Shown here: positions 1 through 64,000 of the stretch, one piece after another
How positions within the stretch are numbered: position 1 is the stretch's first letter
Layout of the letters: each line of letters begins with the position of its first letter
Made by a program: the position numbers and the translations under genes
From: Phaeacidiphilus oryzae TH49
Lineage (GTDB): Bacteria > Actinomycetota > Actinomycetes > Streptomycetales > Streptomycetaceae
Reading direction: 5' to 3'
Length of the DNA stretch: 64,000 nucleotides
Assembly (NCBI RefSeq): GCF_000744815.1
Contig: NZ_JQMQ01000005.1
Coordinates: 1,062,055 to 1,126,054 of the forward strand
Notes under the pieces: generated by a model
Seen by the model: the letters and a program-made list of their open reading frames with translations, nothing else
Databases searched by the model: none
Told to the model about the DNA's origin: nothing

Positions 1-862
1 GGTCAACGCCGTGCGCGGCCTGCTCGACTTCATCGCCCGGCTGGTCGCCGACCACACCCCGGACCAGCTGGTCGCCTGCATGGACGCGGACTGGCGGCCG
101 CGGTGGCGGGTGGAGCTCATCCCCTCCTACAAGGCGCACCGGGTCGCCGAGGAGCCGGAGCCCGGCGCGGCGGAGGGCGAGACCGAGGAGATCCCGGACA
201 CCCTCTCCCCCCAGGTCCCGATCATCGAGGCGGTGCTGGACGCCCTCGGCATCGCGCGGGTCGGCGTCCCCGACTACGAGGCGGACGACGTCATCGGCAC
301 GCTGGCGACCAGGCATCGCGGCCCGGTGGACGTGGTCACCGGGGACCGCGACCTCTTCCAGCTGGTCGACGACGCGCGCGGGGTCCGGGTGCTCTACCCG
401 GTCAAGGGGATGGGCAATCTGCAGCTCACCGACGAAGCCCTGCTGGTCGAGAAGTACGCGGTCAGCGGCGCCCAGTACGCCGACCTCGCCGCCCTGCGCG
501 GCGACCCCAGCGACGGCCTCCCCGGCGTCCCCGGCGTCGGCGAGAAGACCGCGGCCAAGCTGATCGCCCAGTACGGCGACCTCCCCGCGATCCGCGCCGC
601 GGCCGCCGACCCCGCCAGCAAGCTCACCCCCACCCAGCGCAAACGCCTCACCGACGCCGCCGACTACCTCGACGTCGCCCCCCAGGTCGTCCGCGTCGCC
701 ACCGACATCCCCCTCCCCGCCTTCGACCCCACCCTCCCCCGCGAACCCCTCGACCCGATGACCCTGGAAGACCTCTCCACCCGCTGGGGCCTCGGCACCT
801 CCCTCACCCGCCTGCTGGACACCCTCGCCACCCACGGCCATAAAAGTGAGCCAGCCCCCTGA
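1..862 (+). CDS. 5'-3' exonuclease (FEN/Pol I N-terminal type), 5' end cut by window edge
   Basis: Stand-alone homologue of the DNA polymerase I 5'-nuclease domain, a metal-dependent flap/5'-3' exonuclease of DNA repair. The frame is open from base 2 (VNAVRGLLDF...), which matches the inside of the family, so the start lies upstream of the window. Visible signatures are YEADDVIGTLA, the acidic metal site in TGDRDLFQLV, and the helix-hairpin-helix GVPGVGEKTAAKLI. The C-terminal lid region DLSTRWGLG is present, but the last residues (about LATHGHKSEPAP) do not look like the usual ending, so the tail may have been altered when the island to the right formed. A damaged duplicate of the segment at 415-723 lies at 8918-9216. 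The family call is firm; only the true start is unknown. Confidence 0.92.
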   Translation, partial: VNAVRGLLDFIARLVADHTPDQLVACMDADWRPRWRVELIPSYKAHRVAEEPEPGAAEGETEEIPDTLSPQVPIIEAVLDALGIARVGVPDYEADDVIGTLATRHRGPVDVVTGDRDLFQLVDDARGVRVLYPVKGMGNLQLTDEALLVEKYAVSGAQYADLAALRGDPSDGLPGVPGVGEKTAAKLIAQYGDLPAIRAAAADPASKLTPTQRKRLTDAADYLDVAPQVVRVATDIPLPAFDPTLPREPLDPMTLEDLSTRWGLGTSLTRLLDTLATHGHKSEPAP

Positions 863-994
863 GACCAGGGCCCTAGGTTGTAGTGCCGCACCCCTGAGCG
901 CCGGGCACGGAAAATCTCACGGCCCCATACCCGGCGCGATGGTGCCGCTGCGCAGCTTCCCAGCTATCGCAGTCGAGCTCACAAGGTGTTGGTA

Positions 995-1017
995 CTCAGA
1001 TTAGATCCGTGATGTCC
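995..1017 (+). repeat. Left terminal inverted repeat of the IS630-type element
   Basis: The sequence begins CTCAGATTAGATCC and is preceded by TA. It pairs with 2140-2162 at 19 of 23 positions; the mismatches are at repeat positions 6, 9, 10 and 16. Confidence 0.85.
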
Positions 1018-1035
1018 GAGGGGGCGTGACGCGGG

Positions 1036-2161
1036 GTGATCCCTGCGCTATGTCCTGGTCATGCGGTATGCGCAGGGCGGCGGGTTGACGCCTGTCAGCA
1101 GGAGAAGCGGGAGGCCGTGCGGCTAGAGGCGGCCAGGCGGTTCGAGGCCGGGGCGGGCACCGCGCAGGTCGCGGCCGAGTTGCGGGTGACGGATCGGTCG
1201 GTGCGCCGATGGCGGCGGCCTGGCGGCGCGGGGGCGTGGCGGCGTTGGCCTCGGCCGGGCCGATGTCGGTGGAGCGGCTCTCGCCGGCTCAGTGGCGGCG
1301 GCTGGAGGCGGAGTTGAGGCCGGGGCCGCTGGCGCACGGCTTCGACGATGAGCATCAGGGCTGGACGCTGAAGCGGGTCAAGCTGCTGATCGGGCGGCTG
1401 TTCCACACCGGCTACACGCTGCAGGGGGTGTGGCGGCTGCTGCGGCGGCACGGCTGGAGCTGCCAGGTGCCCGTGCGCCGCGCGCTGGAGCGGGACGAGG
1501 CGGCGATCGAGGTGGGAAAGGCCGAGGTGTGGCCGCGGGTAAAAGTACCGCGCACGACCTGGGCGCCCATGTCTGCTTCGCAGACGAGAGCGGGCAATCG
1601 CTGATTCCGCCCAGGGGCCGGACCTGGGCACCGCGCGGGCAGCGGCCGGTGGTGCGGGTGGCAGGCCGGCGCGCGGGCCGGGTGAACATCGCCGGGGCGG
1701 TGTGCTTCAAGCCCGGGGTGCGGCCGCGGATGTTCTTCTAGCTGCACGTCCATCACGGGCGGCGCGGCGAGGCGAAGGCGTTCACCTGGGGTGATTACCG
1801 GGACTTCACCCGGGTGGTGCACGAGCAGCCGGGCACCCCGGTGGTGTGGTGCTGGGACAATTTGAACGTGCACCTGCAGCAGGAGCTGTTCGACTTCGAG
1901 GCGGAGCACAGGGACTGGCTGGTCATCTTCCAACTGCCGCCGTACGCGCCCGAGATCAATCCCCAGGAGGGGATCTGGAGCCTGCTCAAGCGGGCCCTGG
2001 CCGACTTCGCCGCCGCCGACCTGGCGCACCTGACCCGGGTGATCGAGCGCAAGCTGAAGAACATCCAGTACCGGCCCCACCTGATCGAGGACTGCCTACC
2101 GCCCACCGGACTCGACCTCGCCGGCCTGATCAAGGCACCGGACATCGCGGATTCAACCTGA
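1036..2161 (+). pseudogene. IS630-family transposase, multiply frameshifted
   Basis: Reading across frames recovers one transposase. First comes an N-terminal helix-turn-helix (REAVRLEAARRFEAG...VTDRSVRRW), then a winged linker (GWTLKRVKLLIGRLFHTGYT), then the DDE catalytic core with FADESGQS, CWDNLNVH and INPQEGIW, which carry the D, D and E residues. Lesions are frame changes near 1095, near 1215 and near 1545, plus an in-frame TAG at 1739-1741. The catalytic residues are intact, which suggests fairly recent decay. The last codons run into the right inverted repeat. Confidence 0.9.
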
Positions 2162-2162
2162 G
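2140..2162 (-). repeat. Right terminal inverted repeat of the IS630-type element
   Basis: Its reverse complement begins CTCAGGTTGAATCC and matches the left end at 19 of 23 positions. It is followed directly by the TA at 2163-2164. Confidence 0.85.
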
Positions 2163-2303
2163 TACCAGCCGCCCCAGGGACAAGCAGTGTGATGTGATAC
2201 ACATCCAGGCGAGGCGCTGCCAATGAAGGCTGCGGGGACTGCGCGCTCGCGGTAGATTTCAGCCTCATCACTTCGAGCGTGCCACGGGGGAGGAGACTGG
2301 GAC

Positions 2304-2759
2304 ATGGTCGATCCCAACTTAGTCGCGTTAGCAACTGGCGCTGGAGGTAACGTCGTTGCCTCCATGATCACGGGGAGTGCCCTCGTCATCCGCGCACGGC
2401 TCACACAGTATTTTCGAGCAGGCACCCCCGACGAGCTGGCCTCGGCCCTTGCTGCCTATGACAATGATGCTCGGGCCTTTGAGGAATGGGTACGCGCAAC
2501 CAGGTCTAACCCGGAGCTGGCTTCTGAACTCGCCAGCACCAAGGCGCAGCTCTCCCAAGAGTGGACTCGACGCCTAGTCGAGTTCATAATCACCCATCCC
2601 GCCGCCAAGGCCGACCTCGAAGCCTTAGCCACAGTGACAGATCCTCCGAAATACGGAAATCAGCTCAACGCCGGATCCGGAACGTTTGTCAATGGAACCG
2701 TCTTCGGGGGATTCACAACTCGTACGGGGAATCTTCATGAAGCAGAACATCGGCAATGA
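2304..2759 (+). CDS. Small helical protein with C-terminal amyloid-like motif (putative signalling adaptor)
   Basis: 151 aa, starting at an ATG preceded by GGGGGAGGA. The N-terminus (residues 5-30) is a hydrophobic/amphipathic stretch, followed by a charged helical region (residues 40-110). The layout resembles a common Streptomyces family that opens with a VxLAxxA helix and closes with a Gly/Asn/Gln-rich tail. Here the tail carries GSGTFVNGTVFGG (residues 124-136), which reads like the short bacterial amyloid signalling motifs that let an effector and a receptor co-assemble. The next gene, overlapping by 23 bp, carries the same motif at its N-terminus. GC content is visibly lower than in core genes, suggesting transfer. 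The biochemical role is unknown; the motif assignment is inferred from pattern only. Confidence 0.7.
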   Translation: MVDPNLVALATGAGGNVVASMITGSALVIRARLTQYFRAGTPDELASALAAYDNDARAFEEWVRATRSNPELASELASTKAQLSQEWTRRLVEFIITHPAAKADLEALATVTDPPKYGNQLNAGSGTFVNGTVFGGFTTRTGNLHEAEHRQ

Positions 2760-2809
2760 ACCCCCGCACGAGCAACATAATACCGGCCCGGGAACGTTTG
2801 TCAATGGAA
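2679..2809 (+). repeat. 19-bp direct repeat encoding the shared FVNG motif
   Basis: GGAACGTTTGTCAATGGAA occurs at 2679-2697 and again at 2791-2809, 112 bp apart. The flanks are also similar over roughly 44 bp. The first copy encodes the C-terminal motif of the upstream gene and the second the N-terminal motif of the downstream gene, so the motif appears duplicated or held identical at the DNA level. Confidence 0.85.
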
Positions 2810-3378
2810 ATGTCGAAGGCGGAATCCGAAACCTCTTCTTCCTTGCCCCGGGGCGTACGCGAGATCCAGGCCGCAGCCAGCCTAGCGGATCGAATCACCC
2901 AAAAGAACCCAACGAGGAGCAGGATAGTCCCGGTGCCTGCCTAGGCGAAGCGCTGTTTATCGGCATGTTCCCTGCCTCTCTGATCGCTTACGCTTTTGAT
3001 TTATTTCCGATACAAGGATTCTCCGAGCATCCTTCAATCGTAGAGCGGGTAGCCTGCGGATCCCTTGGATCCTTCTTGCTATTGATGTGCTCGGCATGCG
3101 CTTTCGCGAGAATGACACAGATCTTCGCCATGTGGGCACGCAGAGCTGCGGATTCGGCCAAATCCAACGCCCCGAACTATCGACTAGTTGCTACAGCGAA
3201 TGCCAAAACTTCCGATGTAGCGGCATCACTGGCTCACATTTCAGCAGCCATAGCCTCTTTTATCGCGATTCTGTTCGGGTGGTTTTCGCTAGGAGGAACC
3301 GTGTCTGCCCGGGCACATAAGGCCAGCGCACAGGCGACAGCCAGCGCAGCAGAAGCCTGGTCTCAGGTCCGCAAATAA
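2737..3378 (+). CDS. Three-TM membrane protein with N-terminal amyloid-like motif
   Basis: 213 aa from ATG 2737 (GGGGA lies about 6 bases upstream). An in-frame TTG at 2686 is possible but sits inside the preceding gene's motif. Residues 17-30 carry GPGTFVNGNVEGGI, nearly the same as the C-terminal motif of the upstream protein. A proline/charged linker (about 38-66) is followed by hydrophobic segments at about 69-90, 106-124 and 163-186, and an Ala-rich amphipathic C-terminal helix. The 23-bp overlap suggests translational coupling. A motif that could nucleate on the partner's motif and is joined to a membrane module fits a membrane-acting effector, as in amyloid-triggered bacterial cell-death pairs; this is inference. 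Low GC relative to the chromosome. Confidence 0.7.
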   Translation: MKQNIGNEPPHEQHNTGPGTFVNGNVEGGIRNLFFLAPGRTRDPGRSQPSGSNHPKEPNEEQDSPGACLGEALFIGMFPASLIAYAFDLFPIQGFSEHPSIVERVACGSLGSFLLLMCSACAFARMTQIFAMWARRAADSAKSNAPNYRLVATANAKTSDVAASLAHISAAIASFIAILFGWFSLGGTVSARAHKASAQATASAAEAWSQVRK

Positions 3379-4177
3379 AAAGCAGGAAGTACCGAACCTC
3401 AGCAACCGGCCGGCAGTCTTGCCACTGCCCAGGCGAGAAGGCGTTCGCCAAACTCACAGTCACATCCGCCTGCCGGGGTTGGGTCAAGGGCAGCCCATGA
3501 CCGCAGGATCACCTCGTCGCACTCACCCCGCTTCCGTCTCCCCGAAACGTTTGGGGCCAGAGCAGCGCAGCAGCGAATACCATTTGACGTAGAATGCCAA
3601 AGGATTTCCGGCGCTAGCGATCTCCTTCAAGGCGCCGCCGACGATGGCAATCCCATCCCCTTTTGGGCTCGGCTAACACTCGACTGTCCAAGGAAGTGCC
3701 TCACCAGTCCGCATAGCAGCGCAGCACGCAGACATCTGAGACCCAGGCGAGTTCCTGGCCGGAATCCCGCGGTCCGCCTGACCAGTTCTCCGGGGCTCGG
3801 TGGCCGCGATCAAGAGGGGTTCACTACTGCCAGGCCGACTACCCATTCCTCTGAGTAGCCATGGTGAGATTCCCTTCAGCGAAGTGCCCAGTGATGATCC
3901 GCGAGCGGACGGCGTACGCCTCCATCGAGCCACAACCGCCGGATGATGGATGATCATCACAGTGCACTCCCAGCTTGCGACCGGAAAGCGGCGGGCGCGG
4001 GGGAAGGTGCAACCGACCGGCCGAGCCCACCCGCTGGCCGCCGCGCTTGTCTGACCCGACGTGGTTTCCGGCCGTTTCTAATGGCTCTTGGACGGTGTCG
4101 CGGAGCCAGATGACGATCGCTGCGACGCGCGGAATTGCTCCCGCTTGCTGACGCAGGGTTCAGCCGCCGACAGGCGG
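3379..4177. other. About 800 bp with no supportable gene
   Basis: Only short open stretches occur here, without family resemblance or convincing ribosome binding sites. Base composition stays lower in GC than the core chromosome. It lies between the amyloid-motif pair and the 3' end of a broken AAA gene, so it is most simply decayed accessory DNA. Confidence 0.5.
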
Positions 4178-4781
4178 TCATTCTCTACATGGAGGGACGT
4201 CCTCGGCGATGAACGTGAACGTGTCGGTGGCCGGGTCGGCCGCGACGCGGAGGGCGAGACGAGTCTCCATAGCATTGAACACGCCGTCTGCCGTGCAGGC
4301 GTTGCCGAAGCCGGTGGGCTCAGCGCGGCGGCGTCGGTCGATCCATTGTGCGGCCTGGTCCGCAGCCTCCGGCGTAAGGATGTAGCCGTCCGCCGCACCT
4401 CTCCGGCGCAGGATCTCGACGATCTCCGAGGTGCTGTACGGCGGAAACCACACGCTCCGTGAAGCGGGAGGCCAGGTCGCTGTTGCTGCGCAAAAACGCG
4501 CCTTATCACGCGGGTAGCCAATGCCAATCACCAGGAGTCGGTCGTTTCAGTGGTCCAGCTCCCTGACCAAGGCGTCGACGGCCTCAGTGTTCAGGGCGTA
4601 TACCTCATCGATGACGAGCACCCCATCAAGGGCCTCATGCACGACTGCGCGGACCTTGGGCGCGCTCTGGCCGACGCCCTTGGCATCCAATTCAGCGCAC
4701 GTGACCTCCAACATGTGGCCCTTGCGTAGCAGCCCTAGGTCGTGGAGCCATTCGCCGAAATTCCGTGCCACGGTGGTTGCC
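4178..4781 (-). pseudogene. CbbX/SpoVK-type AAA ATPase, 5'-truncated and with an internal stop
   Basis: On the minus strand the protein begins at the residues just after the P-loop (TTVARNFGEWLHDLG). It continues through Walker B (GVLVIDEVYAL), sensor 1 (DRLLVIGIGYP), the FPPYSTSEIVEIL region and the C-terminal lid with GFGNACTADGVF. It aligns readily with the intact AAA domain at about 60800-61580 of this window. An in-frame TGA at 4547-4549 replaces a residue between ELDH and NDRL (probably Trp, TGG to TGA). The 5' side stops exactly at the inverted repeat of the neighbouring IS256-type element, with about 2 nt lost at the GKT codons. The Walker A and everything before it are missing, so the gene is dead. 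Confidence 0.85.
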
Positions 4782-6172
4782 GGGGAATGTAAATCTAACG
4801 GCGGGTCCGACGATCACGGGAGAGACGTCAAGTGACTGACACCGCCGTGGAGTTGGAGACCGTGGAGCCTGTGGAGAACGCTGAGCCCGGCCGGCCCGCG
4901 CCCGTCTCCGACGAGGAGCTGGTCGCGATGCTGGTGGAGCGGGCCCGCTCCGGGGGCTGCAGCTGAGCGGGGAGGGTAGGCTGCTGCAGCAGCTGACCAA
5001 GCGGGTGCTGGAGTCCGCCCTGGAGGGCGAGATCACCGACCACCTCGGCTATGACAAGCACGATGCGGCCGGCCGGGGCAGCGGCAACTCCCGCAACGGG
5101 GGCCGGACCAAGACCGTGCTGACCGACGTCGGACCGGTCGAGGTCAAGGTCCCGCGCGACACCTCCGGCACGTTCGAACCGCAGATCGTCAAGAAGCGGC
5201 AGCGGCGGCTGACCGGGGTGGACGAGATGGTCTTGTCGCTGTCCGCGAAGGGCCTCACACACGGCGAGATCGCCGCGCACCTGGCCGAGGTCTACGGGGC
5301 GGAGGTCTCCAAGCAGACCATCTCCACCATCACCGACCAGGCCATGGAGGGCATGGCCGCCTGGCAGAGCCGTCCGCTGCACCGCGTCTACCCGGTCCTG
5401 TTCATGGACGCCATCAACGTGAAGATCCGTGACCAGCAGGTCGCGAACCGGCCGATCTACCTGGTCATGCCGGTGACTGCGGACGGCGAACGCGACATCC
5501 TCGGGATCGGGGCGGGCTAGGGCGGTGAGGGCGCGAAGTACTGGCTGCAGGTGTTCACCGAGCTGAAGAACCGCGGCCTTCAGGACGTGCTGATGCTCAT
5601 CTGCGACGGCCTCAAGGGGATGCCGGACGCGGTAGAGGCCACCTGGCCTCGAACAATTGTCCAGACCTGCATGGTCACCTGCTACGGAACAGGTTCCGCT
5701 ACGCGGCCCGGCAGGACTGGGACAAGCTCGCCAAGGCCCTCAAGCCCATCTACACGGCGCCGAGTGCGGAGGCGGCCGAGGAGCGGTTCTTGGCGTTCAC
5801 CGAGGCCTGGGGCAAGAGGTATCCAGCGATCGTGAAGCTGTGGTCCGATGCCTGGGCCGAGGTCGTTCCCTTCCTCGCCTACGACGTGGAGATCCGCAAG
5901 GTCATCTGCTCCACGAACGCGATCGAGTCGGTCAACGACGCATCCGCACGGCGGTGCGGGCCCGCGGCCACTTTCCTACGGAGGCCGCCGCGTTGAAGTG
6001 CGTCTACCTGGCGCTGATGAGCCTGGATCCGACCGGGAAGGGCCGCCGCCGGTGGACGATGCGCTGGAAGGCGCCGCTGAATGCCTACCAGATCGCCTTC
6101 GACGGCCGACTCACCACCAACGACCGCTGACCGCCTCAACGACCAAGCTCAGCCGTTAAGTTGACACACCCC
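4782..6172 (+). mobile_element. Decayed IS256 (mutator)-family insertion sequence
   Basis: About 1391 bp, bounded by imperfect inverted repeats at 4782-4802 and 6152-6172 (16 of 21 positions match, starting GGGG and ending TAACGGC). The interior is a mutator-type transposase with several frameshifts. The flanking 8-mers (TGGTTGCC on the left, AACGATGC on the right) do not match, so no target duplication remains. The AAA gene cut on the left does not continue on the right. Both facts point to a later deletion or rearrangement beside the element. Confidence 0.85.
4832..6130 (+). pseudogene. IS256-family transposase, multiply frameshifted
   Basis: The reading starts at GTG 4832 (GGGAGAG upstream). 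It meets a TGA at 4964-4966 after a shift, resumes in another frame (LTKRVLESALEGEITDHLGY), and hits an in-frame TAG at 5518-5520. It shifts again near 5675 (after TCMV) and near 5938 (after AIESVN). The recovered protein has mutator-family signatures: DHLGY, NSRNGGRTKTVLTDVGPVEV, VPRD, the catalytic stretch FMDAINVKIRD, LICDGLKGMPDAVEA and CSTNAIESVN. At least four lesions make it inactive. Confidence 0.9.
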
Positions 6173-6273
6173 AACGATGCAGTGCGCGTGCAAGCCGAGC
6201 GGTGAACGGGCAGTATGCGTGCGTAGGGCGGGCGACCGCCGCAGACTCAGCAACTGTCGGGGAGGGGCCGGGG

Positions 6274-6642
6274 ATGCAGGTACTCGTGCGCTTGAAAGGC
6301 GATCATCCCGAGGGCGAACTCCGCAGTCTTCACAACTGGCTGCGCGACGATCGAGAGACGCGCCGCACGGCCACGATCTCGCTGGTGGAGAAGCCGCTCG
6401 AACCAGGCGCGATGGGCGGCGAACTGGACGCCATCAAGCTCGTTACCGAGAACGTCTGGAGCGCGGCAGCATTCCTCATGACCGTGGTCACCTGGCGGCG
6501 CACTCGTCCAAAGCCCGCGCAGATCACCATTCGTCGCGGCGACCTCGAAGTGACTCTCGAGAAGGGCACCGACGATGAGATCGAACGGGTGATCGCCGCC
6601 TTGGGTTCCTCGTCCGATCTCCGTCGCGAGAGCGACGAATGA
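6274..6642 (+). CDS. EACC1 domain protein (effector-associated constant component)
   Basis: 122 aa, started at ATG 6274 because GGGGAGG sits 7 bases upstream; an in-frame GTG at 6202 has no comparable site. The layout QVLVRLKGDHPEGELRSLHNWLRDD...GAMGGELDAI, then a hydrophobic helix (about 62-73), then a basic stretch and a final strand (ITIRRGDLEVTLEKG), matches the EACC1 family. That family is known from actinobacterial conflict systems, where it accompanies caspase- or trypsin-like effectors. It overlaps the caspase gene by 4 bp (ATGA), so the two are co-translated. EACC1 is thought to be a constant partner in deploying the effector; its exact biochemistry is not established. Confidence 0.85.
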   Translation: MQVLVRLKGDHPEGELRSLHNWLRDDRETRRTATISLVEKPLEPGAMGGELDAIKLVTENVWSAAAFLMTVVTWRRTRPKPAQITIRRGDLEVTLEKGTDDEIERVIAALGSSSDLRRESDE

Positions 6643-7778
6643 AGGGTTTGCCTGAGGCCGCAGCTTCGCGTGCGGTGCTGATCGGCGTAAGCCGATACAA
6701 GACTTTGCCGGCTCTACCCGCCGTCGCGAACAACCTGCCAGCTTTTGCCGAGGTACTGACGAGTCCGGATTCCTGGGGCTTGCCCGAGGAGCACTGCGTA
6801 CTCGTTCCAGAGCCGAGCACCGCAGACGAGATGCTCGACCCGATCGAGGTCGCAGCCTCTCGTGCTCGCGACACCCTTCTCGTCTACTTTGCCGGCCACG
6901 GCCTGACCGTCGGTAGTCGAGGGGATCTTCTCTTGGGACTGCCCGGCTCTCGGCCGGGGCGTTCACACACCGGCGTCCGCTACGAGGAGTTGCGTGAGCT
7001 CATTCTGGGTGGGCGAGCGGAGCGCCAAGTCGTCCTGCTGGACTGCTGCTTCAGCGGGCGAGCGTTGGGCATGATGGGTGACTCGTCCGGTCTGATCGCG
7101 GATCAGGCTCAGATCGAGGGGAGCTATCTGCTCGCGGCGGCCGCCGAGAACGAGAACGCGCTGGCGGAGCCCGGGGAGGCGCACACCGCCTTCACCGGGG
7201 CCCTCCTGGATGTACTGCGCAGAGGTATCCCGGACGCCGGTCCATGGCTCGCCCTGGATGATCTCTACCACTCGTTGGCCGACTCACTTAGAGCCAAGGG
7301 CCGCCCCGAGCCGCAGAAGCGTGACCGCAACACCGCTGGGCGACTGCTCTTCGTGCGCAACCGCGCCTACCATCCGCCGTCTCGGCCTCCGCTGCTCTCC
7401 GGAGATGAACCGCCCTGGCCCGACCCCTCCGGCCTATGCACTCCCGAGGAGTTCCTCCACGCCCTTGCAGTTGTCCGGTCGCTAAGCCGATTGAGTCTTC
7501 AGGAGGTCGGGGAGCGGGCGCGGCCTCCAATGGCAGCCACGACCGTCAGCAACCTGCTCCGGCGCACCGAACTCCCCGCACGCTGGAACACGACCGCCAG
7601 ATATCTTGCGGCCTGCGGACTCAGCACAGGTGAGATCGCCCGGTGGCACGAGTCCTGGACCTCCCTGCGGAGTGCTGCACCTCGACCGCCCAGCCCCCTC
7701 ACCCCCAAGTCGACTGAAGATTCCGGGCAACGACGCCGCTGGCAACTCCCGCTACGTCGGCACCCCAAAACCCGGTGA
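6639..7778 (+). CDS. Caspase-like (C14) peptidase fused to an HTH-like domain
   Basis: 379 aa. The N-terminal half is a caspase fold: RAVLIGVSRY at the first strand, the catalytic His in VYFAGHG (H87) and the catalytic Cys in LLDCCFSG (C137), followed by GSYLLAAAAENENA and the TAFTGALLDVL helix. After a linker, residues about 260-335 form a helical domain (EEFLHALAVVRSLSRLSLQEVGERA...LPRW-like...ACG...W..W). This resembles the XRE-like N-terminal domain often found on actinobacterial NLR and caspase proteins. The tail is basic and proline-rich. Both catalytic residues are intact, so it could be an active protease. With EACC1 it forms a known conflict-system arrangement, presumably cutting host proteins on a trigger; target and trigger are unknown. 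Confidence 0.88.
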   Translation: MKGLPEAAASRAVLIGVSRYKTLPALPAVANNLPAFAEVLTSPDSWGLPEEHCVLVPEPSTADEMLDPIEVAASRARDTLLVYFAGHGLTVGSRGDLLLGLPGSRPGRSHTGVRYEELRELILGGRAERQVVLLDCCFSGRALGMMGDSSGLIADQAQIEGSYLLAAAAENENALAEPGEAHTAFTGALLDVLRRGIPDAGPWLALDDLYHSLADSLRAKGRPEPQKRDRNTAGRLLFVRNRAYHPPSRPPLLSGDEPPWPDPSGLCTPEEFLHALAVVRSLSRLSLQEVGERARPPMAATTVSNLLRRTELPARWNTTARYLAACGLSTGEIARWHESWTSLRSAAPRPPSPLTPKSTEDSGQRRRWQLPLRRHPKTR

Positions 7779-7804
7779 ACGACCAGCACTCCAACGTCGC
7801 TTCA

Positions 7805-8020
7805 CTAATGCTGCTGGCCCGCAGTGGGGGATCCACTGACGGACGGGCTCTGGTTGGCTGCGCCCTGCCCACTTTGTGAGCTGGGCGCGAACAGACCCAA
7901 CCACGAGGCCAAGAGCGCAAGGCCGATGACGATGAGCCACACCAGCGGGTTCACCTTCCGCGGCGCGGTCTGGGTCGGGCGGTTCACCCAATGCCCCGCA
8001 CGGTAGTAACGGCCCGCCAT
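7805..8020 (-). CDS. Small single-pass membrane protein, hypothetical
   Basis: 71 aa. A short Tyr/basic N-terminus (MAGRYYRAGHWVNRP) precedes one strong transmembrane helix (NPLVWLIVIGLALLASWLGLF, about residues 24-44) and a Ser/Gln-rich tail. GGGGGT precedes the ATG at a plausible distance. It is convergent with the caspase gene, 26 bp away. I do not recognise a named family; a similar basic-TM-polar layout is common among streptomycete small membrane proteins. It could be independent of the caspase system. Confidence 0.6.
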   Translation of the reverse strand: MAGRYYRAGHWVNRPTQTAPRKVNPLVWLIVIGLALLASWLGLFAPSSQSGQGAANQSPSVSGSPTAGQQH

Positions 8021-8193
8021 CTCAACACCCCCGAAAGCCAGCGACAGTTGACCACTGCGTGATTACAGAGTGCTGCACCAACCGGGCCCTCGAGTGCCTT
8101 CACCACAAGTTGGCCGGTTTCCAGCGCGCCATGGGCCCCGGAGTCGATTCATGCCGCCAACTCGTCCTCCGACTGGCCACAGGTGGTCCAGGG

Positions 8194-8586
8194 TCAGACC
8201 TTGATGACAGCGACGCGAGGATCGCAGAGCATCCGAAGGTCCTCCGGATCCGACGTGAGGATGGTGGTGGGAGCGGGGGCCGCGAGGGCCGTGGCGGCGA
8301 CGAGGGCATCCAGCGCGTACTTGTGACCGTGCAGGCCGGCTGCCACGAGCAGCTTGCTCGCCTGCCGGGCGATCGCCTCCGTCGGCGGCACGATGTTCAC
8401 GCGCGAGACGGCGTAGTCGAAACGGGCCTGGTTCACCCGGGGATCACGCGCCTCCACCAGCGTGACCGAACTGATCACCACGCGGATGTCCTCGGCCTCG
8501 GCCGCCACCAGCCATTCGATGAGCTCGGGACTACGTCGCACGAGCTTGGACAGGCCCTCGCAGTCCAGCACCAGCGTCCCGCTCAC
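8194..8586 (-). CDS. PIN-domain ribonuclease toxin (VapC-like)
   Basis: 130 aa. It carries the PIN acidic pattern: D8 in LVLDCEGL, E45 in SSVTLVEARDP, D93 in YALDALVAATA and D113 in ILTSDPEDLRML. PIN toxins are Mg-dependent RNases, often of tRNA or rRNA, held in check by a cognate antitoxin. It starts at a GTG that overlaps the antitoxin stop by 4 bp (GTGA), the usual antitoxin-first arrangement. Length and motif set are complete, so it is probably functional. Confidence 0.88.
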   Translation of the reverse strand: MSGTLVLDCEGLSKLVRRSPELIEWLVAAEAEDIRVVISSVTLVEARDPRVNQARFDYAVSRVNIVPPTEAIARQASKLLVAAGLHGHKYALDALVAATALAAPAPTTILTSDPEDLRMLCDPRVAVIKV

Positions 8587-8855
8587 GCCGCGTCCACGGA
8601 TCCGGAAGCCTCACCGCGCAGGATCGCGCGCTTCGCCTCCACGGCCGCGTTGTCCACCGGACCGCTCGCTTCCTCAGCATCCTCGATCAGTTCGCGGAGC
8701 CGCTCGCGCTCGAGCTGGCGCTGAATAAGGGCCTCGACATACGCGGACATGCCGCGCTTGCCGATCCGCTGCCGCAAGGCCGCGATCGTCCCCTCATGCA
8801 GAGAGACGGACACCGGCCGGGTCGGACCTTCTCCGGGGGCGGGGTGCTCAGCCAT
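8583..8855 (-). CDS. Ribbon-helix-helix antitoxin partner of the PIN toxin
   Basis: 90 aa from ATG 8855; a TTG 21 bases upstream is in frame but lies in the promoter. RPVSVSLHEGTIAALRQRIGKRG followed by SAYVEALIQRQLERERL reads as a beta-strand and two helices of a ribbon-helix-helix DNA-binding fold. The acidic C-terminal arm (IEDAEEASG...) would wrap the toxin. A TATGAT hexamer lies 6 bases upstream of the ATG and no Shine-Dalgarno is visible, so the transcript is probably leaderless. The palindrome over the promoter is a likely autoregulatory site. Confidence 0.82.
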   Translation of the reverse strand: MAEHPAPGEGPTRPVSVSLHEGTIAALRQRIGKRGMSAYVEALIQRQLERERLRELIEDAEEASGPVDNAAVEAKRAILRGEASGSVDAA

Positions 8856-8861
8856 GCGGGC

Positions 8862-8883
8862 ATCATAACAAATCAATTGTTAT
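8862..8883 (-). promoter_or_regulatory. Toxin-antitoxin promoter -10 and overlapping palindromic operator
   Basis: On the minus strand a TATGAT -10 box (8862-8867) lies 6 nt before the antitoxin ATG. It overlaps a perfect 7-bp inverted repeat with a 5-bp spacer, ATAACAAATCAATTGTTAT (8865-8883). The AT-rich palindrome stands out in GC-rich surroundings. Binding of the RHH antitoxin there would block RNA polymerase. No clear -35 is visible. Confidence 0.7.
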
Positions 8884-8917
8884 TCTGCTTGGAGGCCGTC
8901 GATGCTGCCATGAGACC

Positions 8918-9216
8918 CAATCTGCATCTCACCGACGAAGCCCTGCTGGTCGAGAAGTACGCGGTCAGCGGCGCCCAGTACGCCGACCTCGCCGCCCTGC
9001 GCGACGACCCCAGCGACGGCCTCCCCGGCATCGGCGAGGAGACCGCGGCCAAGCTGATCGCCCAGTACGGCGCCCCCCCGCGATCCGCGCCGCGGCCGCC
9101 GACCCCGCCAGCAAGCTCACCCCCACCCAGCGCAAACGCCTCACCGACGCCGCCGACTACCTCGACGTCGCCCCCCAGGTCGTCCGCGTCGCCACCGACA
9201 TCCCCCTCCCCGCCTT
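8918..9216 (+). pseudogene. Damaged duplicate fragment of the 5'-3' exonuclease gene
   Basis: This stretch repeats bases 415-723 almost exactly. Differences are a few substitutions, a 9-bp deletion in the helix-hairpin-helix region (GVPGVGEK becomes GIGEE), and a 1-bp loss at about 9072 that shifts the frame. Similarity begins abruptly at CAATCTGCA and ends abruptly after CCCCGCCTT. It has no start and no 3' end, so it cannot make a working enzyme. Same orientation as the gene at 1-862: the two copies bracket the island as direct repeats. Confidence 0.9.
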
Positions 9217-9316
9217 GTCGGCGGCCAGGTCTCTCCGCCCGCCTCGCCGCGCACGGCCGCAGGCCGCAAGGCGCGGGCCGCAAGCCGCAAGCCGGCCGGT
9301 CCCGCGCCCGCGGGCG

Positions 9317-10297
9317 TCAGCGCATCGGGCCGAAGGCGGCGGTGAGTTCGGCCAGCAGGGGGCCTGCGGCGGGATGCGGCGCCGCGGCCGCCCGGGCTGT
9401 CGGGGTGGCCGTGGGGCTTGGAGTGATCGCGTAGATCCCGCGGGTGGGGGGATCCACCAGGGCCACGGCGGAGACGTCCGCCCGCAGTGCGCCGGTCAGC
9501 ACCCCCGGCATCAGGGCGATCGCGTGGCCGGTCGCCACCAGCGCCAGCTTGCCGGGCAGATCGGCCGCGGCGAGCTCGACGCGCGCGGTGACGCCGGCCC
9601 TCGCGGCATGCCGGCGCAGCATGGCCGCCGAGCCCTCGTTGTCCTCGGCCCAGGTCTGATCCGCCAACTCCGTGATCCTCAGCCGGTCCCGCCCGGCCTG
9701 CGGATGATCCGCGGGCAGCACCACCACCATCTCGTCGAGGCCCAGGAACCGCCGCTCCACCCGCGGATCATCGGGCAGCCCCGGTGGCGCGTCGGTGACC
9801 ACGGCGAGGTCCAACTCGCCCACCGCCACCCGCTCGTGGAGGCGTCCGCTCAACCCCGGCAGCAGGCTCCACCTCGGGCGCGCCTCGACCGCGCCGGGCG
9901 CTTTCGCCTCCTCCCCCGCTCCTGCTTCCGGACCCGCCACCCCCGCCGCGTCGAGGACCCGCCGCATCGCGGCCGGGACCACCCCGGCGGCCAGCGACGG
10001 CGTCGCACCCACCGCCAGCGGCCGGGCGGGCACCCCGTCCCGGAGCTCCCGGACGGCCTCCACGGCCCGGTCCACCTCGTTGAGCGCGGCCAGCGCACGG
10101 CGGTGGAACACCTCCCCGGCCGGGCTCGGCCGCACGCCCCTCGGGTGCCGCTGGATCAGCGAGATCCCGAACCGCCGCTCCAGCGCGCCGATCTGACGCG
10201 AGACGGCCGACTGGGTATAGCCGAGCTCGACGGCGGCGGCGGACAGCGATCCGAGTCGGCAGACGGTCACGAACGTCCGCCAGGCGGTCAGCTCCAT
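9317..10297 (-). CDS. LysR-family transcriptional regulator
   Basis: 326 aa from ATG 10297 (MELTAWRTFVTVCRLGS). The winged HTH at residues 1-60 shows SLSAAAVELGYTQSAVSRQIGALERRFG. The effector-binding domain follows (PLAVGATPSLAAGVVPAAM..., LDLAVVTDAPP, VVVLPADHP). An insertion rich in Ala/Gly/Glu (GPEAGAGEEAKAPGAVEA) is unusual in the first ligand subdomain. It is divergent from the dehydrogenase gene with a 95-bp gap, the classic arrangement of a LysR regulator with its target, so it likely controls that gene and itself. The inducer is not predictable. Confidence 0.92.
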   Translation of the reverse strand: MELTAWRTFVTVCRLGSLSAAAVELGYTQSAVSRQIGALERRFGISLIQRHPRGVRPSPAGEVFHRRALAALNEVDRAVEAVRELRDGVPARPLAVGATPSLAAGVVPAAMRRVLDAAGVAGPEAGAGEEAKAPGAVEARPRWSLLPGLSGRLHERVAVGELDLAVVTDAPPGLPDDPRVERRFLGLDEMVVVLPADHPQAGRDRLRITELADQTWAEDNEGSAAMLRRHAARAGVTARVELAAADLPGKLALVATGHAIALMPGVLTGALRADVSAVALVDPPTRGIYAITPSPTATPTARAAAAPHPAAGPLLAELTAAFGPMR

Positions 10298-10392
10298 GCC
10301 CCGAAGTATGCCGTCGGCCATGCGTCGACGGCATGGCAGATCTGCGGTATCCGCGCTTGTCGCAGGTCAGGTCCGAACGCCAGGCTGGGGCC

Positions 10393-11763
10393 ATGACCGA
10401 ACCGCAGAACATCGCCGTCCTCGGCCTGGGCCGGATGGGCACCGCCATCGCGCAGCGACTCCTCGACGACGGTCGGCGGGTCGTCGGCTGGACGCGCTCC
10501 GGGCACGCGGGCGGCACCGCCGCCCTCGACACCGCCGCCGCCCTCGACACCGCCGCCGCTCTCGACATCGCCGCCGACCCGGACGAGGCCGTGGCGAAGG
10601 CCGAGGTCGTCCTGCTGACCCTGTTCGACGGCCAGGCCTGCCGGCAGGTGTTCGACCGGATCCTCCCCTCGCTGCCGGCGAACGGCGTCGTCGTCAACAC
10701 CGGCACCGTCGCCCCGGCAGAGGCGGCCGAGCTGGCCGAGCTGCTGGGCGAGCGCTATGTCCACGCCCCCGTCCTCGGCTCGGTGCCGGCCGCCGCCACC
10801 GGCCGTCTCCACCTCCTCGCCGCGGGCAGTCCGGAGGCGCTCGACCGGATCGGCTCGGTGCTGGCGGCGCTGGGCACCGTGCGGCGGTACCCGGACGCCC
10901 GCACCGCCGCCGCTCTCAAACTGGTCGCCAACCACGCACTGGCCGGTGCCGTCCTCACACTGCGCGACACACTGCGGCAGGCCGAGGCCCTCGGCCTGTC
11001 CCGCTCCGAGGCCCTGGACGTCCTCGAACTCGGCCTGCTGGGCGACCTCGTGGCCCGCAAGCGGCACCTCCTCGGTGTCTCCCGTCTCGCGACCGACAGC
11101 GCCGCTCCCGGCCCTGCCAACGGCCCCACCGCAGGTCCCGCCAACGGCCCCACCGCCGGCCCTGCCCCCCGTCCCACCGCCGGTCCCACCCCCGATCCCG
11201 CGGCCCACTCCACCGCAACCTTCACCGTCGGCGCCCTGGCCAAGGACATGGCGCTGCTGGCCGACGCGTCAACCCTCCCCGTGCCCTGCGCGGCCGAACT
11301 CGCCTCCGCCGCTGCCTCCACCACCACCTCCTCGACCACCTCCACCACCCCCTCGGAGGCCGACATCGCAGCCCTCGCCACCGCGCCGGCCCCGGACCAC
11401 GAAGCCCTCCTGGCGCCCCTGCGCGCCTACGCCCGCGGCCACGCCACCGGCGACCCCGCCCACTTCCGGACGGCGTTCCTGCCCACCGCCCACGTCGAAG
11501 GGATCCGGGACGGCGCTTTCGTCTCTTGGAGCCTGGACGAGTACTGCGCCCTCTTCCCCGGGCGGCCGGCCCCGGACGAGCCCGACCGCACCCGCCGCAT
11601 CGACGCGGTGGAGGCACACGGCACCGTCGCCACCGCGTCCATGACCCTCCGGCACGGCGAGGACGTCTTCACCGACGTCTTCCTGCTGGTCCGGGTCGAC
11701 GGCGGATGGCGGATCGCCAACAAGGCGTACCACCGGCGGAACGGACAATTCCTGAAAGACTGA
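10393..11763 (+). CDS. NAD(P)-dependent beta-hydroxyacid dehydrogenase/imine reductase-like protein fused to an NTF2-like domain
   Basis: 456 aa from ATG 10393. The N-terminal Rossmann domain has NIAVLGLGRMGTAIA and the family's helical domain with ALKLVANHALAGAVL, as in 6-phosphogluconate/3-hydroxyisobutyrate dehydrogenase relatives. A Pro/Ala/Gly linker with repeated TAGPANGP units (about residues 237-270) and an Ala/Thr-rich section separate it from a C-terminal domain (about 335-456). That domain reads as a lumazine-binding/NTF2-like fold (GDPAHFRTAFLPTAHVEGIRDG...DGGWRIANKAYH). The N-terminal half also has a short ALDTAA repeat. Substrate unknown; the small-molecule oxidoreductase role and LysR control are inferred from context. 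Confidence 0.85.
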   Translation: MTEPQNIAVLGLGRMGTAIAQRLLDDGRRVVGWTRSGHAGGTAALDTAAALDTAAALDIAADPDEAVAKAEVVLLTLFDGQACRQVFDRILPSLPANGVVVNTGTVAPAEAAELAELLGERYVHAPVLGSVPAAATGRLHLLAAGSPEALDRIGSVLAALGTVRRYPDARTAAALKLVANHALAGAVLTLRDTLRQAEALGLSRSEALDVLELGLLGDLVARKRHLLGVSRLATDSAAPGPANGPTAGPANGPTAGPAPRPTAGPTPDPAAHSTATFTVGALAKDMALLADASTLPVPCAAELASAAASTTTSSTTSTTPSEADIAALATAPAPDHEALLAPLRAYARGHATGDPAHFRTAFLPTAHVEGIRDGAFVSWSLDEYCALFPGRPAPDEPDRTRRIDAVEAHGTVATASMTLRHGEDVFTDVFLLVRVDGGWRIANKAYHRRNGQFLKD

Positions 11764-11844
11764 GCACAGTTGACCATCTGTCATCGTTCACTACCTTGAC
11801 GCGATCGGGCATGACGAGTTCACTGCCTTTCCACAAGTGTTCGG

Positions 11845-14226
11845 ATGCTCCATACAGCCCGTTCCGTCAACGTCGTCGAACGGATGGCCGGCATGCGCTT
11901 CGCACCGCACAGAACACGTCTCCCCCAGCTCTCCCGCAGATCCCGCAGTACCGTCCTGGTGGCCGCGCTCGCCCTGCTGGGGACGGGGGTCGGGCTGGGC
12001 ACCTCGACCGGGGCCCAGGCCTCGGCCACCCCCACCTACCTGAACGCCAACGCCCCCGTCCAGGCCCGGGTCGCCGATCTCCTCGGCCGGATGACCCTCA
12101 CCGAGAAGATCGGCCAGATGGACCAGGAGGCCCTGATCACGGTGCAGGGCACCTGCGACTGGGGCGGCGGCCTCCAGCTCAACCAGCAGTGCCTGCACAG
12201 CGTCCTGGTCGACAACGCGGTGGGCAACATGCTCTCCGGCGGCGGGATGCCGCCCGCGGTCAACAGCGCCAAGGACTGGGCGGATCTGACCAACACCCTG
12301 CAGAAGTACGCGATCACCAACTCGCGCCTGCACATCCCGATCACCTACGGCATCGACGCCGTCCACGGCCACAACAACGTGCTCGGCGCGACCATGTTCC
12401 CGCAGCAGATCGGGATGGGCTCGACCTGGGACCCGGCACTGGAGACCAAGGTCGAGCAGTCCACCCAGAAGGCGGTCAAGGCCACCGGCATCGACTGGGC
12501 ATTCGGGCCGGTCGCCGAGGTCGCCCGCGACCAGCGCTGGGGCCGCTACTACGAGGCCTTCTCCGAGGACCCGCTGCTGGCCGGGACGATGGCCGCGGCC
12601 GCGGTGAACGGCATCCAGGACAAGTCCAGCGGCAGCGAGGTCGCCGCCTCCGTCAAGCACTTCGCCGGCTACTCGCAGCCGCTCAACGGCCACGACCGGG
12701 TGCCCGCCGACTACTCCGCCCGCTACCTCCAGGACACCATCCTGCCCGCCTACAAGCAGGCGGTGGAGGCCGGAACGATGTCGGTGATGGCCGACTCCGG
12801 CGCGGTCAACGGCGTTCCGGTGACGGCCTCCCACTACCTCCTCACCGACGTGCTGCGCGGGCAGTACCACTTCAACGGCGTGGTGGTCAGCGACTGGGGC
12901 GACGTCCGCAACCTGCAGACCGCGTACCACATCGCCGCCGACTACCCGCACGCCATCGCCGAGGCGGTCAACGCCGGAGTGGACATGGCGATGGAGCCCA
13001 CCGACGCGGCCGGCTTCACCAAGGCCACCACCCAGGCGGTGGACGAGGGCCTGATCCCCAAGTGGCGGATCGACCAGGCGGTCGGCCGCATCCTCACCAT
13101 GAAGTTCAAGCTCGGCCTCTTCGAGCACCCCTACGTGGACGCCTCGCAGGCCGACGCCATCGTCAACGGCGCCGACACCGGGCTCTCCCAGCAGGCCGCC
13201 ACCGAGTCCTCGGTGCTGCTCCGCAACCAGGGCAAAACCCTGCCGCTGTCCAGCGCGGACAAGAGGATCGTGGTCACCGGACCGTCCGCGGACAACATGG
13301 CCAACCAGCTGGGCGGCTGGTCGATCGGCTGGCAGGGCGTGCCGTCCGGCACCACCGTCCCGGGCACGACCATCCTCCAGGGCCTGAAGGCCGACGCCCC
13401 GGCCGGCACCAGCATCGACTACCAGCCCGACCAGTCCGCCGCCGTCAGCGACCTCAAGGGGGCGGACGCGGCCGTGGTGGTGGTCGGCGACGGCCCCGGC
13501 GCCGAGGGCCCCAACGACCATCCGAACCCGACCCTGGACCCGTCGCAGCAGGCGCTGGTGACGGCGCTTCAGCAGACCGGCAAGCCGGTGATCGAGGTCG
13601 TCGTCGCCGACCGGCCGCTGGTCCTCGGCTCCGCGGCGACCCCGGACGCGCTGCTGATGTCCTGGCTGCCCGGCACCCAGGGCGGCGGGGCGGTGGCCGA
13701 CCTCCTCTTCGGCAAGGCGAACCCGAGCGGGAAGCTGCCGGTCTCCTGGCCCAAGGCGATCGGCAACGAGCCCGAGTTCTACCAGCAGCTCCCCGGCACC
13801 AACTCCGGTACGGACTCCGGCTACAGCCCGCTCTTCCCGTTCGGCGCCGGACTCTCCTACACCTCGTTCACGATCGGCGCGGCCACCCCGGACAAGTCCA
13901 CCACCGGTCGCGGCGGCAGCCTCGGCGTCAGCGTCCCGGTGGCGGACACCGGCAGCCGGGACGGCGACCTGATCGTGCCGCTCTACGCCTCGCAGCCGGT
14001 CAGCCGGGTGCTGGCGCCCCCGCGCTGGCTGGTGGGCTTCACCCGGGTGCATCTGACGGCCGGTCAGCACACCACCGTCCACATCTCGGTGGACCTCTCC
14101 AGCCTCGCCCGCACCGAGGGCGACGTCAACGGAGCCGGCCCGCAGGTGGTCGAGCCCGGCCAGTACACCCTCTCGGCCGGCGACGCCCTCAACGCCACCA
14201 AGGGAGGCTCCTTCACCGTCCAGTGA
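11845..14226 (+). CDS. Secreted glycoside hydrolase family 3 (beta-glucosidase-like)
   Basis: 793 aa from ATG 11845; ATGs at 11884 and 11893 are alternatives and none has a strong ribosome site. Basic residues (RRSRS) then LVAALALLGTGVGLG and a cut after AQASA form a signal peptide. The GH3 (beta/alpha)8 domain follows with LLGRMTLTEKIGQMDQ, KHFAGY and the nucleophile Asp in VVVSDWGDV. Next come the alpha/beta sandwich domain (SSVLLRNQGKTLPL...LLMSWLPGTQGGGAVADLLFGKANPSGKLPVSWP, read in pieces) and a C-terminal fibronectin-type domain. The family hydrolyses terminal beta-glucosyl or related residues; the exact sugar is not predictable. Strong terminator downstream. Confidence 0.93.
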   Translation: MLHTARSVNVVERMAGMRFAPHRTRLPQLSRRSRSTVLVAALALLGTGVGLGTSTGAQASATPTYLNANAPVQARVADLLGRMTLTEKIGQMDQEALITVQGTCDWGGGLQLNQQCLHSVLVDNAVGNMLSGGGMPPAVNSAKDWADLTNTLQKYAITNSRLHIPITYGIDAVHGHNNVLGATMFPQQIGMGSTWDPALETKVEQSTQKAVKATGIDWAFGPVAEVARDQRWGRYYEAFSEDPLLAGTMAAAAVNGIQDKSSGSEVAASVKHFAGYSQPLNGHDRVPADYSARYLQDTILPAYKQAVEAGTMSVMADSGAVNGVPVTASHYLLTDVLRGQYHFNGVVVSDWGDVRNLQTAYHIAADYPHAIAEAVNAGVDMAMEPTDAAGFTKATTQAVDEGLIPKWRIDQAVGRILTMKFKLGLFEHPYVDASQADAIVNGADTGLSQQAATESSVLLRNQGKTLPLSSADKRIVVTGPSADNMANQLGGWSIGWQGVPSGTTVPGTTILQGLKADAPAGTSIDYQPDQSAAVSDLKGADAAVVVVGDGPGAEGPNDHPNPTLDPSQQALVTALQQTGKPVIEVVVADRPLVLGSAATPDALLMSWLPGTQGGGAVADLLFGKANPSGKLPVSWPKAIGNEPEFYQQLPGTNSGTDSGYSPLFPFGAGLSYTSFTIGAATPDKSTTGRGGSLGVSVPVADTGSRDGDLIVPLYASQPVSRVLAPPRWLVGFTRVHLTAGQHTTVHISVDLSSLARTEGDVNGAGPQVVEPGQYTLSAGDALNATKGGSFTVQ

Positions 14227-14241
14227 CCCAGGCCCGCCACT

Positions 14242-14276
14242 GATCCCCGGCCCGCCTCCCCGGTGGGCCGGGGATC
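14242..14276 (+). terminator. Strong hairpin after the GH3 gene
   Basis: A perfect 12-bp stem (GATCCCCGGCCC at 14242-14253 with its complement at 14265-14276) closes an 11-nt loop 15 bases after the GH3 stop. There is no T-run, as is usual for actinobacterial terminators. Confidence 0.85.
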
Positions 14277-14326
14277 CGCGCGCCTGGGCCGGATGGCCCT
14301 TCCCGGCGGGCGGCGCCCTCGCGACA

Positions 14327-15324
<998 letters not shown>

Positions 15325-15328
<4 letters not shown>

Positions 15329-16569
15329 GCACCGTGCGCCGCCCCGCCGACGCCGACAGCGCCGGAAACGCCCGCACCGGCAGCGCCTACGCCGACACCG
15401 CCTCCGCCGTCGCCACCGTGGCCCTCAAGGACCTGCGGCAGCGGCTGCGGGACCGCTCCGCCTGGGTGATCGTCTTCCTGGCGCCGCTGGTCATCACCGG
15501 CCTGATGTCGCTGGCCTTCGGCGGCAGCACCACCTTCCACACCAGGCTCGCGGTGGTCGACCTCGACCACGGCGCCGCGGCGAAGGGCCTGCTGGACACC
15601 CTCCGCAGCCCGCAGCTCGCCCCCCTGGTCAGCGTCCGCGCCTATCCGAGCGGCGCCGACGCGGCCCAGGCGGTCCGGCACGGCACCCAACAGGCCGCGA
15701 TCGTCGTGCCGGCCGGCTTCACCGCCGCGATCGCCGGCGCGGCCCCGAAACCGGTGACCGTCCTCGACAACGTCGACTATCCGCTGCAGGCCCGACTCGC
15801 CGGCGCGGTGACCGAGTCCTACGCGGCCCAGGTCAACGCCGACCGGCTCGCGGTGGCCACCGCGCTGGCCGCCGGGGCGCTCCCCGCCGACCTGCCCAGG
15901 CTCTCCGCCGAGGCGGCCCGGCTGCGGCTGCCGGAGAGCACCCGCGCGGGGCACCTCGCCGGCTCCGAGCTCAAAGCCGTCAGCTACTTCGCGCCCAGCA
16001 TGGGGATGTTCTTCGTCCTGTTCACGGTCGGCTTCGCGGCCCGCGGCTACTTCACCGAGCAGCGGCAGGGCACCCTGGACCGGATCGCCGCGGCGCCGGT
16101 CGGCCGCAGCGCGCTGCTCCTCGGCAAGTCCGCGGTGACCTTCGCCTACAGCCTGGCCGGGCTGGCCACCACGCTGGTCGCGGCCCGCCTGCTGTTCGGC
16201 GCCCGGTACGCCGACCCGCTCGGTGCGGCGGCGCTCTGCGTGGGGATGGCGGTCGCCGTGGTCTGCCTGACCGCGCTGGTCATCGCGATCGCCCGGACCG
16301 AGCGGCAGGCCGAGCAGCTCTCCTCGGTGGTGGTCTTCGCGTTGGTGCTGCTCGGCGGCAACTTCGTGTTCGCCTCCGCCGGGCCGGCGGTCCTGCGCCG
16401 GCTGGCCCTGTTCACTCCCAACGGCTGGGCGCTGCGCGGCTTCACCGACCTCGGCACCGGCGTCGGCGGCCTGGCGGCGGTGGGCCGGCCGCTGCTCGGC
16501 ATCGCCGCCTGCTCGGCGGTGATCGCGCTGGTCACCGCGGTGCTGCTGCGCCTGAGGAGGAGCGGATGA
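15325..16569 (+). CDS. ABC-2 type permease (first of the pair)
   Basis: 414 aa from GTG 15325. An N-terminal TM helix (WVIVFLAPLVITGLMSLAFG) is followed by a large extracytoplasmic domain of about 190 residues. A C-terminal block of five or so membrane segments follows, containing YFTEQRQGTLDRIAAAPVGR, the conserved cytoplasmic loop of ABC-2 transporters. Start and stop overlap both neighbours (GTGA and ATGA). It pairs with the next permease as a heterodimer driven by the upstream ATPase. Confidence 0.92.
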
Positions 16570-17768
16570 ACGCCTGGCGAGGCCCCGGCCCGGCCGGACG
16601 GGCACTGGCGGTGACCGCGGCCACGCTGCGGCGGATGCTGCGCGACCGCGGGGCGCTGTTCTTCATGGTGCTGCTGCCGATCGGGATCATCGTGGTGGTC
16701 GGCGTGACCGTCCGGGGCTTCGACCAGTTCCGGGTCGGCGTGGTCGCGAACGACGCCCGCGGTCAGGTCTCGCGCAGCCTGGTCGGGACCCTGGAGCACT
16801 CCCCGGGCCTGCGCGTCCACACGTACCCGCGGGAGTCCGCGGCCCGGACCGCCCTGCGGCGCAGCGAACTCGACGTGCTGGTGGTGGTGCCTCCGGGGCT
16901 GGACCGGGCGGCGCCGGGTCCCGGGGAGATCACCATCCCGGTGCTGGTCTCCCCGGCCTCCACCAGCGGCCAGGCCGCCGCCACCGCCGTCGAGTCGGCC
17001 GTCGCCGGCCACGCCGGACGGGTGGAGGCGGCGCGGTTCGCCGTCACCGAGACGGGCGGGGCCTTCGACGACCGCTTCCGGCTGGCCGGCCGCGCCCAGG
17101 CCGGCAGCCCGACCGTGGCCGTGACCAGGCAAACCGTCAACGGGCAGAGCGCGACCCTGCCGTTGGGCTACAGCTACAGCACCCCGACCATGCTGGTGCT
17201 CTTCGTCTTCATCAACGCGGTCTCCTCGGGCGCGGCGATCGTGCAGAACCGCCAGTCCGGCGTCTACGCCCGCGCGCTGGCCGCGCCGATCGGCGCGGGC
17301 ACCCTGATCCTCGGCGAGACGCTGGCCTATCTGCTGCTGGCGCTGGTCCAGTCGGCGCTGATCGTCGGCATCGGGTCGCTGGCCTTCGGCGTGGCCTGGG
17401 GGGCGTCGGGCGCGGCCGCCGCGCTGATCGTGCTGTGGGCCCTGGTCGGCACCGGGGCGGGCCTCGCGGTGGGCGCGCTGTTCCGGACCCCTGAGCAGGT
17501 GCACTCGATCGGCCCGGCGGTCGGCGTCACCATGGGGATGCTGGGCGGCTGCATGTGGCCGCTGGCGGTGGTCCCCGGCTGGCTGCGGGCGGCCGGGCAC
17601 GCCGTCCCGCAGGCCTGGGCGGTGGACTCGTGGACCGAGCTCCTCTCCCACCACGGCGGCCTGCCGGACATCCTCGGCCGGCTGGCCGTCCTGGCCGGGT
17701 ACGCGGTCTTCCTCCTCCTGCTGGCCACCCTGGCGCTGCGCCGCCGCCTGACCACCCTTCCGGGCTGA
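16566..17768 (+). CDS. ABC-2 type permease (second of the pair)
   Basis: 400 aa with the same build as its neighbour: first TM at residues about 30-45 (LFFMVLLPIGIIVVVGV), an external domain, then NRQSGVYARALAAPIGAGTLILGE and five membrane helices, ending KRR-like (ALRRRLTTLPG). The external domain sequence differs clearly from the first permease, so the two are partners and not recent duplicates. Last gene of the operon. Confidence 0.92.
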   Translation: MNAWRGPGPAGRALAVTAATLRRMLRDRGALFFMVLLPIGIIVVVGVTVRGFDQFRVGVVANDARGQVSRSLVGTLEHSPGLRVHTYPRESAARTALRRSELDVLVVVPPGLDRAAPGPGEITIPVLVSPASTSGQAAATAVESAVAGHAGRVEAARFAVTETGGAFDDRFRLAGRAQAGSPTVAVTRQTVNGQSATLPLGYSYSTPTMLVLFVFINAVSSGAAIVQNRQSGVYARALAAPIGAGTLILGETLAYLLLALVQSALIVGIGSLAFGVAWGASGAAAALIVLWALVGTGAGLAVGALFRTPEQVHSIGPAVGVTMGMLGGCMWPLAVVPGWLRAAGHAVPQAWAVDSWTELLSHHGGLPDILGRLAVLAGYAVFLLLLATLALRRRLTTLPG

Positions 17769-17858
17769 GGCCGCGCCCGGCGCCGGCAGGCGGGCGGCAG
17801 CCCGGTCGCCGTCGGGTGCGGCACTTTCGCGGCCTCGCCGCGTCCGGCGCGCGTCGGG

Positions 17859-18860
17859 CTATCCGCGCAGGCCGGTCATCCGGGCCGACTCGGCCCAGAG
17901 GCGGTCCGCCTCGCCCTCGTCGAGGGCGTACGGCGCGACGCCGTTCATGAACTCGGCGGTGACCGGGTTCAGCGAGGGCATCCGGTCAAGCGGCCGGGCC
18001 TCCGCGCAGTCCGCGAAGTAGCGGCCGCTGACCCCGTCGAGCAGCGGCGACACCGCCGCCAGTACCTGCGTGGCGGCGCCCTGCCCCACCGTCTTGCGCA
18101 GCCCCTCCTGCACGGTGACGCCGGACGGCCGGGCCATGTGCCGGCCGAGCCTGGTCGGCACCGAGCCCGGGGCGACCGCGTTGACCGCGATCCCGTCGTC
18201 CGCCCAGCGGGCCGCCGCGCCGACGGCGAAGAGGATGTCGGCGGTCTTGGACTGCCCGTACGCCAGGTAGGGCTCGTAGGCGCGGAAGGCGAAGTGGATG
18301 TCGCCGAAGACCACCGGCGAGAAGAGGTGCCCGGAGGAGGAGAGCGAGACCACCCGGGCCCCGCCGGCCGCCGCCAGCGCCGGGCGCAGCCCGACGGCCA
18401 GGGCGAAGTGCCCGAGGTGGTTGACGGCGAACTGGGTCTCCCAGCCCTCGGGGGTGCGCTGGAGCTCCGGCAGCGCCATCACGCCGGCGTTGGAGACCAG
18501 CACGTGGAGGGGCCCCTCCCAGGCGGCGGTGAACTCCGCCACCGACGAGGGGTCGGCCAGGTCGAGCCGGGCCACCCGGAGGTCCTTGTTCCCGGTGGAC
18601 TCGGTGATCGCGGCGGCGACCGCCTCGCCCGCCGCGGTGTCCCGCACGGCCAGGGTGACCTCGGCCCCGATGGAGGCCAGCACCCGGGCGGTCTCGGTGC
18701 CGAGCCCGGAGGAGGCGCCGGTGACGATCACCCGCTTCCCGGCCAGGTCGACCCCTTCGGCGACCTCGTCGGCGGTGGACTTCGCGGTGAACGGCGTGGT
18801 GATGAGCGGTGCGGTGCTGAGCGATGCGGTGTCGAGCGGTGCGGTGTTGGGTTCGGTCAT
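17859..18860 (-). CDS. Short-chain dehydrogenase/reductase
   Basis: 333 aa. The Rossmann signature TGASSGLGTETARVL, the NAG motif in VSNAGVMALP, catalytic Ser in VVSLSSSGH and YxxxK in YGQSKTAD are all present, as in retinol-dehydrogenase-like classical SDRs. The first 40 residues are a Thr/Ala/Ser-rich extension with imitative repeats (LDTASLSTAPLITTP) that the fold does not need. It diverges from the XRE regulator gene with about 100 bp between starts, so it is a likely target of that regulator. NAD(P)-dependent oxidoreduction of an unknown alcohol or ketone. Confidence 0.93.
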   Translation of the reverse strand: MTEPNTAPLDTASLSTAPLITTPFTAKSTADEVAEGVDLAGKRVIVTGASSGLGTETARVLASIGAEVTLAVRDTAAGEAVAAAITESTGNKDLRVARLDLADPSSVAEFTAAWEGPLHVLVSNAGVMALPELQRTPEGWETQFAVNHLGHFALAVGLRPALAAAGGARVVSLSSSGHLFSPVVFGDIHFAFRAYEPYLAYGQSKTADILFAVGAAARWADDGIAVNAVAPGSVPTRLGRHMARPSGVTVQEGLRKTVGQGAATQVLAAVSPLLDGVSGRYFADCAEARPLDRMPSLNPVTAEFMNGVAPYALDEGEADRLWAESARMTGLRG

Positions 18861-18962
18861 GCGGCCAGCCTGCGCCCGGCCCGAGACCCTACCCAGATCC
18901 CCGTCGATCCTGGTAGCGGCAGGGACAGGCTCGCCGCCCGCGCCCGCCGTACGGTGGGAGTC

Positions 18963-19871
18963 ATGGTGAGCGACGACCGGGGCCCGACCCCCCTCGGCGA
19001 GTTCCTCCGGGCCCGGCGCGAGCTGGTCCGCCCGCAGGACGTCGGGCTGCCCGCACACGGCCGGCGCCGGGTGCCGGGCCTGCGCCGGGAGGAGCTGGCC
19101 CTGCTGGCCGGCATCAGCGCCGAGTACTACCTCCGGCTGGAGCAGGGCCGCGACCGCCACCCGTCGGCCCAGGTGCTGGACGCCCTGGCGCGCGCCCTGC
19201 GGCTGGACGAGGACGCCGCCGCGCATCTCCACCGCCTGGGCGCCCCGGAGGGCGTCCGCCGGCGCAGGCAGCCCTCCGCCCGCCCGCCGGAGCGCGCCCC
19301 CAAGGGCCTCCGCCAGCTGATCGCGGGCTGGCCGGCGAACCCGGCGATGATCCAGGGCCGGCTGATGGACATCCTCGACGCCAATCCGCTCGCCCAGGCG
19401 CTCTCGCCGCTCTACCAGCCCGGCAACAACCTGCTCCGCTCGCTCTTCCTCGATCCCTCCTCGGCCGCCGTCCACGGGCGCTGGGAGAGGGCCGCCGAGG
19501 GCTCGGTCGCCGCCCTGCGGGCCCTGGTCGGCCCGGACGTGGACGATCCGGCGCTGGCCGAGCTGGTGGGCGAACTCTCGGTCCGCAGCGAGGAGTTCCG
19601 CCGGCTGTGGGCCCGGCACGACGCCCGGCCCAAGCGCAGCGGGTGGAGCACCATCGACCATCCGCAGGTCGGCCCGCTGCGGCTGCGCCACGAGAAGCTG
19701 CCGATCCCGGAGACCGACCGCCAGGTGCTGGTGATCTACCACGCCGACCCCGGCAGCCCGAGCGCCGAGCGGCTGGCCCTGCTGGCCTCGCTGGCCGCCG
19801 GGCCGGCACCGGAGCGCGAACCCGCGCGCCCGGCGCCGGACCCGGTCCGGCCGGATCAGACCGAGCGCTGA
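18963..19871 (+). CDS. XRE-family regulator with MmyB-like ligand domain
   Basis: 302 aa from ATG 18963. The N-terminal HTH has the family hallmark RRVPGLRREELALLAGISAEYYLRLEQGRDRHPS. A C-terminal sensor (about 115-270) carries MDILDANPLAQALSPLY and HPQVGPLRLRHEKLPIPETDRQVLVIYHA, both typical of the MmyB-like domain thought to bind fatty-acid-like ligands. Divergent from the SDR gene: this pairing is very common in Streptomyces and suggests direct control. Its 3' end overlaps the convergent permease gene by 16 bp. Confidence 0.93.
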   Translation: MVSDDRGPTPLGEFLRARRELVRPQDVGLPAHGRRRVPGLRREELALLAGISAEYYLRLEQGRDRHPSAQVLDALARALRLDEDAAAHLHRLGAPEGVRRRRQPSARPPERAPKGLRQLIAGWPANPAMIQGRLMDILDANPLAQALSPLYQPGNNLLRSLFLDPSSAAVHGRWERAAEGSVAALRALVGPDVDDPALAELVGELSVRSEEFRRLWARHDARPKRSGWSTIDHPQVGPLRLRHEKLPIPETDRQVLVIYHADPGSPSAERLALLASLAAGPAPEREPARPAPDPVRPDQTER

Positions 19872-20704
19872 TAGGACCGGAAGGTCCGCAGCGAGGCCCC
19901 GATCGCGACCGCGGCGAGGACCACCAGCCAGCCGCCGTGGCTGAGCACGGACCACCAGTCCGGGTCCGCCGCCATCGCCGAACGCGACGCCTCCAGCGCC
20001 CAGTTGACCGGGTTGAACCGGGCGACCACCTGCATCCAGTGCGGCATCAGGCCGGAGGCCATGAACGCGGAGGAGAGGAAGGTCAGCGGCAGCAGCAGGA
20101 AGGTGTTGATGCCGATGATCGACTCCCGTTGCCTGACCAGCATCCCCAGCGCGTTGGAGAACGCCCCGAAGACCGTGCCGAGCACCGACGAGGCCACGAT
20201 CAGCACCAGCAGCCCGGTGGCCCCGCCCGGGTAGTGGGCGCCCCCGATCCAGCCCAGCAGCACGATGATCACCGACTGGACGGCGGTGGTGATCGCCTGC
20301 ATCACCACATTGGCGTTGAGCAGCGCCGAGCGGCGCACCGGGGTGATCAGGAAGCGGTTGAGGGTGCCCCGGTCGATCTCCTCCAACGTGGCCATCCCGG
20401 CCCACATGTTGGAGGAGACCGCGCTCATCACGATCACCCCCGGCACCAGGTAGTCCAGATACGAGCCGGAGCCGAACCCGGGCAGCTCGACCACCTTGTG
20501 GAAGAGCGCGCCGAACAGGTACAGCCAGATCACCGGCTGGATCAGGGTGACGATCAGGTACGCCGGCTGGCGGACGAAGCCCATGAACTGACGCTGCGTC
20601 ATAAACCAGGTCTGGCCCAGCCCTTCGCCCAGCCGACCGGCGACGGGCGCCGCGGTGGCGGCCTGGGCGGTCCCGCCGGCGTCGTTGGCGGTGGCGGTGC
20701 TCAT
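19856..20704 (-). CDS. ABC-2 type permease (DrrB-like)
   Basis: 282 aa with six predicted membrane segments, among them YLIVTLIQPVIWLYLFGALF, YLVPGVIVMSAV and WLVVLAAVAIGASL, and the ABC-2 loop EEIDRGTLNRFLITPVRRSALL. Its ATG overlaps the stop of the ATPase gene (ATGA), giving the usual ATPase-permease unit. Third gene of the PadR-led cluster. Substrate unknown; related pairs export antibiotics or lipids. Confidence 0.93.
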   Translation of the reverse strand: MSTATANDAGGTAQAATAAPVAGRLGEGLGQTWFMTQRQFMGFVRQPAYLIVTLIQPVIWLYLFGALFHKVVELPGFGSGSYLDYLVPGVIVMSAVSSNMWAGMATLEEIDRGTLNRFLITPVRRSALLNANVVMQAITTAVQSVIIVLLGWIGGAHYPGGATGLLVLIVASSVLGTVFGAFSNALGMLVRQRESIIGINTFLLLPLTFLSSAFMASGLMPHWMQVVARFNPVNWALEASRSAMAADPDWWSVLSHGGWLVVLAAVAIGASLRTFRSYQRSV

Positions 20705-21801
20705 CGGGTACCTCCCGCGGTCGCATCGGCGAGGGCCGGTTCGGACGGCGACGAGGGCGCCGGCCCCGCCGCCTCGGCCTCCGAGTAGCGCCGGCCGGCG
20801 TAGCGGAGATAGACGTCGTCCAGCGAGGGGCGGGCCACGGTGACCGCGGCCACCGCGTAGCCGGCCCGGTCCAGTTCGGCCAGCACCGCCGGCACGGCGG
20901 AGGCCCCGTCGTCCGCGCGGGCGCTCACCCGCCGGCCGTCCAGCACGATCTCCCGGACCCCGTTCGCCCGGCCGAGTGCCTCGTACAGCCGCAGACCGTC
21001 CGGGTCCCCGGACTCCTCCGGCGCGTCCCGCAGTTCGACGTGGACGGCGTCGCCGCGCAGTTCGCCCTTCAGCTCGTCCGGGGTGCCCTGGACCACGATC
21101 CGGCCGCGGTCCACGATCGCCAGCCGGGCGGCGAGCCGGTCGGCCTCCTCCAGATAGTGGGTGGTGAGGAGGATGGTGAGGCCGTCGGTGCCGGCCAGCC
21201 GCTCGATCTCGGCCCACATCGCGGTCCGCGCCTCCGGGTCGAGGCCGGTGGTCGGCTCGTCCAGGAAGAGCACCCGCGGCCGATGCATCAGTCCGATCGC
21301 GACGTCCAGCCGCCGCTGCATCCCGCCGGAGTAGGTGCGGACCTGGCGGCGGGCCGCGTCGGCGAGGTCGAACCGCTCCAGCAGCTCACCCGCCCGCCGC
21401 CGGGCGTCGGCGCCGCGCATCCCGTACAGCCGGCCCTGCAGGATCAGGTTCTCCCGGCCGGTGGCGCTGGGGTCTGCCCCGGAGCGCTGGGCCACCACGC
21501 CGATCGACCGGCGCACCCGCCCGGCCTCCTTCCGGACGTCGAAGCCGGCCACCCGGGCGCTGCCGGAGTCGGCCGCGGCCAGCGTGGTGAGCACCTTGAC
21601 GGTGGTGGACTTGCCGGCGCCGTTCGGGCCGAGCAGTCCGAAGACCTGCCCGGCCGGGACGCTGACGGTCAGCCCGTCGAGCGCCCGCACGCCGTCCGGG
21701 CGGCCCTTCACGGGGTAGGTCTTGACCAGTCCGTCGGCCTCGATCGCCGGCGGGGCGCCCTCGGGCGCGGGGGGTGCGTGTCGTGTCTGCGCGCTGTCCA
21801 T
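20701..21801 (-). CDS. ABC exporter ATPase (DrrA-like)
   Basis: 366 aa from ATG 21801 (MDSAQTRHAPPAPEG). It has Walker A (LLGPNGAGKSTTVKVL), Q-loop (SIGVVAQRSGADPSATGRENL), signature (YSGGMQRRLDVA), Walker B (VLFLDEPTTGLDPEAR) and H-loop (LLTTHYLEEADRL). The C-terminal DrrA-type domain ends RPSLDDVYLRYAG. It couples with the downstream permease. The upstream PadR gene, 170 bp away on the same strand, probably encodes its repressor. Confidence 0.95.
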   Translation of the reverse strand: MDSAQTRHAPPAPEGAPPAIEADGLVKTYPVKGRPDGVRALDGLTVSVPAGQVFGLLGPNGAGKSTTVKVLTTLAAADSGSARVAGFDVRKEAGRVRRSIGVVAQRSGADPSATGRENLILQGRLYGMRGADARRRAGELLERFDLADAARRQVRTYSGGMQRRLDVAIGLMHRPRVLFLDEPTTGLDPEARTAMWAEIERLAGTDGLTILLTTHYLEEADRLAARLAIVDRGRIVVQGTPDELKGELRGDAVHVELRDAPEESGDPDGLRLYEALGRANGVREIVLDGRRVSARADDGASAVPAVLAELDRAGYAVAAVTVARPSLDDVYLRYAGRRYSEAEAAGPAPSSPSEPALADATAGGTR

Positions 21802-21971
21802 CGCGCGGTCCTCCGCTTCGTCGGTACGTGGACCGATCGGCTGCGGCGGGCTCCGGTTACGATGAAGGTGTCGAGCCTCGTCACCGCTGGCCCTGTTGCC
21901 GCAGGACCGGTCGCTGGGGTTCCCGGCCCCCGCCCCGGTGTTGCCGCACCGCCGCGGGGGCCGAATCTCTC

Positions 21972-22628
21972 TCAACTCGTGGGGCGGCGCCCCTCCTTGA
22001 CCGTGGGCAGCTCCGTCCACTCCTTGGGGGCGGCGCCCGTCCGGTGGTACTCGCGCCAGCCGGCGAGCCCGTCCAGGCTCTCGTCGTCGAAGTCCCCCAG
22101 GAGACCGCGCACCCAGTCGGCCTCGGCCTCGGCCATGGCCAGCGCGTACTCGGTCTCCAGCAGGAAGATCCTGGGGAGGGTCCCCCGCAGCTGGGTGATG
22201 GTGCCGCGGATCCCGGCGTTCTCGGCGTCCATCCGGCGCAGCCGGATCTCCAGGAGGTCGCGCACCTCGTCCGGCGGCAGCGCGCCCATCAGGGAGAGCG
22301 CCGACTCGAAGCGCGGATACTCCTTCTGATGGACGCTCAGCCAGTCGGCGAGCCAGTCCCGCAGCTCCTCGCGGCCCTCGTCGGTGGCGCCGTAGACGGT
22401 CCGCTCGGGCCGACGGCCGTCCCGCTCGGTGCCGACGGCCTCGATCAGGCCGTTCCGCTCCAGGGTCTGCACGACGGTGTACAGCGATCCGTAATTGATC
22501 TTGATGCTGTACTCCTTGCCGCGTTCCCGCAGCACCTGGGCGATCTCGTACGGGTGCCGGGGCTGCTCGGCGACCGTCGTCAGCACCGCGAGTGCCAACG
22601 GGTTACCGGGACGCCTGCGGCGCGCCAT
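21972..22628 (-). CDS. PadR-family transcriptional regulator
   Basis: 218 aa from ATG 22628 with GAGGTGA a few bases upstream; GTG 22637 is an alternative. The N-terminal winged HTH shows PLALAVLTTVAEQPRHPYEIAQVL and INYGSLYTVVQTLERNGLI. The C-terminal helical Vir_act_alpha_C domain mediates dimerisation. PadR proteins next to ABC exporters usually repress them and are released by the exported or toxic ligand. An AT-rich stretch just upstream (about 22680-22710) is the probable promoter region. Confidence 0.93.
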   Translation of the reverse strand: MARRRRPGNPLALAVLTTVAEQPRHPYEIAQVLRERGKEYSIKINYGSLYTVVQTLERNGLIEAVGTERDGRRPERTVYGATDEGREELRDWLADWLSVHQKEYPRFESALSLMGALPPDEVRDLLEIRLRRMDAENAGIRGTITQLRGTLPRIFLLETEYALAMAEAEADWVRGLLGDFDDESLDGLAGWREYHRTGAAPKEWTELPTVKEGRRPTS

Positions 22629-22877
22629 CGCCTTCACCTCCCCGTCGAATATCCGGCCCCGAGTATACGGAGCCGACTACCGTCAAGCAACACGCTATAT
22701 CGCGTTACTCGCGACAGCAAGCCCCTGCGGACCCCGACGCAGCGCCGCAGGCGCAAGCAAGGGGCGCGGGGAACTGCGCGGCGAGCCACCTACGGAGCCG
22801 CAACCCGAGCACGGAGCCCGGGTTGCGGCCCAGTCGCCGTGGCCGACTGCGGCGCTGCTCGGGGAGGCGGGGCGCGC

Positions 22878-25757
22878 TCAGGCCACCGAGGAGTAGGCGA
22901 TGATCCCGCGCAGCACCGCGTCCACCGCCTTGCGCGCGTTGCGCCGCACCTCGCCGTCCGCCGGTGCGGCATCCTGCAGCTGGCCGAGGACGTCGATGAC
23001 CTGCTTGGTCCAGCGGACGAAGTCGCCGGCCGGCATGTCCGCCTCGCGCAGCACCGAGTTCAGCCCGTCCCCGCTCGCCCAGCGGTGCACCGCCCAGGCG
23101 AAGCCGAGGTCCGGCTCGCGGCGCGACCAGTTGTCCTGCTGGGTGACGCCGTGCTCGTCCTCCAGCGCGTCCAGCCGGCCCCAGATCCGCACCATCTCGT
23201 GCAGCGCGTGCTTGGCCCGCCCCTCCGGCAGCCGGTCCGGGATCGGGTCGTCGCTCTGCCGGGACTCGTAGACCAGCGCCGAGACGCAGGCCGCCAGCTC
23301 GGCCGGGTCGAGCCCGTTCCAGACGCCCTCGCGAAGGCACTCCGAGGCCAGCAGGTCGAGGTCGCCGTAGAGCCGCGCCAGCCGCATCCCGTCCTCGGTG
23401 ACCTGATCGCCCTTGAGGTAGTCGAGGTCGGTCAGGACCGCGCACACCCGGTCGAAGGTGCGGGCCACGCTGTTGGTGCGGGAGCGCATCCTGCGCTCCA
23501 GCTGCTCGGTGTCCCGGCGCAGCCGGACGTACCGCTCGCCCCACCGGGCGTGGTTCTCCCGGTCGTCGCAGCCGTGGCAGGGGTGCTGCCGGATGGCCTT
23601 CCGCAGCCGGCTGAGCTCGGGATCGTCGTTCGCCCCCGAGGCGGCCCCGCGTCCCTTGCGGGCCCGGGCCGACTCCGGCGGCTCGATGTGCCCGGCCCTG
23701 GTGCGCAGCGCCGAGGCCAGGTCCCGCCGGGACTGCGGGGAGCGGGCGTTGAAGGACTTGGGGATCCGCAGCCGCTCCACCGGCTGCACCGGCACCGGGA
23801 AGTCGATCAGCGCGAGGCGCTTCACCTGCCGTTCGGCGGTGAGCACCAGCGGACGCGGGCCCTCCTGCCACTGCTGGCGATGGCCGTGCCGGCCCACCGG
23901 CGGCACCCCCGGGTCGAGGACCACCGCGAGCCCGGCGAACTTGCCGGCCGGCACATGGATCACGTCGCCGGGACGCAGCCGCTCCAGCGAGTCGGCCGCG
24001 CCGGCCCGGCGCTGCGCGGCGCCCTCCTTGGCCAGCCGGGTCTCCCGCTCCTTCAGCTCCCGGCGCAGCGACATGTACTCGTCGAAGTCGCCGAGATGGC
24101 AGGTCATCGCCTCCCGGTAGCCCTCGAGACCCTCCTCGTTGCGCTGCACCTGGCGGGCGATGCCCACCACCGAGCGGTCCGCCTGGAACTGCGCGAACGA
24201 GGTCTCCAGCAGCTCCCTGGAGCGATGCCGCCCGAACTGGTGAACCAGGTTGACGGCCATGTTGTACGAGGGCCGGAAGGAGGACTTCAGCGGATAGGTG
24301 CGGGTGCCGGCCAGGCCGCCCAGTGCCTCCGGATCCAGGCCGCGCTGCCAGAGCACCACCGCGTGGCCCTCGATGTCGATCCCCCGCCGGCCGGCCCGCC
24401 CGGTCAGCTGGGTGTACTCGCCGGGGGTGACGTCGGCGTGGGTCTCGCCGTTCCACTTGGTGAGCTTCTCCAGCACCACCGAGCGGGCCGGCATGTTGAT
24501 CCCCAGGGCCAGCGTCTCGGTCGCGAAGACCGCCTTGACCAGTCCGCGGACGAAGAGCTCCTCGACGACCTCCTTGAAGGCCGGCAGCATCCCGGCGTGG
24601 TGGGCGGCGAACCCGCGCTCCAGCGCGTCCAGCCACTCGAAGTAACCGAGGACGTGGAGGTCCTCCGACGGGATCGCCTCGGTGCGCCCCTCCACCAGCT
24701 CGCGGATCTGGGCCCGCTCGGCGTCGTCGGTCAGCCGCAGCCCGGCCTGGACGCACTGCTGCACCGCGGCCTCGCAGCCGGCCCGGGAGAAGACGAAGGT
24801 GATCGCCGGCAGCAGGCCCTCGCGGTCCAGCCGCTCGATGACGTCGATCCGGTTCGGCGTCCAGACCCGGCCCGGGCGGCCCTTGGGCATCCCCCGGCCC
24901 CGGCCGCGCCGGGAGAAGTGCGCGGTCCGGTCGTTCTCCGCCCGGGCCAGCCGCACCAGCTCGGGGTTGACCGACTTGCCGGGACGGCCGCCGGCCTTGG
25001 GCCGGCCGTCCCGCTCCGGCTCCGCGAACAGGTCGAACATCCGGTGCCCGGCCATCACGTGCTGCCAGAGCGGGACCGGGCGGTGCTCGGAGACGATCAC
25101 CTTGGTGCCGCCGCGGACGGTGTCCAGCCAGTCGCCGAACTCCTCGGCGTTGGAGACGGTCGCGGAGAGCGAGACCAGGGTGACCGACTCCGGGAGGTGG
25201 ATGATCACCTCCTCCCAGACCGCGCCGCGGAAGCGGTCGGCGAGGTAGTGCACCTCGTCCATGACCACATAGCCGAGGCCTCCGAGCGTCTGCGAGCCCG
25301 CGTAGAGCATGTTCCGCAGCACCTCGGTGGTCATCACCACGATCGGCGCCTCGCCGTTGACCGTGTTGTCCCCGGTCAGCAGGCCGACCTTGGCCGCTCC
25401 GTAGCGGCGGACCAGATCGGCGTACTTCTGGTTGGAGAGGGCCTTGATCGGCGTGGTGTAGAAGCACTTCCGGCCCTCGGTGAGGGCCAGGTGGACGGCG
25501 AACTCGCCGACGATGGTCTTGCCGGAGCCGGTCGGGGCGGCGACCAGCACGCCGTGGCCGGCCTCCAGCGCCTCGCAGGCCTCCACCTGGAACTCGTCCA
25601 GGGGGAACTCGTAGAGCTCGCGGAAGGCGTAGAGCGCGGTGGCCTGCTCGGCGGCGCGACGCCTCGCGAGCCGGTACCGCTCGGCGGGGCTGAGCTCCTC
25701 GTAGTCCTGTTCGCCCTGGTCGAGGGGTGTCTCATCAGCGCGCGCGGAAGGGTTCAT
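22878..25757 (-). CDS. helY: Ski2/Mtr4-like DEVH-box RNA helicase HelY
   Basis: 959 aa. It has Walker A (VAAPTGSGKTIVGEF), motif Ia (YTTPIKALSNQKY), the DEVH box (VMDEVHYLADRFRG), SLSATVSNAEEFGDW, and motif VI in the QLTGRAGRRG region. The second half is the long Ski2-like insertion with a Cys/His cluster (HPCHGCDDRENH) and a C-terminal helical DSHCT-like domain (LAACVSALVYESR...FVRWTKQVIDVLGQL). In mycobacteria this gene sits next to tatC/tatA/pafC as here, so the position supports the name. The role in actinobacterial RNA processing is inferred from the family. Confidence 0.95.
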   Translation of the reverse strand: MNPSARADETPLDQGEQDYEELSPAERYRLARRRAAEQATALYAFRELYEFPLDEFQVEACEALEAGHGVLVAAPTGSGKTIVGEFAVHLALTEGRKCFYTTPIKALSNQKYADLVRRYGAAKVGLLTGDNTVNGEAPIVVMTTEVLRNMLYAGSQTLGGLGYVVMDEVHYLADRFRGAVWEEVIIHLPESVTLVSLSATVSNAEEFGDWLDTVRGGTKVIVSEHRPVPLWQHVMAGHRMFDLFAEPERDGRPKAGGRPGKSVNPELVRLARAENDRTAHFSRRGRGRGMPKGRPGRVWTPNRIDVIERLDREGLLPAITFVFSRAGCEAAVQQCVQAGLRLTDDAERAQIRELVEGRTEAIPSEDLHVLGYFEWLDALERGFAAHHAGMLPAFKEVVEELFVRGLVKAVFATETLALGINMPARSVVLEKLTKWNGETHADVTPGEYTQLTGRAGRRGIDIEGHAVVLWQRGLDPEALGGLAGTRTYPLKSSFRPSYNMAVNLVHQFGRHRSRELLETSFAQFQADRSVVGIARQVQRNEEGLEGYREAMTCHLGDFDEYMSLRRELKERETRLAKEGAAQRRAGAADSLERLRPGDVIHVPAGKFAGLAVVLDPGVPPVGRHGHRQQWQEGPRPLVLTAERQVKRLALIDFPVPVQPVERLRIPKSFNARSPQSRRDLASALRTRAGHIEPPESARARKGRGAASGANDDPELSRLRKAIRQHPCHGCDDRENHARWGERYVRLRRDTEQLERRMRSRTNSVARTFDRVCAVLTDLDYLKGDQVTEDGMRLARLYGDLDLLASECLREGVWNGLDPAELAACVSALVYESRQSDDPIPDRLPEGRAKHALHEMVRIWGRLDALEDEHGVTQQDNWSRREPDLGFAWAVHRWASGDGLNSVLREADMPAGDFVRWTKQVIDVLGQLQDAAPADGEVRRNARKAVDAVLRGIIAYSSVA

Positions 25758-25933
25758 CGGGGCGTCACCTCTTCCCGGTACGGGGCCGATCGGAGACCGG
25801 GAAGGCGGGACCGGGAACGGGCCCGGGTTCGCGCCCTGTGTTGGTCGAGTGGTTGACGAGCATCTCGCCTAGAGCGTACCCGCACGGACCGACAGCCCAC
25901 CGGAGGAATTCCCGGCGGGCCCAGGGGGCGGGC

Positions 25934-26953
25934 TCAGGTGATGTCGTCCATCGCGTCGCCCTCGCCGCCGCCGTCCCTCGCGGCCGGGAGCGAGGGCAGC
26001 TCGGACGCCGTGACCTGCTCCGGGGTGTGGTCCAGGGGCTGCGCGGCGACCGGCTCGGAGATCACCGAGGGGGTGAGGTCGAGCTGCGAGGCCTCGTCGT
26101 CGCCGAGCCCGTAGTCCGGGTCCTCGGCCCGCCGCCGCAGCTTCCGGCGGTCGTGCAGGGTGGCGACGCCCAGCGCGATGAAGAAGAGGACGCAGATCGG
26201 GACGGCCATCACGCACATGGTGACCGGGTCGCCGGTCGGGGTGGCGATCGCCGCGAAGACGAAGATCAGGAAGACGATCGGCCGCCACCAGCCGCGCAGC
26301 CGCTCGGCGGTGACGATCCCCACGAAGTTCAGCGCCACCAGGAGCAGCGGGAGCTCGAAGGAGAGGCCGAAGACGACGATCATCCGGATGAAGAAGTCCA
26401 GGAACTGGTCGCCCTCGATCAGCGAGGACATCCCGGCCGGGACGAAGCTCATCAGGATGTCGATCGCCTTGGGGAAGATCCAGAAGGCGATGCCCGCGCC
26501 GCAGAGGAAGAGCGGGACGGCGGCGCCGGCGAAGCCGAGGCCGTACCGCTTCTCCTTCTTGTAGAGGCCGGGCGCGACGAACGCCCAGAGCTGGAACGAC
26601 CAGATCGGGCTGGCCAGCACCAGGCCGATCATCAGGGAGACCTTGAAGCTCAGCGAGATGCCGCCGAGCGGCCCGGTCACGGCGAGAAGGCCGTTGGGGC
26701 AGCCGGGGCTCGGGCGGCCCAGGCCGTGGATGCTCTTGATGTCGCAGACCGGCCCGGTCATCTGGTGCAGCGCCCAGCTGTGGAAGATCAGGCCGACGAT
26801 GGTGGTCAGCACGATCGCGAGAAGCGACTTGACGATGCGGCTGCGGAGCTCGCGGAGGTGGTCCGCGAGCGGCATCCGCCCCTCGTCGTTCTTCGGCGGC
26901 TTGGGGCGAGGGGCGCGCCTGCCGCGCGCCTCGCTCTGCGTGTCGCTGCTCAC
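25934..26953 (-). CDS. tatC: Tat translocase subunit TatC
   Basis: 339 aa. The family opening MPLADHLRELRSRIVKSL is followed by six membrane helices, with FVAPGLYKKEKRYG between helices 2 and 3 and the conserved PTGDPVTMCVMAVP near helix 5/6. TatC recognises twin-arginine signal peptides and forms the receptor for export of folded proteins. The last 75 residues are an acidic cytosolic tail beyond the usual domain, common in streptomycetes. Directly downstream of tatA. Confidence 0.97.
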   Translation of the reverse strand: MSSDTQSEARGRRAPRPKPPKNDEGRMPLADHLRELRSRIVKSLLAIVLTTIVGLIFHSWALHQMTGPVCDIKSIHGLGRPSPGCPNGLLAVTGPLGGISLSFKVSLMIGLVLASPIWSFQLWAFVAPGLYKKEKRYGLGFAGAAVPLFLCGAGIAFWIFPKAIDILMSFVPAGMSSLIEGDQFLDFFIRMIVVFGLSFELPLLLVALNFVGIVTAERLRGWWRPIVFLIFVFAAIATPTGDPVTMCVMAVPICVLFFIALGVATLHDRRKLRRRAEDPDYGLGDDEASQLDLTPSVISEPVAAQPLDHTPEQVTASELPSLPAARDGGGEGDAMDDIT

Positions 26954-27036
26954 CGTGCGGCTACGTCCCTGGGTGATGAGTGGATGACTACTGGCGGGCC
27001 GTCAGCGGACGGCTCCGCAGGAGGGAGCGGGGCGGT

Positions 27037-27315
27037 TCACCCCTGCGCGGTGGTCTTCTCCTGCTCCGACACCGGACGGGCTTCGGCGACGTCGCCGGGG
27101 GCCGCCTTGATGGTCTTGGGGGCGGCGGCGGTCTGCTCGGACTGGCCCGAGGCGGTGGTGCTGCTTCCGTCCTCGCGCATGGCCTTCGCCTCGGACTTGA
27201 GGATCCGCAGCGACTTGCCCAGCGCCCGCGCCGAGTCCGGCAGCCGCTTCGCGCCGAACAGCAGCAGCACGATCACCGCCAGGATGATGATCTCGTACCC
27301 GCGTCCAATGCCCAT
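27037..27315 (-). CDS. tatA: Tat translocase subunit TatA
   Basis: 92 aa. A short N-terminus and one TM helix (YEIIILAVIVLLLFG) lead to the hinge FGAKRLPDSARALGKSLRI and an amphipathic helix, then a polar Ser/Thr/Ala tail. TatA oligomers form the transport pathway opened by TatC. It lies between tatC and the paf genes on the same strand. Confidence 0.96.
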   Translation of the reverse strand: MGIGRGYEIIILAVIVLLLFGAKRLPDSARALGKSLRILKSEAKAMREDGSSTTASGQSEQTAAAPKTIKAAPGDVAEARPVSEQEKTTAQG

Positions 27316-27488
27316 GGTGGCTACCTCAATCAGTCTCGAGTCTCTGCCTGATAATACGCACCGAACCGACGCGCGCGTACCGGGCGGCGGAGACCAAACG
27401 GAGCGGTGACCTGCCGGTCGATCCTACGCCAGCCCGAAAGTCCGCCGGACGGCGTATCGGCAAGGACAGCATGAACCCTGGGTGAGAA

Positions 27489-27746
27489 TCAGGACAAGGG
27501 CACTGACCCGATGTCAGCCGCCGATTCGGCCCCCGCCTCGCGGCTCCGCAAGGACTCCCCGGTGGCCCTGGCCAGCGGTTCCGCGGCCGCCTCCAGGGCG
27601 CCCGCGGCCAGCGAGAGCCGCCGTGCGCCGGAGTCCAGGGCCCGGGAGAGCCGGACCACGTCCCGGTAGACCCGCACACCGAGACATCCGAGCACCAGGA
27701 ATCCCGCTGTGGCCAGGGCCACTTCGCCTTCGATCAACCACGGCAT
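27489..27746 (-). CDS. Small membrane-anchored hypothetical protein
   Basis: 85 aa from ATG 27746. An N-terminal hydrophobic helix (EGEVALATAGFLVLGCLGVRVY) is followed by a helical Arg/Ala-rich stretch (RDVVRLSRALDSGARRLSLAAGALEAAAEPL) that could form a coiled coil in the cytoplasm. It lies between the zinc-ribbon gene and tatA on the same strand, a place where streptomycetes often keep a small uncharacterised gene. No known domain recognised. Confidence 0.7.
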   Translation of the reverse strand: MPWLIEGEVALATAGFLVLGCLGVRVYRDVVRLSRALDSGARRLSLAAGALEAAAEPLARATGESLRSREAGAESAADIGSVPLS

Positions 27747-27777
27747 GCGCCCGACCCTACCGCCTCGGCCCCGGCCG

Positions 27778-28050
27778 TCAGGAAGGTGCCGCCGCGAGCA
27801 GCCGCATGGTGCGGACGCCCGCCTTGGTGAGCGCCGCGACAATGCGCTCACCTGCGTGTTTCCTGACGGCCGCGCCGCACTCCGGGCAGGTGAAGCTGTA
27901 GAAGGTGCGCTCCCGGGTCCGGCCCACCGCCAACCGGAAGGCCTCGGCGCCGAGTTCGGCGATACCCCGACATTCCGGACAGGAAGCACGAAAGCGCACA
28001 GGTCGGGAGGAAGGGCGCGAAATCCTCGGCGGCGTCACCTGAACCGTCAT
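27778..28050 (-). CDS. Zinc-ribbon protein, hypothetical
   Basis: 90 aa from ATG 28050, whose A is the last base of the pafC stop (TGATG), so it is translationally coupled to pafC. Two CxxC knuckles (SCPECRG near residue 24 and TCPECGA near residue 55) form one zinc ribbon, followed by a helical C-terminus. A nucleic-acid or protein contact role is plausible, but no specific function is known to me. Coupling with pafBC is suggestive of a linked task. Confidence 0.8.
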   Translation of the reverse strand: MTVQVTPPRISRPSSRPVRFRASCPECRGIAELGAEAFRLAVGRTRERTFYSFTCPECGAAVRKHAGERIVAALTKAGVRTMRLLAAAPS

Positions 28051-29159
28051 CAACCCGCCTCTGCGGTCGTCCGCTTCCGGCCAGCTCCCGCACCGGACTC
28101 CGGCCCACTCCCGAAGCCCTCCGCGGCTTCCGTCCGATCCCCGGCCCCGACCCGATCCCCGATCGGGTCCGCGATCCGATCCCCGCCCCGATCCTCGATC
28201 CGGTCCTCGATCCGGTCCTCGTACAGAGCCAGGGCGGCGGAGGCCGCCTCCCGCGCGCGGGCGGCCAGGGCCGCCGGAGCGGTGATCCGGCCGTCCGCGC
28301 CCAACCGCAGCGCCAACCGGACCAGCCCGGCCGGGTCGGGGGTGCGGAGGGTGATCCGCAGCCCCCCGCCGGGGAGCTCCTCCGCCGTGTCGTAGGCGTA
28401 GTACTCGATCACCCAGCGGCCGCCCGGGCCGACCTCGAGCACCACCTCCGGGTCGTCAGGGGCCGGCCGCACCAGCCCCTCGGAGAGGTCCCGCAGCTCA
28501 CGCGGGCGCGGCTCGGCCGGCACGTCGAGCACCTTGATGTCGGCCACCCGGTCCAGCCGGAAGAGCCGGCGGGCCTCGGAGAGGAGGCACCAGCCCTCCA
28601 GGTAGGTGTGCCCCTCGGTGACCAGCCGCAGCGGATCGACCTCGCGCTCGGTCATCTCGCCGCGGCCGTAGGAGTAGTACCGCAGCCAGAGCCTTCGGCC
28701 CTCGGTGATCGCCCGGTCGGCGTCGGCGAAGACGCTGCCCTCGGCCTCGAAGGTGGCGCCGACCCGGGCGCTGGACTCGGCCGCGTCACCCGCCGCCGAC
28801 TCCAGCTTGGCCACCGCGCGGGTGAGCGCCTGCCGGTCGCGCTCGCGCAGCCCCGGCAGGCCGGCCACCGCGCGGGCGGCGACCAGCAGCGCGGTCGCCT
28901 CGTCGGCGGCCAGCCGCAGCGGCTGGGCGACGTCGTCCGGGTTGTGCCACCAGATCCGCTCGCCGTCGGTGTCGATGTCCAGCAGGTCACCGCCGCGGAA
29001 GCTGGTGCCGCACATCGGCAGCACGTTGAGGTCGCCGATCAGCTCCTTCTCGGTGATCCCGAAGGCCCGGGCCACCTCGCCCACCCGTGCCCCCGGGCGC
29101 TCCCGGAGGTAGGTGACCAGCGAGAGCATCCGCCGGGTCTGGTCGATCGCGTTGCTCAC
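28050..29159 (-). CDS. pafC: WYL-domain transcription factor PafC
   Basis: 369 aa from GTG 29159, overlapping pafB by 4 bp (GTGA). An N-terminal winged HTH (QTRRMLSLVTYLRERPGARVGEVARAFGITEKELIGDL) is followed by the WYL domain (RLWLRYYSYGRGEMTEREVDPLRLV...YLEGWCLLSEARRLFRLDR) and a WCX domain. PafB and PafC act together as a heterodimer that, with ssDNA-type ligands, turns on the RecA-independent DNA-damage response. The C-terminal 45 residues are an odd DR-rich repeat tail (EDRIEDRIEDRGGDR...) not needed for the fold. Confidence 0.94.
   Translation of the reverse strand: MSNAIDQTRRMLSLVTYLRERPGARVGEVARAFGITEKELIGDLNVLPMCGTSFRGGDLLDIDTDGERIWWHNPDDVAQPLRLAADEATALLVAARAVAGLPGLRERDRQALTRAVAKLESAAGDAAESSARVGATFEAEGSVFADADRAITEGRRLWLRYYSYGRGEMTEREVDPLRLVTEGHTYLEGWCLLSEARRLFRLDRVADIKVLDVPAEPRPRELRDLSEGLVRPAPDDPEVVLEVGPGGRWVIEYYAYDTAEELPGGGLRITLRTPDPAGLVRLALRLGADGRITAPAALAARAREAASAALALYEDRIEDRIEDRGGDRIADPIGDRVGAGDRTEAAEGFGSGPESGAGAGRKRTTAEAG
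28143..28222 (-). repeat. Tandem GATCCGGTCCTC-like repeats in the pafC tail
   Basis: On the plus strand short units such as CTCGATCCGGTC and GATCCC(C/G) recur over about 80 bp. On the coding strand they give the EDRIEDR... acidic/basic alternating tail of PafC. The unit length of about 12 bp keeps the frame, so slippage would lengthen or shorten the tail without killing the gene. Confidence 0.65.
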
Positions 29160-30178
29160 GCCGAACGCACCTCCCCGCGGGCCACCGCGCGCAGCCGGCC
29201 CGCCACCTCGGATCTCAGCTCGGGCGGGGCCAGCACCTCCACGTCCGCGCCGAACTCGGTGAGATCGGCGGCGAGCCCGCGGCCGAACGGAATCTCCAAC
29301 TCGTCCCAGTCGGCCCCGACCGGCTCGGTGTGGAGGGCTCGGGTACGCAGCGGGAAGGCGGCCTCCCGGCGCACCCGGACCCGGGCGGTGGCGGTCGCCC
29401 CCTCCCCCGCGAACCGGGCGATCTGGGCCCGCACGTCGACATGGTCCGGCACCTCGGCGCCGAAGGAGCCCGGCCGGTTGCGGACCCGCCCGGTGACCCG
29501 GCTCAGCCGGAACACCCGCACGGCCTCCCGGTCCCGGTCCCAGCCCGCCAGGTACCAGTGCCCGTGCCAGCACTCCAGGGCCCACGGCTCGACGGTGCGC
29601 GGCTCCGGCTCGGCCGCTCCGGCCTTCCGGTAGTGGAAGCTGACCGGGCGGCGGTCGCGGGCGGCGGCGAGGAGCGGCTCGAAGGCGGCCTCGGGGGTGA
29701 CGATATGGGGTTCGAGGGCGGTCTGACCGGTCGCGGGCGCGGAGCCGGAGGCGGTCGCCCCGGGGACGTCCGCGGTGGCGACGGCGGCGGCCAGGCCGCC
29801 GGCGGCGCGCAGCTTCTGCAGGGCGCCGCGGCCCGCGTCGGCGAGCCGGGCCTGCCGCCAGACGCCGGCGACCAGGCTGAGCGCCGCGGCCTCCTCGGCG
29901 TCCAGCGAGATCTCCGGCAGCCGGTTGCGGTCCCGCTGGGCGAGGTAGCCGATGTCGCCGTCGACCGAGGCCTCCGCGGTGTCGATGACCAGGCCGAGCT
30001 CGCGGAGGTCGTCCTTGTCCCGCTCGAACATCCGGTTGAAGGCGTCCTCGCTGACCGACTCCCCCGCCTCCCGGTACGCCTCGATGGACTCGCGCAGCTC
30101 ACGCTTGGTCAGCGGCCGGCGCGTGTTCATCAGGCAGAGAGCCAGGTTCATCAACCGCTCGGCCTTGGCGATGGGCAT
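29156..30178 (-). CDS. pafB: WYL-domain transcription factor PafB
   Basis: 340 aa. The N-terminal HTH contains ERLMNLALCLMNTRRPLTKRELRESIEAYRE and EDAFNRMFERDKDDLRELGL, characteristic of PafB. The WYL part shows PVSFHYRKAG, ALECWHGHWYLAGWDRDREAVRVFRLSRV in pieces, then the WCX region. Partner of PafC in the DNA-damage regulator PafBC, which controls many repair genes in mycobacteria. It lies downstream of the FKBP genes after a strong hairpin, so pafBC probably has its own promoter between 30179 and 30258. Confidence 0.94.
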   Translation of the reverse strand: MPIAKAERLMNLALCLMNTRRPLTKRELRESIEAYREAGESVSEDAFNRMFERDKDDLRELGLVIDTAEASVDGDIGYLAQRDRNRLPEISLDAEEAAALSLVAGVWRQARLADAGRGALQKLRAAGGLAAAVATADVPGATASGSAPATGQTALEPHIVTPEAAFEPLLAAARDRRPVSFHYRKAGAAEPEPRTVEPWALECWHGHWYLAGWDRDREAVRVFRLSRVTGRVRNRPGSFGAEVPDHVDVRAQIARFAGEGATATARVRVRREAAFPLRTRALHTEPVGADWDELEIPFGRGLAADLTEFGADVEVLAPPELRSEVAGRLRAVARGEVRSA

Positions 30179-30258
30179 GTCTCACCCTTCCCTGAGCCGA
30201 GCGGCGGACGCGCCCGGCGAAACGACCGTACCGGTAGCCACCTTCGCGACAAAGCGAG

Positions 30259-30302
30259 GGGCCCCGACTCCCGCGCCCAAGGGGGCGCGAAGGCCGGGGC
30301 CC
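30259..30302 (-). terminator. Nested hairpin between FKBP and pafB genes
   Basis: The outer arms GGGCCCCG (30259-30266) and CGGGGCCC (30295-30302) pair perfectly. Inside them CGCGCCC (30272-30278) and GGGCGCG (30283-30289) pair around a 4-nt loop. It is placed 24 bases after the minus-strand FKBP stop, so it likely ends that transcript. Confidence 0.8.
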
Positions 30303-30325
30303 GCGCGTGCGGTGCGCTCCTGGCG

Positions 30326-30700
30326 TCAGACCGCCAGCAGGTCGACCACGAAGATCAGGGTCTCGCCGGGCTTGATCAGACCGCCGCCCGCACCCGCGTC
30401 GCCGTAGCCGAGGTGCGGAGGGATGGTGATCTCGCGACGGCCACCGACCTTCATCCCGACCAGGCCCTGGTCCCAGCCCTGGATGACCTGGCCGGCGCCG
30501 AGCTTGAACTGGAGCGCCTTGTTCCGGTTCCAGCTGGCGTCGAACTCCTCGCCGGTGGAGAAGGAGACGCCGACGTAGTGCACGCTGACGTTGTCGCCCG
30601 GCTTCGCCGCGGCGCCGTCCCCCTCCCACAGGTCCTTGATCTGCAGGTCGGCCGGCGGCTCGCCCCCGGGGAAGTCCACCATCGGCTTCTCGATACTCAC
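30326..30700 (-). CDS. Cytosolic FKBP-type peptidyl-prolyl isomerase
   Basis: 124 aa, a single FKBP domain: VSVHYVGVSFSTGEEFDASW, then VIQGWDQGLVGMKVGGRREITIPPHLGYGDAGAG and the closing LIFVVDLLAV. The residues lining the active pocket (Y, F, D, V, I, W and the GYG loop) are visible. No signal peptide. It speeds prolyl cis-trans isomerisation. It is the downstream member of an FKBP pair within the paf locus, 99 bp after the lipoprotein version. Confidence 0.95.
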   Translation of the reverse strand: MSIEKPMVDFPGGEPPADLQIKDLWEGDGAAAKPGDNVSVHYVGVSFSTGEEFDASWNRNKALQFKLGAGQVIQGWDQGLVGMKVGGRREITIPPHLGYGDAGAGGGLIKPGETLIFVVDLLAV

Positions 30701-30799
30701 GTGCTTCGCTCTCCTGACGATGAGTCGATGTTCAGCGCCGCGATCCAGCGCGTTCCCACGCTACTTCACCCCTGCGGGCTCGCGCCCCGCAGGCGCGGC

Positions 30800-31825
30800 T
30801 CAGTCCGCGGCGAGGATGTCGACCACGAAGGTGAGGTCGGCGTTCTTGGGGATGTTCGAGCCGGACGGCGGGGTCGCGCCGTAGCCCTGGGCGGACGGGA
30901 TGGAGATCACGACCCTGCTGCCCACGGTCTGCCCGACGAGGCCGTTGGCCATCCCGGGGATCACGCTGGTGCAGGCGCCGGACTGCCCCGAGGCGGTGGA
31001 GAAGCAGGTCGCCCCGCCGTGCGACCAGGAGGAGTCGAAGACCTTGCCGTTGCTCAGCAGCGCGCCGGTGTACTGCACCACCGCGTCCTCGCCCGCCGTG
31101 ATCTTGTGACCGGATCCCTTCACCAGCACCGCGGTCTTCAGCTTCTTCGCCGTCCTGGCCGCGGCCGGCACGGTGAAGCTGGCGGCCTTCCCGGCCGAGG
31201 CCGTCACCTGCGGCATGTCCGAGGGCACCGACTGCTGCGAGCCGGAGACCGCGTCGTTCGCGCCGACCCGGTCGGTCACGTCGACCACCAGCGCCAGGGT
31301 GTCGGTCTTCTTGACGCCCATCGAGTTGCCCGAGGCCATGTCCGCCGCAGCGGCCGCCGGCGGGGCCACCACCAGGACGCGGCTGCCGACCTTGTGCCCG
31401 CGCACCGCCTTCTCGATCGCCGGGATCAGCTGCGACTGCGGGTTCAGCAGCTGCGGGGTCGCGGTGGTGTACGGCGAGAGGGTCTTGCCCGAGGTCCAGT
31501 CCTTGACCAGGATCTGCGCGGTCGCGTAGTCGCTTGCGCCGACGGTCGGGCCGGAGCCCTGGGTGACGGTGTGGACGACGAACTTGTCGCTCGGCTTCTG
31601 CCCCGTGGGAATGGTCAGGGTGGCCGACTTGCCGAAGGCGCCGCCGACGGCCGGCATCGGCGAGGCCGAGTCCACCGCGGCCGGCACCGCGGGGGTCGAG
31701 GGGGAGGCCGAGGCCGAGGCCGAGGGGGTGGCGGCATCGGAGGCGGTCTTCTTGCCGCTGCTTCCGCAGGCGGTGAGCAGCAGGGCGGGCGCGACGAGCA
31801 GCGCGGCAGCAGCGATACGGCGCAC
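30800..31825 (-). CDS. FKBP-type isomerase lipoprotein with two FKBP-like domains
   Basis: 341 aa. A signal with lipobox (ALLVAPALLLTACGSS, Cys about 20) anchors it outside the membrane, followed by a Ser/Ala/Thr linker. Residues about 75-190 are a degenerate FKBP-like domain (VTQGSGPTVGASDYATAQILVKDWTSG...) lacking the usual pocket. Residues about 230-341 are a canonical FKBP (VVQYTGALLSNGKVFDSSW, VIPGMANGLVGQTVGSRVVISIPSAQGYG). Likely an extracytoplasmic folding factor. Start ATG-like at 31825 (GTG). It lies between pafA and the cytosolic FKBP on the same strand. Confidence 0.92.
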   Translation of the reverse strand: MRRIAAAALLVAPALLLTACGSSGKKTASDAATPSASASASPSTPAVPAAVDSASPMPAVGGAFGKSATLTIPTGQKPSDKFVVHTVTQGSGPTVGASDYATAQILVKDWTSGKTLSPYTTATPQLLNPQSQLIPAIEKAVRGHKVGSRVLVVAPPAAAAADMASGNSMGVKKTDTLALVVDVTDRVGANDAVSGSQQSVPSDMPQVTASAGKAASFTVPAAARTAKKLKTAVLVKGSGHKITAGEDAVVQYTGALLSNGKVFDSSWSHGGATCFSTASGQSGACTSVIPGMANGLVGQTVGSRVVISIPSAQGYGATPPSGSNIPKNADLTFVVDILAAD

Positions 31826-31904
31826 GAGCAGAGTCCTTAAAACGTGAGCGGAGGCCTTCGGTCCGGCGCCACTCTACGCAACCCGAGCACCCTCGCGTCG
31901 AAAA

Positions 31905-31946
31905 GCGGCCGCCCCCGGCCGGTCGGAACCGGTCGGAGGCGGCCGC
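31905..31946 (-). terminator. Hairpin after pafA
   Basis: GCGGCCGCC (31905-31913) and GGCGGCCGC (31938-31946) pair perfectly, with further pairing in the GGCCGGTC/CCGGTC interior. It lies 43 bases after the minus-strand pafA stop. Confidence 0.78.
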
Positions 31947-31988
31947 CCACCCCGGCTCGCCCGCCGGGACGACTGGCTCAGGGCCCCG

Positions 31989-33350
31989 TCACATCCCGGC
32001 GATCAGCTTGTCCACCCGCTCGTCGACCGAGCGGAACGGGTCCTTGCAGAGCACCGTCCGCTGCGCCTGGTCGTTCAGCTTCAGATGCACCCAGTCCACC
32101 GTGAAGTCCCGGCGCTGCTCCTGGGCCCGGCGGATGAAGTCGCCGCGCAGCCGCGCCCGGGTGGTCTGCGGCGGCACCGACTTGGCCTCGAAGATCCGCA
32201 CGTCGTCGGTGACCCGCTCGGCCTGCCCGCGGTTCTGCATCAGGTAGTAGAGGCCGCGCCGGCGGTGGATGTCGTGGTACGCCAGGTCGATCTGGGCGAT
32301 CCGCGGGTGCGACATCGAGATGCCGTGCTTCTCCCGGTACCGCTCGATCAACCGGTACTTCATCACCCAGTCGATCTCCCGGTCGACCATCGCGAGGTTC
32401 TGCGTCCGGACCGCCTCCAGGGTGCGGCCCCAGAGGTCCAGCACCCGCTCGACCGTGCCGGTCCTGATCCCGCGCCGGTCGGCGAACTCGGCGGCCTTGG
32501 AGTAGTACTCCTCCTGGATCTCCAGCGCGCTGGCCTCCCGGCCGTTGGCCAGCCGGACCAGCCGCCCGCCGGTGAGGTCGTGGCTGACCTCGCGGATCGC
32601 CCGGATCGGGTTCTCCAGGGTGAGGTCCCGCATCACCGTGCCGGCCTCGATCATCCGCAGCACCAGGTCGGTGGCGCCGACCTTGAGCAGCGTGGTGGTC
32701 TCCGACATGTTGGAGTCGCCGACGATGACGTGCAGCCGACGGTAGCGCTCGGCGTCGGCGTGCGGCTCGTCCCTGGTGTTGATGATCGGGCGGGAGCGGG
32801 TCGTCGCCGAGGAGACCCCCTCCCAGATGTGCTCGGCCCGCTGGCTCACGCAGTACACGGCGCCCCGCGGGGTCTGCAGCACCTTCCCCGCGCCGCAGAT
32901 CAGCTGGCGGGTCACCAGGAAGGGGATCAGCACGTCGGCCAGCCGGGAGAACTCCCCGTGCCGGGCCACCAGGTAGTTCTCGTGGCAGCCGTAGGAGTTC
33001 CCGGCCGAGTCGGTGTTGTTCTTGAAGAGGTAGACGTCCCCGGCGATGCCCTCCTCGTGCAGCCGCCGCTCGGCGTCCACCAGGAGGCCCTCCAGGATCC
33101 GCTCCCCCGCCTTGTCGTGCGTCACCAGCTCGCGCACGTCGTCGCATTCGGGGGTGGCGTACTCGGGGTGGGACCCGACGTCCAGGTAGAGCCGGGCGCC
33201 GTTGCGCAGGAAGACGTTGCTGCTGCGGCCCCACGACACCACGCGGCGGAAAAGGTACCGCGCGACCTCGTCCGGGGACAGCCTGCGCTGCCCGCGGAAC
33301 GTGCAGGTCACGCCGTACTCGTTCTCCAACCCGAAAATCCGGCGGTCCAT
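31989..33350 (-). CDS. pafA: Pup-protein ligase PafA
   Basis: 453 aa. It opens [18 protein letters not shown], the glutamine-synthetase-like nucleotide fold, with the catalytic acidic residues in [17 protein letters not shown] and the phosphate/metal-binding stretches [17 protein letters not shown] and [31 protein letters not shown], read in pieces. PafA activates the C-terminal Glu of Pup with ATP and joins it to substrate lysines. It differs from Dop (also in this window) by lacking Dop's active-site loop and by its shorter N-terminal half. Follows prcA by 155 bp on the same strand. Confidence 0.97.
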
Positions 33351-33505
33351 CGGTACTCCTTCCCCGCGGCCCCGCAGACGCGGGATCCATGAGTGCAGTA
33401 CCCGGCACGGTCGCGTTTCAGGCGGGCGGACCCCGCCGACCGGGCGGTTTCTGACGGCTCATCGGCCGAACGGGCCGCAGTGCCGCGGGAAACCGCCCGC
33501 GCGCG

Positions 33506-34318
33506 TCACTCCGGGTCGGAAGACGTGGTGCCCGGCTCCTCCGGCGGGGCGACCGGGATGTCCTCGTCGTCCGCGGTCGCGCCGGTGCCGGCACCGCCCA
33601 CGGTCTCGGTGGCGGGAGCGGTCTCCAGCAGCCGGCCCAGCTGGGTGCCGAGCAGCCGCTTGAACTTCCGCTGCTGCGGCCGCGTGCGGTCGAGCACCGC
33701 GACCTCGAGCTGATCCTGCGTCAGGGTCCGGTCCTGACCGCCGTTCGGGTCCCGGGCCAGGCCCTGCACCGCGAGACGGACGGCCTCGCCGAGGGACATC
33801 CCGTCGTGGTGCTGCTTGCCCAGGTAGTTGCTGATCGAGTCGGCGCTGCCGCCGACCGCCACCGAGCCGTGCTCGTCCACCACGGAGCCGTCCGGGGTCA
33901 GCCGGTAGATCTGGTCGTCGTCGGGGCCCTTGCCGACCTCGGCGACGATCAGCTCCACCTCGTACGGCTTCTCGCCGGTCGAGGAGAAGATGGTGCCCAG
34001 CGTCTGGGCGTAGACGTTGGCCAGGCCGCGGGCGTTGACGTCGGCCCGGTCGTAGGAGTAGCCCCGCAGGTCGGCGTAGCGCACCCCGCCGATCCGGAGG
34101 TTCTCGAACTCGTTGTATCGGCCGACGGCGGCGAAGGCGATCCGGTCGTAGATCTCGGAGACCTTGTGCAGCGCCCGCGAGGTGTTCTCCGCGACGAAGA
34201 CGATGCCGTCGGCGTAGGTGAGCACGACCACCGAGCGGCCGCGCGCGATGCCCTTGCGGGCGTACTCGGCGCGGTCCGCCATGGCCTGCTGGGGTGAGAC
34301 GTAGAACGGCGTCGACAC
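33506..34318 (-). CDS. prcA: 20S proteasome alpha subunit PrcA
   Basis: 270 aa from GTG 34318. The gate-forming N-terminus [27 protein letters not shown] is followed by the alpha-ring fold ([45 protein letters not shown]). The tail of about 40 residues is acidic/Pro-rich. Alpha rings cap the beta rings and dock the Mpa/ARC ATPase. Downstream of prcB by 57 bp, no hairpin between, so they are cotranscribed. Confidence 0.97.
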
Positions 34319-34375
34319 CGGCAGTCGTCCCCTTCTCTGTCAGTGGATCGGTATCAGTGATAAGTCGATAAACCG

Positions 34376-35224
34376 TCAGGTGATCGAGGCGCGCGGCCCG
34401 TCCGGGCTCTCCAGGCGCTCCTCCAGCACCCGCCGGGCGATCGAGCTGACCTCGTCCTCGTCCATCCGCCGGTAGCCCTCGTCGGTGATCACCGCGATCA
34501 CCGGGAAGATCTTCCGGGTGACGTCGGGGCCGCCGGTCGCCGAGTCGTCGTCGGCGGCGTCGTAGAGCGCCTGGACGACGGCGGTCGCCGTCTGCTCCTC
34601 CGTCAGATCCCGGCGGTAGAGCTTCTTCAGGGAGCTGCGGGCGAAGGTCGAACCCGAGCCGGTGGCCGTGAAGTCCTTCTCCTCGTAGCGCCCGCCGGTG
34701 ACGTCGTAGCTGAACATCCGGCCGCGGCCCTCGTCGATGTCGTAGCCGGCGAAGACCGGGACGACGGCCAGGCCCTGCATGGCCATGCCGAGGTTGGAGC
34801 GGATCATGGTGGTCAGGCGGTTGGCCTTGCCCTCCAGGGAGAGCTGGGCGCCCTCGATCTTCTCGTAGTGCTCCAGCTCGAGTTGGAAGAGGCGGACCAT
34901 CTCCACGGCGAGACCGGCCGTACCGGCGATGCCCACCGCCGAGTACTCGTCCGCCGGGAAGACCTTCTCCATGTCCCGCTTGGAGATCAGATTGCCCATG
35001 GTCGCCCGGCGGTCTCCGGCCAGGATCACGCCGCCGGGGAAGACCGCGGAGACGATCGTCGTGCCGTGCGGGGCCTCGACCACGCCGCTCTGGGGCAGCC
35101 CGCGGTGTCGGTTGCCGGGCAGCAGCTCGGGCTGGTGCGCGGCCAGGAACTCCACGAAGGAGGAGGACCCAGGAGTCAAGAAGGCAGCCGGTAGACGCCC
35201 GGTGCCACGAGTGTCGGCTTCCAC
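34376..35224 (-). CDS. prcB: 20S proteasome beta subunit PrcB (proprotein)
   Basis: 282 aa from GTG 35224 (GGAAGGGA upstream). A propeptide of about 54 residues ([27 protein letters not shown]...) ends in APHG; self-cleavage before [11 protein letters not shown] frees the catalytic N-terminal Thr. The usual Asp ([13 protein letters not shown]) and Lys of beta subunits are visible downstream, with [18 protein letters not shown] later. It forms the proteolytic chamber of the Pup-proteasome. Lies between pup and prcA. Confidence 0.97.
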
Positions 35225-35459
35225 GCGTTCCCTTCCAGATAGTCGGCAGCGGATGCGACGGACCCTACCCGTTCCATGGTCGTGATCCACCTGTCGGGCG
35301 GGCCCGCGCCCCGCCGCCGGGCCGAAAGAGCCGCGGAGCACTCGCGTCGCCTGGCCGGCCTGCGCCGGGCACGGCTCGACGGCGCGCGAGCGCTCCGCGG
35401 TCCGGGAATCTCCGCGGCGGGCGCGTCTCCGCCCCGCCGCCTTCGATTCCGAGGACGGA

Positions 35460-35678
35460 TTACTCTCCGCCCTTCTGGACGAAACCCCTGACGAAGTCCT
35501 CGGCATTCGATTCCAGGACGTCATCGATATCGTCCAGGACGGCGTCGACGTCGTCGTCCAGCTTCTCCTTGCGTTCCTTCAGGTCCGAAGACTCGTCCGC
35601 CTCGGTCTCGACCTCCTCGACCTCGTCGGACGAGCGGTTAGCCCGCTGCTGGCCGCCGCCGGTGTCCTTGGTCGCCAT
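35460..35678 (-). CDS. pup: Prokaryotic ubiquitin-like protein Pup
   Basis: 72 aa from ATG 35678 (GGTGAGGG upstream; an upstream in-frame start adds only MRD). Disordered N-terminus [19 protein letters not shown], a charged helical region ([24 protein letters not shown]) that threads onto the Mpa coiled coil, and the C-terminal [11 protein letters not shown]. The last codon is GAG (Glu) before TAA, so no Gln-to-Glu deamidation by Dop is required before ligation. It lies between dop and prcB. Confidence 0.97.
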
Positions 35679-35927
35679 GTCCCTCACCCCGCTCGATCGC
35701 GACTGGTCAGATAACTGGTCGGGTTGCTGCGTTCGCTACCGTTTGATCTTGCCGGTGGTCCTGGTCAGACCCTATACGCGGGGACTGACAAGCGCTGCCG
35801 TTCCACGTTCCCCGTGCAACGTCCGGTGCTGCACCGATAATGCCCAGCACCGCCGAGTTCACCCGCCGTGACCACCTGCGATCGGCTGGTTACGCGCTGA
35901 GCGGAAGCCCTGCGGCCCGCCCCGCAC

Positions 35928-37454
35928 TCACCCTCCTCCGGACAGCACCCGCACCAGGTCCTCGGCCGTGCGGCAGCGGTCCAGCAGCGCCTTGACGTGG
36001 TTCCTGGTGCCGCGCAGCGGCTCCAGCGTCGGGACCCGCTGCAGCGAGTCCCGGCCCGGCAGGTCGAAGATGACGGAGTCCCAGCTGGCCGCGGCCACGT
36101 GCTCGGCGTACTGCTCCAGGCAGCGCCCGCGGAAGTAGGCCCTGGTGTCCTCCGGCGGCCTGATGACCGCCCGCTGGACCTCCTCCTCGGTCACGATCCG
36201 GTCGAACCGGCCACGCGCCACCAGGCGGTTGTAGAGGCCCTTCTCCTCGCGGACGTCGGCGTACTGGAGGTCCACCAGATGGAGGGTCGGGTGGTCCCAG
36301 TCCAGGCTGTCGCGGCTGCGGTAGCCCTCCAGGATCTGCTTCTTGGCGACCCAGTCGAGCTCGCGGCTGAGGGACATCGGGTCCCGCTCCAGCCGGCCGA
36401 GGACGTCCTCCCAGCGGGCCAGGACGTCCCGGGTCTGGGTGTCGGCGTCCTGGCCGTATCGGTCTTCCACGTACTTGCGGGCCAGCTCGCAGTACTCCAT
36501 CTGGAGCTGGACCGCCGTCAGCTTCCTTCCGTTCCGCAGCGTGATGTTGTGCTGCAGCTCGGTGTCGTGCGAGACCTGGTGGAGGGTGCGGACCGGCTGG
36601 TCGACCGCCAGGTCCACGTTGATGAAGCCATCCTCGATCATGGACAGCACCAGCGAGGTGGTGCCCAGCTTGAGGTAGGTGGACACCTCGGAGAGGTTGG
36701 CGTCCCCGATGATCACGTGCAGCCTGCGGTACTTCTCGGCGTCCGCGTGGGGCTCGTCCCGGGTGTTGATGATCGGGCGCTTGAGGGTGGTCTCCAGGCC
36801 CACCTCGACCTCGAAGTAGTCGGCGCGCTGACTGATCTGGAAGCCGTGCGCCGAGCCGTCCTGGTTGATGCCCACCCGGCCGGCGCCGGTCACCACCTGC
36901 CGGGAGACGAAGAACGGGGTGAGGTGCCGGACGATGTCCGCGAACGGCGTCCGGCGGCGCATCAGGTAGTTCTCGTGGGTGCCGTAGGAGGCGCCCTTGT
37001 TGTCGGTGTTGTTCTTGTACAGGTGGATCGGATGGGGCTGGGAGTGGGCGGGGGTCAGCTCACCCGCCCGGGCGGCCGCCTCGGCCATGATCCGCTCGCC
37101 GGCCTTGTCCCAGAGCACGGCGTCCCGCGGGTTGGTGGTCTCCGGGGCGGAGTACTCCGGGTGGGCGTGGTCCACGTACAGCCGGGCGCCGTTGGTCAGG
37201 ATGACGTTCGCCAGGCCGATGTCCTCGTCGGTCAGCTGGCTGGCGTCGGCGGCCTCGCGCGCCAGGTCGAAGCCGCGGGCATCGCGGAGCGGGTTCTCCT
37301 CCTCGAAGTCCCAGCGGGCCCGCCGCGCCCGGTGCATCGCCGCCGCGTAGGCGTTGACGACCTGGGACGAGGTGAGCATGGCGTTCGCGTTGGGGTGCCC
37401 TGGAACGGAGATCCCGTACTCCGTCTCGATACCCATCACGCGCCGTACTGACAT
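35928..37454 (-). CDS. dop: Depupylase Dop
   Basis: 508 aa from ATG 37454 ([19 protein letters not shown]). Shared PafA-like core: [32 protein letters not shown] and [29 protein letters not shown] in pieces. The Dop-specific loop lies between the first blocks ([21 protein letters not shown]). Dop hydrolyses the isopeptide bond between Pup and substrate. Because this Pup already ends in Glu, removal and recycling rather than deamidation is its evident job here. Upstream of pup by 250 bp. Confidence 0.96.
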
Positions 37455-37762
37455 GCGGCCCTCCTTGCCCTGCGGCACCGCCCTTCCGGAAGCGCCGCTG
37501 CCGTACCGCGTTGCGTCTCTGGTCCCACCGCCTCGGGCGCCGCCGGCGGCGTCGGCCCGGCGCGGTACTGCCGAGCCTAGAACTCCCGATCGCAGTCCGG
37601 GAGATCACGCGTCGTCAAGTCTTGGCCGTGCGTCCGTTCGTGCCCGTCAGACACCCGACCGGGGCCCAAAAAGCCGACCGGCCGCCGGAGCCCGTGAGCG
37701 ACGGGCCCCGGTGGCCGGGCTCGGGGACCGGGACGCCGACGGCGACCCGGCCCCCGATCGGG
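37455..37762. other. Gap between dop start and mpa end, with small hairpin
   Basis: 308 bp without a gene. GCCCGT (37690-37695) and ACGGGC (37701-37706) pair around a 5-nt loop 57 bases after the mpa stop and could end the mpa transcript. The dop promoter should lie to its left, but no clear -35/-10 pair is visible. Confidence 0.5.
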
Positions 37763-39529
37763 TTACAGGTACTGACCGGTGTTCGCCACCGTGTCGATCG
37801 AGCGGCCGGACTCGGCGCCCTGCTTTCCGGTGACGAGGGTGCGGATGTAGACGATCCGCTCGCCCTTCTTGCCGGAGATCCGGGCCCAGTCGTCCGGGTT
37901 GGTGGTGTTCGGCAGGTCCTCGTTCTCCTTGAACTCGTCGACGCAGGCCGAGATCAGGTGGGAGACGCGCAGACCCTTCTGGCCGTGGTCCAGGAAGTCC
38001 TTGATGGCCATCTTCTTGGCCCGGCCCACGATGTTCTCGATCATGGCGCCGGAGTTGAAGTCCTTGAAGTACAAGGTCTCCTTGTCACCGTTGGCGTAGG
38101 TGACCTCCAGGAAGCGGTTCTCGTCGGACTCCGCGTACATCCGCTCGACGACGGTCTGGATCATGGCCACCGCGGTCTCGCCGACCGAGCCGCCGTGCTC
38201 CTTGACGTCGTCCGGGTGCAGCGGCAGGGAGGACTTGAGGTACTTGGAGAAGATGTCCTTCGCCGCCTCGGCGTCCGGGCGCTCGATCTTGATCTTCACA
38301 TCGAGCCGTCCCGGGCGGAGGATCGCGGGGTCGATCATGTCCTCGCGGTTCGACGCGCCGATGACGATGACGTTCTCCAGGCCCTCCACACCGTCGATCT
38401 CCGCCAGCAGCTGCGGGACGATGGTGTTCTCCACGTCCGAGCTGACACCGGAGCCGCGGGTGCGGAAGAGGGACTCCATCTCGTCGAAGAAGACGATGAC
38501 GGGGGTGCCCTCGGAGGCCTTCTCCCTAGCCCGCTGGAAGACCAGCCGGATCTGACGCTCCGTCTCCCCGACGTACTTGTTGAGGAGTTCGGGGCCCTTG
38601 ATGTTCAGGAAGTAGCTCTTGCCCTGCGGCCGGCCGGTGACCTCGGCGACCTTCTTGGCCAGCGAGTTCGCCACCGCCTTGGCGATCAGGGTCTTGCCGC
38701 AGCCGGGCGGGCCGTAGAGGAGCACGCCCTTGGGCGCCCGCAGCTCGAACTCCTGGAAGAGCTCGGCGTGCAGGTAGGGGAGCTCGACCGCGTCCCGGAT
38801 CGCCTCGATCTGGCCGGCCAGGCCGCCGATCCGGGAGTAGTCGATGTCCGGCACCTCTTCGAGGACCAGCTCCTCGACCTCGCTCTTGGGCACGACCTCG
38901 TAGACGTACCCGGAACGGGGTTCGAGCAGCAGGGCGTCACCCGCCCGGAGGGTCTCCCCGAGCAGCGGCTCGGCCAGCCGGACCACACGCTCCTCGTCGG
39001 TGTGCCCGACGACGAGGGCCCGATCGCCGCCGTCCAGGAGTTCTTTGAGCGTGACGATGTCGCCGATGCTCTCGAACTCCATGGCGTCTACGACGTTGAG
39101 CGCCTCGTTGAGCATGACCTCCTGGCCGCGCCTGAGCTCCTCCAGCGGCACGTTGGGGCTGACGTTCACCCGCAGTTTTCGGCCGCCGGTGAAGATGTCC
39201 GCCGTGCCGTCCTCGTTGGCCTCCAGGAAGGTGCCGAACCCGGCGGGCGGTTGGGCCAGCCGGTCCACCTCCTCCTTCAAGGCCACGATCTGGTCGCGGG
39301 CCTCGCGCAACGTGGACGCCAGCCGCTCGTTCTGGGCCGTCACGCCCGCCAGGTTGGTCTGGAGTTCGACGATGCGCTCTTCCAGGATCCTGGTGTGACG
39401 CGGAGAGTCCGCGAGCTTGCGGCGCAGGACGGCGATCTCCTGCTCAAGAAAGGAGACCTGATTGCCGGTCTCCTCGGAACCCCGCGCGGGCCTGCCGCTG
39501 CGGTTGTAGTCGTCATCGTGGGCTGCCAC
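37763..39529 (-). CDS. mpa: Proteasomal ATPase Mpa/ARC
   Basis: 588 aa from GTG 39529, preceded by a strong GGAGGAGGTGAGG. An N-terminal coiled coil ([17 protein letters not shown]...[18 protein letters not shown]) that binds Pup is followed by two OB domains. The AAA module has Walker A ([17 protein letters not shown]), Walker B ([13 protein letters not shown]), sensor and [22 protein letters not shown]. It ends in GQYL, the C-terminal Tyr-containing motif that docks on the proteasome alpha ring. It unfolds pupylated proteins into PrcAB. Confidence 0.97.
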
Positions 39530-39831
39530 GGTCCTCACCTCCTCCGGGGGAGCTGGACGCTTCCAGACCCTACCTGGGCCGGGGAGTGTTGAAACCCCTA
39601 GATCACAAAGACGGAAGGGGTGTGTCCGATCTTCACCCTTGCGCACGTCCCCACGCCAGGGAGATACCCAGCCCACCGCGCCCGAAAGCGACCAGTTGTA
39701 TCGTCGGAGCGGTCGATATGCGATCGAGCCCGCCGAAGCCGGGACCAAGCGTGTACCGATGGTGGGAATACGGGCGGCGTGACGAGCGCGCGGCACGACC
39801 GCGGCACCAAGACTCAGGAACGGCAGGCGAG
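39530..39831. other. Divergent intergenic region between mpa and the ferredoxin gene
   Basis: About 300 bp without a supportable gene. It must carry the mpa promoter (minus strand) and the ferredoxin promoter (plus strand). Its middle (39590-39740) is more AT-rich than its surroundings, but I see no convincing hexamer pair. Confidence 0.5.
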
Positions 39832-40170
39832 ATGGCGGGAACGGACGGCGGCGCGGGGGCGCGCGGGGGCGCGGCGGGCGCGACGACCGAGGAGCTCGAG
39901 GTCTGGATCGACCAGGACCTGTGCACCGGGGACGGCATCTGCGCGCAGTACGCGCCCGAGGTCTTCGAGCTCGACATCGACGGGCTGGCCTACGTCAAGG
40001 CCGAGGGCGAGGAGGAGCTGCGCACCGAGCCGGGCGCGACGGCTCCGGTGCCGGTGGCGATCCTCCAGGACGTGGTGGCCTCCGCGAAGGAGTGCCCGGG
40101 CGACTGCATCCACGTCCGCAGGACCGCCGACCGCGTCGAGGTCTACGGCCCGGACGCGGAGGACGACTGA
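39832..40170 (+). CDS. Ferredoxin, probably [3Fe-4S] type
   Basis: 112 aa from ATG 39832. A Gly/Ala-rich lead of about 18 residues precedes [24 protein letters not shown] (cysteines C31 and C37) and [11 protein letters not shown] (C88, C92). The C-x5-C...CP arrangement is that of actinobacterial single-cluster ferredoxins, which usually hand electrons to cytochromes P450 or other oxidoreductases. No P450 is in the window. The gene next to mpa/arc is a recurrent neighbour in streptomycetes, but a functional tie to the proteasome is not known. Confidence 0.9.
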
Positions 40171-40173
40171 CCG

Positions 40174-40211
40174 GGCCGCCCTCCCCTCCCCCGCGGGGGC
40201 GGTGGGCGGCC
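40174..40211. terminator. Bidirectional hairpin between convergent genes
   Basis: GGCCGCCC (40174-40181) pairs with GGGCGGCC (40204-40211), and inside them CCCCCG pairs with CGGGGG (40188-40199). It sits 4 bases after the ferredoxin stop and 31 before the end of the minus-strand gene, so it can serve both. Confidence 0.8.
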
Positions 40212-40241
40212 GGCGCCGGTGGGCCAGGCGGGTCAGGCGGG

Positions 40242-42425
40242 TCAGGCTGCCGAGCCGGTCAGCCCGACGCTGCGCTTGTAGCCGCCGCCGGGGCTCGGCG
40301 TCCAGGTCAGCGTCTCGTGGAGGTCCGGGCAGCAGCGCGGAACCTCGGCCGCCGAGTATCCACTGGCCTGCCCGTGCAGCACACCGTCGGCGCGGAGCGC
40401 AAGGCTCAGAACGGTCAGTTCCTCGGACGGCTTGATCAGGGTGTAGGCCACCTTCGGCTTACCGTCCGAGCCGTTCTTGATGACGTACGCCCCGTCGGGC
40501 GGGGTGCCGGTCTCGGCGTCGCAGTGCGCGGCGATGATGGTGGCGTCGTCGCCCTTGCCGGTGAGATCGGCGTAGAAGCGCTGGGTGATCTTCGTCGGCA
40601 GCCCGGCGCAGTCCAGCGGGAGCTTCACCTTGTCGGCGTCGGGCGCGGCGGAGGCGGCGATGGCGTGCGGCCCGTTGCCGGCCGCGGTGCTGCCGGAGGC
40701 CCCGTCGTCCACCGTGGACGCGCCCTTCGCCGGAGCGATGGCGAACGCCACGCCGATCACGGCGGCGACGCCGACGGCGGTCGCCACCCACTGCTTGACC
40801 CCCAGCCGCCGCCGGGGCGCGGCCACGCCTACCCGGGAGGCGTCTTCGCTCCCGGCGTCCCCGGCGGCAGCCTTCGCCGCCGGCGCCGACTCGGGAGCGC
40901 CCGTACCCACGCCACCGGCGGCAGTCCCCGCCTTCCGGCCCGACCCCGCGCCGACAGCGGCAGGCGCGGGCCGGGCCTCCTCCGCGTCAGCCTCGCCCTC
41001 GGCAGCAGGCTTCGCCTCGCCGCTCGACGCGACGTCGTCGTTGCCCACAGCGGCGGGCTCGACCGGCTCAGGAGCGGCCTCAGCGACGTCCTCGCCCTCG
41101 GCGGCAACCGCACCGTCGGCAGCGGGCTTCGCCTTCCGGTCCGACCCGGCAGCGGCAGGCTCGACCACCGGCCCAGGCCCGACCTCCTCCGCGTCAGCCT
41201 CGCCCTCGGCGGCAGACTTCGCCTTGGCAGCGGGATTCGCCTCGCCGCTCGACCCGGCGTCGTCGGCGCCGACAGCGGCGGCCTCGACCGGCTCAGGAGC
41301 GGCCTCCGCGCTGTCCACGCCATCAGCGGCAGCCGCATCCCCGGCAGCAGGCGCCGCCTTCCCGGCCTTCCGGCCCGACCCCGCTTCTGCGTCCCCGGCA
41401 GCGTCAGGCTCGACACCCGACTCGGCCCCGGCCTCCTCCGCGTCACCCACGCCCTCGGCGGCCGGCGCCGCCTCGCCACTCGACCCGGCGTCGTCGGCGC
41501 CGACAGCGGCGGCCTCGACCGGCTCAGGACCGGGCTCCGCGATGTCCACGACCTCGGCAGCAGCTGCCCCCTTGGCAGCAGGCGCCGCATCGCCGCTCGA
41601 CCCCCCGTCTGCGGGGTCAGCGGCGACAGGCTCGACAGCCGACTCGGGCCTGGCCTCCTTCGCGTCACCTTCGCCGTCGGCGGCCGGCGCCGCCTCGCCG
41701 CTCGACGCGGTGTCGTCGGCGCCGACAGCGGCGGGCTCGACCGGCTCAGGAGCGGCCTCCGCAATGGCCACGCCGTCGGCGGCAGGCTCGGCACCCGACT
41801 CGGGGCCGGCCTCCCCCGTGTCACCCACGCCCTCGGCGGCAGGCGCCGCCTCGGCCGGCTCAGGGCCGGCCTCCGCCATGTCCGCGCGCTCGGCAGCGGT
41901 CTCCGCGTCCCCGCTCGGCCCCGCGTCCCCGGCGTCGGCAGCTGCGGGCTCGACTGCGTCAGGAGCCGCCTTCGGGGTGTCCCCGCCGTCGGGGGCGGGC
42001 TTCGGCTCCGGCTCTGCGGCAGCGGCAGGCTCGGGGGCGGCCTTCGCGGCCTTCGCGGCAGCGGCAACGGCAGCGGTCGGCTTGCGGTTCGGGCGTGGGG
42101 CTGGGGAGCGCGTGGCGGTGCGCTTCGGCTCCGTGGGCGGCTTGCCCTTGGCGGGAGGCTTCGGCCGCGCGGGCGGGGTCGCGGCGGCGGCCTTCGAGGT
42201 CGGCTCGCCGTCGGCCTTCACGGCCTTCGCGGCCTTGGCGCTCCGCTCCGGAACGGTCTCGGCCTCTGACGCGGACGCGGTCGCGGAAGGCGGATGGTTT
42301 CTCTGGCTCGCTGGGCGGGCGCGCTCGGTGGCCGGGTCGTCTGCCGGGACCGCTTCCTGCACGTACGCTCTCCCCTTTGGCGGCATAGGTGTGGGCGACG
42401 GGGTGTCGGGATTGTTGCGTGGCAT
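40242..42425 (-). CDS. Large single-pass membrane protein with long Ala/Pro/Glu repeat region
   Basis: 727 aa. The N-terminal 545 residues are low-complexity Ala/Pro/Glu/Lys sequence, first basic (KPPAKGKPPTEPKR) and then acidic. They include four copies of a block like EPVEPAAVGADDTASSGEAAPAA spaced 74-77 residues apart. A single TM helix (KQWVATAVGVAAVIGVAFAI, about 545-567) follows, then an outside domain of about 150 residues with four Cys (LDCAG, AAHCDA, PRCCPD). N-in/C-out topology is expected. Not a recognised enzyme; a cell-envelope role is a guess. The small folded domain may be the conserved part. Confidence 0.8.
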   Translation of the reverse strand: MPRNNPDTPSPTPMPPKGRAYVQEAVPADDPATERARPASQRNHPPSATASASEAETVPERSAKAAKAVKADGEPTSKAAAATPPARPKPPAKGKPPTEPKRTATRSPAPRPNRKPTAAVAAAAKAAKAAPEPAAAAEPEPKPAPDGGDTPKAAPDAVEPAAADAGDAGPSGDAETAAERADMAEAGPEPAEAAPAAEGVGDTGEAGPESGAEPAADGVAIAEAAPEPVEPAAVGADDTASSGEAAPAADGEGDAKEARPESAVEPVAADPADGGSSGDAAPAAKGAAAAEVVDIAEPGPEPVEAAAVGADDAGSSGEAAPAAEGVGDAEEAGAESGVEPDAAGDAEAGSGRKAGKAAPAAGDAAAADGVDSAEAAPEPVEAAAVGADDAGSSGEANPAAKAKSAAEGEADAEEVGPGPVVEPAAAGSDRKAKPAADGAVAAEGEDVAEAAPEPVEPAAVGNDDVASSGEAKPAAEGEADAEEARPAPAAVGAGSGRKAGTAAGGVGTGAPESAPAAKAAAGDAGSEDASRVGVAAPRRRLGVKQWVATAVGVAAVIGVAFAIAPAKGASTVDDGASGSTAAGNGPHAIAASAAPDADKVKLPLDCAGLPTKITQRFYADLTGKGDDATIIAAHCDAETGTPPDGAYVIKNGSDGKPKVAYTLIKPSEELTVLSLALRADGVLHGQASGYSAAEVPRCCPDLHETLTWTPSPGGGYKRSVGLTGSAA
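41017..41775 (-). repeat. Long imperfect repeats in the coding sequence
   Basis: Near-identical blocks starting TCGCCGCTCGAC or TCGCCACTCGAC and running to GGCTCGACCGGCTCAGGA or a close variant begin at 41017, 41242, 41473 and 41695. The spacing is 225, 231 and 222 bp, all multiples of 3. This supports in-frame expansion of the acidic region by duplication. Confidence 0.8.
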
Positions 42426-42531
42426 CGTGCCACAACCTGGGCCTCAGGTTACTCGGGGGTTCCCCCGTTCGGAGGTCCTCGCAGAACCCGCGCACGGCCC
42501 TTGCTCCGCCAGCAGACTGACACCACGTCAA

Positions 42532-42571
42532 CCGCCCCCGGTCAAGGGACCGAAGTCCCGACCGGAGGCGG
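42532..42571 (-). terminator. Hairpin after trmI
   Basis: CCGCCCCCGGTC (42532-42543) pairs with GACCGGAGGCGG (42560-42571) at 11 of 12 positions. Inside them GGGAC and GTCCC close a CGAA tetraloop (42546-42559). It follows the minus-strand trmI stop by 20 bases. Confidence 0.82.
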
Positions 42572-42591
42572 CTGACGGCGACCGGGGTTCA

Positions 42592-43566
42592 TCAGCCGGT
42601 CGGCGTGTCGTCACCCTCGGCGTCCGCCGCCCGCGCGGCCTTCCGCGCGGCGAGCCGCTCGGCCAGCGGCGGCGGGCCGGACGCCGCGCCCGACTCCTCC
42701 ACGTTCTCGCCGTACGCGCCCTTCGCCGGCCGGCGCCGGCGCAGCGGCGGCTCGACCCCGTCGGCCATCCGCCGGGCGGTCAGCAGGAATCCGGTGTGCC
42801 CGATCATCCGGTGGTCCGGCCGGACCGCCAGCCCCTCCACATGCCAGGTGCGCACCAGCGACTCCCAGGCCTGCGGCTCGGTGAAGGTGCCGTGGCCGCG
42901 CAGCGCCTCGACCGTGGTCGAGAGCTGCGTCGTGGTGGCCACGTAGCAGCACAGCACGCCGCCCGGGACCAGCGCCTTGGAGACCGCGTCCAGGCACTCC
43001 CAGGGCGCCAGCATGTCCAGCACCACCCGGTCCACCTCGGTCTCCGCCAGGTTGTCCTGGAGGTCGCCGATGGTGAGCCGCCAGGCGGGGTGCGGCCCGC
43101 CGAAGTACCGCTCGACGTTCGCCTGCGCGATCTCCGCGAAGTCAGAGCGCCGCTCGTAGGAGGAGAGCGAGCCGGAGTCGCCGACGGCGCGCAGCAGCGC
43201 CATCGACAGCGCGCCGGAGCCGACACCCGCCTCCACGACGCGGGCGCCGGGGAAGATGTCGGCCATCGTGATGATCTGCCCCGAGTCCTTCGGGTACACG
43301 ACGGCGGCGCCGCGAGGCATGGACAGGACGTAGTCGGGGAGCAGGGGCCGCAGGGCGAGATACTCGGTCTTCCCTGTGGTGCGCACGACGGTGCCCTCAG
43401 GGGCACCGATCAGCTCGTCGTGGGAGAAGGCGCCCTTGTGGGTGTGGAAGGACTTCCCGGGTTCGAGCGTGATGGTGTGGTGGCGACCCTTGGGGTCGGT
43501 GAGCTGGACCTGGTCCCCGACCTGGAAGGGCCCGCGACGGCGGGCTGCACCGGTCGGTTCGGACAT
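42592..43566 (-). CDS. trmI: tRNA (adenine-58-N1)-methyltransferase TrmI
   Basis: 324 aa. An N-terminal beta domain (GPFQVGDQVQLTDPKGRHHTITLEPGKSFHTHKG in pieces) is followed by the SAM-binding Rossmann fold with RVVEAGVGSGALSMALLRAVG, SYERRSDFAEIA and VVLDMLAPWE. The enzyme uses SAM to methylate A58 in the tRNA T-loop. In actinomycetes it is a regular neighbour of the proteasome locus. The last 40 residues are a charged extension. The M50 protease gene ends 10 bp upstream on the same strand. Confidence 0.95.
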   Translation of the reverse strand: MSEPTGAARRRGPFQVGDQVQLTDPKGRHHTITLEPGKSFHTHKGAFSHDELIGAPEGTVVRTTGKTEYLALRPLLPDYVLSMPRGAAVVYPKDSGQIITMADIFPGARVVEAGVGSGALSMALLRAVGDSGSLSSYERRSDFAEIAQANVERYFGGPHPAWRLTIGDLQDNLAETEVDRVVLDMLAPWECLDAVSKALVPGGVLCCYVATTTQLSTTVEALRGHGTFTEPQAWESLVRTWHVEGLAVRPDHRMIGHTGFLLTARRMADGVEPPLRRRRPAKGAYGENVEESGAASGPPPLAERLAARKAARAADAEGDDTPTG

Positions 43567-43576
43567 GCCGCAGAGT

Positions 43577-44917
43577 CTACGGGAGTTCGGGGCCTCCCCC
43601 GACCGCGCGGTCCGGCGCGGACCCGCCCCCCGGCGGCGGCGCCGCCGGCCCGCCCGCCGTGGGCGGCCGCCCGGCCATCGCCCTGCTGAACGCCGCCTCC
43701 ACGTCCAGCGCGGACAGCACCCCCACCACCGACCCGTCCGCCTCCTCGACCAGGTACTCGGTGGCCGGCACCGCGCGCAGCCGGTCCAGCAGGTCCTCCC
43801 CGCGCAGCTCGGCCCTGATCCGCAGGCTCGGGTCGAGGTCCCTGGTGACGGCGCTGACCGCCGTCCAGGGTCGCCGCTGCTCCGGCAGCCCGGCCACGGC
43901 CCGCTCCCGGACCAGGCCGATCGGCGTCCCGGCCCGGTCGGTGACCACGACCCCGCGCGCGCCCTGCTCCTTGGTCCGCCGCAGCACCTCGGAGACGGGG
44001 GTGTCCGCGGTGACGCTCAGCGCGGGCCGGCACAGCGCCCGCGCCTCCAGGTAGGGCAGCCGCTCGCGCAGCCGGGCGACCCGCAGGCTGCCGCCGGCGC
44101 CCTGCCACATGATCCCGCCGAGGACGATCGCCAGGACAGTGTCGGTGAGGGTGTCGACCATGCTGTGGTCGATCCGCCGGCTGTAGGAGAGCCACGGCAG
44201 TCCGATCACCACCGCGATCGCCAGCAGCCGGCCGGCCCACGCGGCGGCCAGGGTCCCCGCCATCGGGTTGCGGGTGGCCTTCCACACGGCGGCGCGCAGC
44301 ATCCGGCCGCCGTCCAGCGGCAGCCCGGGCAGCAGGTTGAAGGCGGCCACGATGATGTTGCTGACCATCAGCCCGCCGAGGAGCACCGCCACCACCCCGC
44401 CGCCGGCGGCCAGTTGCAGCAGCAGATAGAAGAAGGCCCCGAGCACCAGCGAGAGCAGCGGTCCGACGAAGGCCAGCCAGAACTCCCGCCCGGGGGTCTC
44501 CGCCTCCTTCTCGATCTCCGAGACCCCGCCGAAGAACTGCAGCTGGATCCGGCGCACCGGCAGCCGGAAGCGCAGCGCCAGCACGGTGTGGGCGAGCTCG
44601 TGGACCAGCACGGAGGCGTAGAAGGCGACCGCGAAGAAGAGGGCGACCAGGTAGCGCGCCCCGCCGAGTCCGGGCAGCACATAGCGCAGCTGGCTGCCGA
44701 AGACCCAGGTGATCAGCGCGGCGATGAGGAACCAGGTGGGGGTGACGTACACCGGGACGCCGAACGGGCGGCCGACCCGGATACCGCCGCCCGGCCGGTC
44801 GTCGCCGTCCCGCCGGTCGTCGCGGTCCGGCCGCCCGCCGCCCTCCGGGCCGCCGCTCGGCCCCTCGCCGGAGCGGCCCGGCGCGGGAGTGGGTTGCTGC
44901 CCGGTGCTCTGCGCCAA
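43577..44917 (-). CDS. Site-2-type zinc metalloprotease (M50) with tandem CBS domains
   Basis: 446 aa. A Gly/Asp/Arg-rich cytosolic lead (1-45) precedes membrane helices carrying the zinc motif HELAH (in VLVHELAHTVLALRF) and the second active-site motif NLLPGLPLDGGRML. The C-terminal third (about 285-415) is a CBS pair (TADTPVSEVLRRTKEQGARGVVV... and LLDRLRAVPATEYLVEE). This group cuts membrane substrates; CBS pairs usually sense nucleotides. Upstream of and probably cotranscribed with trmI. Substrate unknown. Confidence 0.93.
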   Translation of the reverse strand: MAQSTGQQPTPAPGRSGEGPSGGPEGGGRPDRDDRRDGDDRPGGGIRVGRPFGVPVYVTPTWFLIAALITWVFGSQLRYVLPGLGGARYLVALFFAVAFYASVLVHELAHTVLALRFRLPVRRIQLQFFGGVSEIEKEAETPGREFWLAFVGPLLSLVLGAFFYLLLQLAAGGGVVAVLLGGLMVSNIIVAAFNLLPGLPLDGGRMLRAAVWKATRNPMAGTLAAAWAGRLLAIAVVIGLPWLSYSRRIDHSMVDTLTDTVLAIVLGGIMWQGAGGSLRVARLRERLPYLEARALCRPALSVTADTPVSEVLRRTKEQGARGVVVTDRAGTPIGLVRERAVAGLPEQRRPWTAVSAVTRDLDPSLRIRAELRGEDLLDRLRAVPATEYLVEEADGSVVGVLSALDVEAAFSRAMAGRPPTAGGPAAPPPGGGSAPDRAVGGGPELP

Positions 44918-45110
44918 CGTGGTCGCCCTACCCCTCTTGTGCTGCCGCGCACTCGCGCAGCTGTGGCACGGTGATACTTCTGCCCACGCTACGTGAAAGC
45001 GTCGCCTCGGGCGATCGTGCCCAGTGCGGAGCGGCCGCCGGCGGGCCTCCGACCTCCGGTGGACGGGAGGGCGTCGGCGGATTGTCAGCGGGGCGGAATA
45101 GGGTCAGGGC

Positions 45111-46010
45111 ATGCACCCCCCGGAGAGCCCGGCCGCCGCGGCCGTGAAACCCGCCCCTGCGTCCGCCCCCTCGGGGCTCTCGCCCTCGCGCGCCGACGAC
45201 TTCATGACCTGCCCGCTGCTCTACCGCCTGCGGGTGATCGACAAGGTTCCGGAGCAGCCCAGCCCCGCGGCCACCCGCGGGACGATGGTGCACGCGGTGC
45301 TCGAGCGGCTCTATGACGCCCCGGCCGGCGAGCGCACGCCGACGGCGGCCCGCGCCCTGCTCCGGCCCGAGTGGGAGCGGCTGCTCGCCGAGCGCCCCGA
45401 ACTGGCCGGGCTCTTCCCCGGCGCTGACGGCCCCTCCGAGCTGGCCCGCTGGCTGGCGGACGCCGAGGGGCTGCTGGACGCGTACTTCCGCCTGGAGGAC
45501 CCGAACCGGCTGGAGCCGGCCGAGCGGGAGCTCTATGTGGAGACCGTGCTGGAGTCAGGGCTGCGGCTGCGCGGCTACGTGGACCGCCTCGACGTCGCCC
45601 CGACCGGCGAGCTCCGGGTGGTCGACTACAAGACGGGCCGGGCGCCCGGGCCGGACTTCGAGGCCAAGGCGCTCTTCCAGATGAAGTTCTACGCCCTGGT
45701 GCTGTGGCGGACGCGCGGGGTCGTCCCGCGCCGCCTCCAGCTGGTGTACCTGGGCGGCGGGGGCTCGATCCTCAGCTACGACCCCGACGAGAACGACCTG
45801 CGGGCGGTCGAGCGGAAGCTCCACGCCCTGTGGGACGCGATCGGCCGGGCGGTGCGGACGGGCGAGTTCCGGCCGAGGGCCGGCAAGCTGTGCGGCTGGT
45901 GCGACCACAAGTCGCTGTGCCCCGAGTTCGGCGGCACGCCCCCGCCCTATCCTTTGCCGGTGGTGTCCGTGCCCGATCCGGCCCGGGCGCCCGATGACCG
46001 CGTTGAGTGA
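45111..46010 (+). CDS. RecB-family PD-(D/E)XK exonuclease with Fe-S cysteines
   Basis: 299 aa from ATG 45111. It starts with LSPSRADDFMTCPLLYRLRVID, then GTMVHAVLERLY and the nuclease core GYVDRLDVAPTGELRVVDYKTGRAPG (D...DYK) with QMKFYALVLW. Four cysteines (FMTCPLL near residue 30 and LCGWCDHKSLCPEF near 265-277) match the iron-sulfur staple of the AddB/Cas4-like group. Probably DNA end processing or repair. Its stop overlaps the GTG of the response regulator (GTGA), although the two families have no known functional link. Confidence 0.93.
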   Translation: MHPPESPAAAAVKPAPASAPSGLSPSRADDFMTCPLLYRLRVIDKVPEQPSPAATRGTMVHAVLERLYDAPAGERTPTAARALLRPEWERLLAERPELAGLFPGADGPSELARWLADAEGLLDAYFRLEDPNRLEPAERELYVETVLESGLRLRGYVDRLDVAPTGELRVVDYKTGRAPGPDFEAKALFQMKFYALVLWRTRGVVPRRLQLVYLGGGGSILSYDPDENDLRAVERKLHALWDAIGRAVRTGEFRPRAGKLCGWCDHKSLCPEFGGTPPPYPLPVVSVPDPARAPDDRVE

Positions 46011-46699
46011 CGAGTGGAGCGAGTGTGGCGATCCGAGTGCTGCTGGTCGACGACCAGCCGCTGCTCCGTACCGGTTTCCGGATGATCCTGGAGGCCGAGA
46101 CGGACATCGCGGTGGTCGGCGAGGCGGGGGACGGTCAGCAGGCGCTTGAGCAGGTGCGCGCGCTGCAACCGGACGTGGTGCTGATGGACATCCGGATGCC
46201 CCGGATGGACGGCGTGGAGGCGACCCGCCGGATCGCCGGACCGGGCCGGGACGGACCGGTCAAGGTCCTCGTGCTGACCACCTTCGACCTGGACGAGTAC
46301 GTGGTGGAGGCGCTCCGCGCGGGCGCCTCCGGCTTCCTGCTGAAGGACGTGCCGGCGGAGGAGCTGGTGCAGGCGATCCGGGTGGTCGCCGACGGCGCGG
46401 CGATGCTGGCCCCGAGCGTGACCCGCCGGCTGCTGGACATGTACGCCTCGAAGCTGCCGTCCGGGGACGAGGCGCCGCCGCAGACGCTGGCGTCGCTGAC
46501 GGAGCGTGAGGTGGAGGTGCTGAAGCTGGTCGCGAAGGGGCTGTCGAACGCGGAGATCGCGGCCGAGCTGTTCGTCAGCGAGACGACGGTGAAGACCCAC
46601 GTCGGCCACGTCCTGACCAAGCTCGGCCTCCGGGACCGGGTCCAGGCGGCGGTCTTCGCCTACGAGTCCGGCCTGGTCCGGCCGGGCGGCGCGGGCTAG
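46007..46699 (+). CDS. NarL/LuxR-type response regulator (orphan here)
   Basis: 230 aa from GTG 46007; GTG 46025 (VAIRVLLVDDQ, GGAG a few bases upstream) is equally possible. Receiver domain with acidic pair D15/D16, phospho-acceptor D61 in VLMDIRMPRMDG, Thr in LVLTTF and Lys in LLKDVPAEEL. The LuxR HTH at about 163-225 shows LTEREVEVLKLVAKGLSNAEIAAELFVSETTVKTH. No histidine kinase lies in the window. A strong hairpin follows. Confidence 0.94.
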   Translation: MTSGASVAIRVLLVDDQPLLRTGFRMILEAETDIAVVGEAGDGQQALEQVRALQPDVVLMDIRMPRMDGVEATRRIAGPGRDGPVKVLVLTTFDLDEYVVEALRAGASGFLLKDVPAEELVQAIRVVADGAAMLAPSVTRRLLDMYASKLPSGDEAPPQTLASLTEREVEVLKLVAKGLSNAEIAAELFVSETTVKTHVGHVLTKLGLRDRVQAAVFAYESGLVRPGGAG

Positions 46700-46709
46700 C
46701 GAACGGTCG

Positions 46710-46751
46710 CGGCCCCTGGGACGAGCCCGCGGGGCGGGTCCTCAGGGGCCG
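46710..46751 (+). terminator. Hairpin after the response regulator gene
   Basis: CGGCCCCTG (46710-46718) pairs perfectly with CAGGGGCCG (46743-46751), with extra pairing inside. It begins 11 bases after the stop. Confidence 0.82.
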
Positions 46752-46803
46752 GGAACCGTGCGGCACCGGCCGCTCGGCTCGGTTCAGCTCAGTTCGGTTC
46801 AGC

Positions 46804-48423
46804 TCAGCTGGTGGTCTTGCCGATCAGCCAGGCCCGGAACATCGCGGTGACGTCCAGGGTCAGCGGCACGCCGGTGATGTCCGGCTGGACGGCCATGAAC
46901 TGCTTGTTCTGCCAGAGCGGGACCATCACCGCGTCGTCCGCGATCTGCTGCTGCGCGGCGGCGAACGGCTTGTTGGCCACGGTGCGGTCCTTGTCGCCCG
47001 CGGCCCGGTTCAGGTCGGAGTTCAGCGCCGGGCTGGAGTAGTGGATGTTGTAGGCGCCGAAGAGCGGGGCGATGGAGTCGGCCGCGTCCGGGTAGTCCGA
47101 GTACCAGTTGCCGGTGAAGGCCTGGTAGGCGTCCTTCTTGAAACCGGTCTCCAGCGCCCGGGTGTTGTCCACCGCCCGCAGGGTGACGTGGAAGAGCCCG
47201 CCGTTCTCCAGCTGCTGCCGCAGCTCCTCGGCCTCGGCCTGACTCCCCGCGATGTCCCGGGAGTAGGTGAGGGTGAAGGAGACCGGCGCGCTGATCCCCG
47301 CGGACCGCAGCTCCTGCCGCGCCTCGACCGGGTCCGGGGACTGGTAGGTGTCCCGGAACGGCGTGGTGTGGCCGCCGATGCCGGAGGGGACCACCGAGTA
47401 CAGCGGGTCGACGAGATCGTGCTCGGCGCCGGTGGCCAGCGCGTTCTGGTCGATCAGCGAGGCGGCCGCCCGGCGCACCGCCGGGTCGTCGAAGGGCTTG
47501 GCCCGGTGGTCGAGGACCAGCAGCCGGATCTGCGCGCTGGCCCCGCTCTGCACCTGGAGCCCCTTGCCGACCTGCTGCTGGTTCTGCAGCTCGGACACGT
47601 CCGAGGGGTCGAGGTCGTCGCCCGCGATGTCGACCTTCCCGGCCTTGGCCGCGGCCAGCAGCTGCTGCGGGGTGTCGTAGTAGCGGAAGGTGAAGGCGGA
47701 GTTCTGCGGCGTGGAGGCGGCGCCCTGGTAGGCGGAGTTTGCGGAGAGGGTGATGCTGGTGCCCTGGGTGCTGCCGTCCACCGTCCTGGTCGCGGCGGAG
47801 TCCACCTTGTAGACGCCGGAGCCGACCGGCGAGGTGCCGTCGTAGGGCTTGTCCGCCGGGAAGACCTTCGGGTCGACGATGGAGCCGGCGCCGCTGGCGA
47901 TCTCGTCGGGGAAGGTGGCGTCGGGCTTCCGGAGATGGAAGGTGACGCCGGTCGAGCCGCTGGTGGCGACCGAGGCGATGTTCCAGACCAGCGGGCCGGG
48001 ACCGAAGCCGGAGCCGTTCACCGGGTTGAGCCGGAGCATCCGGTCGAAGGAGTACTTGACCGCCGCCGCGTCCAGGGCGTCGCCGTTGGAGAATCTCAGG
48101 CCGGAGCGGAGGGTGCAGGAGTAGGTGGTGAGCCCGGAGTCGGTGAACTCGCAGGAGGTCGCCGCGTCCGGGGTGGGCGTGGTGGCTCCGGGCTGGAAGG
48201 TCATCAGCGTCTGGTAGATGTTGTAGAAGACGGTCCAGGAGCCGTTGTCGTAGGCGTCGGCGGGGTCGAGGCTCTCGAACGCGCGGACCGATCCCATCGT
48301 GATGCCGTTCCCGGTCGCCGCCGCTCCGCCCTGGACGGAGCCGCAGGCGGCGAGCGTGGGGGCGAGCAGGGCGGCGCAACCGAGGGCTGCCAGTCGCCGG
48401 GGGGTCGCTGACGTGACTGACAT
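46804..48423 (-). CDS. Family-5 extracellular solute-binding lipoprotein (peptide-binding type), copy A
   Basis: 539 aa. Lipoprotein signal (RRLAALGCAALLAPTLAACGS, lipidated Cys at about 27). SBP family 5 hallmarks: SLDPADAYDN near the start, LRSGLRFSNGDALDAAAVKYSFDRML, GSGVYKVDS, VRRAAASLIDQNALATG, SGIGGHTTPFRDTYQSPDP and NWYSDYPDAADSIAPLFG. Such proteins capture oligopeptides, opines or similar for an ABC importer. No permease or ATPase gene is next to it. It has the same length as the next gene and is clearly its paralogue. Confidence 0.94.
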   Translation of the reverse strand: MSVTSATPRRLAALGCAALLAPTLAACGSVQGGAAATGNGITMGSVRAFESLDPADAYDNGSWTVFYNIYQTLMTFQPGATTPTPDAATSCEFTDSGLTTYSCTLRSGLRFSNGDALDAAAVKYSFDRMLRLNPVNGSGFGPGPLVWNIASVATSGSTGVTFHLRKPDATFPDEIASGAGSIVDPKVFPADKPYDGTSPVGSGVYKVDSAATRTVDGSTQGTSITLSANSAYQGAASTPQNSAFTFRYYDTPQQLLAAAKAGKVDIAGDDLDPSDVSELQNQQQVGKGLQVQSGASAQIRLLVLDHRAKPFDDPAVRRAAASLIDQNALATGAEHDLVDPLYSVVPSGIGGHTTPFRDTYQSPDPVEARQELRSAGISAPVSFTLTYSRDIAGSQAEAEELRQQLENGGLFHVTLRAVDNTRALETGFKKDAYQAFTGNWYSDYPDAADSIAPLFGAYNIHYSSPALNSDLNRAAGDKDRTVANKPFAAAQQQIADDAVMVPLWQNKQFMAVQPDITGVPLTLDVTAMFRAWLIGKTTS

Positions 48424-48441
48424 GAGTTCCTAACGTGCTGT

Positions 48442-48473
48442 GGTGCTGGTGGTGCTGCGGTGCTGGTGGTGCT
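48442..48473. repeat. GGTGCTGGTGGTGCT direct repeat between the two SBP genes
   Basis: The 15-mer occurs at 48442-48456 and 48459-48473, 19-50 bp upstream of the start of copy A. Purely a sequence observation; it may affect the leader of that gene. Confidence 0.6.
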
Positions 48474-48551
48474 TCGGTACTCGTTCTTCTGTCGTGTTCT
48501 GCCGGGTTCCCGGTGCCGGCCACGCCCTTGAGGCCGGCACCGTCCGCCGCC

Positions 48552-50171
48552 TCAGGAGCCGGACTTGCCGACCAGCCAGAAGCGGAGCTGGTTCGTGGTG
48601 TCCACGGTGAGCGACAGGCCCACCACGTCGGCCTGCGAGGCCAGGTACTGCTTCCCCTGCCAGAGCGGCACCATCGGGGCGTCCTTCGCGATGGTCTGCT
48701 GGACCTGGGCGAAGATCTGGTTGGTGTTCAGCCGGTCGGCCTGCTTGGCCGCGGCCGGCAGCAGCTTGTTCACGATCTGCGAGTTGTTGTAGTGCTGGTT
48801 GTACGCGCCCATCAGCGGCAGGACGTAGTCGCTGGGGTCCGGGTAGTCCGCGTACCAGTTGCCCAGGAAGGCCGGCAGCTTGTCGCTCTGCGTCCCGTTC
48901 GCGCCGGTCAGCGCGTTGACGTCGTGCAGCGGGTTGAGGGTGACCTTGAACAGGCCGCCGTTCTCCAGCTGCTTCTTCACCTCGGCCGCCTCGGCGTCAC
49001 CCGCGGTGGAGTTCTGGGCGTAGGCCAGGGAGAAGGAGACCGGGGTGGAGACCCCCGCGTCGGAGAGGTACTGGCGCGCCTCGTTGACGTTCGGCCCGTT
49101 GTACTCGTCGGCGAAGGGGGTGGTGTGGCCGCCGATGCCGCTCGGGATGATGGAGTAGAGGGGGTCGGCCTGACCCTGCTGGACGCCGGTGGCGAGGGCC
49201 TTCGAGTCGATCAGCGAGGCCACCGCCCGGCGGACGTAGACGTTGGTGAAGGGCTTGTCCTTGAGGTCGAACATCAGCAGCCGGTCGCTGGTGCCGGGGC
49301 CGCTGGTGATCTGCACGCCCTGGGCGATCTGCTGGTTGTTCTGCGCCTGGGTGACCTGCTGCGGGGAGAGGTCGGCCGCGGTGAAGTCGATCTTCCCCTT
49401 GGACAGCGCCTGCATCATGGCGGTCGAGGTGTCGAAGTAACGGACCGTCATCTTGCTGTTCTGCGGGGTGGTCGCGGCGCCCTTGTAGTCCGGGTTGACC
49501 GAGAGGGTGATCGACTGGCCCTGGTTCTGGCCGTTGATCGTGTGCTGCTCCGCCGAGTCCACCTTGTAGACGCCGGAGCCCACCGGGGAGGTGCCGTTGT
49601 AGGGCTTGTCGGCGGGGAAGACCTTGGGGTCGACGATGGAGCCGGCCCCGCCGGCTATCTCACCGGGGAAGGCAGCGTCCGGCGCCTTGAGGTGGAAGAC
49701 CACGCCCAGGCTGCCCTGGGTGCCGACCGAGGCGATGTTGGCGACCAGCGGACCGGGGCCGCTGGTGGCCTTGTCCGGAGGGTTGATCTTCATCTGCCGG
49801 TCGAAGGAGTACTTGACCGCCGCCGCGTCCAGCGTGTCCCCGTTGGTGAACTTCAGGCCCGACCTGAGAGTGCAGCTGTAGACGGTCAGATTGCCGTTGA
49901 AGCCGCACTTCTGAGCCGCGTCCGGGGACGGCGTGGACGCCCCGGGCTGATAGCTCATCAGGTTCTGGTAGATGTTGTAGTAGATCGTCCAGGACGGGTC
50001 GTCATAGGCGTTGGCCGGGTCCAGGCTGGAGAAAGTCCGGACGGCGCCCATGGTGAGCGCGGGCTTGCCGCTCGAGGTGCCGGTCTTCGTGGACGAGCCG
50101 CAGGCGGCGACGGTGGAGGCGAGGAGGCCGACGCAACCGAGGGCGGCGAGTCGTCGAGTGACTGCTGACAT
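48552..50171 (-). CDS. Family-5 extracellular solute-binding lipoprotein (peptide-binding type), copy B
   Basis: 539 aa from ATG 50171 (GAAGGAAG upstream). Signal and lipobox RRLAALGCVGLLASTVAACGS. Same landmark order as copy A (SLDPANAYDDPS, LRSGLKFTNGDTLDAAAVKYSFDRQM, VFPADKPYNGTSPVGSGVYKVDS in pieces, SGIGGHTTPF, NWYADYPDPSDYVLPLMG). The two genes look like a tandem duplication that has diverged, probably toward different ligands. Copy B is upstream and likely the first gene of the transcript. No transporter subunits nearby. Confidence 0.94.
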   Translation of the reverse strand: MSAVTRRLAALGCVGLLASTVAACGSSTKTGTSSGKPALTMGAVRTFSSLDPANAYDDPSWTIYYNIYQNLMSYQPGASTPSPDAAQKCGFNGNLTVYSCTLRSGLKFTNGDTLDAAAVKYSFDRQMKINPPDKATSGPGPLVANIASVGTQGSLGVVFHLKAPDAAFPGEIAGGAGSIVDPKVFPADKPYNGTSPVGSGVYKVDSAEQHTINGQNQGQSITLSVNPDYKGAATTPQNSKMTVRYFDTSTAMMQALSKGKIDFTAADLSPQQVTQAQNNQQIAQGVQITSGPGTSDRLLMFDLKDKPFTNVYVRRAVASLIDSKALATGVQQGQADPLYSIIPSGIGGHTTPFADEYNGPNVNEARQYLSDAGVSTPVSFSLAYAQNSTAGDAEAAEVKKQLENGGLFKVTLNPLHDVNALTGANGTQSDKLPAFLGNWYADYPDPSDYVLPLMGAYNQHYNNSQIVNKLLPAAAKQADRLNTNQIFAQVQQTIAKDAPMVPLWQGKQYLASQADVVGLSLTVDTTNQLRFWLVGKSGS

Positions 50172-50599
50172 CTCTTCCTTCTGGTCCTGACCGGCGGTGT
50201 GGACGCCGGGGCTCGCCGCAGCCGCGGAGCCGGGACTCCGGGCAGGGCGCGGCGGGGCGCAGGGTGGCACAGGGATGGCGCGCGCGGTGTCCTCGGTCCC
50301 CCCGGGGCCGCGCAGGGGTTCGATCTGATGTAGCGTCCCACAGCATTGCACGTCCCCAGGGCGCGTCTTCACCCACGGTTCCGTTCTGTCCCGCGCTCCG
50401 CGTTGATCTTATTGGCTAATGCCCGCTTTGCCCTTTTTGGCGTTAGCACAAAGTTACGTTGACGGTGCATCAGCAGCGTGCAGAAGACCGTGCGCGTACC
50501 ACCCCCGGCACACCGCACCCCCATGCCGCCCACGCTCCGCGTTCACGCGGCAACACACAGGCGCCGCAGGGGTGTTGGCGGGTTTCCAGGCCCCGCGGC
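50172..50599. other. Intergenic region with an AT-rich inverted repeat
   Basis: 428 bp without a gene, between the end of the HAD gene and the start of copy B, both on the minus strand. TTGGCTAATGCC (50412-50423) and GGCGTTAGCACAA (50439-50451) form an imperfect inverted repeat in the only AT-rich patch (about 50400-50460). It could be an operator/promoter of the binding-protein genes or a terminator of the HAD gene. Confidence 0.6.
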
Positions 50600-51289
50600 T
50601 CAGACCAGCGCGCGGAGGACCGCGAGGCTGACGTGGGCCAGCGAGGCGTGGACCACCCGCCCCGGCGCCGGCTGGATCTCTGCCACCGACGGCACCGCGA
50701 GGACCGCGCAGCCGGCCGCCTCCGCCGCCGCGACCCCGGTCGGGGCGTCCTCGATGACCACGCAGCGCGCCGGCTCCGCGCCCAGCCGCCGGGCGGCCCG
50801 CAGGTACGGCTCGGGGTGCGGCTTGGTCCGGGAGACCTCGTCGCCGGCCACGGTGGTGTGGAAGTGGTGGGCCCCGATCGAACGCAGCACCAGGTCCAGG
50901 ATCCGCCGGTGCGAGGCGGTGACCAGGGCGGTCGGGATCTCGTGCGCGGTCAGCTCCTCCAGCAGCGCCTTCGCCCCGGGCCGGAGCGGCACGCCCTGCC
51001 CGATCAGCTCGGCGAACCGGTCGTTGATCATGCCGCCGAGCTCCTCCGGAGCCAGGTCGGCGCCGGTGACGGCGAGAAGGTGGTCGACCACCCGGGTCAT
51101 CGGGCCCCCGACGACCACCTTGCGCTCGCGCGCGTCCAGCCGGTGGCCGAGGTCGGCCAGGATCGAGGACTCCGCCTCCCACCAGAAGTCCTCGGTGTCG
51201 ACCAGGGTGCCGTCCATGTCGAGGAGGACGGCCTGCAGCCGCGAGGGCCGGGCGGCGGAACGGGACGTGGAGGCGGCGGTGGTGGTCAC
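50600..51289 (-). CDS. HAD-superfamily phosphatase (beta-phosphoglucomutase/DOG-like)
   Basis: 229 aa from GTG 51289 (GGAAG upstream). The nucleophile motif LLDMDGTLVDTED (two Asp) is followed by an alpha-helical cap (about 30-95). Then come motif II Thr/Ser (TALVTASHRR), the Lys in RTKPHPEPYL and motif IV VVIEDAPTGVAAAEAAGC. Such enzymes dephosphorylate small sugar phosphates or nucleotides; the substrate is not predictable. Downstream of metH by about 195 bp on the same strand. Confidence 0.93.
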   Translation of the reverse strand: MTTTAASTSRSAARPSRLQAVLLDMDGTLVDTEDFWWEAESSILADLGHRLDARERKVVVGGPMTRVVDHLLAVTGADLAPEELGGMINDRFAELIGQGVPLRPGAKALLEELTAHEIPTALVTASHRRILDLVLRSIGAHHFHTTVAGDEVSRTKPHPEPYLRAARRLGAEPARCVVIEDAPTGVAAAEAAGCAVLAVPSVAEIQPAPGRVVHASLAHVSLAVLRALV

Positions 51290-51484
51290 TGTTGCTTCCC
51301 TTCTCGGAACGGGTCGCAGGGATGCCGCGGGCCGGGCCCGGCGGTGGAACACCGGGACCGGCCCGTGGGGGATCGTCCACTCTACGCCCGTCGACCCGCT
51401 TCGACCGGCTGCGACGTGCGGACGGGCGACGGGCCGGCGAGAGGCGGGCGAACGGCAGGCGAGCGGCGGGCGAGCGGCGGGGGC

Positions 51485-54400
51485 TCAGCGCGCGTTGAAG
51501 TACTTCGCCTCGGGGTGGTGGATGACGATGGCGTCCGTGGACTGCTCCGGGTGGAGCTGGAACTCCTCGGAGAGCTCGACGCCGATCCGCTCCGGGCGCA
51601 GCAGCTCGGCGATCTTCGCCCGGTCCTCCAGGTCCGGGCAGGCGCCATAGCCGAGGGAGAACCGCGCACCCCGGTACTTCAGGGCGAACATGTCCCTCAT
51701 CTCCTTCGGGTCCTCCGAGGAGAAGCCGAGCTCGGCGCGCACCCGGGCGTGCCAGTACTCCGCCAGCGCCTCCGCCAACTGCACGGAGAGGCCGTGGAGT
51801 TCGAGGTAGTCGCGGTAGGCGTCGGCCTTGAAGAGCTCGTTGGCCGCCTCGGAGATCCGGGAGCCCATGGTGACCACCTGGAAGCCCACCACGTCCTTCT
51901 CGCCGCTCTCCTCCGGCCGGAAGAAGTCGGCCAGGCAGAGCCGGCGGCCGCGCCGCTGGCGCGGGAAGGTGAAGCGGGTCCGCTCGCTGCCGTCCTCGCC
52001 GAGCACCAGCAGGTCGTCGCCCTTGGAGACGGCCGGGTAGTACCCGTAGACGACGGCCGCCTCCAGCAGGCCCTCGGTCTGCAGCCGGTCCATCCACATC
52101 CGCAGCCGCGGCCGACCCTCGGTCTCGACCAGCTCCTCGTACGAGGGCCCGTCACCGGTCCGGGCGCCCTTGAGGCCCCACTGGCCCTTGAAGAGGGCGT
52201 CCTCGTCCAGCCAGGAGCCGTACTCGGCCAGCTGGACGCCCTTGTGGATGCGGTCGCCCCAGAACGGCGGGGCCGGCACCGGGTTCTCGGTGGAGACGTC
52301 CGAGCGGAAGCCGTCCTCGGGCCGCTCCGGCTCCTCCACCTCCACCCTGGCGTGCCGGCGCTTCCGCAGCTCCGGGAGGGTGGCACCGGGGACCCCGCGC
52401 TTCACCGCCATCAGCGCGTCCATCAGCCGCAGGCCCTCGAAGGCGTCCTTGGCGTAGCGGACCTCGCCCTGGTAGATCTCGTGGAGGTCCTGCTCCACGT
52501 AGGCCCGAGTGAGGGCGGCGCCGCCGAGGATGACCGGCCAGCGGTCGGCCAGCCCGCGCTGGTTCAGCTCCTCCAGGTTCTCCTTCATCACCACGGTGGA
52601 CTTCACCAGCAGCCCGGACATCCCGACCACGTCCGCGTCGTGCTCGGCGGCGGCGTCCAGGATCGCCGAGACCGGCTGCTTGATGCCCAGGTTGACCACG
52701 TTGTAGCCGTTGTTGGACAGGATGATGTCGACCAGGTTCTTACCGATGTCGTGGACGTCGCCCTTCACCGTGGCCAGCACGATGGTGCCCTTGCCCTCGG
52801 AGTCGGACTTCTCCATGAAGGGTTCGAGGTGCGCCACCGCGGCCTTCATCACCTCGGCGGACTGGAGGACGAACGGCAGCTGCATCTGGCCGGAGCCGAA
52901 GAGCTCGCCGACCGTCTTCATCCCCTCCAGCAGGGTGGAGTTGATGATGTCCAGGGCCGGGCGCTCGGTCATCGCCTCGTCGAGGTCGGCCTCCAGGCCG
53001 TTCCGCTCGCCGTCCACGATCCGGCGCTGCAGCCGCTCGTCCAGCGGCAGCGCCGCCAGTTCCTCGGCCTTGCCGGCCCGGACGGCCTTGGCCGAGACGC
53101 CCTCGAAGAGCTCCAGCAGCCGCTGCAGCGGGTCGTAGCCCTCCCGCCGGCGGTCGTAGACCAGGTCGAGGGCGACCTCGCGCTGCTCCTCGGGGATCCG
53201 GGCCATCGGCAGGATCTTGGCCGCGTGGACGATCGCCGAGTCCAGGCCGGCCTGCACGCACTCGTTGAGGAAGACCGAGTTGAGGACGATCCGGGCGGCC
53301 GGGGAGAGCCCGAAGGAGATGTTCGAGAGGCCCAGCGTGGTCTGCACGTCCGGGTGGCGGCGCTTGAGCTCGCGGATCGCCTCGATGGTCTCCACGCCGT
53401 CCCGCCGGGACTCCTCCTGGCCGGTGCCCAGGGTAAAGGTGAGGCAGTCGATCAGGACCGAGGACTCCGGGATCCCGTACTCCTCGCCGAGCTGGCGGAT
53501 CAGCCGCTCGGCGATGGCCACCTTCCGGTCCGCGGTGCGGGCCTGGCCCTCCTCGTCGATGGTCAGCGCCATCACGGCGGCGCCGTGTTGCCTCGCCAGC
53601 GCGGCCACCCGGCCGAACCGGGTGTCCGGACCGTCGCCGTCCTCGTAGTTGACGGAGTTGAGGACGGCCCGGCCGCCGAGCATCTCCAGTCCGGCCTCCA
53701 GCACCGGAGGCTCGGTGGAGTCCAGCACGATCGGCAGGGTGGACGCCGTGGCCAGCCGTCCGGCCAGCTCCTTCATGTCCTGCACGCCGTCCCGGCCGAC
53801 GTAGTCCACGCACAGGTCCAGGAGGTGGGCGCCCTCGCGGATCTGCTCGCGGGCGATCTCCACGCACTCCTGCCAGTCCCCGGCGAGCATCGCCTCGCGG
53901 AACTTCTTGGAGCCGTTGGCGTTGGTGCGCTCTCCGATCGCGAGGTAGGAGGTGTCCTGCCGGAAGGGCACCGCCTGGTAGAGCGAGGCGGCGGACGGCT
54001 CGGGGCTCGGGCGGCGCTCGGTCACCGGCAGGCCCTGCACCCGCTCGACCACCTGGCGGAGGTGCTCGGGGGTGGTGCCGCAGCAGCCGCCGACCAGGGA
54101 GAGGCCGTACTCGCGGACGAAGACCTCGTGGGCGTCGGCCAGCTCGGCCGGGGTGAGCGGGTAGTGGGCGCCGTCCTTGGTCAGCACCGGGAGGCCGGCG
54201 TTGGGCATACAGGAGAGCCGGGTCTCGGCGTGCCGGGCGAGGTAGCGCAGGTGCTCGCTCATCTCGGTCGGGCCGGTGGCGCAGTTCAGCCCGATGGTGT
54301 CGATGCCCAGCGGCTCCAGCGCGGTCAGCGCCGCGCCGATCTCCGAGCCGAGCAGCATGGTGCCGGTGGTCTCCACCATGACGTGGACGAAGAGCGGCAG

Positions 54401-55030
54401 GTCGAGGCCGGCCTCGCGAAGGGCGTCCTTGCTGCCCAGCACGGCGGACTTGATCTGCAGCAGGTCCTGGCTGGTCTCCACCAGGAGGGCGTCGGCACCG
54501 CCGGCGATCAGGCCGAGGGCGTTCTGCCGGAAGCCCTCGCGCAGGGTGCCGAAGGGGATGTGGCCCAGCGTCGGCAGCTTCGTCCCCGGGCCGATCGAGC
54601 CGATCACCCAGCGCGGGCGGTCCGGCGTGGCGTAGGAGTCCGCGACCTCGCGGGCGATCCGTGCCCCGGCCTCGGAGAACTCGAAGACCCGGTCCTCGAT
54701 GCCGTACTCGGCCATCGCCGAGTGGTTGGCGCCGAAGGTGTTGGTCTCCACGCAGTCCACGCCGACCGCGAAGTACTCCTCGTGGACCGACCTGACGATG
54801 TCCGGGCGGGAGACGTTCAGCACCTCGTTGGCGCCCTCGTGGCCCTCGAAGTCGTCCATCGTGGGGTTCTGGGCCTGGAGCATGGTCCCCATGGCGCCGT
54901 CGGCGACCACCACGCGGGAGGCGATGGCCTCGCGGAGGGCGTCGGCCCGGCGCTGCTGGGCTGCTGCGGCCCCGCCGTCCGGGACGCGGGGGGTGCCGGA
55001 CTGGTCTCCGGGCAGGACGGGTGACGCCAT
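51485..55030 (-). CDS. metH: Cobalamin-dependent methionine synthase MetH
   Basis: 1181 aa from ATG 55030 (GGGAG upstream). All four modules are visible. The homocysteine/zinc domain has VVADGAMGTMLQAQ, METNTFGAN and LVGGCCGTTPEHL. The pterin domain has IGERTNANGSKKF and VDYVGRDGVQDM. The cobalamin domain has the axial His in VKGDVHDIGKNLVDI. The C-terminal reactivation domain binds SAM (YGYYPAVSKGDDLLV, LSEEFQLHPEQSTDAIVIHHPEAKYF in pieces). It transfers methyl from methyltetrahydrofolate to homocysteine. No riboswitch is evident upstream. Confidence 0.97.
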   Translation of the reverse strand: MASPVLPGDQSGTPRVPDGGAAAAQQRRADALREAIASRVVVADGAMGTMLQAQNPTMDDFEGHEGANEVLNVSRPDIVRSVHEEYFAVGVDCVETNTFGANHSAMAEYGIEDRVFEFSEAGARIAREVADSYATPDRPRWVIGSIGPGTKLPTLGHIPFGTLREGFRQNALGLIAGGADALLVETSQDLLQIKSAVLGSKDALREAGLDLPLFVHVMVETTGTMLLGSEIGAALTALEPLGIDTIGLNCATGPTEMSEHLRYLARHAETRLSCMPNAGLPVLTKDGAHYPLTPAELADAHEVFVREYGLSLVGGCCGTTPEHLRQVVERVQGLPVTERRPSPEPSAASLYQAVPFRQDTSYLAIGERTNANGSKKFREAMLAGDWQECVEIAREQIREGAHLLDLCVDYVGRDGVQDMKELAGRLATASTLPIVLDSTEPPVLEAGLEMLGGRAVLNSVNYEDGDGPDTRFGRVAALARQHGAAVMALTIDEEGQARTADRKVAIAERLIRQLGEEYGIPESSVLIDCLTFTLGTGQEESRRDGVETIEAIRELKRRHPDVQTTLGLSNISFGLSPAARIVLNSVFLNECVQAGLDSAIVHAAKILPMARIPEEQREVALDLVYDRRREGYDPLQRLLELFEGVSAKAVRAGKAEELAALPLDERLQRRIVDGERNGLEADLDEAMTERPALDIINSTLLEGMKTVGELFGSGQMQLPFVLQSAEVMKAAVAHLEPFMEKSDSEGKGTIVLATVKGDVHDIGKNLVDIILSNNGYNVVNLGIKQPVSAILDAAAEHDADVVGMSGLLVKSTVVMKENLEELNQRGLADRWPVILGGAALTRAYVEQDLHEIYQGEVRYAKDAFEGLRLMDALMAVKRGVPGATLPELRKRRHARVEVEEPERPEDGFRSDVSTENPVPAPPFWGDRIHKGVQLAEYGSWLDEDALFKGQWGLKGARTGDGPSYEELVETEGRPRLRMWMDRLQTEGLLEAAVVYGYYPAVSKGDDLLVLGEDGSERTRFTFPRQRRGRRLCLADFFRPEESGEKDVVGFQVVTMGSRISEAANELFKADAYRDYLELHGLSVQLAEALAEYWHARVRAELGFSSEDPKEMRDMFALKYRGARFSLGYGACPDLEDRAKIAELLRPERIGVELSEEFQLHPEQSTDAIVIHHPEAKYFNAR

Positions 55031-55338
55031 GGTGCTGCTCCCTGTGTGCGACGGCTGTCGGCTATGCGTTCGCCCGCCGCGCGGGAAACGCACCCGGCCA
55101 GCCTATCCGCACCTGCTCCGGCAGCACGAAGGCATTCCGCATGGTGGGCGGGCCCACCCCGCCGACCTGGGGATATCTCCGCCGCGTCGGCCCGCCGGGC
55201 GGGTCGGAACACGGCTCCGGGTTCCAGCGAGGCGGCATCATTCCCCGTAGGGTGGGCACCTACAGTCCGTGAGTCAGTACGTGTGAGTACGCGTTCGTGC
55301 GTGAAGTCGCCGCCTGGGGCGGCGGAGGGAGGCGCTGG
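55031..55338. other. Divergent intergenic region between metH and the PAC2 gene
   Basis: 308 bp without a gene. I looked for the conserved B12-box and SAM-riboswitch cores on the metH side and saw none. Promoters of both genes should be here. GTGAGTCAGTACGTGTGAGTAC (55269-55290) contains a short internal repeat near the PAC2 start. Confidence 0.5.
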
Positions 55339-56700
55339 GTGATCGAGCTCGAGGACGTGCCCGAGCTCATCGACCCGGTCATGGTGGCCGCGTTCGAGGG
55401 CTGGAACGACGCCGGAGACGCGGCGTCTTCCGCGGTGGGACACCTGGACGAGATCTGGGGTGGCAAGGTCTTCGCCGCCCTGGACGCCGAGGAGTACTAC
55501 GACTTCCAGGTGAACCGCCCGACGATCTGGGTGGACGGCGGCGTGCGCCGGATCACCTGGCCCACCACGCGGTTCTCGGTGGTCCGGGTGACCGAGCCGA
55601 AGACCCGCGACCTGGTCCTGGTCCGGGGCATCGAGCCGAGCATGCGCTGGCGCTCGTTCTGCAACGAACTGCTCGGCTTGGCCCATGAGTTGGGCGTGGA
55701 GACGGTCGTCATCCTGGGCGCCCTGCTGGGCGACACCCCGCACACCCGGCCGGTGCCGGTCAGCGGGGTGACCTCGGACGCGGACGTGGCCCGGACGATG
55801 GACCTGGAGGAGAGCCGTTACGAGGGCCCGACCGGCATCGTCGGCGTCCTCCAGGAGGCCTGCGCCCACGCCGGGGTGCCGGCCGTGACGCTGTGGGCGG
55901 CCGTGCCCCACTACGTCGCCCAGCCGCCGAACCCCAAGGCCACCCTGGCGCTGCTGAACAAGCTGGAGGACCTCCTCGACCTGCGGATCCCGCCGGGCGA
56001 GCTGCCGGACGACGCCCGGGCCTGGCAGCTCGGGGTGGACCAGCTGGCCGCCGAGGACTCCGAAGTCGCCGAGTACGTCCAGCAGTTGGAGGAGGCCCGG
56101 GACACCGCGGAGCTGCCGGAGGCGTCCGGGGACGCGATCGCCCGGGAGTTCGAGCGGTATCTCCGCCGCCGGGACAACCAGCGGCAGGGCCAGGGCCGGG
56201 CGACCTCCGCGCCGCCGTCGCCCGGCGGCGGATCGGGGAGCACCTCGCGGCGGCCGGAGGGCCCGGAGAGTGCCGAGGGCCGGGACGACCGGGACGACCG
56301 GGACGACGACCCGGAGGAGCCGGCGTCGGAGGAACCGGCGGAGCGGCCTGCGGCTACGGCGCGGCCCGGGGACCGGGAGACCACCGCCGCCCCCGAGGAC
56401 GGCGAGGACGGCGACGCCCCCGAGGACGGCGAGGACGGCGACGCCTCCGATGCCCCCGAGAGCTCCGAGGACTCCGCGCGGGACGGCGGCGGCGCCGCCG
56501 CCGACTCACCGCGGCCCGGCAAGAGCGGAAAGCCGGGCAAGCCAGGCAAGAGCGGCGGCGAGGGCAGCGGGGGCGGCGGGGCCGGGAGCACCGACTCCGC
56601 TTCCGGCGAGAGGAAAACCGGCCAGAGCGGGGAGTCCGGAAGCACCGGGGACTCCGAGCCCCGCGGCCCGCAGGACCCGCCGGACCGCCCCGAGTCCTGA
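55339..56700 (+). CDS. PAC2-family protein with acidic/Gly-rich tail
   Basis: 453 aa from GTG 55339 with GGAGGGAGG upstream. The PAC2 domain spans about 5-265: IDPVMVAAFEGWNDAGDAASSAV, YYDFQVNRPTIWVDGG, VLGALLGDTPHTRPVPVSG in pieces, and WAAVPHYVAQPPNPKATLALL. The family is named for a eukaryotic proteasome assembly chaperone but is widespread in actinobacteria, where its task is unclear. The last 170 residues are disordered, very rich in Glu/Asp/Gly/Ser, with repeated DGEDGDAPE units. The proteasome genes here make a chaperone role tempting but unproven. Confidence 0.9.
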   Translation: MIELEDVPELIDPVMVAAFEGWNDAGDAASSAVGHLDEIWGGKVFAALDAEEYYDFQVNRPTIWVDGGVRRITWPTTRFSVVRVTEPKTRDLVLVRGIEPSMRWRSFCNELLGLAHELGVETVVILGALLGDTPHTRPVPVSGVTSDADVARTMDLEESRYEGPTGIVGVLQEACAHAGVPAVTLWAAVPHYVAQPPNPKATLALLNKLEDLLDLRIPPGELPDDARAWQLGVDQLAAEDSEVAEYVQQLEEARDTAELPEASGDAIAREFERYLRRRDNQRQGQGRATSAPPSPGGGSGSTSRRPEGPESAEGRDDRDDRDDDPEEPASEEPAERPAATARPGDRETTAAPEDGEDGDAPEDGEDGDASDAPESSEDSARDGGGAAADSPRPGKSGKPGKPGKSGGEGSGGGGAGSTDSASGERKTGQSGESGSTGDSEPRGPQDPPDRPES

Positions 56701-57002
56701 TCGGGATTCCGAGCGGGGGTCAGCGCCTGCGGCCGCGGGCGGGGGCGCGAAGGGCGAGCGGTGGAGGCTGCCCGAAAAGCCCGGTTCACCCCACGGCGCG
56801 CGCACTCGCCCACGCGCGCGCTGTGGCGGGTTCGCGCCTTGCGCACCGGCTCCACCGGCCGCCTGACGCTCAGTCAGCTCTGCCGGAATGGGCGATTCAT
56901 GACGGTTTGAGGGAACGGTTCACCGCGTCCATGGCAAACCCCGGGAACATCCTCGCGTTCCACTCTCCTCAGCAGGCACATTATGGGCTTACCGTATGCG
57001 TC
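56701..57002. other. Intergenic region upstream of the DUF6643-like gene
   Basis: 302 bp without a gene. Its last 60 bases are more AT-rich (CACATTATGGGCTTACC around 56976-56992) and probably hold the promoter. I see no reliable -35. Confidence 0.5.
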
Positions 57003-57731
57003 ATGACCTCCCCCCGCTCCTTCGACGGAGCAGGCTCCTACGCTCCGTCATACTCCAGCACCACCTTCTCGTCGAGCACGCCGATCTACGATCAGCTGGT
57101 CGCCGAGCGAGGCACCCCGCAAATCGCCCCGATCAACGTGCCGCCGGCCCTCCCCCCGGCCAACTACGGCTCCGGCCCCGGCAGTTACGGCGGCGGGTAC
57201 GACTCCGGCAGCAACCTTCCGGCGCTGGCCCCGCGCCCGGCCCTCGGCCCCGGCCCGGGCAGCTCCCCGTCCGGCTTCGGCGGGGCGAACAACGGCTACG
57301 GCTACCCCCAGCCGCCGGCCCCGCAGCCCCCGATGTACAGCCAGCCCCAGCGCCCGGCCGTGCCGCAGCAGTTCGTGCCCCAGCAGGGGCCCGGCGGCTT
57401 CGGCGGCCAGAGCCGGATCCCCCAGGGACTGCCGCCTGGGCCGAGTGCCCAGCAGCAGGCCGGCGGCCCCGGCGGTTACAACGGCCAGCAGCCCGGCGGG
57501 TATCCGCCCCAGGGCGGCCCCGGGACCCCCGGGATGGCCGGCGGCCCGAACCCGGCCGGACCGCAGAGCTTCGGCGGCAACGGGCTGCGCCCGGCCGGCG
57601 GCCCGGTCCGCCCGGTCCAGCAGCGGCCGCTCGGCTACCCCGGCCCCGGCCCGGGCCGGCCGCAGGCGCCGCAGCCCCAGCAGGCTCCGCCGCAGCAGTA
57701 CAACGGCTACCGTCCGGGGCCCGGCTACTGA
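57003..57731 (+). CDS. Gly/Pro/Gln-rich protein, DUF6643-like
   Basis: 242 aa from ATG 57003. The conserved part is the N-terminus, TPIYDQLVAERGTPQIAPINVPPALPP (read in two pieces), which I recall from a streptomycete-specific uncharacterised family (DUF6643). The remainder is low-complexity Gly/Pro/Gln/Tyr (GYGYPQPPAPQ..., PGGYPPQGGPG...), probably disordered. No membrane helix or signal. Function unknown. Confidence 0.8.
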   Translation: MTSPRSFDGAGSYAPSYSSTTFSSSTPIYDQLVAERGTPQIAPINVPPALPPANYGSGPGSYGGGYDSGSNLPALAPRPALGPGPGSSPSGFGGANNGYGYPQPPAPQPPMYSQPQRPAVPQQFVPQQGPGGFGGQSRIPQGLPPGPSAQQQAGGPGGYNGQQPGGYPPQGGPGTPGMAGGPNPAGPQSFGGNGLRPAGGPVRPVQQRPLGYPGPGPGRPQAPQPQQAPPQQYNGYRPGPGY

Positions 57732-57813
57732 AGAGATTCGCAGCACCCCGAGTAAGCGGCGGCGCCCCGGCGGGGGGCCGACGCCGCCGCACTCGACCTG
57801 GCACCATGAGCGC

Positions 57814-58743
57814 ATGGTCACGCCGAAGATCAGTTCGATCCGCATCCATCCGCTCAAGTCCGGGCGCGCCCTCGACGCGCCCGAGGCAGTCGTCGAGCCG
57901 TGGGGTCTGGCCGGCGACCGGCGGTGGATGCTGGTGCGCCCGGACGGCCGCCACCTGAGTCAGCGTGAGGATCCGCGGCTCGGGCGCTTCCACGCCGTCC
58001 CGAGCCCGGACGGCGGGCTGACGGTGGATCTGGTCGATCCCCTCGGCACCCTGGGCACTCCCCCGAAGCCCCTCCAGGTGGCGGCGCCGTCGCCGGAGCA
58101 GGGCCGGCCGCTCGTCCCGGTACGGGTGCACTCCTCCCCCACCGAGGCGACCGAGGCGGCTCCCGAGGCGCACGCCTGGTTCCGCGGACTCCTCGGTGAG
58201 GACGTACGCCTGGTGCACATGGACGACCCACGGCGGCGGCTCGCCGACCCGGTCTACGCCGGACCCGGCCGGCCGGTCAGCTTCGCCGACGGCTATCCGC
58301 TGCTGGTGACCACCGCGGCCTCGCTGGCCGCGCTGAACGAGGCGATCGGCGGCGACCACCCGGAGGACCCGGAGCGGGAGGCCAAGGGGGCGGCGGTGCC
58401 GATGGCCCGGTTCCGGCCCAACCTGGTGGTGGACGGCACCGGTCCGTGGGCCGAGGACGGCTGGCGCCGGATACGGGTGGGCGGCCCGGACGGGGTCGTC
58501 TTCCGGGTGGTCAAGCCCTGCGAGCGGTGCGTGATGACCACGACGGACCAGGAGACCGGCGAGCGGCGCGGCCCCGAGCCGCTGCGCGCCCTGGCCCGGC
58601 ACCACCGGCTGGCCGGTGCGCTGATCTTCGGCCAGAACCTGGTGCCGGAGCCGGCGGACGGCTGCGCCCCTGGATCCGGGCCGATCGGCACGGTCCGCCT
58701 CGGCGACGCGGTCGAGGTGCTGGAGACCGCCGACGGCGACTGA
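57814..58743 (+). CDS. MOSC-domain protein (mARC/YcbX-like)
   Basis: 309 aa from ATG 57814. An N-terminal beta-barrel domain ([34 protein letters not shown] in pieces) is followed by the MOSC domain with [27 protein letters not shown] and the conserved Cys in [25 protein letters not shown]. Such proteins bind the molybdenum cofactor through that Cys and reduce N-hydroxylated compounds; partner unknown. Confidence 0.93.
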
Positions 58744-58981
58744 CGGGGCGGACGGCGACGGCCCGACGAGGACGGCCCGACGGCGGTGGCGGCACGACGA
58801 CGGCAGCGCTCGCCATTTGCTGACAGACCGTCAGTTCCGCCCGGCAGCCCGCTTCCAGAGCCGTCCGCTCCCCCGTAATCCGCTCGTGCGGGGGATTGCG
58901 GAGCGGCCGCGCCTGTGGGCGCGGTCCGACGCGCTAACGTTGGCCGCGGTTGCGACGGCATTCGACGGCAGGGGAGTACGC

Positions 58982-61582
58982 GTGGTTCGGGTGACGCTGG
59001 ACGGGGCCTCCTCGCGCTGGCGGCGCAGGTCCACCGAGTTCGGCTCGCTCGCCGAGGCGCTGGACGCCGCCGAGCCCGGCGACACCCTCACCCTCTCCCC
59101 CGGCACCTACCGGGAGAGCGTCCGCCTGGACAAGGCGGTCTCGCTGCGCGGCGCCGAACCGCGCGGCTCCGTCGGCGCCGCCAGGATCGAGCCGCCGATC
59201 GGCAGCGCCCTCACCGTCACCGCCGCCGCCGAGGTGCACGGGCTGCATCTGGAGGCGAGCGACCCGTCCGCGCCCGCGGTCCTGCTGCACGGCTGCGAGG
59301 CCGAGTTGACCGACTGCCGGGTGGAGGCCCGCTCGGCGGTCGGCGTCGAGATCGGCGGCGGCGCCCGCCCGACGCTGCGCGACTGCGTGGTGGAGAACCC
59401 GTACGGCCTCGGCGTGCTGGTCGCCGACGGCTCGGTGGCGCTGCTGGAGGGCTGCGAGATCGCGGAGACCGGCCGGGCCGGGGTGGCCGTGCGCGGGGGC
59501 AGCGCCCGGCTCGAACGCTGCCGGGTGCACAACGCCTCCGGCGCCGGGCTGGCGATCTCCGGCGAGGGCAGCACGGCGGAGGCCGAGGGCTGCGAGTTCT
59601 ACGAGGTGGACGGCAGCGGGGTGGCCGCCGAGAAGCGCGGCGCCGGCCGGCTCACCGACTGCTCGGTGCACCGGGTCACCGGCAACGGGCTGACCCTGGA
59701 CTCTGGTGCCGCCCTCGACCTGGTCGGCTGCCGGCTGCACGAACTCCCGGAGAACGGCGCCGACCTGCGCGGGCGCTCGGTCCTGACGATGGAGCGGACC
59801 ACCTTCCGCCGCTTCGGCCGCAACGGGCTGTCGGTATGGGACGCCGGCAGCCGGGTCCAGGCGGTGGACTCCGACCTCCGCGAGGCCACCGGCGACTATC
59901 CGGCGGTCTGGATCAGCGACGGCGCGGCGGTGCGGCTGGAGGGCTGCCGGGTGGAGGACGTCCCGGACGCCCTCTTCGTCCTGGACCGCGACTCCTCGGC
60001 CTCTGCCGTGGACAGCTCCTTCGAGCGGATCAGGTCGGCCGGGGTCTCGGTCAGCGACGGCGCCCGGATCACCCTGGAGCGCTGCCGGATCCAGGAGGCC
60101 GGCACCGGCCTCTGGTTCCGCGACCAGGGCAGCGGCGGCGAGATGACCGCCTGCGAGATCGCCGGGGTGTCCACCGGGGTGATCGTCACCCGGGGCGCGG
60201 ACCCGGTGCTGCGGGACTGCACGGTGCACGACTCGACCGACGCCGCGGTCTACGTCTCGGCGGGCGGCGCCGGCACCTTCGAGGACTGCCGGTCCAGCCG
60301 GGGCAGCGGCTACGGCTTCCACGTCATCGACGGCTGCGCGACCAGGCTGGTCCGCTGCCGGGCCGAGCAGCACGCCCGGGGCGGCTTCGAGTTCGCCGGC
60401 TTCGAGGGCGGCGCCGGTCCCGCGATCGAGTCCTGCGTCTCGGACGACGCGCGGACCGCGGGCTCCAGGGACGCGGCCGGCGCCCCCGCCGGCCGCGGAG
60501 CCGCGGGCAGCTTCCCGCCGGGCACCACCGGTTCCGCCGGCTCCAGCGGTTCCACCGCCCTCACCGCCCGCGGCGGTTCACCCGCCGGCGCCGGCTCCCG
60601 CGCCTCGGGCGCCGGTGGCGGGCCCGGCGCCGGCGCGTCCGCCGGGGCGCTCACCCTCGGCGCGGACACCGTCGCGCCCGTCCCGGGCACCCACGTCCCC
60701 ACCCCGCGCGGGATCTCGGCCCCGCCGCCGCTGGTCGACTCCGCCGCTGCCGCCGCCATCGGCCCGATCCCGGACTGCCGCCCGGTCGACGAGGCGCTGG
60801 CCGACCTGGACGCGCTGATCGGCCTGGAGACGGTGAAGCGCGAGGTCCGCACGCTGATCGACCTGATCTCGGTCGGCCGCCAGCGGGAGCGGGCCGGCCT
60901 GCGGGCCCCCTCGCTCCGCCGCCACCTGGTCTTCACCGGCTCCCCCGGCACCGGCAAGACCACCGTCGCCCGCCTCTACGGCGAGATCCTGGCCGCCCTC
61001 GGCGTCCTCCAGCGCGGCCACCTGGTCGAGGTGGCCCGGGTGGACCTGGTCGGCGAGCACATCGGCTCGACCGCCATCCGCACCCAGGAGGCCTTCGACC
61101 GGGCCCGCGGCGGGGTCCTCTTCATCGACGAGGCGTACTCCCTCTCCCCCGAGGACGGCGCCCGCGACTTCGGCCGCGAGGCGATCGACACCCTGGTCAA
61201 GCTGATGGAGGACCACCGGGACGAGGTCGTCGTCATCGTCGCCGGCTACACCGGCGAGATGGAGCGCTTCCTCTCCTCCAACCCCGGTGTGGCCTCCCGT
61301 TTCTCACGCACCGTCACCTTCCCGGACTACTCCGCCGAGGAGCTCCTGGAGATCACCACCCGGCAGGCCGGCGACCACCAGTACAACCTCTCGGAGCAGA
61401 CCGCCAAGTCGCTCCTCGCCCACTACGCCTCGATCCCCCGCGGTCCCTCCTTCGGCAACGGCCGCACCGCCCGCCAGGTCTTCGAGACGATGGTCGAGCG
61501 GCACGCCGTCCGGGTGGCCCGCACCGAGTCCCCGACGACGGAGGACCTCCAGCTCCTCCTCCCCGAGGACCTCCCCGACTGA
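58982..61582 (+). CDS. Right-handed beta-helix repeat protein fused to a CbbX-type AAA ATPase
   Basis: 866 aa from GTG 58982 (AGGGGAG upstream). Residues 1-490 are a long parallel beta-helix: about 18-20 repeats of roughly 22-24 residues, each with a Cys/Arg turn ([24 protein letters not shown]), as in pectate-lyase folds. A Gly/Ser/Ala linker (about 500-600) leads to an AAA module with Walker [17 protein letters not shown] (about 653), Walker [12 protein letters not shown] (about 715), sensor [14 protein letters not shown] and Arg finger region [13 protein letters not shown]. The CbbX/EccA class remodels protein complexes; the helix may be the substrate-binding arm. No signal peptide, so probably cytosolic. 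Confidence 0.9.
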
Positions 61583-61592
61583 TCCCGGCCCG

Positions 61593-61629
61593 GGCGGTTT
61601 TCGGCCTTCCTCTCCGGCCCGAAGCCGCC
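61593..61629. terminator. Hairpin between convergent genes
   Basis: GGCGGTTTTCGGCC (61593-61606) pairs with GGCCCGAAGCCGCC (61616-61629) at 12 of 14 positions. It starts 10 bases after the AAA gene stop and could serve both convergent genes. Confidence 0.65.
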
Positions 61630-61665
61630 GCGGCCCGCGGGGCCGACGCACACCGTCCGGTGACA

Positions 61666-62193
61666 TCAGTTACAAGGCGACTCCACATGCACGGCCGCGC
61701 CCCTCCGGCCGCCGTCGGGTGGCGCCCAGACGACCGTCCGCGACAGCAGTTCGGCGAGCCGGCGCACCTCTCGTTCCAGCTCGGCGATCCGCCGGTCCCG
61801 GTCGTCCGCCCTCGGTACGACGGGCCGTGCGGCCGGTCTCACCATTCCGTTCCGGGCCAGGACCCGCTGGACGGTGGAGGGCGAGGGGAGCGGCCGCACC
61901 CCCCGCCGGGCCAGCTCGCGCAGCAACCGCCGTGCGCCCCAACCGGGTTGCTCCTCGCGGAGGGCGCAGATCAGCGACTCGACGGCGGCGAGGGTTCGCT
62001 GCGGACTGCGGTGCGGTCTGCGGGAGCGCTCCCGCAGACCGTCGAGGCCCTCCTTCAGATAGCGGTTCCGCCATCGGTGGAGGGACTGCCGGGACACCCC
62101 GTAGCGGTCCGCCACCTGGGACACCGGCGCCCCGGCGATGATCTCCATGACAGCGCGGTAGCGGTGGTCCGCGCTGAACGTCGACTCCCCCAT
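61666..62193 (-). CDS. Stand-alone transposase-like helix-turn-helix protein
   Basis: 175 aa from ATG 62193. Residues 1-60 form a homeodomain-like HTH (RYRAVMEIIAGAPVSQVADRYGVSRQSLHRWRNRYLKEG). A second HTH of the IS481/IS3 type follows (ESLICALREEQPGWGARRLLRELARRGVRPLPSPSTVQRVLARNG), then a short coiled-coil-like heptad (RRIAELEREVRRLAELLSR) and a tail. It resembles the DNA-binding front of a transposase but has no DDE catalytic domain, and no inverted repeats are evident. It may be a domesticated regulator; it points away from the peptide/hydroxylase pair. Confidence 0.82.
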   Translation of the reverse strand: MGESTFSADHRYRAVMEIIAGAPVSQVADRYGVSRQSLHRWRNRYLKEGLDGLRERSRRPHRSPQRTLAAVESLICALREEQPGWGARRLLRELARRGVRPLPSPSTVQRVLARNGMVRPAARPVVPRADDRDRRIAELEREVRRLAELLSRTVVWAPPDGGRRGAAVHVESPCN

Positions 62194-62581
62194 ACACACT
62201 CCCCGATGTGCGTTCGCCACTTGGCTGGTGGAGCCCGCGCGTCCGCCCCGCCGCCTGGGTGTCGCGGGAGAGGCGGAGGCGCTGCCCTTTACGCCAGGGA
62301 CCTGTGTAGACGCTGAGGGGTTTCGCTGCCGTCTCCGTCTCAGTGGTCGGATGGGGCGCCGGAGACCGGCGGGTGTCCCGGCGGGTGTCACGGCGGGTGT
62401 CCCGGCACGTTCCGTGACATATGGGCGGGGTACGCGGCCGGCACTCCTGCGACAGCGGTGAGACGGCGACCGGCCATCCCCGCCCTCGGGTTCGATTGAC
62501 GGGAGCACGTCGCCTGAGGTGGGCTTCTGCCCGGTCCGGACGATCGATCCGGGCCGTGCAGAAGAAACGGGAGGGCAAGAA
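62194..62581. other. Intergenic region upstream of the repeat peptide
   Basis: 388 bp without a supportable gene between the divergent HTH gene and the peptide gene. It contains three 12-bp direct repeats (62367-62402). CCGTGACATATGGGC (62412-62426) is its most AT-rich spot and could be part of a promoter. A GTG at 62519 in frame with the peptide has no ribosome site. Confidence 0.6.
62367..62402 (+). repeat. Three tandem 12-bp repeats CGGCGGGTGTC(C/A)
   Basis: CGGCGGGTGTCC, CGGCGGGTGTCA and CGGCGGGTGTCC follow one another without gaps. They lie 180 bp upstream of the peptide start, within the divergent promoter region, and could be iterated protein-binding sites or simple slippage. Confidence 0.75.
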
Positions 62582-62728
62582 ATGGAAGAGAGCTTCTCGT
62601 TGTCGCCCGAGGAGATCGAGGTCGACCGGCCGCCGCTGGCCACGGCCGAGTTCGTCATCTCGGACAACGACCCGAGCGACCCGGTCGTCGTCATCTCGGA
62701 CAACGACCCGTCCGACCCGGTCATCTGA
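62582..62728 (+). CDS. Short repeat peptide, putative precursor of a modified peptide
   Basis: 48 aa from ATG 62582, preceded by a strong CGGGAGGG. Residues 1-24 (MEESFSLSPEEIEVD then RPPLATAEF) look like a leader. Residues 25-35 and 37-47 are two identical copies of VISDNDPSDPV separated by one Val, and the peptide ends VI. The peptide is acidic and has no Cys. The stop is 4 bases before the ATG of the JmjC/cupin hydroxylase, so the two genes are one unit. A short leader plus repeated Asp/Asn/Ser/Pro core beside one modifying enzyme is the layout of ribosomally made, post-translationally modified peptides. No named family comes to mind; the function is inference. Confidence 0.75.
   Translation: MEESFSLSPEEIEVDRPPLATAEFVISDNDPSDPVVVISDNDPSDPVI
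62654..62722 (+). repeat. 33-bp direct repeat encoding the peptide core
   Basis: The units 62654-62686 and 62690-62722 match at 31 of 33 positions and are separated by GTC. The two differences (GAGC versus GTCC) are synonymous, Ser AGC versus TCC, so the amino-acid repeat is identical while the DNA has begun to differ. Confidence 0.92.
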
Positions 62729-62732
62729 TCGA

Positions 62733-63962
62733 ATGACGGTCACGCACGAGCGTGGGAAGGCCGCGTCCGCGGCGCGGCCTTCCCTCGACCTCATCCGACT
62801 GCTGCGCCCCATGGACCCCGAGGTCTTCCGGCGGGACTACTGGGAGCGCAAGCCCCTGGTCCTCCACCGCGAGGACCCCGACTACTACGCGGACCCGCTG
62901 ACCCTGCGGGACGTCGACCACATTCTCGCCACCTCCAGCCTCCGGTCCTCCGACCTTCGGCTGGTCGTGCGGGGCAGGGAGATCCCGCTTTCCGAACTGG
63001 TGACCGCCGGCACCGGCGGGCCCGCCAACGGACTCGAGGTCCTCTACGACCAGTACCGCAGCGGCTCCACCGTGGTCTTCAAGTTCCTCCACGAACGCTG
63101 GGAGCCACTGGCCGCGATGTGCCGGGGGCTGTCCGCCGAGTTCAGCGCTCTCTTCCAGGCCAACGCCTATCTCACTCCGGCCGGGGCGCAGGGGCTGACC
63201 ACCCACCACGACACCCACGACGTCTTCGTCCTGCAGATCTCCGGTTCGAAGCACTGGCGGCTGTACGACTCGCAGGTCGAACTGCCGCTGCAGTCCCAGC
63301 CGTTCGCCCGCCCGGCGGACGGCCCCGGCGCCCCGGTGCGGGAGTTCGACCTCCGGGCCGGCGACCTGATGTACATGCCGCGGGGCACGGTGCACGACGC
63401 CACCTCCAACGAGGAGGCCTCGCTGCATCTGACCGTCGGCGTCCTTCCGGTGCTCTACGCCACCCTGGTCCGGGAGGCGGTCGAGCAGGCGCTGCGGGAG
63501 GACGTCCGGTTCCGCCGGGCGCTGCCGCCCGGCTTCGCCCGGGACCCCGAGCTGCGGGCGGAGGCCGGACGGCGGCTGGCCGAACTCCTCGGCGAGCTGG
63601 CCGGCGCGGGCGACCCGGCCGAGCTGGTGGACCGGGCGGTCAGCCGGGCCATGGCGGGTCGCCAACCCGTGCTCGGCGGCCATCTGGTGGACCTGGAGCG
63701 GCTCCGCGAGCTGGGCCCGGACTCCGGCCTGCGGCGCCGGCGGGATCTGCTGTGGCAGCTCGCGGTGGACGAGGCCGGAGTGCGGCTGGAATTCCACGGA
63801 AAGGTGCTGCGCTTCCCGGCGAGGGTGCACGAGGACGTGCGGTTCGTGGCCGAGGCCGAAGCCGAGTTCACCGCACGCGACCTGCCGAGCGGGCTGGACG
63901 CCGAGGGCCGTCTGGTGCTGCTCCGCCGGCTGGTCCGGGAGGGGCTGCTCACCCTCGTCTGA
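62733..63962 (+). CDS. JmjC/cupin_4 2-oxoglutarate-dependent hydroxylase
   Basis: 409 aa from ATG 62733. The N-terminal part (LLRPMDPEVFRRDYWERKPLVLHR) is typical of cupin_4/ribosomal-oxygenase proteins. The jelly-roll iron site is H158-H-D160 in GLTTHHDTHDVF with distal H221 in MPRGTVHDAT. K173 in ISGSKHWRLYDS is the expected 2-oxoglutarate ligand. The helical C-terminal half (about 240-360) and the final winged-helix-like domain match the RoxA/NO66 layout. This family hydroxylates Arg, His or Asp/Asn side chains of proteins and, in some clusters, peptides. The adjacent repeat peptide is the obvious candidate substrate; this is inference. The start ATG overlaps no Shine-Dalgarno, so coupling to the peptide gene is likely. 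Confidence 0.9.
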   Translation: MTVTHERGKAASAARPSLDLIRLLRPMDPEVFRRDYWERKPLVLHREDPDYYADPLTLRDVDHILATSSLRSSDLRLVVRGREIPLSELVTAGTGGPANGLEVLYDQYRSGSTVVFKFLHERWEPLAAMCRGLSAEFSALFQANAYLTPAGAQGLTTHHDTHDVFVLQISGSKHWRLYDSQVELPLQSQPFARPADGPGAPVREFDLRAGDLMYMPRGTVHDATSNEEASLHLTVGVLPVLYATLVREAVEQALREDVRFRRALPPGFARDPELRAEAGRRLAELLGELAGAGDPAELVDRAVSRAMAGRQPVLGGHLVDLERLRELGPDSGLRRRRDLLWQLAVDEAGVRLEFHGKVLRFPARVHEDVRFVAEAEAEFTARDLPSGLDAEGRLVLLRRLVREGLLTLV

Positions 63963-64000
63963 CGGGCCCGCCGTCTCCGGCTCGTCCGAGGCGGCGTCAG

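Follow-up and report, generated by a model that had tools for sequence, protein, structure and literature searches.

The 48-residue peptide gene and the oxygenase gene that follows it are a real precursor-hydroxylase pair, which sits within a larger exported-peptide cluster and belongs to a widespread precursor family; neither the chemistry nor the function of the product has been shown. We interpret the pair, with a probability of about 0.82, as representing a RiPP family whose leader is held by the C-terminal domain of the enzyme while the NO66/MINA53-like domain hydroxylates residues of the core, Asp being the likeliest, with the other cluster genes in the roles proposed below. The window (the whole 64,000-nucleotide stretch of DNA analyzed, G000:C5:1062055-1126054) is from a 7.8-Mb genome, the sole genome of its genus that was searched. 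Its relevant features are as follows.

61666..62193, minus strand: divergent helix-turn-helix (HTH) protein, likely cluster regulator (HTH_32/IS481-like HTH).
62582..62728, plus strand: 48-aa precursor peptide gene, stop included (RBS GGGAGGG; present in all five close relatives found).
62597..62623, plus strand: leader motif S-L-S-P-E-E-I-E-V, residues 6-14 (alignment of 19 precursors).
62654..62725, plus strand: core, two VISDNDPSDPV units (residues 25-35 and 37-47) plus end, with 6 Asp and 2 Asn.
62733..63962, plus strand: JmjC_2/cupin_4 Fe(II)/2-oxoglutarate (2OG) oxygenase, 409 aa (Pfam, alignment, AF2 model, structure matches).
63666..63962, plus strand: C-terminal domain of the oxygenase, residues 312-409, with RRE-like strand-helix order (AF2 models, nearest folds).
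63997..64000, minus strand: 3' end of a convergent S9 prolyl-oligopeptidase gene (C5:1126051-1127976), the remainder lying outside the window.

In the scheme we propose, the peptide would be the ribosomal precursor of a RiPP. The RRE-like domain at the C terminus of the JmjC_2 enzyme would hold the leader, SL-x-P-E/D-E-I-E-V, and the catalytic domain would then hydroxylate side chains in the repeats of the C-terminal core, most likely at the beta-carbon of Asp and possibly on Asn. In the window clade the S9 peptidase may take off the leader or trim the core, the ABC transporter may export the product, and the HTH protein, the two-component system and the MacB-type genes may regulate the product or protect the producer. 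The data show that the precursor is conserved and its gene tightly coupled to that of the enzyme, that the catalytic residues are intact, that the cluster is conserved and that the topology of the C-terminal domain is RRE-like. Leader binding, hydroxylation, its site (Asp rather than Asn, Ser or Pro) and its number of one per repeat, core modification, proteolysis, export, regulation, and release and role of the product are all inferred, no chemistry having been measured.

The peptide gene begins at ATG 62582, 6 bases downstream of its RBS, encodes MEESFSLSPEEIEVDRPPLATAEFVISDNDPSDPVVVISDNDPSDPVI and ends in TGA at 62726-62728, leaving an intergenic gap of 4 bases before the oxygenase ATG at 62733. 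The original prediction had described a 48-residue peptide with a good ribosome site and two identical VISDNDPSDPV units, a description that the sequence bears out. Between the two 11-residue units there are 2 base differences, both silent. Five close relatives were found, giving six independent loci with the pair: the window, Streptomyces clavuligerus pSCL4 (one of 16 S. clavuligerus records), Streptacidiphilus jiangxiensis, S. fulvorobeus, Streptomyces sp. CBMA291 and G336 (locus L084). Enzymes of the five are 66–74% identical to that of the window. All six loci encode a 48-residue peptide whose gene stops 4 bases short of an ATG matching the window enzyme's start; in S. clavuligerus, S. jiangxiensis and S. 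fulvorobeus the gene caller or annotation places the enzyme start later, the annotated S. clavuligerus start being 87 bases further downstream. Conservation among these loci covers the leader, SL-x-[PS]-[ED]-E-I-E-V, as well as the core, in which [VA]I[SA]D[NP]DP-x-D appears twice, and in the alignment of 19 precursors M1, S6 and I12 are invariant and L7 nearly so.

Values of dN/dS were 0.13–0.49 for the whole gene and 0.07–0.53 for the core, over the same 10 pairs of five loci (a short gene, with small counts); S. clavuligerus was excluded because its leader is shifted by one residue. Judged by these ratios, the peptide gene is under purifying selection. Because of this conservation and of the dN/dS values, the reading of the peptide as a chance open reading frame (ORF) was rejected. 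The original prediction would have fallen had the peptide been absent beside orthologous oxygenases, or had its frame evolved neutrally; instead the peptide occurs in all five close relatives, different Asp-rich peptides lie beside most remoter oxygenases, and the substitution pattern is purifying. As to the SDNDPSDP core, whose conservation it had proposed to look at, the core pattern is kept at the close loci, and remoter loci have other Asp-rich cores. A short gene-encoded precursor with a conserved leader, a separate core and an adjoining modifying enzyme is one mark of a RiPP system, and the pair shows it. No precursor scanned reached a Pfam or NCBIfam cut-off; the weak matches, to NF045800 (E 0.2) and PF24174 (E 0.051), were far below.

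The oxygenase matches Pfam JmjC_2 (PF08007) with E 7.7e-27 and 93.8 bits, against a curated cut-off of 22. It had been predicted to be intact, with H158, D160, H221 and K173 in place, and it is: all four are invariant in an alignment of 45 oxygenases. By analogy, H158, D160 and H221 would be the iron ligands, satisfying the HxD...H triad expected of JmjC_2/cupin_4 hydroxylases, and K173 the 2OG residue. T161, H162 and D163 are likewise invariant in the 45 rows, completing a signature HxDTHD, and HxDxHD was read in 66 of 69 enzymes of a class-wide sample (below). The AF2 model of the whole chain (pLDDT 89.8) matches NO66 and MINA53 along its entire length, as expected of the ribosomal oxygenase fold, and aligns with NO66 (PDB 4ccn) at E 1.2e-29, TM 0.70 by query length and rmsd 5.6; the iron ligands and the 2OG lysine align with those of NO66/MINA53. 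Close solved relatives of the enzyme hydroxylate His, and more remote ones Arg.

In the models, the C-terminal domain has three strands followed by helices, the order required for an RRE. The elements in the whole-chain model are strands at 341-346, 349-354 and 357-361 and helices at 363-374, 381-383 and 390-402. The second helix is only three residues long, and the same order with the same short helix recurs when the domain is folded alone (pLDDT 90.6). A structure search with the domain alone ranked NO66/MINA53/YcfD first, followed by ThcOx (E 0.013), the PbtF RRE (E 0.017), TruD, TbtB, PqqD and MccB, with TbiB1 and McbB also present. We take most of these matched folds (ThcOx, TruD, TbtB, PqqD, MccB and others) to carry RREs. 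The matches to RiPP leader-binding folds have Z of 6.5–7.2, middling values that could reflect no more than a shared layout; 8hkr, an unrelated methyltransferase, scored higher at Z 7.4, and some other unrelated rows fell in the same range. NO66 and MINA53, which share the C-terminal domain, are to our knowledge not RiPP enzymes. Structure titles state an RRE for PbtF, and those of TbiB1 and MccB mention complexes with the leader.

The last base of the oxygenase stop codon is 63962, which leaves 38 bases to the window end. The original prediction had noted this, and had suggested that a protease or exporter might follow; beyond the window we found both, the convergent S9 peptidase, with its Ser and His motifs GGSYGG and GHG present, and then a divergent ABC exporter. 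These genes also mean that the pair is not the minimal unit that had been proposed. Next in order are a histidine kinase, a response regulator, a 140-aa protein that matches no Pfam family, a protein with a peptidoglycan-binding domain and a MacB-type ABC pair. The S9, ABC, histidine kinase and response regulator genes lie downstream in identical order at all six loci, so on gene content the pair belongs to a full cluster. A PADLOC search gave no match for the peptide, oxygenase or S9 protein, and a defense system was set aside; the ABC protein had hits to six models, mad3 being the best (E 3e-31), and we read these as a shared ATPase domain.

Upstream of the pair, the divergent HTH protein matches Pfam HTH_32 (E 1.3e-16) and an IS481 model at 103.9 bits, under its cut-off of 224, and none of its Pfam matches is a transposase catalytic domain. 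A homologue 57–66% identical to that of the window occupies the same divergent place in all seven group-1 stretches searched, which represent the six independent loci. Because the IS481 match is only partial and the place is conserved in all close loci, this gene is more likely a regulator than transposon debris, as far as its sequence and position can tell.

Among 394 genomes of the family, the enzyme matched in 51 at E<=1e-30 and in 14 at E<1e-90. A second tier of 11 loci (L085-L095), with enzymes 46–51% identical, was studied. Nine of them have different Asp/Asn-rich peptides with a related leader, such as MAKSLNPEDITVV...DDNDSNDSGG...DDTD, MTKSIKDDEIKVS...NDNDWGWQDGGDDDTGDHDNW and MAEEYSLDAASINIS...DDRDW, and precursors are multiplied in L089 (two), L090 (two) and L094 (three). 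No recognizable precursor was found in the remaining two, L088 and L092. The enzyme match of L092 has an in-frame TGA; that of L088 lies in a row with Lant_dehydr_N, ATP-grasp, 2OG oxygenase, carbamoyltransferase, amino-acid kinase and RimK-like genes, a gene content suggestive of peptide modification. An ABC-family protein is encoded 3' of the enzyme in 8 of the 11 loci (by clustering; Pfam-checked in L089 only). L089 also has two M16 peptidase genes, one of which, going by clustering, has a homologue in L094; L091 has a kumamolisin-type protease gene ∼3.4 kb off.

A profile of the 19 precursors matched 13 of the 394 family genomes at E<=0.01, namely the 12 that gave profile rows and G156 (E 0.0022), whose borderline match we take as chance, there being no JmjC gene among its called neighbors. 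The 12 are also those matched at E<1e-5, so that sensitivity is there by construction. The specificity of the profile is informative: at E<1e-5 it matched none of the 380 family genomes without a strong enzyme match (E<1e-90).

We found 50 named loci using sequence patterns of the window enzyme, and they are therefore not a random sample. Most come from Thermoleophilia, Acidimicrobiia, Frankiales and other Actinomycetota MAGs; the labels Myxococcales, Melainabacteria, Acidobacteria, Thermoanaerobacterales and Dokdonia each occur on a single record. The rule applied was an ORF of 25–140 aa with Asp plus Asn at least 20%, directly upstream of the enzyme; it needs at least 250 bases upstream, and four loci with less were set aside. 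Of the remaining 46, 43 passed; among control genes at those loci, 3 of 347 did. One of the 43, in L070, we take as a chance ORF, being 317 bases away and without ribosome site. The three misses were L034 (S. jiangxiensis; a real peptide with Asp plus Asn just below the limit), L040 (an acidic-tailed ORF, by eye) and L048 (partly masked). Typical remoter leaders are TTLTDDEIxT and TLRDEDIxT, with cores such as DADDTDADADDTDA and GGDADQGDSNETQVDPAGSDPAG.

At the level of the class, the enzyme profile matched 129 of 394 sampled genomes at E<=1e-30, and 69 loci were examined, the best 29 besides the window and 40 hand-picked down the list. The rule here was looser than for the named loci (Asp plus Asn at least 18%, or Asp plus Gly over 35%), having been set after Asp-Gly repeats were seen; both rules were set after examples had been seen. 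A matching peptide lay directly upstream in 53 of the 69, and 29 of these 53 peptides have a leader-like motif by a loose pattern. The same rule was satisfied by 21 of 524 control genes, which were taken from 79 other loci. The yield depended on bit score: 40 of 41 at 287 or above and 13 of 28 below. The 16 misses were L147, L170-L174, L176, L178, L180, L182, L183, L186, L187, L192, L193 and L197; by eye, short peptides are present in six of them, L174, L178, L182, L186 (...EEASDNTGGRSDMNDS), L187 and L193, and the ORF at L147 is a shifted frame of a long repeat. Three more peptide types occur: MALDDDDITT followed by EGPADGGSNPEGHDGGADGTA repeats, MDPIEVEVEDLAEVTSRDITAGGDNDGTDSSSDFI and ...VRSRAEQPSDGGSTGKGDLND.

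As for the residue modified, we compared the cores (the last 55%) of 67 hand-chosen precursors, made up of the 19 aligned, 23 of the 43 from named loci and 25 class-wide, with near copies dropped. Asp is present in all 67, Pro in 43, Asn in 33 and His in 18. As the sole residue found in every core, Asp is the likeliest target, which on composition alone is a lead and no proof, hydroxylation itself being inferred; the presence of Asp in every core is largely circular, because the peptides were picked for Asp/Asn or Asp/Gly content. The same pair might perform other chemistry, with hydroxylation of Asn or Pro, a crosslink or a dehydrogenation in place of Asp hydroxylation. This remains possible, if on the whole unlikely: conserved Asn and Pro stand beside Asp in the window core, the JmjC protein BipG hydroxylates Orn, and the alpha-KG enzyme of one RiPP pathway crosslinks Cys to Tyr (Xia 2025, as described in PMC12636437). 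Against it, only Asp is common to all the cores, subject to the selection bias just mentioned.

A quite different role for the peptide, as an antitoxin, chaperone or metal-buffer partner whose acidic tail loads iron or holds the enzyme inactive, seems to us improbable. The peptide is indeed very acidic and repetitive, and at the remoter loci no protease was found among ten scanned neighbor genes. A Suc_Fer-like gene is common there: one downstream protein cluster, whose two scanned members are Suc_Fer-like, occurs in 26 of 47 remoter named loci scanned, and its profile matched 33 of the same 47 and 86 of 197 loci overall (many overlapping), with no match in the window clade or second tier. A partner role fits poorly with the leader/core layout, the presence of more than one precursor around the enzyme in each of L089, L090 and L094, the RRE-like domain, and the peptidase and exporter of the window clade. 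Least credible of all is a ribosomal-protein hydroxylase (NO66/MINA53/YcfD-like) beside a regulatory or unrelated small ORF. MINA53 and NO66 are indeed the best solved relatives, yet the peptide cores vary wildly while staying coupled to the enzyme across wide taxonomic distance, peptidase and exporter genes accompany it in the window-type cluster and in L089, and the enzyme signature is HxDTHD where MINA53 has HYDDVE.

Returning to the reading of the pair as precursor and leader-guided hydroxylase, we compared it with known systems. NO66 and MINA53 (PDB 4ccn, 4bxf) share the whole-chain fold of the window enzyme, C-terminal domain included, along with the iron ligands and 2OG lysine. Their targets, however, are His residues in ribosomal proteins, whereas the window enzyme is coupled to Asp-rich peptides, and the HxDTHD/HYDDVE difference, known from sequence only, may be linked to substrate choice. 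The JmjC proteins BipG/BpmG hydroxylate Orn in biphenomycin (PMC12707348, PMC12257519), and are JmjC-domain Fe(II)/2OG enzymes acting on a ribosomal precursor peptide, as is proposed for the window enzyme. Biphenomycin differs in having Orn made by arginase, an MNIO, B12 radical SAM and TldD protease in its cluster, and an FRF-type substrate rather than Asp repeats. We found no MNIO, B12 radical SAM or arginase among the eight downstream proteins scanned or in the divergent HTH gene, and no TldD protease among the eight; with these markers not found and a core of SDNDPSDP, not FRF, a biphenomycin-type cluster was rejected. A graspetide or lanthipeptide cluster was also rejected, no ATP-grasp ligase or lanthionine synthetase being among the eight downstream proteins scanned.

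The beta-hydroxylation of Asp that we propose for a ribosomally made peptide has precedents in the nitrilobacillins, by MNIOs (PMC13060819), and in SmaO (as described in PMC13097080). The nitrilobacillin enzyme PesHI is an MNIO with a partner protein, and SmaO/SmaX belong to a graspetide cluster; no MNIO or graspetide ligase was found among the window-type cluster proteins scanned. Cupin-4 enzymes have been placed beside NHLP-domain precursors in a sponge metagenome (PMC9426513). RRE-Finder 2025 (PMC12710340) reports PF08007-RRE fusions in fish and algae, with bacterial homologues said to be in RiPP-like contexts, and shares with us a JmjC PF08007 joined to an RRE-like domain. In the part of it available to us, that work names no precursor, core motif or cluster; our analysis gives precursors, a leader motif, their distribution and partner genes. 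Searches of an open-access library brought up no description of these precursors (subscription papers were largely outside its scope), and this widespread family is apparently undescribed so far. Of the novelty originally claimed, that of the precursor family therefore stands as far as searched, while JmjC hydroxylases in RiPP clusters were already known from biphenomycin.

If the RiPP reading is true, these would be among the commoner peptide-modifying systems of actinomycetes and would offer a leader-guided enzyme for iterated side-chain hydroxylation. The precursors are a candidate substrate class for the PF08007-RRE fusions, and the C-terminal domain may bear on the origin of that of NO66/MINA53. 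Acidic hydroxylated repeats suggest binding of metal (Ca2+ or Fe3+); the activity of the product is not known. A broader conjecture, which we hold only tentatively and doubt in its full extent, is that ribosomal peptides with tandem Asp repeats are converted across the phylum to beta-hydroxyaspartate arrays by the leader-guided JmjC-RRE enzyme. On the ribosomal side they would parallel the beta-hydroxyaspartate siderophores and calcium-dependent antibiotics made nonribosomally, serving as general metal-binding polymers in most lineages and, in Streptomycetaceae, as bioactive peptides that are exported.

We built a quick tree from 121 enzymes, omitting L084, L092, L151, L160, L180 and matches of 280 residues or fewer; long-branch warnings were given for L070, L170, L171, L192, L054 and L040. 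The Suc_Fer-bearing rows can be explained by one change on this tree, with low support (61). The window and the other four group-1 rows group together with support 100, and join ten second-tier rows and L140 with support 99. The L140 peptide (start set by eye) bridges to the window type: MAETKTLKMDEIQVETAPAADPQFLICDPDPSDDCWIVCNPNYCY.

A Suc_Fer-like gene lies within the stretch at 33 of the 47 remoter named loci scanned by profile search. The same search found none in the window clade (the window and five close relatives with the same cluster) and none in the second tier (L085-L095, enzymes 46-51% identical to the window oxygenase). Its product is perhaps an electron donor to the JmjC enzyme. 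Features discussed here are:

L041 9139-10017 and L075 2104-2979, with relatives elsewhere: Suc_Fer-like gene (PF06999)
L088 28-10561: gene row in which a JmjC relative is accompanied by Lant_dehydr_N, ATP-grasp, 2OG oxygenase, SDR, acetyltransferase, carbamoyltransferase, amino-acid kinase and RimK-like genes
L092, G089:C3:1235190-1236389: JmjC match of the second tier that contains a single in-frame TGA
L127 6151-13459: one stretch holding a pair of JmjC paralogues plus an S9-like gene
Window 58817-61582: 921-aa frame, read by eye only

The L088 row is possibly a PEARL-like carrier-peptide pathway. We recognised no precursor in L088, none among the called genes of L118, and none in the L092 stretch; L092 is possibly a decaying cluster.

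Directly upstream of the JmjC gene at L121, L123, L126, L166, L167 and most of L131-L159 are tandem-repeat peptides such as EGPADGGAAGTPGVHDGGADGGA, which differ in repeat number and in some cases exceed 100 aa. The L174-L197 enzymes form a clade of their own, most with HWDDHD and PRGxWH motifs, and many of these loci have very short peptides, e.g. MDPIEVEVEDLAEVTSRDITAGGDNDGTDSSSDFI.

The S9-like protein of L127 is 26% identical to that of the convergent S9 prolyl-oligopeptidase gene whose 3' end lies in the window, and a 30-aa ORF lies between these L127 genes. In the 921-aa window frame, what look like right-handed beta-helix repeats precede an apparent AAA-type ATPase domain.
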